From a virus: a DNA stretch of 32,055 nucleotides. This document shows, one piece after another, positions 1 to 32,055 of the stretch (within the stretch, counting starts at the first letter, position 1; every line of letters begins with the position of its first letter). A program made the translations under genes and the position numbers. Under the pieces are notes generated by a model. The model saw only the letters and a list, made by a program, of their open reading frames with translations, did not search any database and was not told the DNA's origin. Location of the stretch: positions 1 through 32,055 of the IMG/VR virus record IMGVR_UViG_3300008259_000802; one strand, 5' to 3'.

Positions 1-665
1 TCCTGCTCGATGCGAACGGAGAGCCTCCGGACGGCCTCCTCGGCCCGATCGACGTCCACCCGCACGCCGCCCTCCTCCATCCGTATTATAACAGGAAAGA
101 GCCTCCGCTCCAGATCATGCACCCGGGCGATCTCGGACATCCGGGTCTCCTGCCACTGATATAGCTTCATCGTCGCGAGCGCATCTTGTTTCGCATATCG
201 TGCCACCATATCCTCAGGCGCTCGTGATATATTTGGCATCTGAGCATTACGAGTCGCACGGCCACCGAAAAGGGCAGCCATCTCGTCGTAGATCTCCGAA
301 TCTTTGCGGGCACCCGCGTATTTTCTAGCCAGAAAATCCAGCTCATATGTGGGTTCGTGTTCGTTGATGAGTGCCGCCCGGATCATGGTACAGTCGATCC
401 GGTCTTCAGGCAGCACCACTCCCGCCTCGCGCAGAAAGTGATAATCGAACTTCAAATTATGACCAACCCAGAGCGTGCGCGGGTTGTTTTTAATCAGGTC
501 ATTTAGCCAATCGATAGATCGAGGATCCGTCCGAACATCGAAATACCAAGTACCTTCGTCCTCCGTACACAGCGAAACCCCAAAAACGCTGTCTTTCCAC
601 CACTTGAGGCCGGTGGTCTCCGTATCGATCACTAACACCTTCGGGTTTTCTATGCGCGGATACAT
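1..665 (-). CDS. polA: DNA polymerase I family (family A), N-terminal 3'-5' exonuclease part, runs off left edge
   Basis: I translated this partial gene from the minus strand; 221 codons lie in the window and the polymerase domain is beyond base 1. All three proofreading exonuclease motifs are present: Exo I DTETTG (D14, E16), Exo II GHNLKFD (N70, D74) and Exo III YAKQD (Y157, D161). The segment ending ERRLFPVIIRMEEGG is the usual entry to the family A polymerase domain, so this should be the replicative polymerase of the phage. The ATG at 665 is preceded by AGAGGGG at good spacing, and it directly follows the TGA of a 31-codon ORF (666-761), so translation is probably coupled. It is the most downstream gene seen in the leftward replication module, with the SSB candidate and two helicases upstream. 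Family assignment is confident; I cannot see the catalytic polymerase residues. Confidence 0.93.
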   Translation of the reverse strand, partial: MYPRIENPKVLVIDTETTGLKWWKDSVFGVSLCTEDEGTWYFDVRTDPRSIDWLNDLIKNNPRTLWVGHNLKFDYHFLREAGVVLPEDRIDCTMIRAALINEHEPTYELDFLARKYAGARKDSEIYDEMAALFGGRATRNAQMPNISRAPEDMVARYAKQDALATMKLYQWQETRMSEIARVHDLERRLFPVIIRMEEGGVRVDVDRAEEAVRRLSVRIEQ

Positions 666-761
666 TCATAACCCCTCTATCATCTTTTGAAATTCTTCCT
701 CTGAGCATGGTTTGACTCTTGTGTGGTACGTACCGCCAATGTGTTCAAAAGTCTTAATCAT
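666..761 (-). CDS. Small 31-residue ORF upstream of the polymerase gene
   Basis: This short ORF begins MIKTFEHIGGTYH and ends EEFQKMIEGL. Its ATG at 761 overlaps the end of the HNH fragment (ATGATTAA), AGGG lies a few bases upstream, and its TGA abuts the polymerase ATG, which is the tight packing seen for real genes here. The peptide has no motif I recognise. It could be a genuine small protein, a leader whose translation couples to the polymerase, or the leftover 3' end of a once longer gene. No evidence beyond position and composition supports function. Confidence 0.45.
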   Translation of the reverse strand: MIKTFEHIGGTYHTRVKPCSEEEFQKMIEGL

Positions 762-1002
762 GTACCCTAGTGTCAGACACCCCGCAATGCTGGCATGATT
801 TAGATACTAAATAATTAACCACATACTGTTGGTTAATTCTTCTTTTTTGGTGTGCTCTTTCTCTAGCTCTGTTTCTTTGTTCATCCGCAGTGGCATAATA
901 GTAATTGCGTTGCTTTTCTTTATATTTTTCGTGTTCAGGGGACCCGGGTTCAAATCTGGGGTTACTGACCTTAATAACAGGTCCCTTCCATCTTCTCGAC
1001 AT
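754..1002 (-). pseudogene. Truncated HNH homing-type endonuclease remnant
   Basis: The 82-residue product has the basic N-terminal region seen in many phage HNH endonucleases (SNPRFEPGSPEHEKYK near residues 12-28, then a lysine/arginine-rich segment) and one CxxC knuckle (CQHCG near residue 70). It stops right after DTRV, where family members normally continue into the first catalytic histidine, a second CxxC and the N and H residues, roughly 45 more residues. The nuclease core is therefore missing. The start is supported by GGGGAG seven bases upstream. It sits between a small replication-region protein and the polymerase, a typical place for a homing endonuclease next to a polymerase gene. 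I infer a decayed mobile endonuclease that lost its 3' end by deletion; the protein may still be made but should be inactive as a nuclease. Confidence 0.72.
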
Positions 1003-1011
1003 ATTAAAACT

Positions 1012-1062
1012 CCCCTTGTCATTCTAAGCATTTTATCACACCCAGACATGACTGACAAGGGG
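1012..1062 (-). promoter_or_regulatory. 10-bp inverted repeat able to sequester the ribosome-binding site of the HNH remnant
   Basis: CCCCTTGTCA and TGACAAGGGG (1012-1021 and 1053-1062) are perfectly complementary with a 31-base loop. In leftward read-through RNA the downstream arm contains the GGGG of the ribosome-binding site of the ORF starting at 1002. The predicted promoter lies in the loop and upstream arm, so RNA started there lacks the upstream arm and leaves the site free. This is the arrangement known from T4 homing endonuclease genes. Confidence 0.65.
1030..1058 (-). promoter_or_regulatory. Predicted sigma70-type promoter with extended -10 before the HNH remnant
   Basis: Read on the minus strand, TTGTCA (1058-1053, 5 of 6 to consensus) is followed after exactly 17 bases by TAAAAT (1035-1030, 5 of 6), and TGA immediately precedes the -10, giving an extended -10. 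Transcription would begin near 1025-1022 and leave a leader of about 20 bases before the ATG at 1002. It would drive the HNH remnant, the 31-codon ORF and the polymerase. It is a match by eye. Confidence 0.65.
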
Positions 1063-1332
1063 CTAATTAAAAGGGAGGTCATCGAATTTCGCACTCAGAT
1101 CGGGTTTGCCTTTGGATCCACTGGGTGGCTCGTCCTTACGAGTGATCGCGATCGAGAAGAATTTCTCACCATCAAGCTTCGATCCTGGACCACCAGTCTT
1201 GATCCACGCAGACATCCAGTATTCCACGCCGTCAACATTAATTGACCCGGTGTATTCAGGGTGTGTATCTTTCTCCTTACGCTTATTTCGCGCAAGCATC
1301 CCTGAATTCGTATTATCATACTCTTTTTTCAT
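1063..1332 (-). CDS. Conserved small phage protein of the replication region, function unknown
   Basis: The 89-residue product starts MKKEYDNTNSGML and contains KDTHPEYTGSINVDGVEYW, a pattern I recognise from a widespread family of small phage proteins found beside replication genes. These often begin with DNTNRG and carry a compact beta-rich core. No catalytic motif is visible. The ATG at 1332 follows GGAGG at six bases, a strong ribosome-binding site. It lies between the SF1 helicase and the HNH remnant in one leftward series. A nucleic-acid-binding role is only a guess from neighbours. I am sure it is a real gene and unsure of function. Confidence 0.85.
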   Translation of the reverse strand: MKKEYDNTNSGMLARNKRKEKDTHPEYTGSINVDGVEYWMSAWIKTGGPGSKLDGEKFFSIAITRKDEPPSGSKGKPDLSAKFDDLPFN

Positions 1333-1344
1333 GCTAATCCTCCG

Positions 1345-2772
1345 CTAATTAAGTTTAAATCCATTATGACCCTCGACGATATCCAAAATATTCTTGGCTC
1401 TCGTCATACCTACATAAAACACGCGGATCTCATCCTCTGGATATTTATCCGCAGTCTCTGCCACCCGCTGGGTCATGTCGGTCAGCAGTATTACTCGATC
1501 AGCCTCATGCCCCTTGGAAGCATGAATAGTAGATAGCCTAATGCTAGGAGTAACATTAAGATCCACATCGCGGTAAAAATCAATGACACGAAACGGGATA
1601 TCCAACGCAACATAAAATGGCCTCTTTATGATCGATGTATAATCATTCGCGTCTAACAGCACGCGAGTCTCAGTGGTAGCCACATTATACAATGCCGAAC
1701 GTTCGCCGTCTTGCAGCATCTTTCCATTCTCTAGCTTCTTAAATGCGAGTATACCCTTTGCATACTTGTTCTGGAACATACCCGGTCGGCCAGATTCCCG
1801 CAGATACGGAATGCGTCGATCGATCAGATCTCTCTCGATTTCGCGAAGGACCGAGTGCGTCCGCCCCAAGAGTAGTATATCCTCTTTCGGGTCGAAATGT
1901 ACCGAGTTGAAACTGCCGTGTAAAAATACGGATCCCATATCCGGTCGGGGATTGAAGTCCTTATCAACCCGGTTAAGTACTTTGCGAATGAGGGACTGTG
2001 ATTTCTCGTGCACGCTAGATGGAAGTCGATGTGATTGCGAGAGAACTTCCACAGTACCGCTATACTTTTGCGTGAATCGAGCCATGCCATGCGGATCCGC
2101 TCCTGACCAAGTGTAAATCGCCTGATCGTCGTCACCCGCGATAACGACTTCTGCCGCCGATTTTGCGAATTTCTCGATAACGCGCCACTGAAGAGGTGAT
2201 AAGTCTTGAGCCTCGTCGATGAATATGATTTCTGCATCGAGTCTTGTATTCTTCCGGGCGACCCGATCCAACATGTCGGTGAAGTCGTAAAATCCATAAG
2301 TATCTTTCCAATCAGCGTACGCCCGAACGAACATATTGAATTCAGCACGGGTGCCGGGTCGATCGGAGTAGTCGTATATTTCTTCCGGGACGAGGAACTT
2401 ACTTCTCGCATAATTGATAATATCGAGGTACGCATCACCATCTGCCCTTTCTTCGTCATCTTCAGGTGACTTACCAATCACCGGGACGCCCACTATTGAT
2501 GAAAATTCGCGCAGCTTCGCCGGATCTACCACCTGCGCCTGTTTCAGACCTAACACACGAAAGCACATCGAATGAATGGTGCTAACATTATTGGACTTCT
2601 TCAGACCCAGACGCGACAGAGCCTCGGACGCCGCCGCACGTGTGAATGACATAAACGCTATTCGCTCGGCCTGAACACCATTCTGCTTCGCGAGTTCGAC
2701 CCGCCTCAGCATCTCAGTAGTCTTGCCGGTGCCCGGTGGCCCGTAGATCGCGGTTACTTTCACCGCAGCCAA
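1345..2772 (-). CDS. UvrD/Dda-like superfamily 1 DNA helicase
   Basis: This 475-residue ATPase carries the SF1 motif set in order: Walker A GPPGTGKTT (11-19), motif Ia SFTRAAASEA (about 42-51), Walker B FIDEAQD (184-190), motif III AGDDDQAIYTWSGA (212-225), motif IV QSHRLP, motif V STIHASKG (about 414-421) and motif VI YVGMTRAK (about 453-460). It should unwind DNA 3'-5' or 5'-3' ahead of the polymerase or in repair/recombination; polarity cannot be read from motifs alone. At 475 residues it is much shorter than UvrD and closer in size to T4 Dda, so it lacks most of the accessory subdomains. Its start overlaps the end of the upstream lipoprotein gene by 13 bases, so the two are translationally linked. 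Confidence 0.95.
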   Translation of the reverse strand: MAAVKVTAIYGPPGTGKTTEMLRRVELAKQNGVQAERIAFMSFTRAAASEALSRLGLKKSNNVSTIHSMCFRVLGLKQAQVVDPAKLREFSSIVGVPVIGKSPEDDEERADGDAYLDIINYARSKFLVPEEIYDYSDRPGTRAEFNMFVRAYADWKDTYGFYDFTDMLDRVARKNTRLDAEIIFIDEAQDLSPLQWRVIEKFAKSAAEVVIAGDDDQAIYTWSGADPHGMARFTQKYSGTVEVLSQSHRLPSSVHEKSQSLIRKVLNRVDKDFNPRPDMGSVFLHGSFNSVHFDPKEDILLLGRTHSVLREIERDLIDRRIPYLRESGRPGMFQNKYAKGILAFKKLENGKMLQDGERSALYNVATTETRVLLDANDYTSIIKRPFYVALDIPFRVIDFYRDVDLNVTPSIRLSTIHASKGHEADRVILLTDMTQRVAETADKYPEDEIRVFYVGMTRAKNILDIVEGHNGFKLN

Positions 2773-3023
2773 GGCGCGTTATAACGCGGTGCGCAGGTTA
2801 CATCTACCACGATGTCCGTAGTGTGATTAGAAATCTTACGCTTGCTGTATACCATCACCGGTCGGGTCCCGCTGTGCTCGCATTCAGAAATCGCGTTAAT
2901 CACTTCATTCCTGCTCATGGCGTTGACTTCACGGTCAAGGACTAATTTCTGGCGTGCCGGTGGGTCATCACCCGTAGCACACGCAGACAATGAAAGAGTG
3001 ACTAGTAGAATATATGTTCTCAT
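2760..3023 (-). CDS. Small lipoprotein in the replication module, function unknown
   Basis: The 87-residue product begins MRTYILLVTLSLSACATGD: a short basic start, a hydrophobic stretch and a lipobox LSAC with the acylated cysteine at residue 15, so it should be a lipoprotein of the host membrane. The mature part has a middle segment NAMSRNEVINAISECE and a cysteine in DVTCAPRY near the C-terminus. I have seen similar ORFs in other phages next to replication genes, without an assigned role. AGAGGAT precedes the ATG. It follows a 220-base non-coding gap and overlaps the helicase start. A membrane lipoprotein inside a replication operon is unexpected; superinfection exclusion is one possibility, with no direct support. 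Confidence 0.8.
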   Translation of the reverse strand: MRTYILLVTLSLSACATGDDPPARQKLVLDREVNAMSRNEVINAISECEHSGTRPVMVYSKRKISNHTTDIVVDVTCAPRYNAPWLR

Positions 3024-3243
3024 CGCTATCCTCTAATGTAGGGTGGGGTACTCGCTTCACTGGCCTATCCTTGACGTCCCTAGGGAGACATAAACCAGCA
3101 TCCGCTTTCCCCCGTTAAGGGGTCCCCGTCTTTCCGGGGTGTCCGCAGAGCCTCTCGACAGGGGAGCCATCGAGTCTCTACTGCCGCTGTTCACAGGGAA
3201 ATCGTCACTAAAACCTGTACCACCTGCGGCTGGGCATCGTAGC
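3024..3243. other. Structured intergenic region of about 220 bases without a convincing gene
   Basis: This is the only sizeable gap inside the replication module. Read on the minus strand it can form a series of hairpins: GCCGC/GCGGC enclosing ACAGG/CCTGT, then CTCGA/TCGAG, CCCCG-GAAAGA-CGGGG, CCCC-TTAAC-GGGG and GTCTC-CCTA-GGGAC. A 74-codon ORF covers much of it but has no family-like features and extends back into the upstream gene. It may be a leader or small RNA; I see no strong promoter in it. Confidence 0.5.
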
Positions 3244-3984
3244 TTAGAACTCTTGCGAGTCCTCCACTGCTGCATCATCAAAGTCGGTATTGACCTTCAC
3301 ACCGCCCTTGCTGATTACCTCATAGAGCTTCTCACCTTGCTCGTAGACCTCTTTAGACACAAAGCCTAGAGCCGAGATATTGAAGTTATGATACTGCTCG
3401 TTACGCGCATTGGTCTCGACGACTGCCGATAACTTGTACGCCCGCGAGAAGGAGTCAGTGTCGGTCAAACGCATTAAAGAATTCCAACGCTTCGACACCT
3501 TCATCTTGGACTTGGCCATCGAAATGACCGCCTCCGACCATTTGCCATCATGGTATACTAACACGAAATGCTGGGCCGTGTCTACTATCTCCAGCCCATC
3601 CTCGCCTAGCGACGAAATAACGGCTTCAGCTTCGGCTTTGCTGTTAAATGCGCCACGGAACCCATTGGTACCTCCACCGGACTTGCGGTCTTTCCACACC
3701 AGATGCTGCTTGGCATAATACACCGGTACGACCGTGAGATCAGGACCATACAGGTCGCGGGTCACATTGTTGAACAGCATACCCTCGTCTGCACCCTCGA
3801 TGTACGCCGGGTCGCTCTTCTTTCTGGCCGGGGATAATGCTTGGACCAGTTCGATTCGCGGGATGATGACGTCATCAGACCCTACATTTTCGGCTCCACG
3901 CTGCGAACCCTTCTTCAGGAATTCGGGCATGTCATCCGATACTGCAAATGCTTCGACTTTAGTCACTGCGTTGCTCTTTGCCAT
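3244..3984 (-). CDS. Probable single-stranded DNA-binding protein with acidic C-terminal tail
   Basis: The 246-residue product resembles conserved phage proteins found beside helicases and primases. Its C-terminus is an acidic tail, TDFDDAAVEDSQEF, ending in phenylalanine, which is the hallmark of the protein-interaction tail of T7 gp2.5 and bacterial SSB. The middle holds alternating hydrophobic and aromatic strands (VVPVYYAKQHLVW, HFVLVYHDGKW) consistent with a beta-barrel, and a basic stretch SKMKVSKRWN. An AAAGGAG ribosome-binding site lies just before the ATG, suggesting high expression as expected for an SSB. It sits in the middle of the replication module. The SSB call rests on tail, size and context rather than on a recognised domain signature. 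Confidence 0.65.
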   Translation of the reverse strand: MAKSNAVTKVEAFAVSDDMPEFLKKGSQRGAENVGSDDVIIPRIELVQALSPARKKSDPAYIEGADEGMLFNNVTRDLYGPDLTVVPVYYAKQHLVWKDRKSGGGTNGFRGAFNSKAEAEAVISSLGEDGLEIVDTAQHFVLVYHDGKWSEAVISMAKSKMKVSKRWNSLMRLTDTDSFSRAYKLSAVVETNARNEQYHNFNISALGFVSKEVYEQGEKLYEVISKGGVKVNTDFDDAAVEDSQEF

Positions 3985-4037
3985 GATAATTCTCCTTTAA
4001 ATGGCGTTAGTGTCAGACCTGCGAACAGGCCAAGATA

Positions 4038-4051
4038 TCCGCTCTCGCGGA
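4038..4051. other. Small GAGA-loop hairpin between two replication genes
   Basis: TCCGC/GCGGA flank a four-base loop just after the stop of the 144-residue gene and before the SSB candidate. On the minus strand the loop is GAGA, a GNRA tetraloop. There is no T-run after it on that strand, so it is more likely an RNA processing or stability element than a terminator. Confidence 0.35.
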
Positions 4052-4055
4052 ATTT

Positions 4056-4490
4056 TTAAGCTTTAGTGATTGAAGCGCGGGTGAACGGGGACACGTTGAG
4101 CATCTCTTCCGGCACCACTTCTCCTTCCTTCACCATATTCTTCACCGTCGCCTTCAGCGTCGATGGGTTTACATTCGGTTGTATCAGATCCGAGCGCCCG
4201 TTGTCGCGCAGCCACTCATAGAACGACTCCTTTTGGCCGTCTTTGATCGATACATGCATATCTGCAGTCAGAGACACCCGTCCGACGCCCTCAACATTCA
4301 AATTGCGAATGCCCTCGTCCTCCATCATCTGCGGCACCTTGGTGATGCGCAGAAAATCGAAGTGTTTATTCAGCTTCTTCAGCTCGGTCTCGGCCTCGTC
4401 TTTAGCCATTTGTACACGACGCATCTCACGGATGAGTTCCATGAGGGTCATTCCATCATAATTCGCAAATTCGTTTGGCTCAAAGGACAT
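4056..4490 (-). CDS. Conserved phage protein with N-terminal coiled coil, function unknown
   Basis: The 144-residue product begins with an acidic segment followed by a long helix rich in heptads (LIREMRRVQMAKDEAETELK, about residues 18-37) and then a compact mixed region containing IRNLNVEGVGRVSLT. Proteins of this type recur between SSB-like and SNF2-helicase genes in phages, but I know of no demonstrated function. The ATG at 4490 lies inside the 3' end of the preceding gene (11-base overlap), so translation is probably coupled. A structural or accessory role in the replication complex is an inference from context only. Confidence 0.8.
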   Translation of the reverse strand: MSFEPNEFANYDGMTLMELIREMRRVQMAKDEAETELKKLNKHFDFLRITKVPQMMEDEGIRNLNVEGVGRVSLTADMHVSIKDGQKESFYEWLRDNGRSDLIQPNVNPSTLKATVKNMVKEGEVVPEEMLNVSPFTRASITKA

Positions 4491-4815
4491 GACCGGTCTC
4501 CTTCAGATCGAACGTGACCTGTGAATACTGCCGATCCCGATTGCTCCACTTGAGGAAATTAAATACTGACCCCTTTTCGCGAGCCAACGCCATCACAATA
4601 CACGACACTATCGGTGATCCAGACGGCGCGATATAATCGGTATCCGGATCATATTCACGAAATCGCTCGCGTATCACGTTGAGCAGTTTTCTATTATGCA
4701 ACGAGCCAGTGATGTTCGACACCTCGGACGTGCATAAAAACACTACCTCACCAAAGCGTTCGGCTTGCTGATAATCCGCATATGCGACTTCTTGCGTTAC
4801 GTATACTTTAGGCAT
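4480..4815 (-). CDS. Conserved phage replication-region protein, function unknown
   Basis: The 111-residue product starts MPKVYVTQEVAYADYQQAE and contains APSGSPIVSCIVMALAREKG followed by FNFLKWSNRDRQY. I recognise this layout from small phage proteins encoded next to SNF2-like helicases, but no biochemical role is known to me. AGAGGATAAAG precedes the ATG. A predicted extended -10 promoter at 4838-4866 lies immediately upstream, so this gene would be the first of a transcript running through the SSB candidate and SF1 helicase. It overlaps the next gene by 11 bases. Confidence 0.82.
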   Translation of the reverse strand: MPKVYVTQEVAYADYQQAERFGEVVFLCTSEVSNITGSLHNRKLLNVIRERFREYDPDTDYIAPSGSPIVSCIVMALAREKGSVFNFLKWSNRDRQYSQVTFDLKETGHVL

Positions 4816-4837
4816 CTTTATCCTCTCATGTACCGGT

Positions 4838-4866
4838 ATTATACCATATTATCACAGGCCGAGCAA
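4838..4866 (-). promoter_or_regulatory. Predicted extended -10 promoter within the end of the SNF2 helicase gene
   Basis: On the minus strand TTGCTC (4866-4861) is followed by a 17-base spacer and TATAAT (4843-4838), with TGG just before the -10. The 12-mer ATATGGTATAAT is also found at the promoter candidate near 19609. The -10 is part of an interrupted palindrome GGTAT-T-ATACC, a possible operator. Confidence 0.6.
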
Positions 4867-6321
4867 TGACTCGGCATTTTTGGTGTCGATGCTTTCGCGC
4901 ACGAATTCGGATACATTCTTTTTGCCTTTGAGGGCTTCGAGAATCGCGCCATCGACCGATTTTTCCATTACAAGATCAATGTACAACACTGATTTAGTCT
5001 GACCGATGCGATGTGCACGATCTTCCGATTGGTCGCGCTCTACATAATTGAACGAATTCGAATAATATACGACGAGTTCAGCCGCCGTCATATTCAGTCC
5101 GGTGCCACCGGTCGAAGCATTGCCCACCAAGAACCGCGCTTTCTTAGTCTGGAAATATTCCTGCACGTTCCGATCGCGATCAGCTTCAGAGACGTCACCG
5201 TATATCTGCACCACTTGATCCGCGCCGTATTTGGCCGCCAACGCTTCAGTCACCATATGAATCTCCTCAATGAACCGACACCATATGATCGTCGATACTT
5301 GGTACTCCTCGGTGATCGCGAGAAGCTCTTCTACCTTCGGGTTCTTGCCGGGGATTCTGGAGTGTTCGAACTTGGCCTTATTGAAGATGTCCGGATTGCG
5401 TTCAAATGTAACAACACCTCCGCATACTTCTTGGAGTCGTAACATTCTCTCCAACACCGTATTGACTGTGAGTCCTCGATCCCCCATGACTGTGCGGTTT
5501 TTCTTAGCAAGGTCGCGATACAGCTCTTTTTGCTTCTCATTGAATTGCACTTCTCGGATTTCATATACTTTAGGCGGTAATTCAGTAAGTACGTCGGACT
5601 TTCTGACTTGGTATACATAAGGCGACACCAGTTCGATCAGCTCCTCCATATTCTGGTATCCGATGATCTCGCGACCCTCGTAACCACCCATCACCGCGTA
5701 GCGATTCCGGAATGAATAAAAGTCACCGGTGCCGATGATGTTGTCATCCAGGAACTGGAACTGCATGAACAAATCCATCGGAGCATTAGCCACCGGAGTG
5801 CCGGTCATAATCAACTTGTATTTTGCCCCTTTGCCGATCTTGATCGCGTTTTTACTGCGCACCGCGTTGTGAGTCTTGATCATGTGCGCTTCATCAACGA
5901 TCATTCCAGCGCGGAAAGACGTATTGACAAATCGATCAGCATATAACACCGCCGAACCTGCGGCCAATGACTCGGTGCCTACTATCAATATTTTTAGCCC
6001 ATCAACCGGTCGTGTGTTGAATTCGTCAAATACCTTGGGCTTCGATGTATCGAGAATTAATGTTTCATGTGGAACCGGACAATGAATGTTAAACTCGCGT
6101 ACCCAATTCATGCGCGTCGAGAACTTGGTCAGCACCAATAATCGATCTACTTCACCCTTTAAGAAATATGCCGAGTATAAATCAATGGACGTTTTAGTCT
6201 TGCCGGTACCCATATCCATGTAGTACGCGAATCCGGGCTTCATCCACGACATCGCGATTGCCAGACGCTGATATTCACGCGGTTCGGTCTTGAACTGATA
6301 ATCCGCTGGGAACTTGGCCAC
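4852..6321 (-). CDS. SNF2-like superfamily 2 helicase/translocase
   Basis: The 489-residue product has a Q-like segment TEPREYQ (12-18), Walker A DMGTGKTKT (36-44), DEAH box (143-146), motif III MTGTP (172-176), motif V NASTGGTGLNM and motif VI QSEDRAHRIGQT (431-442). The last is diagnostic for SNF2-type translocases. In many phages this protein sits beside the primase and is presumed to open or remodel duplex DNA. The only in-frame start is a GTG at 6321 without a ribosome-binding site, and the frame remains open upstream to 6408 with no usable start. A plausible N-terminal domain of the same protein lies in another frame just upstream, so the gene probably contains a -1 frameshift (see the 6366-6476 entry). 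The helicase core itself is intact. Confidence 0.93.
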   Translation of the reverse strand: MAKFPADYQFKTEPREYQRLAIAMSWMKPGFAYYMDMGTGKTKTSIDLYSAYFLKGEVDRLLVLTKFSTRMNWVREFNIHCPVPHETLILDTSKPKVFDEFNTRPVDGLKILIVGTESLAAGSAVLYADRFVNTSFRAGMIVDEAHMIKTHNAVRSKNAIKIGKGAKYKLIMTGTPVANAPMDLFMQFQFLDDNIIGTGDFYSFRNRYAVMGGYEGREIIGYQNMEELIELVSPYVYQVRKSDVLTELPPKVYEIREVQFNEKQKELYRDLAKKNRTVMGDRGLTVNTVLERMLRLQEVCGGVVTFERNPDIFNKAKFEHSRIPGKNPKVEELLAITEEYQVSTIIWCRFIEEIHMVTEALAAKYGADQVVQIYGDVSEADRDRNVQEYFQTKKARFLVGNASTGGTGLNMTAAELVVYYSNSFNYVERDQSEDRAHRIGQTKSVLYIDLVMEKSVDGAILEALKGKKNVSEFVRESIDTKNAESLLGL

Positions 6322-6365
6322 CGGTGCGATTGATTGTCTGCTGACCGAGTCTCTTGCCGTCTCAA

Positions 6366-6476
6366 ATGCGGAATCGCACGGATCTTGTCGATCAAGTAAG
6401 GAGGCGACTCAATAATGAATCTGCCTGACTTGGCGTCGAACGTGATTTTAATACTCTGGTGTGAAGTCTGGAGCAT
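6366..6476 (-). pseudogene. Out-of-frame N-terminal segment of the SNF2-like helicase gene
   Basis: From an ATG at 6476 with AGAGGA upstream, this frame reads MLQTSHQSIKITFDAKSGRF and then SPPYLIDKIRAIP. This resembles the short N-terminal domain that precedes phage and bacterial SNF2-like proteins (KITF...GRF...I..IP). The helicase frame is open from 6408 leftward, and joining the frames near 6366-6371 gives a continuous protein leading into the helicase. The two frames differ by -1. The first 29 bases overlap the end of the primase gene. Either a one-base deletion (real or a sequence error) or programmed frameshifting is implied; I see no classical slippery heptamer. Confidence 0.5.
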
Positions 6477-8007
6477 CTACTTTATCCTCTAAGTCACTGC
6501 TGATGGGCGCGTACCATACATTCATCGGGTGATTCTGGCCCGGGATTCTCATCTTGGTGTGATTGGCACCACATTCGCGCCGCAGCGTGGTCCAGAGATC
6601 CATACCCTGTTGAAGTTCGGCCTTGTTACGTTTCAAGAATTCAGAGAATGCGATCCCCTTGAACACGATACACCGCACCCCATCCACCTCCTGCACCACC
6701 GGGATATTGCGGGTCAACGCTCGCCTGTCTTGCGGGTCTCGACCATCCGACGACAAATCGGCTTTCTGCACGAATTCGGAGAACTTTTGCGCGATGACAC
6801 CCGATGCTGATGCCTCCTTTGGTACTTCGACCACCCGAAGATTCGGTATTAATGGGTCGAGAATCCGCTTTCTCCACGCGTCTTGCGTAATCTTCGGAAT
6901 ATTGATCTTAAGCTGCTCAAATATGAGAGTTCCCATAGTATTTGGGTCACGCAGCACGACAGTAGGAATATTTGCGATAAGCTTACCGTTAACATGGAGA
7001 CCCCAGCGAGGAGGATCGGACTGGTACTCAATAAGATCGCTGAACTGAGGAAGAGAATCGTATGCTTCGAGCGCCTTGGCTTCATCAGATGTTATCCCAT
7101 ATTCACGAGTGACGCACACCTTGCGATCGCAGAGCGATTTGCATGGCTCCTCGCCACATTTGTATTGGTAGTCACGCCGAGACGCGGACCTAATCACCTT
7201 GCGAGCTTCCTGATTACCAAGAGGCCGGTCGAACATCGTCTTGTTTAACGCCATCGCGTCATCGAAGAATGTTTCCGGGTGTGCACGCTTGAGGTAGATC
7301 ACCACGTTGTACATGGCTTCATTACGAGCACCAGACTCGACCCCGGTGTGGATCATCTTTTGGATGCAGGGCGGTGCCTCCAGATGCTCCTTGCCTGCCA
7401 TATCGGTCAGCTGCTCGGCAGAAATACGTTTGGACTGCGCATACTGGATGAACAGCTCGAACGACAGCTTATTACCACCCGCGTCGAGTGCATACCGGTT
7501 GGTCGCGTCGCCCCCAAAATAGCAGAGATTCAGCCAGTTGCCGAGCGACTTCTCGCCGGATTTGGTGACCACTGAGTCCTGCTTCGGGAACACCTCGACC
7601 TTATGCGGAATCTGTAGCATATCCCGCCATGAAGACAGCATTCGAATGACGGTTTTGGCAGGTAGCCACTCCGACCCGAACAGGTAGCAGTGTGCACCCC
7701 CGGACTTGGACCGGCAAACTACCAATGGGAGCCGGTGTCGCTCGATCTTTTCGACCAGTCCGGCCAGATCCACGTCTTTCGACCGGTCATCGTGGTTATC
7801 CACGTCCAAGGCGCCGAACATCACCGTGCCGCCATCCGAGATCGGGACAATCCCCAGCCCGGTACCACCATTCACATGACTTTCGTAATGCTCGAACGCC
7901 ACCTCACCCTTTTCGGTTACCGCCCGATCGGTTTTGGCGTCGTACTGCCCGTAGGACCGGAGATTACCGACGAACAGGTCTGCGAAATCTTTGATTAGGC
8001 CACTCAT
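6448..8007 (-). CDS. Archaeo-eukaryotic-type primase (AEP/PrimPol superfamily)
   Basis: The 519-residue product has the AEP core: catalytic DxD in FGALDVDNHD (D68, D70), the nucleotide-binding SxxxH element SGGAH (S102, H106), and the third acidic residue in KVEVFPKQ (E138) followed by GNWLNLCYFGG. Past the core there is a four-cysteine cluster CGEEPCKSLCDRKVC (C284, C289, C293, C298) that probably binds zinc or an iron-sulphur cluster. This architecture resembles primases described from TOTE-type systems and from phages that pair an AEP primase with an SF2 helicase. It should make primers for, or assist, the family A polymerase at the left end. The ATG at 8007 follows AGAGGG. It is the first gene after the control region with a predicted promoter. 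Confidence 0.88.
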   Translation of the reverse strand: MSGLIKDFADLFVGNLRSYGQYDAKTDRAVTEKGEVAFEHYESHVNGGTGLGIVPISDGGTVMFGALDVDNHDDRSKDVDLAGLVEKIERHRLPLVVCRSKSGGAHCYLFGSEWLPAKTVIRMLSSWRDMLQIPHKVEVFPKQDSVVTKSGEKSLGNWLNLCYFGGDATNRYALDAGGNKLSFELFIQYAQSKRISAEQLTDMAGKEHLEAPPCIQKMIHTGVESGARNEAMYNVVIYLKRAHPETFFDDAMALNKTMFDRPLGNQEARKVIRSASRRDYQYKCGEEPCKSLCDRKVCVTREYGITSDEAKALEAYDSLPQFSDLIEYQSDPPRWGLHVNGKLIANIPTVVLRDPNTMGTLIFEQLKINIPKITQDAWRKRILDPLIPNLRVVEVPKEASASGVIAQKFSEFVQKADLSSDGRDPQDRRALTRNIPVVQEVDGVRCIVFKGIAFSEFLKRNKAELQQGMDLWTTLRRECGANHTKMRIPGQNHPMNVWYAPISSDLEDKVDAPDFTPEY

Positions 8008-8026
8008 TATACCCTCTAATATGCTC

Positions 8027-8042
8027 TATAATCAGGATTATA
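8027..8042. promoter_or_regulatory. Palindromic operator candidate over the replication promoter -10
   Basis: TATAATC-AG-GATTATA is a perfect 7+2+7 inverted repeat that covers the -10 and likely start point of the leftward promoter. A dimeric repressor bound here would block the replication transcript. No repressor gene is visible in the window. Confidence 0.5.
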
Positions 8043-8065
8043 ACACAGTGTCCGGTGATTGACTA
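8037..8065 (-). promoter_or_regulatory. Predicted leftward promoter for the replication module
   Basis: On the minus strand TAGTCA (8065-8060) and a perfect TATAAT (8042-8037) are separated by 17 bases. Transcription would start near 8030, about 20-25 bases before the primase ATG at 8007, and run through the whole replication module. The -10 lies in a palindrome (8027-8042), suggesting repression. Confidence 0.65.
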
Positions 8066-8087
8066 GACCCCCGATTTGTGGTACACT
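8059..8087 (+). promoter_or_regulatory. Possible rightward promoter overlapping the leftward one
   Basis: On the plus strand TTGACT (8059-8064, 5 of 6) is followed after 17 bases by TACACT (8082-8087, 4 of 6). It would send RNA rightward into the repeat region where no convincing plus-strand gene exists, so the product would be a non-coding or replication-priming RNA. Weaker than the leftward candidate. Confidence 0.35.
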
Positions 8088-8101
8088 ATATCCAGTTGGT
8101 T

Positions 8102-8426
8102 TTCCGTGCAATGCGGAATTGTTATTTTCAAATCGACAACGTTTGTATCCGGTGTTCCATCTCAATGGAACATATCATGGAACGGCGAAGAATCAAGACG
8201 GACGCGGCCTCTGGGCCAGTTGTATCCGCTGTTCCACACACGCGACCCCCTATGCCTGTCGCAAGCCGTTGACAGAGAATGTCCAGACGGCTGGAACGGT
8301 ATATACAACGGATACAAACTTCTCGGGAGTGCTCTTACATACGTGCGCGTCTTCGCTCTCCGCGTAAGTGGACACTAACTCGGCTGTTCCATGAGCCGTT
8401 CCATCAGACCCCCAGTGATGGAACAG
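8102..8426. repeat. Repeat-rich control region with eight GTTCCA/TGGAAC copies; origin or operator candidate
   Basis: This gap between the late and replication genes has no credible ORF on either strand. The hexamer GTTCCA or its complement starts at 8154, 8166, 8178, 8231, 8292, 8386, 8398 and 8419; three neighbouring pairs are spaced exactly 12 bases. Several form hairpins: GTTCCAT-CTCA-ATGGAAC (8154-8171) and GTTCCATCA-gacccccag-TGATGGAAC (8398-8424). A 15-mer GTATCCGSTGTTCCA occurs at 8145 and 8222, and GGATAC recurs inverted at 8310. TTCCG/CGGAA flank 8102-8118. Such ordered repeats fit an iteron-type replication origin or a multi-site operator; the sequence alone cannot decide. Confidence 0.75.
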
Positions 8427-8463
8427 ACTATACCGAGTGTCCGGACGAGATGGTAGCCCTCAT

Positions 8464-8495
8464 AAAAAGATACCCCCGGGACCGCACGGGCGGTA
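8464..8495 (-). terminator. Intrinsic terminator for the late transcript
   Basis: On the minus strand TACC(G)CCCG (8495-8487) pairs with CGGGGGTA (8478-8471) as an 8-bp stem with one bulged G, an 8-base loop, then TC and TTTTT (8468-8464). It lies 44 bases past the stop of the transglycosylase gene and separates late genes from the control region and replication module. Confidence 0.72.
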
Positions 8496-8538
8496 CCTCG
8501 GAGGCCGAAGAGAGAGATGGTGGCTACTAATATAGCGA

Positions 8539-9975
8539 TTACTGCATCGGAGGCAAGGAGAAGCCTCCCGTCGCGCCTCGGGCCTTTTGCAGATTGGACT
8601 GATAACGTTGCTCGGTCTGTTTCAGATCCCTCAAGATAGTTGCCGGGATGCTAATAACCGGGTTTTCTAGGCTTGGCTGGGGTCGATTCCGATAATAATC
8701 CATGGTGGCGGCAGCTGCGGGACCTGCAATCGACATCGGTATTCCGACTTCAGCGGCGGGAGTCATAGATAGACCTGATCCTAGCGCACCGACACCCATG
8801 GCGATCGCACCCGGGATATCCCCGCTGCGGTAGCGTTCGGCAGCCTCAGCGCCTTGGGCACCCATGCTGGCACCACCTAGAGTGCGTGAAATCATCGGGT
8901 TTTTAGCCATCACATCCGCTGCACGACGGAGCATTGATGGTGATTCTACTGGGACCGGTGGCACTGGGACAGTCCTTGCACTCCGGGGGCCGGAACCCAC
9001 TTGCTCGGGCAGCAGGAGATCGGCGCGTTCAGGCACCATGCGATACCCGGGACCGATTTTGGCTTCAGCTTCACGCACTTGGCGGGCGACATCCCAGGAC
9101 CCGCCCGGACCCTTCGACATATTGGCCGCTCTCGCAGCATCAAAATCGGTGAGGCCGAATTTCTTCGCGTAATTAAACGTACCTTGTCCGCCCGCCGGAG
9201 TCCGACTAGCAGGTCCTTGCGGAGGAGGCATACCGCCCGCCGCTGGAGGAGCACCCGGTGTACCCGGGGCTGTAGGGGCGGTTCCCAATCTTTCAAGAGC
9301 GGACAATGCGCCGGTTGCTGCAGGTCGAAATGCTTGGTATGTACCTATCGCCGCGCCAGTGGTTGCGCCCGGGATTGCACCCGCCGCCATAGTGGATGGC
9401 GAGAATCCGTAAGGCTTGGGCCCAGCGTCCTCAGTGGGTGTGCTTAATTCGGACGCTTGCCACGCTTCATCTGAACCAGTGGGTGTCATTTCACCCTGAG
9501 CGGGCGCGGCTTCTCCAGCACCTGCGGATTCTCCGACGCTGATCGGAGCCAGCACCCCACCCGACAGAGTGTTCACTGAATCCACATAAGATAACGTTTG
9601 GTCGCCGATGTCTGCGGGGTCGCCTGTCTTGAAGAACTTCGCGTCTGGTCCCATGTGATATGCAGCCACCAACCGAGTCGGGTCCATACCGACGCTTTTG
9701 TGGTCCATCAATACCTTGATGAACTTGATACCGCCCCGAATGTTATCTTTCAGATCCCGGGGGTCGACTTTCATGTCCTTGGCGGTACCGGGCATCAGTT
9801 GCATGACGCCCATCGCCCCGGCTTCGGAATCCTTGACATTCGGATTAAACCGGCTTTCGACGTAGGCCATCGGCAGCACTAAGTCCGGGTTCACGCCTTG
9901 GGCTTCAGCTTCCTTGATGATCATCTCGGCGACCCGTAGTTGGTCGTCGGTCAGCTTTGAGACATCGAACTTCAT
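8539..9975 (-). CDS. Virion-associated lytic transglycosylase / internal virion protein
   Basis: Residues 1-130 of this 478-residue product form an SLT (lysozyme-like) domain: catalytic glutamate in AYVESRFNP (E40), GAMGVMQLMPGTA (53-65), NIRGGIKFIKVLMD and LVAAYHMGP. The remainder is rich in Ala, Gly and Pro, with glycine-rich hydrophobic stretches (GAIPGATTGAAIGT) like those in phage ejection proteins. It should cleave peptidoglycan locally as DNA enters the cell, comparable in role to T7 gp16. Its start overlaps the preceding gene by 4 bases and it is the last gene of the late transcript, followed by an intrinsic terminator. The catalytic domain is clear; placement inside the capsid is inferred from context. 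Confidence 0.9.
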   Translation of the reverse strand: MKFDVSKLTDDQLRVAEMIIKEAEAQGVNPDLVLPMAYVESRFNPNVKDSEAGAMGVMQLMPGTAKDMKVDPRDLKDNIRGGIKFIKVLMDHKSVGMDPTRLVAAYHMGPDAKFFKTGDPADIGDQTLSYVDSVNTLSGGVLAPISVGESAGAGEAAPAQGEMTPTGSDEAWQASELSTPTEDAGPKPYGFSPSTMAAGAIPGATTGAAIGTYQAFRPAATGALSALERLGTAPTAPGTPGAPPAAGGMPPPQGPASRTPAGGQGTFNYAKKFGLTDFDAARAANMSKGPGGSWDVARQVREAEAKIGPGYRMVPERADLLLPEQVGSGPRSARTVPVPPVPVESPSMLRRAADVMAKNPMISRTLGGASMGAQGAEAAERYRSGDIPGAIAMGVGALGSGLSMTPAAEVGIPMSIAGPAAAATMDYYRNRPQPSLENPVISIPATILRDLKQTEQRYQSNLQKARGATGGFSLPPMQ

Positions 9976-11489
9976 GGTTTATCTCCCCGGCGCTTGCGGA
10001 TCTCATCCATTATGGCATTTTTATTCGATACCGTAGACTCACCACCGCGTTTCCGGAATGGTATACCTAGATTCTTCGACAACCACTGTTCGAACCCGTT
10101 GACCAGCCGAGTATATTCAGGTGTTGAATAGTAATCATTAAGCGTTTTATTATCACCCTGCGATTTATTCCATTTTCTGAACGATTCTGCCACGTCCATG
10201 TCGAAGTCGAATGCCCGACCGGCGAGCTTCATCTTCTTCTGAAGGGCTTGGGGCGTGTCATACCGGTTGCCGATGATGTCTTTGATCGGCTGGCCTTCGA
10301 GGTTAGACACTGAACCCATACCAGATCCGGCATAGATCTGTTTTCGCATGCCGAGTTCGAGGCGAGCAAGGTTACTAGCCAGCACCGACAAGTCCGTGAA
10401 GTCCGAGATTTTAAAATCAGGATCCACTTTCTGAAGTGCTGATTCAAGATCGGTTCTCTTGATATCCACCTGCACACCGGGGGCACCGGATGCGGAGTGG
10501 GCTTGTAAAGAATCTTGAATCACCTGCCACATTGCATTGCCGACACCGGGCTTGTTGTCCGCTTGGTCTTTAGCCAGAGTGGTGGCTACTTCCTTCTCGC
10601 GGGCAGCAGATACTTCTCTTTGCGAAGTCGTTTTCGGCAGTCCGGTGATATCACTGGGTGCTTCACCTGCTGGAGGTTCGACGACCGGGCGAGGTCCAAC
10701 GCCCTTGCCATACTTGTCGATAACCTCATATACGGTCTTAGTGTCTTTATTATTTCGGGCGTCACGGATGGTCATGACGTCTTCCATCGACATCATGAGG
10801 TCACCCCCCAACTCCGGCACGTATTCCTTGCGCATTTCGGCACCGGGGATTGGTTTTACTTTCCCAGTCGCCTTGTCCAGCACATACCCCTGACCGGCTG
10901 CGAATTGGTCCTGCTCGACCCTGCGTTGGTCAAGTTGAAGCTTGAATTCCGTCTCCAGCGCGTCGCCGTAATCTTTATCGACCATCTTCATGCGGGAGAT
11001 TACGCGCGGTGTGAGTGGCTTCCCTTGTAAAGGACCCGACATTTGAGACACGACTGGTGCAGCTGGCAATTCGCCCTCCAGCGACGCGCCTTCGGGTGCA
11101 CCCGGTGCAGTCATCCCCGGAGCCATCTCGGTATGCAGGTCGGCGAGCGCTTGACGCTTAAGTGCTTGACCAGCACCCATTTGTGCCAGCTGCATTTCTA
11201 GTAATGCATTTTCGCGAAGATCCTTCTCTTCGGCCAGTTGTGCGCCAGCATAGGCTTTTGCACCACGTCCCAACGCTTCGCCGAACGAACCAGTACGACC
11301 GGGGTCGAGCATTTCACCGGCTAGTGCCAGATATGGCATGCTGATTCTATTGGTACTCCGCTGCTCCAGAAGATTCATGAGTTTGTCTTCGGCCTCTTGG
11401 GCTCTCGCGAACTTTTGGGCGTAAATTGACCCCTCGCCACCCAAGACTTCGGGTGCCACGAGATTCGCAGATTTAAGTGCTGATGCCAT
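9972..11489 (-). CDS. Internal virion / ejection-type protein, function unknown
   Basis: The 505-residue product has a helical, Gln/Glu/Ala-rich N-terminal third (YAQKFARAQEAEDKLMNLLE, then EALGRGAKAYAGAQLAEE), a Pro/Gly-rich linker and a long charged C-terminal part ending with a basic stretch IMDEIRKRRGDKP. I do not recognise an enzymatic domain. Its position between two other large Ala-rich proteins and directly before the transglycosylase, with a 4-base overlap, fits the ejection-protein cluster of podoviruses, in which several helical proteins form a channel for DNA. That role is inferred from neighbours and composition only. Confidence 0.75.
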   Translation of the reverse strand: MASALKSANLVAPEVLGGEGSIYAQKFARAQEAEDKLMNLLEQRSTNRISMPYLALAGEMLDPGRTGSFGEALGRGAKAYAGAQLAEEKDLRENALLEMQLAQMGAGQALKRQALADLHTEMAPGMTAPGAPEGASLEGELPAAPVVSQMSGPLQGKPLTPRVISRMKMVDKDYGDALETEFKLQLDQRRVEQDQFAAGQGYVLDKATGKVKPIPGAEMRKEYVPELGGDLMMSMEDVMTIRDARNNKDTKTVYEVIDKYGKGVGPRPVVEPPAGEAPSDITGLPKTTSQREVSAAREKEVATTLAKDQADNKPGVGNAMWQVIQDSLQAHSASGAPGVQVDIKRTDLESALQKVDPDFKISDFTDLSVLASNLARLELGMRKQIYAGSGMGSVSNLEGQPIKDIIGNRYDTPQALQKKMKLAGRAFDFDMDVAESFRKWNKSQGDNKTLNDYYSTPEYTRLVNGFEQWLSKNLGIPFRKRGGESTVSNKNAIMDEIRKRRGDKP

Positions 11490-11503
11490 AATTCGCCGCC
11501 TAA

Positions 11504-12514
11504 TTAGTAATATCCGCTGCCACTATTCGGGAGGTTCGAACCGCCGGTCTGAGAGTTGTAATAAGTGGGCGGGGTGATATTGATGTAGTCGTTGAAATTA
11601 TAAGCACCCGAACTCGACGGGCTACCTGAAGTCGCACCCTTGAGTAGGTTACCCAAGAAGTCCGAGACGCCAGATGCGGCGCTCTTACCCGATCCCGACG
11701 ACGCGAATAACGAACCCAGACCCACAATCGTCTGTAGTGGCGACGAGCTGTATGCACCCGGCATCGGACCGGTGTAGCGTTGTGACACGCTGGTGGGAAT
11801 ATTGTATCCACGCAGCAACGCTGCCGCATTAGTCGCCTGTTTAAGCGGAGCTTCGATAACCGCTTGCTCACGCGCTTGCTGCAAGGCACCTGCATCAAGC
11901 AGTCCACGTGCACCGGCGAGACCCAGCTCTTGCTCTTTGCCAGCCAGCGCCCCTTGGGTCTGGGCGACCGCATTTCGCAGTTGCTGTTCAGAAAGGGCGG
12001 CGGTTAACGCATCTGAATACCCGGCACGAAGCGTCTTGGCTTGCTCACCGAGTAAACCAGCTTGGATATCACCTAGAGTCTGACCGGTGACGTCCGCGAA
12101 TCGTTTAGACCCGAAGCCACCGGTACCGCCAAATGCTGCTCGGAGACCCGGTAAGACATTTCGTTGCACGTTTTGGCTAGACAGTCTAGCCATTTCGTCC
12201 ACCACCGACTGGGTGTATGGATTCATGAACGACTGAATCTGGCCCGGAGTGATGCCATCGGCAGCAGTCGCGGCGGTCTGCTCGGCGGCAGTCAGCTGCG
12301 GTCTGTAAGCCGTCGCGGCACCCGGTAAAGCCCCAAACCCCTGTTGTTGCAAGTTCGAGAACCCGGCCACCATCTTGGACGGGTCCATACCCGTTGCAGC
12401 GGTTCCCGCTTGCGCGAGATTACTGAGATAGTTTGTGTAATAATCAGGTGCTTGGGTGACCTGAGAGGTAGTAGTCGTTACGTCGGGTAGCGGCGACCCC
12501 TGAGTAAGTGCCAT
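11504..12514 (-). CDS. Structural protein, probable internal/ejection protein
   Basis: The 336-residue product includes MNPYTQSVVDEMARLSSQNV (near residue 96), GLRAAFGGTGGFGSKRFADV and a long Ala/Gln helix (QGALAGKEQELGLAGARGLL), followed by a low-complexity Ser/Gly/Tyr tail ending NSGSGYY. I have seen this MNPYTQ...V pattern in structural proteins of aquatic and proteobacterial podoviruses, usually annotated as tail or DNA-transfer proteins. Its ATG overlaps the stop of the 903-residue gene. Function is not shown by sequence; I infer a virion protein of the ejection apparatus. Confidence 0.75.
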   Translation of the reverse strand: MALTQGSPLPDVTTTTSQVTQAPDYYTNYLSNLAQAGTAATGMDPSKMVAGFSNLQQQGFGALPGAATAYRPQLTAAEQTAATAADGITPGQIQSFMNPYTQSVVDEMARLSSQNVQRNVLPGLRAAFGGTGGFGSKRFADVTGQTLGDIQAGLLGEQAKTLRAGYSDALTAALSEQQLRNAVAQTQGALAGKEQELGLAGARGLLDAGALQQAREQAVIEAPLKQATNAAALLRGYNIPTSVSQRYTGPMPGAYSSSPLQTIVGLGSLFASSGSGKSAASGVSDFLGNLLKGATSGSPSSSGAYNFNDYINITPPTYYNSQTGGSNLPNSGSGYY

Positions 12515-15225
12515 TATTTCGCCTCTTTGAAGTATGCCAATGGCGATTTCGCCTTAGGCGGTATTTTATCATTCGGAGCACCCCTCTTGTGTGTCCGAAT
12601 AGCTTCGCGCATTTTGTCGAGCCTCTTGGCCCCCTCTTTGTTCGACCCGTCTCCGAGTGCGGCGACGATGTCCGCGTCAAAGACATATTCACCATCAGCC
12701 AAACGGGCGTCGATCAGGTCATCTTGCCCGCCACCGGCACCCTGCACATAGTGTGACCCTTTATGCGGAACCTTCGAATGGCCGCCTGCCGCCGCGAACA
12801 ATGCCGCGAATGAATCGATCGGACCGCCGCGTGCAAAATGGGCTAGACCCCCGCGAGCCAACTGCTGGATCTGGGATGTAGGCGTCTGATAAAAGGGGCT
12901 TTGAGTAAACGTCTGCAGGGGATTCGGGTTCCCGTAACTATAAAACGAATTCGGAGTGGTGGGAGCCGATTGCGCCAATGGATCCGGGGTCATACTGGCC
13001 GACGGGATGTTCTGCATCGAGTAGGCGAAAGGATCTTGCGCCATGTTTGCGGTTGGTGCAGCAAAGGTGTCAGTAAATGGTGAGTACATGCTGGGTTCCT
13101 CCGGGGTTTCTTCCGGGCTGATAATTTCTTCGGTAGTTTTTACTGGATCAAAGATCGACTGGTATCCCGTGGTGGGCGCGAGACCAGCTTTAAGGAAACG
13201 CTCTTTAAGACCCGGCATTGTCCAACCACTCGGGGCGGATTCTTCACCCGCAATCAGCAGGCCTGAAGGATCAGATTCACCATAACCGCCACCGCCAGAT
13301 ATGATATTGGTTGGCGCTTCGCCCATCAACTGTTGCGCACGACGATAGCGGTATTGGGCTTCTTGTTGACCCTCTACTGTCACCTCTTCGAGACGGCCCA
13401 CCTTCTCTTTTTCAGCGGCTTCAGCTTCAGCCGCTTGTGCGGTCGCATTGTCTACTTTTACCTTCGCTTTAGCAATGGCGTCAGCGTTGCCCGATGCTTG
13501 CGCGGCTGCAAGTTCAGTCTGCGCGGTGGTAAGACCTGATCTAGCTTGTCCAGATGCCAGACGGGATCTCACGGCATCATTAAGTGCCGCGTTATATATA
13601 TTTCGTTGCGAGAATGGTGTCCCGCTAGGCACACTGTCCTTAGCATCAAAGACAGGTCTACTCCTTGAGGCCTCTACCAGCACCGGAGACATAGTAGAAC
13701 CCGATGGTAAGTCGGTAGTGACACCCCCGGACACCGTGTACGTGACTGGGTTATTTTTATCTAGTGGGTCATATGCTGCAGTATACTCATATTCTTTACC
13801 ATCTTGAGTAACACCCGATATTGTTCGCTTATAAGAGTAATTCCCATCTTCCTCTAATACTGGGATGATATCACCCGCGACTTCGCCCGGTCTAGCCGCT
13901 AAACCCTCTAGATTTTGAACATCCTTTGGTATCTTGTAGAAGCTAGAAGGCAATACTGTGCCAGATGCGTCAGCCACCGAACTCTGTAAGAAGTCGAGTT
14001 TGGCCTGATATTGTTCATCAGGCGACATTGCTTCCCACTTCTTCTGCGAGACATAATCACTCGCTGTGGTGTTATAGTCGTCAGTCTTGAACAGTGATGC
14101 TAATTCCTTCGCGGTCGCATCACGCCCTAACTCATCCTTAAACGTGGTTTTGATGTCATTGACGTCTTCGTAATACTTCTTGACGACGTTTAAGTTCTCA
14201 TTTTCCGCGTCCGCGAATAATTTTGTGGTGGCATCGAGATCACTCTGCGCTTTCGCATATTGATCGTAATACGTTTGGTATTGATTCGCGGTCGTATCGA
14301 ATTTGGTCCTTAAAGAAGCTAGATTTGTTTCTGATGCTTTTAAGGGTTCGATAAGCTTATTCGCTTCAGCCGCCAACGCGTTCACTTTTTCCGCTTGAGT
14401 GTTGAGTGTCGCGACACTGGCACCAGACTTCTCTAAGCGTTTGTATTCATCAAACGACGCATTATACTCATCTACTTTAGCTTGTGCAGTCGTTACACTG
14501 TCGGTGTGCTTCTTATAATAATTATTGTATTCGTCAGCCAACGCCTGTTGTTGTTGCATATTTGCATTAACGGTGTCTGCGGCGGTCTTGGTCTTAGTCC
14601 ACGAATCTTTTAACTGCTTTGAATAATCTCGGAATTCATTACCCATGCGCTCGCCAGCTACACTCAATAATTCGCTTACAGCGGCTTCGCTCGGATTTTG
14701 ACCCAATGCTCCTGCGGCGATCGCGGTATTCACCGCACGCTGCGCAGGTTCAGGTATTTTTGAAAATTCAGTAGATTTACCGGTAATCGCAGTGACACCT
14801 TGCATCGCACCAGCGGTCAGACCAGCGGTGAGACCACCCTTGATTAGGGCGTCAACGGGATCACCACCATATGCGACTGCAGTGAGAGAGGCTGAAGTAC
14901 CGCCTTGCGCGATGGCTCCGGCCACATTCCCCATGATTTTTGCAAGTTCTGGGAACTTCGGAGCTGCTGCTGCGGTGACGGAGCTGGCTACTTTACCACC
15001 TATCACCCCGCCCGCATAAGTGGTCACTCCTCCGACCACCGCAGATTTTAATACGTCTCCCGCGTCACCACCTTGGAGGGCGGTGACACCCCCTGAAATT
15101 AGACCTGCACCAACCGCAGTCGCCGCGAGAGTGGATGCCCCAGTGACACCGACCAGTGTTAATGCACCAGCACCTAATGCTGCTGCGCCACCCGATGCTA
15201 CCGCTGCAAATACGATTACTGGCAT
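12514..15225 (-). CDS. Large internal virion protein with glycine-zipper N-terminus, coiled coil and conserved C-terminal phage domain
   Basis: The 903-residue product has three parts. Residues 1-170 are Ala/Gly/Val-rich with repeated small-residue hydrophobic segments (AGALTLVGVTGASTLAATAV), suited to membrane insertion. Residues of roughly 190-420 are a long Lys/Asp/Ala/Gln coiled coil. The last 110 residues contain ARGGLAHFARGGPID, then QDDLIDARLADGEYVFDAD, VAALGDGS and a basic end. This C-terminal pattern (G.D..D.I.A.L.dGE.V...D.V..LG.GS) recurs at the ends of many large phage structural proteins. The first gene of the ejection cluster, it probably forms part of the DNA-delivery channel. 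A tape-measure role is less likely because there is no long-tail gene set here. Confidence 0.8.
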   Translation of the reverse strand: MPVIVFAAVASGGAAALGAGALTLVGVTGASTLAATAVGAGLISGGVTALQGGDAGDVLKSAVVGGVTTYAGGVIGGKVASSVTAAAAPKFPELAKIMGNVAGAIAQGGTSASLTAVAYGGDPVDALIKGGLTAGLTAGAMQGVTAITGKSTEFSKIPEPAQRAVNTAIAAGALGQNPSEAAVSELLSVAGERMGNEFRDYSKQLKDSWTKTKTAADTVNANMQQQQALADEYNNYYKKHTDSVTTAQAKVDEYNASFDEYKRLEKSGASVATLNTQAEKVNALAAEANKLIEPLKASETNLASLRTKFDTTANQYQTYYDQYAKAQSDLDATTKLFADAENENLNVVKKYYEDVNDIKTTFKDELGRDATAKELASLFKTDDYNTTASDYVSQKKWEAMSPDEQYQAKLDFLQSSVADASGTVLPSSFYKIPKDVQNLEGLAARPGEVAGDIIPVLEEDGNYSYKRTISGVTQDGKEYEYTAAYDPLDKNNPVTYTVSGGVTTDLPSGSTMSPVLVEASRSRPVFDAKDSVPSGTPFSQRNIYNAALNDAVRSRLASGQARSGLTTAQTELAAAQASGNADAIAKAKVKVDNATAQAAEAEAAEKEKVGRLEEVTVEGQQEAQYRYRRAQQLMGEAPTNIISGGGGYGESDPSGLLIAGEESAPSGWTMPGLKERFLKAGLAPTTGYQSIFDPVKTTEEIISPEETPEEPSMYSPFTDTFAAPTANMAQDPFAYSMQNIPSASMTPDPLAQSAPTTPNSFYSYGNPNPLQTFTQSPFYQTPTSQIQQLARGGLAHFARGGPIDSFAALFAAAGGHSKVPHKGSHYVQGAGGGQDDLIDARLADGEYVFDADIVAALGDGSNKEGAKRLDKMREAIRTHKRGAPNDKIPPKAKSPLAYFKEAK

Positions 15226-15642
15226 TTACATCTCCAAGACGTAAGCGGTCATTGGCTCACCTTCAACATCGATATCAAACGTCTTCCATGGTAACCCGGT
15301 CATTTTCGCGATGCGCTTGAATTGTGGGTCACTCGCATAAGAATAAGCGATTTTGGTGCCTATGCTCTTTAGGTAATTGGTCAGTTCGACGTAACGTTTG
15401 ACTAAGTTCCGAGGGTTAAGCTCTAATCCCATCGTGTGGAACTCGATGACTCCTTCACCACGCACCAACACCAAAAAGATGACCGTCCCGAATTGCACCA
15501 ATTTCGCACCCGGTTCTTGGACCATCGCGGCAATGTTACCTATTGATGCCTGTATTTCCTCCTCCGACTGCCCCTCGGATTCGAAGTAGTCATGCATTAT
15601 CTGCATGGCCTCGGCGACTTTTGGATTCTCTTCCGGACTCAT
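15226..15642 (-). CDS. Small phage protein with GNAT-like (T7 gp13-like) fold, tentative
   Basis: The 138-residue product begins with an acidic helical segment (SPEENPKVAEAMQIMHDYF) and continues as alternating strands and helices (TVIFLVLVRGEGVIEFHTM, then VELTNYLKSIGTKIAYSYAS, QFKRIAKMTGLPW). This order resembles GNAT acetyltransferase-like proteins that phages encode beside internal virion proteins, such as T7 gp13. No clear acetyl-CoA loop (R/QxxGxG/A) is present, so enzymatic activity is doubtful. It sits directly upstream of the 903-residue internal protein and overlaps the gene before it by 4 bases. A role in virion assembly is inferred. Confidence 0.6.
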   Translation of the reverse strand: MSPEENPKVAEAMQIMHDYFESEGQSEEEIQASIGNIAAMVQEPGAKLVQFGTVIFLVLVRGEGVIEFHTMGLELNPRNLVKRYVELTNYLKSIGTKIAYSYASDPQFKRIAKMTGLPWKTFDIDVEGEPMTAYVLEM

Positions 15643-15893
15643 TGGGTGCTCACGTTAGCGTTTACTGCACCGATCAACTGCTGCGCCCATTCCTTCCAAT
15701 CATCGAAGGTGTAAGGGTTAGGTGCCGCCTCATTGGTGAATATGTCGATAGCCAACAATCCCGCCGCCCAGTCCTGCCATTTCATTCCCGGCATAGGTAT
15801 TACTATATTCTGTGCACCATACTGTTCACAGATAAGCGCTGCCCATTCGTCGAACTGCATGTAGCGAGGATCATAGGGGATATAATTCGACAT
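15639..15893 (-). CDS. Small conserved virion-region protein, function unknown
   Basis: The 84-residue product begins MSNYIPYDPRYMQFDEWAA and is rich in aromatic residues, with two Trp-containing helices (MKWQDWAAGLLAID, FDDWKEWAQQLIG). I recognise it as a type of small ORF found between tail-closure and internal virion protein genes in podoviruses, without known role. It overlaps the next gene by 4 bases. Not a membrane protein: the hydrophobic stretches are short and interrupted by charges. Confidence 0.75.
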   Translation of the reverse strand: MSNYIPYDPRYMQFDEWAALICEQYGAQNIVIPMPGMKWQDWAAGLLAIDIFTNEAAPNPYTFDDWKEWAQQLIGAVNANVSTQ

Positions 15894-15939
15894 TAGTAAC
15901 CTCTGACGTCGCCAATATCCGCGTTAAGCAGCAGCTTAC

Positions 15940-17709
15940 CTAATTGGTCATAATAAAATCAGGCTCGATGCGTTCGAGTCTCAACCATACATTCTCGCCA
16001 ATCGGAGACGGTTGTGATGGTCCACCGGATACTAAACCTAGGTCGTTGGTCTCGAACGAAGATTCGATAGCCAGCACTGACGAACCCGTGATTTTATCCA
16101 CTCCGAGTTCATGCTGCCACACCGTCACATGACCGGTGATCAAGGTCACGTTGAACGAGAAGTTCGAACCACCCGGAATCACTACCGTGCACGAATCACC
16201 CTGCTCATATCCTGAACCACCGAGTTCAATCGAAATTGCCGTCACTACATTCCCGGCTACGGTCGCAGCGATAGTCGCACCCGAACCACTCCCGCCTACG
16301 ACCGCGAGGCCAGTATACGACCCGTTGGTGTACCCGGTGCCTGCGTTGTTAATGCTGATCGCGTCCATGACGCCATCTTCATTAGGTACTGAATCGGCGT
16401 TCACCGGGTAGTGAAACACCTGTGAAAAATAGCCAGCTGATCGTCTAGCACCGATCGCTTGACCAGCATCATACCAAGTGTTTTCGCGAATGTTGTACAC
16501 GATGGCGTCGTTGCACTCGGTGGAGTCACCCCGTGGGTAATACCACCATATCTCGCCGAAGCGGGGAACCTTCGATACGAACACCTTTTGACGCTGAGCG
16601 AAGTTCAGATTGTCAAAAAAGTAGTTCTGGTTCATGTTGTTCGGGATCTCTTTGACCACACCGTTATACAACAGAAAACGGTCGATCCCACACCAGTAAT
16701 AGACACCGTCATACTCGATCACTGATTGCGAGGACATGATCGAGGATTGCGTAGAAATGATATCGTAGCGCCAATATTGGGGTGGTGTACCCGCACCGCC
16801 GATAAATGACACTCGAATAAGCGAATCCAGCGACCAGAAGAGTCCCGACGGCGCATTTGAGCCACCACGGACGGCCAGACCCTGGACTATTTTTCCGGTG
16901 GCCACGTTCACTTCGTTCGCATCGGCAGACACCCAATCATTAAAATTACCAGCCGAGCAATTTTTGATCAAGCCATTATTGCCGTACACGAACACATATG
17001 GGTGCAGCACCACCACACCGCCGGATACTTGGACTTGGTTGTCGAACGTCAGAGTGACGGTACCGCTGGCAGTCGCGTTGTTCGATAGTGTCACGTTGGT
17101 GGTGGACACAGATACTACGAATGTGTTCGCGGGGATGCCTGTACCAGTTACCTTCTGGCCAGCGCCGATTTGGAAATTGGTAGCGGCTAAGACTACGACA
17201 GGGTTCCCGTTAGTCGTTGTAGCGCTGTCAGTAAACACACCTATTGGTGAGGCTGTTGTACCGTTCACCAAGCCACCAAGGACCGACGTATTGGTGTCGT
17301 TGTCGATCAGTGTGAGGTTCTGGCCCGGGTGCGACAATAAATAGGTGTTACCTGATCCTGTGGTATCCGTGAAGATGTCGAACTGCCACATATTATTGGC
17401 GTTCGCCGTAAAACCAGTGAGCGTAAAATCGGTCAGACCTGCCCCGATACCCACATCATTCACCGGTAACTTCTGCAAGCCATTAGAATAGCCGGAAAAG
17501 ATATTGGTGAATGCTTGCTGCGGGTTGACGTACATGCCCCGTGAAGGACCAGATAGGTTATTGACGATCTGGCGGTAACCGCCCATCTTCCTCGGACGCC
17601 CGCGCTGAAAACGACACCACACACCGTCGGTGTAATAGTTTTTATCAAATACAGTGCCATCACGTTGGATACCTGATAATGTATCCAGCGCGAATACTTT
17701 AGCGGTCAT
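15940..17709 (-). CDS. P22 gp10-like head-closure / DNA-stabilisation protein with inserted beta-domain
   Basis: The 589-residue product opens with RDGTVFDKNYYTDGVWCRF followed by RGRPRKMGGY, the typical start of phage beta-propeller proteins that plug the portal and stabilise packaged DNA (P22 gp10 family). Later blade-like segments are IEYDGVYYWCGIDRFLLYNG and FGEIWWYYPRGDSTECNDA, with repeated WY(Y/D) turns. Inserts interrupt this core: around residues 170-215 an Ig-like Thr/Val-rich segment, and near residues 455-520 two GSGYxxG-type beta repeats (NNAGTGYTNGSY and LGGSGYEQGD). It overlaps the fibre-like gene upstream by 4 bases. The family call is good; function of the inserts is unknown. 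Confidence 0.78.
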   Translation of the reverse strand: MTAKVFALDTLSGIQRDGTVFDKNYYTDGVWCRFQRGRPRKMGGYRQIVNNLSGPSRGMYVNPQQAFTNIFSGYSNGLQKLPVNDVGIGAGLTDFTLTGFTANANNMWQFDIFTDTTGSGNTYLLSHPGQNLTLIDNDTNTSVLGGLVNGTTASPIGVFTDSATTTNGNPVVVLAATNFQIGAGQKVTGTGIPANTFVVSVSTTNVTLSNNATASGTVTLTFDNQVQVSGGVVVLHPYVFVYGNNGLIKNCSAGNFNDWVSADANEVNVATGKIVQGLAVRGGSNAPSGLFWSLDSLIRVSFIGGAGTPPQYWRYDIISTQSSIMSSQSVIEYDGVYYWCGIDRFLLYNGVVKEIPNNMNQNYFFDNLNFAQRQKVFVSKVPRFGEIWWYYPRGDSTECNDAIVYNIRENTWYDAGQAIGARRSAGYFSQVFHYPVNADSVPNEDGVMDAISINNAGTGYTNGSYTGLAVVGGSGSGATIAATVAGNVVTAISIELGGSGYEQGDSCTVVIPGGSNFSFNVTLITGHVTVWQHELGVDKITGSSVLAIESSFETNDLGLVSGGPSQPSPIGENVWLRLERIEPDFIMTN

Positions 17710-18944
17710 GTAAACACGCCTCCTTCGACACCGCCGCTGAACACCCCGGTACCGGTCACTGTGATACCCGCCGCGTCTACATCTAACACTTGGGTGCCAA
17801 GGATAGAAATGCCAAACTGCCCGAGTGCTGGTCGGTACACACCGGTTGAAGGTTCAGACCCGAAGGAGAGCGACGGGCTCGCGACGGTACCATCATTCAG
17901 CTGAATCGAGGTACCACCCGCTTGAATGGTGTTCGCATTCAAGAAGTTTACACCGTCACAAATGAGGGTCGCCTGTTGACCCGCAGGTATGATCGCGTTG
18001 GTCCCACCCGGGATGCCGGTGCTGATCGTGAGAGAATAACCGTTCGGTGTAACTTGGTTACTAATCACATACAGATTTGATGCACCGGGGAAAATCACCG
18101 TCACATTTCCGGTCAGACTGCCTACATACTCTTGAATCGTATTCCCGGCTTCAGAAGCCGTGAGCGTCACAGTACCGGTGGTCACTGGTTTTACCAACGT
18201 GTTAAACGCGAACGTAGTGTTTACGCCATAACCTACCGTGACGAATGCCGAACCGGTGCAAATAATGAACGCGGATTCATTGGGATTGAAAAATTTAGAT
18301 ACCGCACCATCAATCAGGTCCGATCCGCTGGTCAGCACCGTACCTAAGCCAGTACCGTTATTTTTAAAGATGGTGAACCAGTTATTACCAAGACCTGCCG
18401 CTGCAGGTAAAGTGAATGTTCCAGTACCACCACCCCACACTTTGGTTTGTGCACGGTCAGTACCGCCAAACGTATACCCGGAAGTCAAGACCGAAGTGGG
18501 GTGCGCTTGATTTAAGGTACTGGATGACGCCACCAACCCCAATCCGGCAAGTGTAGCCGCATCGGGCGACGATGTGCCGGTACCGAAAGCGATAATACCC
18601 CATACACCCGCTTCGGTCGAATTGTTGGTGATGTATATATACTGCGCGACACCAGCGGCGATCGATATAATCGTGGACCCGTCGGACTTCACCACAGTAA
18701 ACGCGTTGCCACCCACATTTCGGATCAGAGCATCGGTACCTACCGACGTCTGACTGGCCGGTGGCATGTAAAGCTTTAATCCGGTGGTGGTCGCCGTAAC
18801 CTCCATAATGCGGGCGGCGTAGTCATCCGTCGCGCTACCATTAATGGGCCAAGAGAGCACGACGTCGGTAGACATCGAGAATGACCGGAATGAGACATCG
18901 GTCGGCTGGATTACGTTTCCAGTAAACGGGGATGTATAGCTCAT
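17706..18944 (-). CDS. Tail fibre-like structural protein
   Basis: The 412-residue product is Thr/Gly/Ser-rich with little charge and ends in a fibre module: SFGSEPSTGVYRPALGQFGI then VLDVDAAGITVTGTGVFSGG. This resembles the S(D/E)xxTGI(Y/F)xPAAD...G...R(I/V)D repeat in the short fibres at 23139-25027. The N-terminal part has alternating beta-strand patterns with a WPINGS segment near residue 32. It overlaps its upstream neighbour (the adaptor-like gene) and its downstream neighbour by 4 bases, and lies well away from the main fibre block, so it may be a separate short spike or part of the tail hub. Receptor binding is inferred from composition. Confidence 0.75.
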   Translation of the reverse strand: MSYTSPFTGNVIQPTDVSFRSFSMSTDVVLSWPINGSATDDYAARIMEVTATTTGLKLYMPPASQTSVGTDALIRNVGGNAFTVVKSDGSTIISIAAGVAQYIYITNNSTEAGVWGIIAFGTGTSSPDAATLAGLGLVASSSTLNQAHPTSVLTSGYTFGGTDRAQTKVWGGGTGTFTLPAAAGLGNNWFTIFKNNGTGLGTVLTSGSDLIDGAVSKFFNPNESAFIICTGSAFVTVGYGVNTTFAFNTLVKPVTTGTVTLTASEAGNTIQEYVGSLTGNVTVIFPGASNLYVISNQVTPNGYSLTISTGIPGGTNAIIPAGQQATLICDGVNFLNANTIQAGGTSIQLNDGTVASPSLSFGSEPSTGVYRPALGQFGISILGTQVLDVDAAGITVTGTGVFSGGVEGGVFT

Positions 18945-19576
18945 GAGTCTTGTGCGATAGCTTGACGATCGGCAATACGCATGACGTCCTCATTTTTGAG
19001 GGTAGCCACGTATTGGTTGTACATTTGCTGCCACAATGGAACACGAGGATCATTCTTTAAGAACGGCATCGCCTGAAGTAAGCATCCGTATAACAATGCT
19101 TGGGGCGCGTACTCGGTGAACCAGTTTACCTGATTAGACGAATCGAGCGGTTGAACACGCTCATAATACAGGACTTCAAATGTGTAATTACTGGCCGGTG
19201 TTGGTGCTACCAACCAATGAGTGTAATCATAATCGGCGTAGTATTTAGGAACGTCAGTGCTCGTCGCATCCGGCCAATACTCGCGCAGATATTCATACTT
19301 CCGAACCGTGACTGGTGACTTTTCGCCGTCCACAGTGACGTTCATGGACACGGTTTTTCGCCACCGGGCCGGTTTGGATATCACCGGATCACCAGTCACC
19401 ATGGTAGATTCGTTAACAGTCAGATTCCCGAGAAACTTGATATCTGCCGCGAGCGCTTGCTCAGCCAGCATGATGAATGTCGGGATCTTCTCAATCGTCG
19501 CCGTATCCGTACGTTCAAGATAGGACTGGATATCCGCGACCAATGAATCATATGTCATTACCGCAGCCGCAGGCAT
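18941..19576 (-). CDS. Head-tail adaptor-like protein
   Basis: The 211-residue product starts with TYDSLVADIQSYLERTDTAT, then IPTFIMLAEQALAADIKFLG, RKYEYLREYWPD, YYADYDYTHWLVAPTP and FEVLYYERVQPLD. I recognise this as a conserved podovirus structural family placed next to gp10-like proteins and usually called head-tail adaptor or P22 gp4-like. The helical N-terminus and beta-rich middle fit that fold. GAAAGGACGACC precedes the ATG. A predicted promoter lies at 19609-19637, so this is the first gene of a late sub-transcript. It overlaps the next gene by 4 bases. Confidence 0.75.
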   Translation of the reverse strand: MPAAAVMTYDSLVADIQSYLERTDTATIEKIPTFIMLAEQALAADIKFLGNLTVNESTMVTGDPVISKPARWRKTVSMNVTVDGEKSPVTVRKYEYLREYWPDATSTDVPKYYADYDYTHWLVAPTPASNYTFEVLYYERVQPLDSSNQVNWFTEYAPQALLYGCLLQAMPFLKNDPRVPLWQQMYNQYVATLKNEDVMRIADRQAIAQDS

Positions 19577-19608
19577 GGTCGTCCTTTCATACGGTTGTGC
19601 GCCACCGA

Positions 19609-19637
19609 ATTATACCATATCTTTCGCATTACGCCAA
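19609..19637 (-). promoter_or_regulatory. Predicted extended -10 promoter upstream of the adaptor and internal protein genes
   Basis: On the minus strand TTGGCG (19637-19632) and TATAAT (19614-19609) are 17 bases apart with TGG before the -10. The -10 block ATATGGTATAAT is identical to that near 4838. A GCATT/AATGC inverted repeat (loop GGCGT) overlaps the -35, a possible regulator site. Confidence 0.6.
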
Positions 19638-19644
19638 TGCAAAA

Positions 19645-19926
19645 TCATTTGTTCTTGAAGTACAGGCCGACCGCCAAAAGGCTCAACAGTCCGACCGTCA
19701 CCGTCTGCACGACTGTCTTCCAAGCGACCGCTTTGGCAGACCTCCAAGAGTCAAGTAGGGATCTTAATTCCTTGACATCAGTTCCCGCCTCATCGTCGTG
19801 TAGGCCGATGTCGTATAGGGCCTGTTTTGCACCCAATCGGGCCGCTTCCGCGACCAGTTCCTGTATTTCGTCTTTGGAGAGGCTGTAAGTCGCTACAATT
19901 GGCGATTCCATGGTCTTTTTCCTCAT
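19645..19926 (-). CDS. Small membrane protein of the lysis region
   Basis: The 93-residue product has an N-terminal helical region (LSKDEIQELVAEAARLGAKQ), an acidic middle and a C-terminal membrane segment (VVQTVTVGLLSLLAVGLYF) followed by KNK. It resembles small phage membrane proteins that I recall under DUF6127, though I cannot confirm. The start is uncertain: the ATG at 19926 overlaps the end of Rz1, but the second ATG at 19911 has GAGG at suitable spacing and is more likely used. Next to spanins and a holin, it may be a second holin, antiholin or pinholin-like protein; this is inference. Confidence 0.72.
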   Translation of the reverse strand: MRKKTMESPIVATYSLSKDEIQELVAEAARLGAKQALYDIGLHDDEAGTDVKELRSLLDSWRSAKAVAWKTVVQTVTVGLLSLLAVGLYFKNK

Positions 19927-20174
19927 TTTTTAACGGTTCCTGATGGCGTTGTATTGTTTGACGCATTGGTCGAGGGCGGCTTGGAGTCTGGCTGCGTCGG
20001 CAGCGTACCCTGCAAGAAATTCTCCATCTGACCTTGCCAGTTCCTTACCGGAGGCTCCAACGCAAGATCGGGCGGCACCGGGCACGGAACCATCTTGGGC
20101 GGGGCGCTCCGGACGGTCCCGCAGCTGATTAGCAAGGGCAGCAGACCGAGCATTAATATTTTTGATTTCCGCAT
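19923..20174 (-). CDS. Rz1: Rz1-like outer-membrane spanin (o-spanin) embedded in Rz
   Basis: The 83-residue product begins MRKSKILMLGLLPLLISCG, a lipoprotein signal with lipobox LISC (cysteine 18), followed by a proline-rich mature part (PPKMVPCPVPPDLALEPP). It is encoded in a different frame within the 3' half of the Rz gene and extends 7 bases beyond Rz, the classical embedded Rz/Rz1 layout. The lipoprotein should sit in the outer membrane and pair with Rz across the periplasm to fuse the membranes at the last step of lysis. Confidence 0.9.
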   Translation of the reverse strand: MRKSKILMLGLLPLLISCGTVRSAPPKMVPCPVPPDLALEPPVRNWQGQMENFLQGTLPTQPDSKPPSTNASNNTTPSGTVKK

Positions 20175-20391
20175 CCTTCTCTCTCCTCAGGCGATCCGCT
20201 GCCTGTTGCATCTCTTGCTCACGACGGCGGGCCTCTTCTTGTCCTTTGGCATAAGCCGCGTACTGTTCAGCCTTTTCTCGGTCCCACGCCTGTTGCACTT
20301 CGGCTTTACCTGCCGAGTGTCCTTTGAAATACCCGCCCCCGGCAGCAGTACCTACCGCGAGCACGAAAGCGAGTATTAACCAAGGATTCAT
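19930..20391 (-). CDS. Rz: Rz-like inner-membrane spanin (i-spanin)
   Basis: The 153-residue product has one N-terminal membrane segment (WLILAFVLAVGTAAGGGYF, residues 3-21) and then a long charged coiled coil (REKAEQYAAYAKGQEEARRR and onwards), with two cysteines in the C-terminal half (SCVGAS and LDQCVK) that could form disulphides. This matches i-spanins. It works with the Rz1 encoded inside it. The ATG overlaps the stop of the preceding small gene (ATGA) and has no independent ribosome-binding site, so it relies on coupling. Confidence 0.9.
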   Translation of the reverse strand: MNPWLILAFVLAVGTAAGGGYFKGHSAGKAEVQQAWDREKAEQYAAYAKGQEEARRREQEMQQAADRLRREKDAEIKNINARSAALANQLRDRPERPAQDGSVPGAARSCVGASGKELARSDGEFLAGYAADAARLQAALDQCVKQYNAIRNR

Positions 20392-20552
20392 TTCGGCGGG
20401 ATCTTGGTGCCGTCGAGCTTCTTATGAACCTTGACATCCCGGCAGACCTGTTTCTTGGTCTTGGGATCTTCGCGACACACCTTCTTGATTTCGCCACCCC
20501 CGAACGCGACGAGCGGCATCATTAAAACTGCGGCAAGAATAGTCTTCATCAT
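20388..20552 (-). CDS. Small exported cysteine-containing protein (54 residues)
   Basis: I translated this ORF from the gap between Rz and the holin candidate. It begins MMKTILAAVLMMPLVAFGGG, a good signal peptide, and the mature part is basic with two cysteines (KKVCRED and KKQVCRDVKVHKKLDGTK). Starts at 20552 and 20549 are both possible; the first overlaps the holin stop. Its stop overlaps the Rz ATG by 4 bases, so it is well integrated into the lysis operon. Similar tiny exported proteins with a KVHKK(L/Y)xGTK(I/V)P ending recur in other phages, role unknown. A periplasmic role in lysis timing is a guess. Confidence 0.78.
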   Translation of the reverse strand: MMKTILAAVLMMPLVAFGGGEIKKVCREDPKTKKQVCRDVKVHKKLDGTKIPPK

Positions 20553-21022
20553 TCGATCTCCGGGTGAGGGGGTTGAACGGGTGCGGGCTTGCCGCCATAA
20601 CCGGTGATAACCGGCGAGGTTGTAGTTACTGGATCAATCGTCGGTTCCATACGGCGCACCGGAGTCTGGGCGGGTGCGGCAGCTTTAGGAGCAGGTGGAA
20701 TAGGGGTATCCGACCGTTCTTTTTCGGTGCTTAGGTTAGGCGGCACGAATTGCGGCAGCGCATCCTTGCCTTTCACCGCCAAGAGTGTAGCAAGCGATCC
20801 GAGGATGTACTTGGACATATCCGACAGGATAAGGAAGAATTGTTTATCCGCAGGTGCCATCCCAGTCATCGGTTGAGTGACCCATACTACGCTGTAAAGC
20901 GAAATACCGACCATCATCACCACCGTGAAGCAAAAAGTCACCGCGATACAGAACTTAATTACCGCATCGTGTTGTTCCTGAGTTAGTGCAAGGAACTGGC
21001 TGATCAGTTTTAGCGGGTTCAT
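20549..21022 (-). CDS. Holin candidate
   Basis: The 157-residue product has two membrane segments, residues 23-47 (IKFCIAVTFCFTVVMMVGIS and following) and about 77-95 (MSKYILGSLATLLAVKG), separated by a short loop, and then a Pro/Ala-rich soluble tail rich in PPAP and PVQPP. Two-segment membrane proteins of this form beside endolysin and spanin genes are usually holins. Its start overlaps the lipoprotein gene by 68 bases. The proline-rich tail is longer than in most holins and could control timing. Holin is inferred from topology and position. Confidence 0.7.
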   Translation of the reverse strand: MNPLKLISQFLALTQEQHDAVIKFCIAVTFCFTVVMMVGISLYSVVWVTQPMTGMAPADKQFFLILSDMSKYILGSLATLLAVKGKDALPQFVPPNLSTEKERSDTPIPPAPKAAAPAQTPVRRMEPTIDPVTTTSPVITGYGGKPAPVQPPHPEIE

Positions 21023-21206
21023 TGGTCTCTACCTTCACTTCTTCCGGTTTCACTAATTGGTCTGGGCAGGTGCCGGTACTGCTACAATATGGTCTCTTGC
21101 ACTCTTTCTTTTCCCAATTTTCGGGGTTTTGGCATGGGTACCTGTACTGGTCACATGCACTAAGCCAAGCGAGTGTCACTACTAAAAATACTAAGCGCCA
21201 CTTCAT
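20955..21206 (-). CDS. Cysteine-rich lipoprotein of the lysis region
   Basis: The product has a signal peptide with lipobox LSAC followed by a cysteine-rich segment DQYRYPCQNPENWEKKECKR, then YCSSTGTCPDQL and an acidic tail. I chose the ATG at 21206 (MKWRLVFLVV) because GGGAG lies seven bases upstream; an earlier ATG at 21227 is possible. Small phage lipoproteins with YxYPCQNPxNW recur near endolysins, with no known role. The even spacing of cysteines suggests disulphides in the periplasm. It overlaps both the endolysin end and the holin start, so all three are co-translated. It might serve as a second o-spanin-like or exclusion lipoprotein; unproven. Confidence 0.8.
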   Translation of the reverse strand: MKWRLVFLVVTLAWLSACDQYRYPCQNPENWEKKECKRPYCSSTGTCPDQLVKPEEVKVETNEPAKTDQPVPCTNSGTTRCGN

Positions 21207-21813
21207 AATGATGCTCCCTGTCTTCAAGTCCTATATACCCGCCGTTGATCGCCTTGGTTAAGCCTTTGAAATCATTCGCGTCCACGAAACGGTTCAATCT
21301 ATTAGTCTCCCAGAACCAGCACGCGCTTTGTGCGGCACCTTCGAAAGTCCCGAGATAAGCCGGAACGTCCTGGATATTGATCTCTAGACTATCCGCAAAT
21401 GCTTGGTAATTATTTCGCCCAGTGAGCTGAATGAGACCGCGACCGCAATAGCGATACCCATCACCGCTAGACTCGTCACCATTACCCATTCGATTGGCAT
21501 ATACTCGGTTTGCAATCTTTTCAGGCTTTCTTTCATAACTCGCTGCGATCTCATCAGTTTTAAAATAGTTAGGGAATACTCGACGGAGACCCGCCGCTCT
21601 ATAATTTAAATTCTCGGTGAGGAACACGAACCCGCCCGACTCATGACCACACTGCGCGAGGAATGCGGCGATCCTTTTTGGTGTGTTGATGTCATACTCA
21701 TCAAGCAGTGAACTGCCTCCGAATTCGTCTTGCGGTCCACACAGTGCGGCATACCACTGGTCCGCATATTTATTCTTCGGCAGGAACTTCTTAAACTGTG
21801 CCAGCGTGATCAT
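21160..21813 (-). CDS. Endolysin, glycoside hydrolase family 19
   Basis: The 217-residue product matches GH19 chitinase-like endolysins: catalytic glutamate in AQCGHESGGF (E58), second acidic residue in LTENLNY (E67), then RVFPNYF, ANRMGNGDE, YCGRGLIQLTGRNNY and TKAINGGYIGL. It hydrolyses the glycan strand of peptidoglycan. There is no N-terminal signal, so it needs a holin for release, and no separate wall-binding domain, typical for phages of Gram-negative hosts. Its ATG overlaps the preceding membrane protein gene by 4 bases. Length is normal for a single-domain GH19 lysin. Confidence 0.95.
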   Translation of the reverse strand: MITLAQFKKFLPKNKYADQWYAALCGPQDEFGGSSLLDEYDINTPKRIAAFLAQCGHESGGFVFLTENLNYRAAGLRRVFPNYFKTDEIAASYERKPEKIANRVYANRMGNGDESSGDGYRYCGRGLIQLTGRNNYQAFADSLEINIQDVPAYLGTFEGAAQSACWFWETNRLNRFVDANDFKGLTKAINGGYIGLEDREHHYEVALSIFSSDTRLA

Positions 21814-22115
21814 TGTCCGTACATCCTCTCAATCTGTATCTCTTTGCGCAGTTCCCGCATCTTCCTCACCTCATGCACCGCCGCCTGTGTCGCGTAGTAC
21901 ATGTCGTAGTACATAAATGCCAAGATTGGCATGACGATAAAGAACATCAGCACCACGGTGAGTACTACGACAATCAGTGACCAAGGGACGTTCTCGTAAT
22001 CATGCTTCTTGTCGTTAGCCACATTAGACCCACCGCCCATGCTATTACGAAGAGTACTGCCGAAACCCACATTGCCTTTGCCCTGATTTCCGCTATTCTT
22101 TTTCTGCGTCGCCAT
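21810..22115 (-). CDS. Single-pass membrane protein of the lysis region
   Basis: The 101-residue product has a Gly/Asn/Lys-rich N-terminus, one strong membrane segment (VPWSLIVVVLTVVLMFFIVM and following, about residues 43-68) and a charged C-terminal helix (AAVHEVRKMRELRKEIQIER). It resembles small phage membrane proteins often placed just before endolysins. Its first 142 bases overlap, in another frame, the end of the 228-residue gene upstream. The start at 22115 has only a weak ribosome-binding site; ATG 22040 would remove most of the overlap but lacks one as well. A holin or antiholin role is possible. Confidence 0.7.
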   Translation of the reverse strand: MATQKKNSGNQGKGNVGFGSTLRNSMGGGSNVANDKKHDYENVPWSLIVVVLTVVLMFFIVMPILAFMYYDMYYATQAAVHEVRKMRELRKEIQIERMYGQ

Positions 22116-22660
22116 GTTGCTATCTGCGCTAGTCTCAGTTCCTCTGCGTGGGCTATCTCCTGCTCGGCAATAATCTCCTGCCGCATCTCATCGAACTTGC
22201 TCCAGAGCGCACCCAACTCCGGTGGGGCCTTGTACACCATAGTTTCTCTAACCTCGGCCCATATCGCATCGAGCCTTGAGTTGATCAGTATCCGGCGCAA
22301 TGCCCGCTTACCCACGCTGTCATCCCCTTTGTATACCGTCTTTGCTTCCAACTGCTCTTTCAACAACAGCTTGGCAATCTCGTCATGGGTATCCATCAAC
22401 GCGCCTAACTGAGTACCGATGTCGGTGAACACGTCGTTCGGGTCAGCCTTTGCTATCTGTTGAACTCGTTCAACCTCCGCCAGATATTGTTGCTTCTGTA
22501 CAGGCGTCGGGTCTACTATCTTGTTGTACTGCTCCTTTAAGTCTTTCAGTACGTCGCTTACATCACCCGCTGCGCCCTTGATGTCTTTGTAAAGTTTGCA
22601 TCCAGCCTTTACTGCGGCAACAGCGGCATTAGCCGCAGCGAGTAGGGTCAGCGGGTCAAT
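21974..22660 (-). CDS. Lysis-region protein with C-terminal membrane segment, apparent ATT start
   Basis: The frame is open from 22660 and reads IDPLTLLAAANAAVAAVKAG, then KLYKDIKGAAGDVSDVLKDL and a long charged helical region, ending with a membrane segment (AMWVSAVLFVIAWAVGLMWL). The only start that fits is ATT at 22660: it overlaps the upstream TGA and has GGAGG six bases before it, while the codon before it is TAA. The next in-frame GTG (22432) lacks a ribosome-binding site and would cut off a protein-like N-terminus of 76 residues. Related phage proteins start MDPxTL or MIDPLTL as I recall. Function unknown; it may belong to the lysis/membrane group. Confidence 0.72.
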   Translation of the reverse strand: MDPLTLLAAANAAVAAVKAGCKLYKDIKGAAGDVSDVLKDLKEQYNKIVDPTPVQKQQYLAEVERVQQIAKADPNDVFTDIGTQLGALMDTHDEIAKLLLKEQLEAKTVYKGDDSVGKRALRRILINSRLDAIWAEVRETMVYKAPPELGALWSKFDEMRQEIIAEQEIAHAEELRLAQIATWRRRKRIAEIRAKAMWVSAVLFVIAWAVGLMWLTTRSMITRTSLGH

Positions 22661-22805
22661 TTACTTCCTCCGGCTTTGGCGGTACTTGCTCGTTAAACTG
22701 TGCTACCAGCTTCTGCCACAGAGGATGCGCTCCTGACTGCGTTGGCAGGTTGCCGATTACCTGTACGATAAACTGCGCTTCGTTTTGGTCTAATTCAAAA
22801 GTCAT
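22656..22805 (-). CDS. Small conserved phage protein (49 residues)
   Basis: I translated this from the gap between two annotated-length ORFs. It begins MTFELDQNEAQFIVQVIGNL and ends QFNEQVPPKPEEVN. The ATG overlaps the TGA of the preceding gene and the TGA overlaps the ATT start of the next. Short proteins with this opening (MTFELDxxxAQFIVxVxGxLPT) recur in phage genomes with no assigned function. Soluble, slightly acidic, no membrane segment. Confidence 0.8.
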   Translation of the reverse strand: MTFELDQNEAQFIVQVIGNLPTQSGAHPLWQKLVAQFNEQVPPKPEEVN

Positions 22806-23128
22806 GCAGCACTCCAAGGTAGTTGAGGAGTAACGATAGAAGGTGTGATTTGGTTTTGAATTTGTTGTTCAACAGCAGCCTCAGTCACGTCTTTATCTAC
22901 GCTACCGGATGACCATATCCAACTTAGAACCTGATTTTGTGTCAACTGGTCGTAAGGCGTAAAGTCACCCCCCTCAAAGCCTAGTCCACAAGTACTGTAT
23001 ACAGAAGCTGAATACTGTCCGTCTGTGCCTGAACAAGCCCAATGCACGTTACTTACTACGTCTGTATTTCCATCTTGATTAGGGATGCAGTCCATAGCGG
23101 TCACAGACCAAGTAAAAGTAGCTGCCAT
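22802..23128 (-). CDS. Small virion/fibre-region protein (DUF7936-like, tentative)
   Basis: I set the start at the ATG at 23128, which has AAGGA seven bases upstream, giving a 108-residue product; the longer open frame to 23251 would overlap the fibre gene. The protein starts MAATFTWSVTAMDCIPNQDG, followed by TDVVSNVHWACSGTDG, TPYDQLTQNQVLSWIW, and ends PQLPWSAA. This is a recurrent small protein of phage tail-fibre regions (DUF7936 as far as I recall). It is probably a fibre-associated or assembly factor. It overlaps the 49-residue gene by 4 bases. Confidence 0.78.
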   Translation of the reverse strand: MAATFTWSVTAMDCIPNQDGNTDVVSNVHWACSGTDGQYSASVYSTCGLGFEGGDFTPYDQLTQNQVLSWIWSSGSVDKDVTEAAVEQQIQNQITPSIVTPQLPWSAA

Positions 23129-23138
23129 GAGTTTTTCC

Positions 23139-24200
23139 TTATAAACGATAAACGGTGAAAGTATTAGCCGCAGTTCTACGAATACGGAAGTGCGCTGATG
23201 TGCCTGTTGCAATAGTGAGAGCGCCAAGTGTTGTGTTGCCGTTAGCACCAATCGTAATCGTGCCGGATGCGGTGTTGATTACGAAAAAGTCCAAGCAGAC
23301 GTTGTTACCTGCCCAAGTCAGCGCACCTTCAATGTTAGTACCCGTAGGCAGCGTGATGGTGTAAGTCGTGCCAGTAGTGTTCAGAATGCCAGTAACTAAT
23401 TCAGCACCTGTGAGTGTTGCTGCTGCCGCTTTAGATGTCGGCGCACCCTGATACGGCATGACAAGGTTGCTGCTGAACTGCGTAAATCCTGATCCGTCGA
23501 TACGCATACTTTCCGTATTTGATGTTCTTCGAAAAATTATGCTGGTGCTGGCATCAAGATTATCAATATACAGATTGTTATCACTAAACTTAAAAATTTG
23601 AGAGCCAGCTGTCGTTGAAAAATTACCAGATGCGTTAAGCCATCCCAATACTCTGCTATTACTTAAAGTAACGGAATTGCCGGGAATAATCGTAGTCGTA
23701 CCAATCCCCACGTTACCGCTGGAGTCGATACGCATGCGTTCGTTGCCAGCAGTAGCAAAAACAATTGGCGCACTACCGTTTGTACCAACCACGGCGGCGC
23801 TTGTATTAACAAATTCTAGTATTCCTAAACTAGCTTTAGTAAGTCCGTAGAATGTGCCAGTTGCAGTAGAGCCATACTGCCTAAGTGCTGTGTTGGTGTA
23901 TGAAGGCAAAGACAGATAATCTGATGCTGCGGCAATAAGTTCGCCAGAACCAGATGTCGCTGCTGGTCTTGCCATAATATTATTTAGCACATCCAAGTTC
24001 GTAATTGCGGAACTTTTACCAATCCCCACGTTCTGCGAGCTATTTACCCGCAACGCTTCAGTACCACCTGTACCAATAGCTACCGTATCCGCAGCAGGGA
24101 AGAAGATGCCCGTGTTGCTGTCTGTGCCTTCATAGGACGGGTTGGACGCAGTACCATCTACGCCGCTGACTCCGTTTGTGCCGTCTAGTACGAGTGGCAT
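23139..24200 (-). CDS. Tail fibre-like protein
   Basis: I chose the ATG at 24200 (MPLVLDGTNGVSG), which has AGGAG at seven bases, over the one at 24218. The product, about 353 residues, has the fibre modules YEGTDSNTGIFFPAADTVAI...ALRV and MRIDSSGNVGIGTT, Thr/Ser/Asn-rich beta-strand repeats and a compact C-terminus rich in TITI and FRIRRTAAN that could be a receptor-binding tip. It shares its first module with the 206-residue fibre at 24407-25027. Its start lies inside the end of the assembly-protein gene. Host recognition is inferred from these modules. Confidence 0.82.
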   Translation of the reverse strand: MPLVLDGTNGVSGVDGTASNPSYEGTDSNTGIFFPAADTVAIGTGGTEALRVNSSQNVGIGKSSAITNLDVLNNIMARPAATSGSGELIAAASDYLSLPSYTNTALRQYGSTATGTFYGLTKASLGILEFVNTSAAVVGTNGSAPIVFATAGNERMRIDSSGNVGIGTTTIIPGNSVTLSNSRVLGWLNASGNFSTTAGSQIFKFSDNNLYIDNLDASTSIIFRRTSNTESMRIDGSGFTQFSSNLVMPYQGAPTSKAAAATLTGAELVTGILNTTGTTYTITLPTGTNIEGALTWAGNNVCLDFFVINTASGTITIGANGNTTLGALTIATGTSAHFRIRRTAANTFTVYRL

Positions 24201-24405
24201 GGTTATGCTCCTGTACATAGCCTACCAACTGATTATTCTCATCAAACGATGGTGTTGAATTTGTTGGCAAATCTCTTAACGCTTGACGGTATGTAGCCCA
24301 TGCTTGCTTTTGCTCTGCCGTTAGTGGTGAGTCTGCAAACTGTGTCCAGTCACATTCACGCAAGTGAGCATTACGGATTCTTCTTAGTTCCCATTCTGGT
24401 GTCAT
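24130..24405 (-). CDS. Tail fibre assembly-type chaperone, unusual C-terminus
   Basis: The start at 24405 follows GGAGG. The 91-residue product begins MTPEWELRRIRNAHLRECDW and includes SPLTAEQKQAWATYRQALRD, the hallmark of phage tail-fibre assembly proteins. Such proteins usually end shortly after with a W-P motif, but here after DENNQLVGYVQEHN the sequence becomes a basic, Arg/Trp-rich tail that overlaps the next fibre's start in another frame (24130-24200). The native end therefore seems to have been replaced in a recombination. It should help fold or trimerise one of the flanking fibres. Confidence 0.8.
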   Translation of the reverse strand: MTPEWELRRIRNAHLRECDWTQFADSPLTAEQKQAWATYRQALRDLPTNSTPSFDENNQLVGYVQEHNHATRTRRHKRSQRRRWYCVQPVL

Positions 24406-24406
24406 G

Positions 24407-25027
24407 TTAGCCTCCGCAATACTGGATAGTTGCGTTGCAATACGCTGTATGTTGGCTGGCAGTTCCACCGCCAGCAGAAACCCTGTATCGTGGCTGAATC
24501 GTAAGCGTTTGACTGGCTGTAGCACTCACATAAAAAGATGTTGTTATAGACATATTCCCGTCATTCGTGCCGTCTCCCCAGTTATTCGGGTCGTCCCTAC
24601 CAATTCTTCGCGTTGCAGTACCACCTAAGTTGGTATAAAAAGTATCGTAGATATAAGCATTGGCGTGAAACGCGATACCATTAATGCAGACCAAATATGT
24701 TCCAGCAACATCAAAAGTAACCGTCAATGTGCCGGATGAATTCGACATTGTGACGTAGTTGCTATCGTCAGTCGTTCCTGTAGATGGGGCAGTAGTTGTC
24801 GTTCCAAGTATGTCGGAGGGATTCCATGCAGTCCATTGATAAGACGCTAACGTAGAAGCACGGTATGTCCATGTGCCATTAGCGTCAATTCTCGCAGACT
24901 CAACGCCGCCCTCGGTGAACGCAATCGTATCTGCTGCCGGGAAGAAAATACCTGTGTTGGTATCACCTGATGTCGTAATACTCGGAGCCGCTGCTGTTCC
25001 TGCTTGTACCGTCGTAGGGCTAGTCAC
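24407..25027 (-). CDS. Short tail fibre-like protein
   Basis: The 206-residue product begins at a GTG (25027) that overlaps the stop of the upstream gene. It has the fibre module ITTSGDTNTGIFFPAADTIA then ESARIDANGTW, followed by a compact beta-rich domain (LTVTFDVAGTYLVCINGIAF, RRIGRDDPNNWGDG) ending HTAYCNATIQYCGG with paired cysteines. This C-terminal domain looks like a C1q/TNF-like jelly-roll tip of the kind used by phage spikes to bind sugars or proteins; I can only suggest that. No good ribosome-binding site precedes the GTG, so expression depends on the upstream gene. Confidence 0.78.
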   Translation of the reverse strand: MTSPTTVQAGTAAAPSITTSGDTNTGIFFPAADTIAFTEGGVESARIDANGTWTYRASTLASYQWTAWNPSDILGTTTTAPSTGTTDDSNYVTMSNSSGTLTVTFDVAGTYLVCINGIAFHANAYIYDTFYTNLGGTATRRIGRDDPNNWGDGTNDGNMSITTSFYVSATASQTLTIQPRYRVSAGGGTASQHTAYCNATIQYCGG

Positions 25028-25217
25028 AAACGTCGCAATCTTCGTTAGTCCAAAAATCTTTTGCCAGCATGATGCGTAGATGCTCGCGGTTCCTTGCCAA
25101 GCAATCTGCCCACTCTTCGTCGGTCATGTATTCGGGCTTACCCGCATTGATGAGGTTTACGCTGTCCATCGCTGCTGAGTAGTGCTGCGCGATTTGTTCT
25201 GCTGTAATGTCGTTCAT
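25020..25217 (-). CDS. Small conserved fibre-region protein (65 residues)
   Basis: It begins MNDITAEQIAQHYSAAMDSV and includes KPEYMTDEEWADCLARNREH and AKDFWTNEDC. This is a recurrent small protein encoded between tail fibre genes in many phages and carries no known function. It overlaps the S74 fibre end by 4 bases and the GTG start of the next fibre by 8. A role as fibre assembly factor is an inference from location. Confidence 0.8.
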   Translation of the reverse strand: MNDITAEQIAQHYSAAMDSVNLINAGKPEYMTDEEWADCLARNREHLRIMLAKDFWTNEDCDVCD

Positions 25218-26776
25218 GGGTGTGCTTCCTTGTATGCGTCAAATTCTGCTTTTAGCGCAGCGTGCTGTGCGTTGAGTTCTTGGATGGCCTTAACCAAATA
25301 AGGAATCAACTTGTCGTGCATGATTGACATTGCACCGCGAGCACGACCTTCTTCATCAATAAAGAAATTTTCTTCTTCACCAAGAACGGCCATTGGCGCT
25401 GCCAATTTTGTTCGTTGAGCAATAAAGCCAACGTCTGGTTTCCCTTGGTTTTTCCACTCGTAAGTTACTGGTTCAAGTTGGGCAACAACATCAATACCAG
25501 ATGAAATTGGAGCAATGTTTTGCTTCAAACGCTCATCTGAGTAAGCGCCCCAAGCATTTGAGTTTTGAGTAATTGATACACCGTTTGAGTAATCAGAATC
25601 CGTAATGTTTAACCTGTCACTGTTTGCAGCATCGTTCCAGAATGTCCACTTCAAAACATTCGAATTTTTTAATGAAAACGATGAATTTCCACCAAATGCA
25701 TTTACAGAAAAATCAGAACTTGTTCCACTTCTATTACCAAATGCTATGGGATTCCCATCCCCATCCGACAGCACGATGTAGTTGCTTGCTGTGCGAATGT
25801 CTAAGCCGCCTTGGTTGCCGCTGTATTTTCCTAAGATGCTGTTCTTGGAGCCTGTCGTTATAGACTCGCCTGAACCCTGACCGATAAACGTATTAAACGT
25901 GCCAGTTGTGGTGTTGTATCCAGAATCATCCCCAACAAATGTGTTAAAACTACCCGTTGCATTAAACCCTGCTTGATCACCGACAGCAACGTTTCTTTCT
26001 CCGGTAATGTTAGTTGTAAGCGCTCTATACCCCAATGTTGTGTTACTAGCGCCCGTTGTAATGCTATATCCCGCCTGATAACCTATCGCCGTGTTGTTAG
26101 AGGCGGTGGTATTACTACCTAATGCACCGTTACCCACACCGACGTTAAATTGCCCTGTGGTGTTGTTCTGTAGCGCTGCCAGCGTAGTGCCAGACAAAAA
26201 TGAGCCGATAGCAGTATTGTGATTGCCGGTAGTGTTGTTAAGAAGGGCAGCAACACCAAATGCGGTATTGATAGTGCCAGTAGTGTTGGTATAAAGCGCT
26301 TGATACCCAACAGCCGTGTTGTTGGAAGCGGTGGTATTGGATAGAAGCGATTGCATACCCAAGGCAGTATTGTTATTGCCTGTGGTATTCGACTCCAACG
26401 CGGCAGATCCTACTGCTGTGTTGTATCCACCAGTTGTGTTGAGGTACATCGCAGAACGACCTACGGCAGTCGAATTAATGCCCGTCGTATTAGAAGCACC
26501 AGCAAGTTGTCCAATAGCCGTATTCTGTAAGCCAGTCGTATTCGCCGCCAATGCACTCGCACCCACCGCAGTGTTGGTAGCGACAGCGCCACCACCCCGC
26601 CCGACTGTAATGCCGTTAATCGTCGTTCCAGCAGCAAACGTCACCGCTTGGTTCGTGCCAATCGTGACCGCAGTCGTACCTGACCCTGTACCCGACTTCA
26701 GTTCCAGTATCCCGGTGTTGTCGCTGCTAATCGCAGCACCGTTCGTCGCATTACCCGCTGTTATCGTCGTTGCCAT
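25214..26776 (-). CDS. Tail fibre with YadA-like repeats and C-terminal S74 self-cleaving chaperone
   Basis: The 520-residue product has three regions. The N-terminus (1-60) is a beta-rich connector. Residues of about 60-300 hold a run of 14- to 28-residue repeats of the form NTAxGxxALxxNTTG, as in the left-handed beta-roll of trimeric autotransporter heads. From S413 there is an intramolecular chaperone auto-processing domain: SDERLKQNI, then VTYEWKNQGKPDVGFIAQ and a coiled coil at the end. S413 and K418 match the Ser/Lys pair that cleaves the chaperone after trimerisation. AAGGA precedes the ATG. It is a strong candidate for the main receptor-binding fibre. Confidence 0.9.
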   Translation of the reverse strand: MATTITAGNATNGAAISSDNTGILELKSGTGSGTTAVTIGTNQAVTFAAGTTINGITVGRGGGAVATNTAVGASALAANTTGLQNTAIGQLAGASNTTGINSTAVGRSAMYLNTTGGYNTAVGSAALESNTTGNNNTALGMQSLLSNTTASNNTAVGYQALYTNTTGTINTAFGVAALLNNTTGNHNTAIGSFLSGTTLAALQNNTTGQFNVGVGNGALGSNTTASNNTAIGYQAGYSITTGASNTTLGYRALTTNITGERNVAVGDQAGFNATGSFNTFVGDDSGYNTTTGTFNTFIGQGSGESITTGSKNSILGKYSGNQGGLDIRTASNYIVLSDGDGNPIAFGNRSGTSSDFSVNAFGGNSSFSLKNSNVLKWTFWNDAANSDRLNITDSDYSNGVSITQNSNAWGAYSDERLKQNIAPISSGIDVVAQLEPVTYEWKNQGKPDVGFIAQRTKLAAPMAVLGEEENFFIDEEGRARGAMSIMHDKLIPYLVKAIQELNAQHAALKAEFDAYKEAHP

Positions 26777-26785
26777 GTTCTATCC

Positions 26786-27700
26786 TTACACTACAGTCCA
26801 ACGTGAGCCATCAGATACCGTTACCGTGACACCGTTGGCAATCGTAATAACACCCGCAGACATCGCGTTATCGCCTGTTGCTACCGTGTAACTCGTAGAT
26901 ACCGTCGCTGTGTTCACAAAGATACCGTTCGAAGCCCTTGGAATAGATGCACTCAATTCGCCCGTAGAAGGCTTGTAGAGCAGTTTAGCGTTCGAGGTAT
27001 ATAAGTTCTCAGCCGTACCAGTTGTCGCCCCTGCAAAGACCGGATATAAGGTGCTAGCGGTACTCGTATCGTTAGATAAAGCTGATCCACCGATAGACTT
27101 CCATGCCGGAGTAGAACCGCTGTAGCCCTCAAACTGACTCGTTGTGGTGTTATAACGAATCATCCCGGTGGCAGGACTTCCCGGCTGTTGACCCGTCGTA
27201 CCCTTGCTAATTAATACAGCACCTGTGGACGTAAACGAGGAATCAGCAGAAGCCGTTAGCGTAGTAAACGCACCAGTGTTAGCAAGAGTTCCGCCAATTG
27301 GTGGAGGCGAGGCAAAGTAGTTAGTAAAGCCGGTGCCCGATACCGTCGAACTCGCAGCTAATGTCGTGAATGAGCCTGTGCTTGGAGTTGTCGCGCCCAC
27401 TGTTCCATTCAACGGGCCTGAAAAGCCGGTTGAGGTCAGTATCGTGCCGTTCCATGTCAGGTTCGCCGACCCACCTAGAGCGCCGTTATTGTTGAACTGA
27501 ACTTGCGTGTTCGATCCACCAATAGAACCGGTGCCCTTGGTAGCTAGTACCTGTACCGCGCCCAGATTGTCTTTGTAAAACAGCCTGCCGTCGGTAATAT
27601 TTATTGCCAACTCGCCATTTGCCAGATTCCCAGCGGTCGGAGCAGCCGAGACAGTCGTGCTGTAGTACAGCGATATCGGCGTGAATCCAGTCTGCGCCAT
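26786..27700 (-). CDS. Tail fibre/connector protein
   Basis: The 304-residue product begins MAQTGFTPISLYYSTTVSAA and continues NLANGELAINITDGRLFYKD, the common N-terminal particle-binding motif of phage fibres (PxxGxLAxGELAINxxDGxLFYK). The rest is Gly/Thr/Ser-rich with modules GSFTTLAASSTVSGTGF, GMIRYNTTTSQFEGYSG and a C-terminal VNTATVSTSYTVATGDNAMS beta-strand region. Its ATG overlaps the stop of the 971-residue gene by one base, with GGAGG nine bases upstream. It could attach the S74 fibre encoded next to it. Confidence 0.82.
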   Translation of the reverse strand: MAQTGFTPISLYYSTTVSAAPTAGNLANGELAINITDGRLFYKDNLGAVQVLATKGTGSIGGSNTQVQFNNNGALGGSANLTWNGTILTSTGFSGPLNGTVGATTPSTGSFTTLAASSTVSGTGFTNYFASPPPIGGTLANTGAFTTLTASADSSFTSTGAVLISKGTTGQQPGSPATGMIRYNTTTSQFEGYSGSTPAWKSIGGSALSNDTSTASTLYPVFAGATTGTAENLYTSNAKLLYKPSTGELSASIPRASNGIFVNTATVSTSYTVATGDNAMSAGVITIANGVTVTVSDGSRWTVV

Positions 27701-30615
27701 TAGAATGTACCTCCGAATATACCGGTAGTGGCCACCACAGTACCAGTGGTGAGCGTGTTTGAAGAAGGATTATAAGTCAAATCTGCATCGACAGCAATGG
27801 GTAGATTACCGGTGGTACTACTCACGAATGTCGGGTAGAATGAAGCATTGACGTTGCTTGCAGTTACCCCCACATTGGTCGCGTTCGTCGCGGATCCGAC
27901 CGACAGGGTAGACTGGTTTACATATTGGGGTGCCGTCCCGCTGGAAACCAACACTTGGCCATTGGTACCTATCGCGAGCTTCGACAGCGCGGTACCGGTC
28001 GAGTAAAATAATATATCACCGGCGGTGTAACTAGAAAGACCAGTGCCCCCATAAGTGGTGGTGATGGTGGTCGCGTTCCAAGTACCCGTAGTGATGGTCC
28101 CGGCGGTCGTAAAACTCGTCGACCCTGCCAGAGGGCTCGCGCCAACCGTGTTGTAGCTGATGGTGTAAGCAACCGACCCATTAAAGGTAGTACCTGATGC
28201 TGCCCCGGCACCCGAATTATCAAAAGTGACCGAATTAGGAGTGTTGGCAGTAACCGTCACACTACCGCCCAAGCTCACCGAACTGCCATTGATCGTGATG
28301 CTGGAGTTCGCCAGATAGTTATTTGCAATCGGTGTGGCGTTCCATGTACCCGCCGTCAGCGTACCTACCCCGGTGATCCCGGTATATGAGCCGCTGATGT
28401 AGCTCGATCCGACAGTCCCCGAGGTGATCTGATTGCCGTCGATTGAAATCGGCACCGTCGCCGCAGTAGTCAGCTGTCCTTGGGCGTTGACTGTAAAGGT
28501 GCCTACTGCCGACGACGAACCATAAGCCGCCGCAGTGACACCAGTATTCGTGATGCTGAACTGACTGCCGGTGAGGGTAAGTCCGGTACCCGCCGTGTAC
28601 GTTCCAGCCCCGGAGAACTGCTGCCATACGATCGGGTCGGTACCTACAACGGTCACCGGATCAATCTGCACCCAGCCAGTGTTCGCGTACAGGCTGCCAT
28701 TCGACACAAACGTGAAATCGCCACTCGCGATCTCAGTCGAGGTGTCAAAATCCGTCGCCCGAGTCAGTACCGTTCCACCGGTTGCCCAAGTGTAAATACC
28801 GTTGTTTGCCTGCGTGGCTTCATTCTTGACCAAAATTCGGTCAGTCGGCTGCAGGGTGTAACCATCTAGAATCGTCAGCGGGTTTGACAAAGTCAGCGTA
28901 GCGCCTACCCCCGCCGTGCCGTTGTTGTAGGTAACCGTACCGCCGGTAATCGACGCCAGAGTCCCCGTAGTCGCTGCCGCGCAAGCTGCATGAATGTGTA
29001 GACCCTCAGCGACGGCATCGACATATTGTTTAGTGGCCAACTGCAGCGCCGAAGTCGGATCTTGTGTAACTGTGACTGAAGTCAGACCGCCCAAGGTCGT
29101 AGTGGTTCCGCCAAGAGATACGGCGGTCGTACCGATCGTCACCGACGAATTATCGAGTGCCACATTCGGGATATTTGATAATGTGTTGGTCGCACCCGAG
29201 ATCGACTTGTTTGTCAGCGTCTGTGTGCCAGTGAGAGTCGCGACAGTCGAGTCAATCGCAATCGTCACTGCCGAGGAACCATTAAAGCTCGTACCACTCA
29301 ACCCAGTGCCGATGGTCAGGGAATTAGGAGTCGCGGCGGTGATCGTGCCTGAACCACCCAAAGCTACCGTCTGACCGTTAAATGTGACCGCCGAATTATC
29401 CAGCGAACTATTCGGGATGTTTGAGAATGTGTTCTGGTTGCCAGCAATCGTCTTGTTGGTTAGGGTCTGACTACCCGAGAGCGTCACGACCGAAGAGTCG
29501 ATTGCGACCGTAACCGCCGAAGACCCATTGTACGATCCGCCAGATAACCCAGTGCCGATCGTCAGTGCATTGGGTGCCGCAGCGGTAATCGTCACCGATC
29601 CACCGAGGCTTACATTGCTTCCATTAATCGTGACCGAACTGTTATCCAACTGTGCGTTGGTGATCGTACCCGATAAATCAGCCGTCGGAACAGTCGCCGA
29701 GGCGGTCATCGGGGACGCGCCATTCCCAACCACATAACCGGTTAAAGCCGTAGCCCCCGTACCGCCACTCGGTACATTCAGCGTGCCACCAAGAGTGATC
29801 GTCCCCGCCGTCGTAATCGGACCACCCGACGTCGTGAGTCCGGTCGAACCGCCGGACACATTTACAGATGTCACTGAGCCTACGCCCGCTGCAGCCCAAT
29901 ATGTATTCGTGCCGTCGGTGGCCAACACTTTGCCGCTTTGTGACGTCTGAGATGGCAACAGATTAGTTAGAGCGCCATCCAGCCTTCCCTGCGCATCCAC
30001 GCCGAGGCTGATGATATTTGATGCTGATCCGTAACTGCCGGGAGTAACCGTCGTGTTTTCGAGACTGATCGTCGGGTTTCCAGAACCATTCCCATTTGCA
30101 ACCGCGATCTGACCGGTGGTCCCGAGTATCTGGACACCCCCTACTGTAGTGCCACCGTTGATCGCCATGATGCCGGTGCCGCCAAGATTCGCGACTGCAG
30201 CGGCAATCCCGGTTAGTGTGAACGTCGGATTACCCGCGATACCATCACCGTTTGTAACCGAGAGACCGGCTCCGGAGGCCGTCAATGTACGGGAAGCTAT
30301 ATTTGCCGCATCTACCTTCGCCAAAAGCCCGGGAGATACCGCGACGAGGCTCGCCGGGGCATCGGTGAGTGCTACACGGAGGTACGATTGCGCTCCACCA
30401 CTCTGTAAAGTAAGCCCGGCACCAGTCGATAGGTATTGAGAATTCGGGAGAGACGTCTCGAGATTCTTAGTGAGAAACGTCTGTTGCTGTGAAGGGCTTC
30501 CGGCGACCTGCGAGGTGGTCGTGCGAACTGTGATACCACTCTGTACGACCGCGACGAGTTCATCCCCGGTTAGGGGATTGGCTGCAGGTAGTTGTGATAT
30601 CTGTACATTGGCCAT
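27700..30615 (-). CDS. Large repetitive tail fibre protein
   Basis: The 971-residue product starts MANVQISQLPAANPLTGDEL, a typical particle-anchoring N-terminus, and is built of Ser/Thr/Gly repeats. Three tandem units of about 80 residues (around residues 310-500) share (L)DNSxVTxNGxxVxLGG, TPNSLTIGTGLSG, FNGSSAVTIAID and LTNKxIxG; a related copy reappears near 760. A segment near residues 510-680 (LATKQYVDAVAEGLHIHAA, ILVKNEATQANNGIY) is a common module of long side fibres. No chaperone or enzymatic domain is visible. It is probably a long trimeric fibre; adsorption specificity may lie in the last 200 residues. Confidence 0.85.
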   Translation of the reverse strand: MANVQISQLPAANPLTGDELVAVVQSGITVRTTTSQVAGSPSQQQTFLTKNLETSLPNSQYLSTGAGLTLQSGGAQSYLRVALTDAPASLVAVSPGLLAKVDAANIASRTLTASGAGLSVTNGDGIAGNPTFTLTGIAAAVANLGGTGIMAINGGTTVGGVQILGTTGQIAVANGNGSGNPTISLENTTVTPGSYGSASNIISLGVDAQGRLDGALTNLLPSQTSQSGKVLATDGTNTYWAAAGVGSVTSVNVSGGSTGLTTSGGPITTAGTITLGGTLNVPSGGTGATALTGYVVGNGASPMTASATVPTADLSGTITNAQLDNSSVTINGSNVSLGGSVTITAAAPNALTIGTGLSGGSYNGSSAVTVAIDSSVVTLSGSQTLTNKTIAGNQNTFSNIPNSSLDNSAVTFNGQTVALGGSGTITAATPNSLTIGTGLSGTSFNGSSAVTIAIDSTVATLTGTQTLTNKSISGATNTLSNIPNVALDNSSVTIGTTAVSLGGTTTTLGGLTSVTVTQDPTSALQLATKQYVDAVAEGLHIHAACAAATTGTLASITGGTVTYNNGTAGVGATLTLSNPLTILDGYTLQPTDRILVKNEATQANNGIYTWATGGTVLTRATDFDTSTEIASGDFTFVSNGSLYANTGWVQIDPVTVVGTDPIVWQQFSGAGTYTAGTGLTLTGSQFSITNTGVTAAAYGSSSAVGTFTVNAQGQLTTAATVPISIDGNQITSGTVGSSYISGSYTGITGVGTLTAGTWNATPIANNYLANSSITINGSSVSLGGSVTVTANTPNSVTFDNSGAGAASGTTFNGSVAYTISYNTVGASPLAGSTSFTTAGTITTGTWNATTITTTYGGTGLSSYTAGDILFYSTGTALSKLAIGTNGQVLVSSGTAPQYVNQSTLSVGSATNATNVGVTASNVNASFYPTFVSSTTGNLPIAVDADLTYNPSSNTLTTGTVVATTGIFGGTF
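28240..29700. repeat. Tandem repeats inside the large fibre gene
   Basis: Blocks beginning near 29139, 29380 and 29631 share the string GAATTATC or close variants followed by similar downstream bases, giving a period of about 240-250 bases; a diverged fourth copy starts near 28280. They encode the 80-residue fibre units. Repeats of this kind can recombine and change fibre length. Confidence 0.65.
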
Positions 30616-30957
30616 TTACGGAGTGCTTTCGATACCGTCGAGGTTTCCGTCGTTCTGGATCGTGTTCGTGTTGCCCTCGGTGGATATCGCGTAACCACCG
30701 TAAGGACCCGTGATCAAGTCATTTGGATCCGTCGCGACACTCACATCAGGTCTCGGGAACCGCAGATTGATCCTCTCGGTCTTCCGGGCAGGCAGTCGAT
30801 AGGGGTCGAACTCATCTTTGCACCCCTGATCGCACACCCGAAGCCCTGGGAAGTTAAAATCCGCGCTCAGAGTGGCCAGCGGGCGCTTCATCTTGCATCG
30901 ATCACACACCGCAATGGCAATCGACGAATATCCAAGGGTATCTAAAAATATCGGCAT
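30616..30957 (-). CDS. Small zinc-knuckle virion-region protein
   Basis: I set the start at ATG 30957, which follows the upstream stop by two bases; the longer open frame to 31041 would overlap the adaptor gene. The 113-residue product begins MPIFLDTLGYSSIAIAVCDR and has CDRCKMKRP and CDQGCKDEFDPYRLPARK, a possible four-cysteine zinc site, followed by a conserved NLRFPRPDVS and a low-complexity C-terminus. I recognise it as a recurrent podovirus protein placed beside the adaptor and fibre genes, role unknown. DNA or protein binding are both possible. Confidence 0.78.
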   Translation of the reverse strand: MPIFLDTLGYSSIAIAVCDRCKMKRPLATLSADFNFPGLRVCDQGCKDEFDPYRLPARKTERINLRFPRPDVSVATDPNDLITGPYGGYAISTEGNTNTIQNDGNLDGIESTP

Positions 30958-30959
30958 GA

Positions 30960-32042
30960 TTATCTCGTGTATACCGAGATATTCGGAGCAAAGTAAATCG
31001 GCGATTTGTCGCGTTCTTCCTGCTCCGCTCGATTCAAACACTCTGCCGCTTCGGCTTTCAGATATGCTATCCGGTTTAAATCGACCGCCGGTAGAATTAC
31101 CGACATCCTATGGGAGAGCATCGACTGAATGGCCAGATACCATCTTTGAGGTATCTCAAGCTCACCTGATAACTGCCCGACATCCTGAATCTGCCTCGAA
31201 TACCATACGACCATCTGAATGAATGGGTCATTCGGGGTCGGCCAGAGGTTAATCTGGGCCGTCGGAATAGTACGATTTAACCAGAACTGGTACGGCTGAT
31301 TCGCGGTGAAATTCTTATTCGGCAGGTTGGTAAAATCATCGCGGTTCAAGCGTGCCATCGGCACTTCACGAGACATATTTCCAACATAAAATTCGCGGAC
31401 TGATAAGGTATTTCCACCCGTTTCGCGCATTCTGTAATACTGAATCGTCGCGCCGGGTTCGATCTGGTACCATAACCACTCATTATCGACCCACGTCTCG
31501 ATACCACAGTCTTTAAGGAGGGTCCAGTTTGTGCCGTCAGAAGACACTTCAAGCAGGATATGGAACGATCCCGAAGTACCCGGTAGAATCCCAATCGAAC
31601 CCGCATATATCTCGTTATCAAGCCCGTAGTTAATACCGAGGAATCCGTTGGTAACTGACTGCACTACTTTGGTCTCGACATCAGAATCGAATGCACTCGC
31701 TAAGTTATAACCCGGGGCGATCGGCGACGAAATATAACCGCCGAGGGCATTTGGCGTGGGTCGGTTCATGTTCCGATACAGCACATTTAGAGTGTCTACT
31801 GCACCTAGGGGCAAATCGTAGACATTCTGGTCGGCTTTAAGACCATACACTTTGCTGTCAATGCACCAATATTGAATTCCGATGTTCACCAGATCAGACA
31901 GCAGGTAATACAAGAATCGCTTTGAAGCCTGTACTTGCTCGACCGTTAGCTCTTCCGCGAGTTTACCGGCACTACGAGCACCATCATCGATCATGTCTTG
32001 GACCGAGATTTTGGTGAGTCCTACAGTGCCGGAATAGCTCAT
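30960..32042 (-). CDS. Head-tail adaptor/tail structural protein with inserted discoidin-like domain
   Basis: The 360-residue product has an N-terminal helical part (SVQDMIDDGARSAGKLAEEL, FLYYLLSDLVNIGIQYWC) and a C-terminal part (NLPNKNFTANQPYQFWLNRT, INLWPTPNDPFIQMVVWYSR, LEIPQRWYLAIQSMLSHRM) that together match a conserved podovirus tail/adaptor family. Residues of about 95-222 form an insertion (NLASAFDSDVETKVV, ILLEVSSDGTNWTLLKD, YYRMRETGGNTLSVREFYVG) with the pattern of an F5/8 type C (discoidin) galactose-binding fold. AAGGG precedes the ATG at 32042. The insertion could display a carbohydrate-binding site on the virion. Confidence 0.75.
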   Translation of the reverse strand: MSYSGTVGLTKISVQDMIDDGARSAGKLAEELTVEQVQASKRFLYYLLSDLVNIGIQYWCIDSKVYGLKADQNVYDLPLGAVDTLNVLYRNMNRPTPNALGGYISSPIAPGYNLASAFDSDVETKVVQSVTNGFLGINYGLDNEIYAGSIGILPGTSGSFHILLEVSSDGTNWTLLKDCGIETWVDNEWLWYQIEPGATIQYYRMRETGGNTLSVREFYVGNMSREVPMARLNRDDFTNLPNKNFTANQPYQFWLNRTIPTAQINLWPTPNDPFIQMVVWYSRQIQDVGQLSGELEIPQRWYLAIQSMLSHRMSVILPAVDLNRIAYLKAEAAECLNRAEQEERDKSPIYFAPNISVYTR

Positions 32043-32055
32043 TTTATGCCCTTAC

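Follow-up and report, generated by a model that had tools for sequence, protein, structure and literature searches.

A hairpin enclosing a promoter-like sequence precedes a decaying HNH endonuclease cassette in the 32,055-nucleotide stretch of viral DNA analysed here (the window; IMG/VR record IMGVR_UViG_3300008259_000802). With moderate confidence, we read it as a leader in the style of phage T4, combining a hairpin with an internal promoter, that uses a host-type promoter and is decaying together with its endonuclease. The original prediction, made from the sequence, of a two-state leader in front of a truncated HNH gene is partly supported. Read along the minus strand, a UvrD-like helicase gene is followed by the SSB-like gene, then by the hairpin, the HNH remnant and DNA polymerase A (Table 1).

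The leader hairpin and its predicted internal promoter

The arms CCCCTTGTCA and TGACAAGGGG form a perfect 10-bp inverted repeat on the minus strand, with 31 nt in between. TTGTCA and TAAAAT are spaced by 17 nt, a TG lies one base upstream of the -10 hexamer, and the resulting extended -10, TGTGATAAAAT, falls inside the stretch enclosed by the arms. The repeat, the promoter and the extended -10 had all been described before and are all present on the minus strand. The repeat had also been said to flank the whole of TTGTCA-17-TAAAAT; this holds for the -10, which is enclosed, but TTGTCA is itself part of arm 1. The earlier description lacked the nested 9-bp stem, several pairs of which are G-U. 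By its hexamers and extended -10, the promoter is sigma-70-like rather than a phage late or middle promoter, and at 14.5 it outscored every other sigma-70-like match in the window; the best of 20 shuffled windows reached 14.1. Given the position of the -10 relative to the arms and the predicted start, the promoter is placed so that its RNA would omit arm 1. An Rfam search gave no meaningful match, a search for the hairpin in phage records gave no match, and a scan for the exact hairpin pattern found the promoter with the gene only in two already known cassettes.

Table 1. Features of the leader, the HNH cassette and the flanking genes
Feature	Position	Strand	Remark
Hairpin arm 1, anti-Shine-Dalgarno, CCCCTTGTCA	1062-1053	minus	begins directly after SSB stop
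Hairpin arm 2, TGACAAGGGG	1021-1012	minus	includes Shine-Dalgarno GGGG
-35-like hexamer TTGTCA	1058-1053	minus	within arm 1
-10 hexamer TAAAAT with extended TGTG	1035-1030	minus	TGTGnTAWAAT kept in L190
Nested inner stem-loop, 9 bp	1046-1038 / 1031-1023	minus	9/9 pairs kept in L190
Expected transcription start of internal promoter	1023-1025	minus	inferred from -10 position
Shine-Dalgarno sequence AAGGGGAG of HNH remnant	1010-1017	minus	overlaps arm 2
SSB-like gene, 89 aa	1063..1332	minus	ends -DDLPFN; stop TAG 1065-1063; phrog_7364 E 5e-16
HNH cassette as left in window, 403 nt	666..1068	minus	531 nt in L028
HNH endonuclease remnant, 82 aa	754..1002	minus	only first Cys pair kept
Junction of 128-nt deletion	763..764	minus	
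31-aa ORF MIKTF...	666..761	minus	out-of-frame HNH C-terminal end
DNA polymerase A, 5' part	3..665	minus	exonuclease domain; PF01612 E 3e-16, phrog_17 E 3e-38

The 55-nt hairpin RNA has a predicted folding energy of -24.3 kcal/mol (z -5.4). In read-through RNAs of various lengths, opening the Shine-Dalgarno (SD) sequence was predicted to cost 9.3-10.5 kcal/mol, compared with 1.5-3.1 kcal/mol for internal RNAs starting from 1025-1023; in longer internal RNAs, GGGG was still partly paired (about 0.27 unpaired). These predictions agree with the proposals that a stable fold of the read-through RNA hides the GGGG of the ribosome-binding site (RBS) and that RNA starting near 1023, which omits arm 1, leaves it exposed: the SD was closed in leaders folded with arm 1 and open in leaders folded without it. 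The closed state, however, applies to ribosome-free RNA. Arm 1 is flush with the SSB stop, so a ribosome terminating there would open the site, and read-through RNA is not simply closed. With arm 1 masked by a ribosome at the SSB stop, the predicted SD cost was 1.5-2.7 kcal/mol, and read-through RNA therefore need not be silent.

We also placed leader-dependent SD closure on a common scale, with T4 genes as the positive control. The HNH gene of the window scored 8.5, T4 I-TevI 10.6, T4 e 8.2 and T4 segB 4.5, and 19 other window genes scored at most 2.1. T4 nrdC.8, regB and denV were likewise high, so this measure is not specific to endonucleases.

We observed a second promoter-like element, TAGTCA-17-TATAAT with a TG, at 8065 on the minus strand just upstream of the primase gene. 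It is a likely promoter of the replication genes, and its read-through RNA would extend to the hairpin.

The HNH cassette and its empty sites

The HNH gene is, as originally proposed, truncated. Measured against intact copies, a 128-bp deletion removes residues 81-122 and shifts the frame, and the remnant is left without the catalytic His or the second Cys pair. An intact 154-aa HNH protein is encoded by two near-identical contigs (L004/L028 and L005/L031), and the 531-nt cassette of L028 is without the deletion. The catalytic HNH residues missing from the window are present in these copies. The intact copy P0003 matched PHROG 2255 (E 1e-19) and PHROG 3106 (E 2e-18), and the conserved Cys pairs and His/Asn residues of the intact protein are common to both families. 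In the window, the ATG of the 31-aa ORF overlaps the stop of the remnant and its TGA abuts the ATG of the polymerase, a gene that is cut off at the window end.

A search with the polymerase gathered 42 SSB-polymerase junctions, which cannot be treated as independent, several being near-identical and L151 and L152 belonging to one lineage; 39 are without the cassette and three carry it (L151, L152 and L190). Presence and absence at the same site were found in close relatives (L190 versus L175, and L151/L152 versus L153-L156). On the sequences, this is a free-standing HNH cassette inserted between the SSB-like gene and DNA polymerase A, putatively by homing. Most of the empty junctions have no SD, and the polymerase start there overlaps the SSB stop or lies directly against it. 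This arrangement suggests that SSB-polymerase translational coupling is ancestral and would have been broken by the insertion. Where the cassette is present, the polymerase ATG has an AGAGGGG in front of it. The leader could possibly control the polymerase through transcripts and overlapping ORFs, but the polymerase has this AGAGGGG of its own.

Several further observations concern the cassette and its surroundings. The SSB-like proteins of all 39 empty sites end in -PF; every cassette carrier, in the window lineage as well as L190, has -PFN instead (1063-1071), so that the cassette adds an Asn after the terminal Phe. The free terminal Phe of bacterial SSB is its partner-binding tip, and because of the added Asn, the insertion may alter SSB interactions. 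Identity to L028/L031 is about 95% from the polymerase start on (120-648), compared with 99.5% upstream, cassette included, and L028 and L031 also differ from each other in this region. The polymerase start next to the cassette is a possible recombination boundary. On the plus strand at 937-960, inside the HNH frame, GGGGACCCGGGTTCAAATCTGGGG resembles a tRNA T-arm; ARAGORN found no tRNA. Several distant HNH relatives sit in or beside tRNA clusters.

A diverged cassette and other HNH leaders

The cassette of L190 lies at the same SSB-polymerase junction and encodes an HNH protein with 63% identity in the matched region and 60% overall. In its sister L175, flanks 90-94% identical to those of L190 are joined without the cassette. 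The L190 leader, CCCCTCACCACAATGTCCAAGTGTGCTATAATATCACTTGGAAGGATGAGGGG, could be aligned with the hairpin of the window and retains 17 of its 19 pairs. Compensatory changes on both sides were found at three pairs, two in the outer stem and one in the inner, and at several others a change on one side leaves the pairing intact. These compensatory changes had P values of 0.003 and 0.01 under two nulls, in a test of one sequence pair with 21 variable columns and an alignment not fitted to the structure. The L190 leader folds on its own at -23.8 kcal/mol (z -4.4) and keeps the extended -10 as TGTGCTATAAT; it has no recognisable -35. The SSB stop abuts arm 1 in both diverged cassettes, as TAG in the window and TGA in L190.

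Arm complementarity is thus retained in a diverged relative that keeps the gene, and the original proposal passes its own check on this point, but hiding of the RBS is not what L190 conserves. It has ATA where the window has ATG, and its start codon is 24 nt downstream behind GCGGGG. This start codon and its GGGG lie beyond the hairpin, so the fold does not hide the RBS of L190, whose read-through and internal RNAs are predicted to differ little in SD opening. From the one diverged cassette found, the fold and the promoter appear to be conserved, with RBS hiding seen in the window lineage only. A short deletion between ATAT repeats could convert the L190 form to the window form. L004 and L005 were dropped as evidence of conservation, since the whole hairpin is identical in them and relatives this close carry no information.

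The direct repeat TTTTAAT at 1003-1009 and 1066-1072 brackets the hairpin and corresponds to TTTTAAT/TTTTAAC in L190; it is possibly a trace of leader or cassette insertion. The sister pair L175 and L190 also has a terminator-like hairpin, GGGGCTTC(A/G)AGCCCCTTTT, just before polA, between SSB or HNH and the polymerase.

Among more distant HNH genes, 9 phage leaders were inspected and 79 IMG/VR loci screened, giving 33 SD-bearing starts including that of the cassette. None of the 32 other leaders with a recognisable SD had a helix of at least 8 bp over it; the distant members of PHROG 2255 and 3106 with a recognisable SD differ from the window in having no comparable leader. Because it is absent from these relatives, the hairpin design is a property of the cassette and not of the HNH family. 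The HNH search found none in plasmids and weak partial matches only in genome_contigs.

An IMG/VR scan for CCCTTGACA...TGTCAAGGG returned promoters with exactly 17-nt spacing and a TATAAT-like -10 inside the repeat (L036, L038, L039, L042-L045, L048-L050 and L053, mostly in low-GC phages). There is usually no nearby ATG, several of the loci have a second CCCCTTGACA promoter downstream, and their opposite strand often reads as a hairpin with a T-run. In L055, on the minus strand, a 14-bp SD-covering helix stands right before a 392-aa ORF starting at 1689, with promoter-like sequence between the arms of the repeat; this leader is a possible analogue in another phage.

Known systems, alternative roles and proposed mechanism

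Hairpins that hide an RBS have been described for I-TevI, I-TevII, I-TevIII, segB and Aeh1 mobE (PMC2988022). The original comparison with T4 endonuclease genes such as I-TevI is supported: the design matches that of I-TevI, segB and Aeh1 mobE as described in that paper, and our T4 positive control agrees. As in the window, I-TevI of the T4 td intron, along with I-TevII and I-TevIII, is an endonuclease in an early/middle transcription unit; its RBS is hidden by a stable hairpin on read-through RNA, and its internal promoter starts past the first arm. T4 I-TevIII also parallels the remnant, its record annotating it as a defective, truncated HNH gene. The I-Tev genes differ in being intron-encoded and in using T4 late or middle promoters, whereas the window has a free-standing cassette, a sigma-70-like promoter with an extended -10 and its -35 hexamer inside arm 1. 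Because the promoter is host-type, sigma-70-like and not T4 late, the early/late timing of T4 is not transferable. Aeh1 mobE (from an Aeromonas phage) and T4 segB are closer in that they, too, encode free-standing homing endonucleases behind a hairpin that sequesters the RBS (PMC2988022); they differ in belonging to T-even-like phages with T4-type promoters, whereas the window cassette sits at an SSB-polymerase junction, and no sequence relation was found between the window leader and theirs. In seg43(25) of Aeromonas phage 25, a very stable hairpin lies immediately upstream of an uncovered RBS, as in L190, although PMC2988022 describes no looped promoter there. As modelled, the window leader would work like the T4-type leaders with a different class of promoter.

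Of the other roles that this leader might have, we consider it unlikely that the hairpin serves to tie HNH translation to SSB translation, with the internal promoter secondary. The direct abutment of the SSB stop on arm 1 in the window and L190 is consistent with such coupling, as are the predicted effect of masking arm 1, which brings SD opening down from 10.5 kcal/mol to 2.7, and the ancestral overlap or abutment of SSB and polymerase, without SD, in most empty sites. However, coupling leaves the promoter in the loop unexplained, and in L190, 80 nt separate the SSB stop from the start codon, which lies outside the hairpin. It is rather improbable that the hairpin acts on transcription or RNA stability, as a weak terminator, a pause site or a 3' protection of the SSB mRNA combined with a restart promoter. 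RBS hiding in the window would then be a by-product of a short deletion that moved the ATG close; such a role would fit L190, which retains the fold and promoter and not RBS hiding. GTTTTAA follows the hairpin in both cassettes, and a weak internal terminator in T4 mobE and the stable hairpin upstream of the exposed RBS of seg43(25) offer precedents (PMC2988022). By contrast, there are just four U, two bases past the stem, a terminator scan that allows loops of 3-8 only listed nothing, and the downstream polymerase must be transcribed.

We regard it as highly improbable that the repeat is a DNA-level operator that serves a repressor, perhaps the endonuclease, by analogy with I-TevI, which binds its own promoter. 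The arms span the -35 region and the start region, and the promoters of I-TevI, II and III are overlain by operators, proven or putative, but the two arms start 41 nt from each other, and the changes in L190 preserve RNA pairs, with several inner-stem pairs switching between G-U and Watson-Crick. An operator resembling the homing site was rejected, as the empty insertion site has no similarity to the hairpin or promoter (shuffle P at least 0.8).

Taken alone, a 10-bp repeat is unremarkable in 32 kb: the window has three perfect ones (two overlapping), compared with 1.5 in shuffles. The combination of helix and looped promoter is rare. At joint thresholds of a helix of at least 10 bp over GGGG and a promoter match of at least 10/12 with its -10 in the loop, 15 of 700,000 shuffled leaders had both, two of them also with the TG, a chance of about 0.001 per window when its 61 SD-bearing starts are allowed for. 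Among these 61, the SD-hiding helices of other independent genes do not exceed 6 bp. Although 10-bp repeats can be expected by chance in this much sequence, this joint probability and the compensatory changes in L190 make it very hard to believe that an ordinary promoter and an RBS simply happen to be complementary.

In the T4-style reading that we prefer, RNA reading through from the upstream replication genes would fold into a two-tier hairpin in which arm 1, doubling as the -35 region, covers the HNH RBS and would reduce translation. RNA started at the looped extended -10 would begin past arm 1 and have an open RBS, and a ribosome finishing SSB at the stop flush with arm 1 would open the RBS transiently. 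HNH translation would occur only on short RNAs made from the cassette's own promoter or while a ribosome is terminating on SSB, giving a leader of two or three states: closed on ribosome-free read-through RNA, open on internal RNA and transiently open on SSB termination. Because the endonuclease core has been deleted, the window leader now precedes a fossil, and its remaining role may be no more than to supply transcripts that run into the polymerase gene. A broader reading, which we offer as tentative and doubtful, is that the leader is a self-contained, transferable module of the HNH cassette, wired to the SSB stop, in which the fold and the extended -10 are selected together independently of RBS hiding; one 51-nt sequence would then read transcription, SSB translation and endonuclease translation.

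The literature documents hairpin and internal-promoter control of selfish endonucleases in T-even-like phages. That an unrelated tailed phage had separately evolved its own copy, with a host-type promoter, would point to a general need for such control among endonuclease cassettes. With intact, decayed, diverged and empty sites all found at one junction, the life cycle of such a cassette is directly testable.
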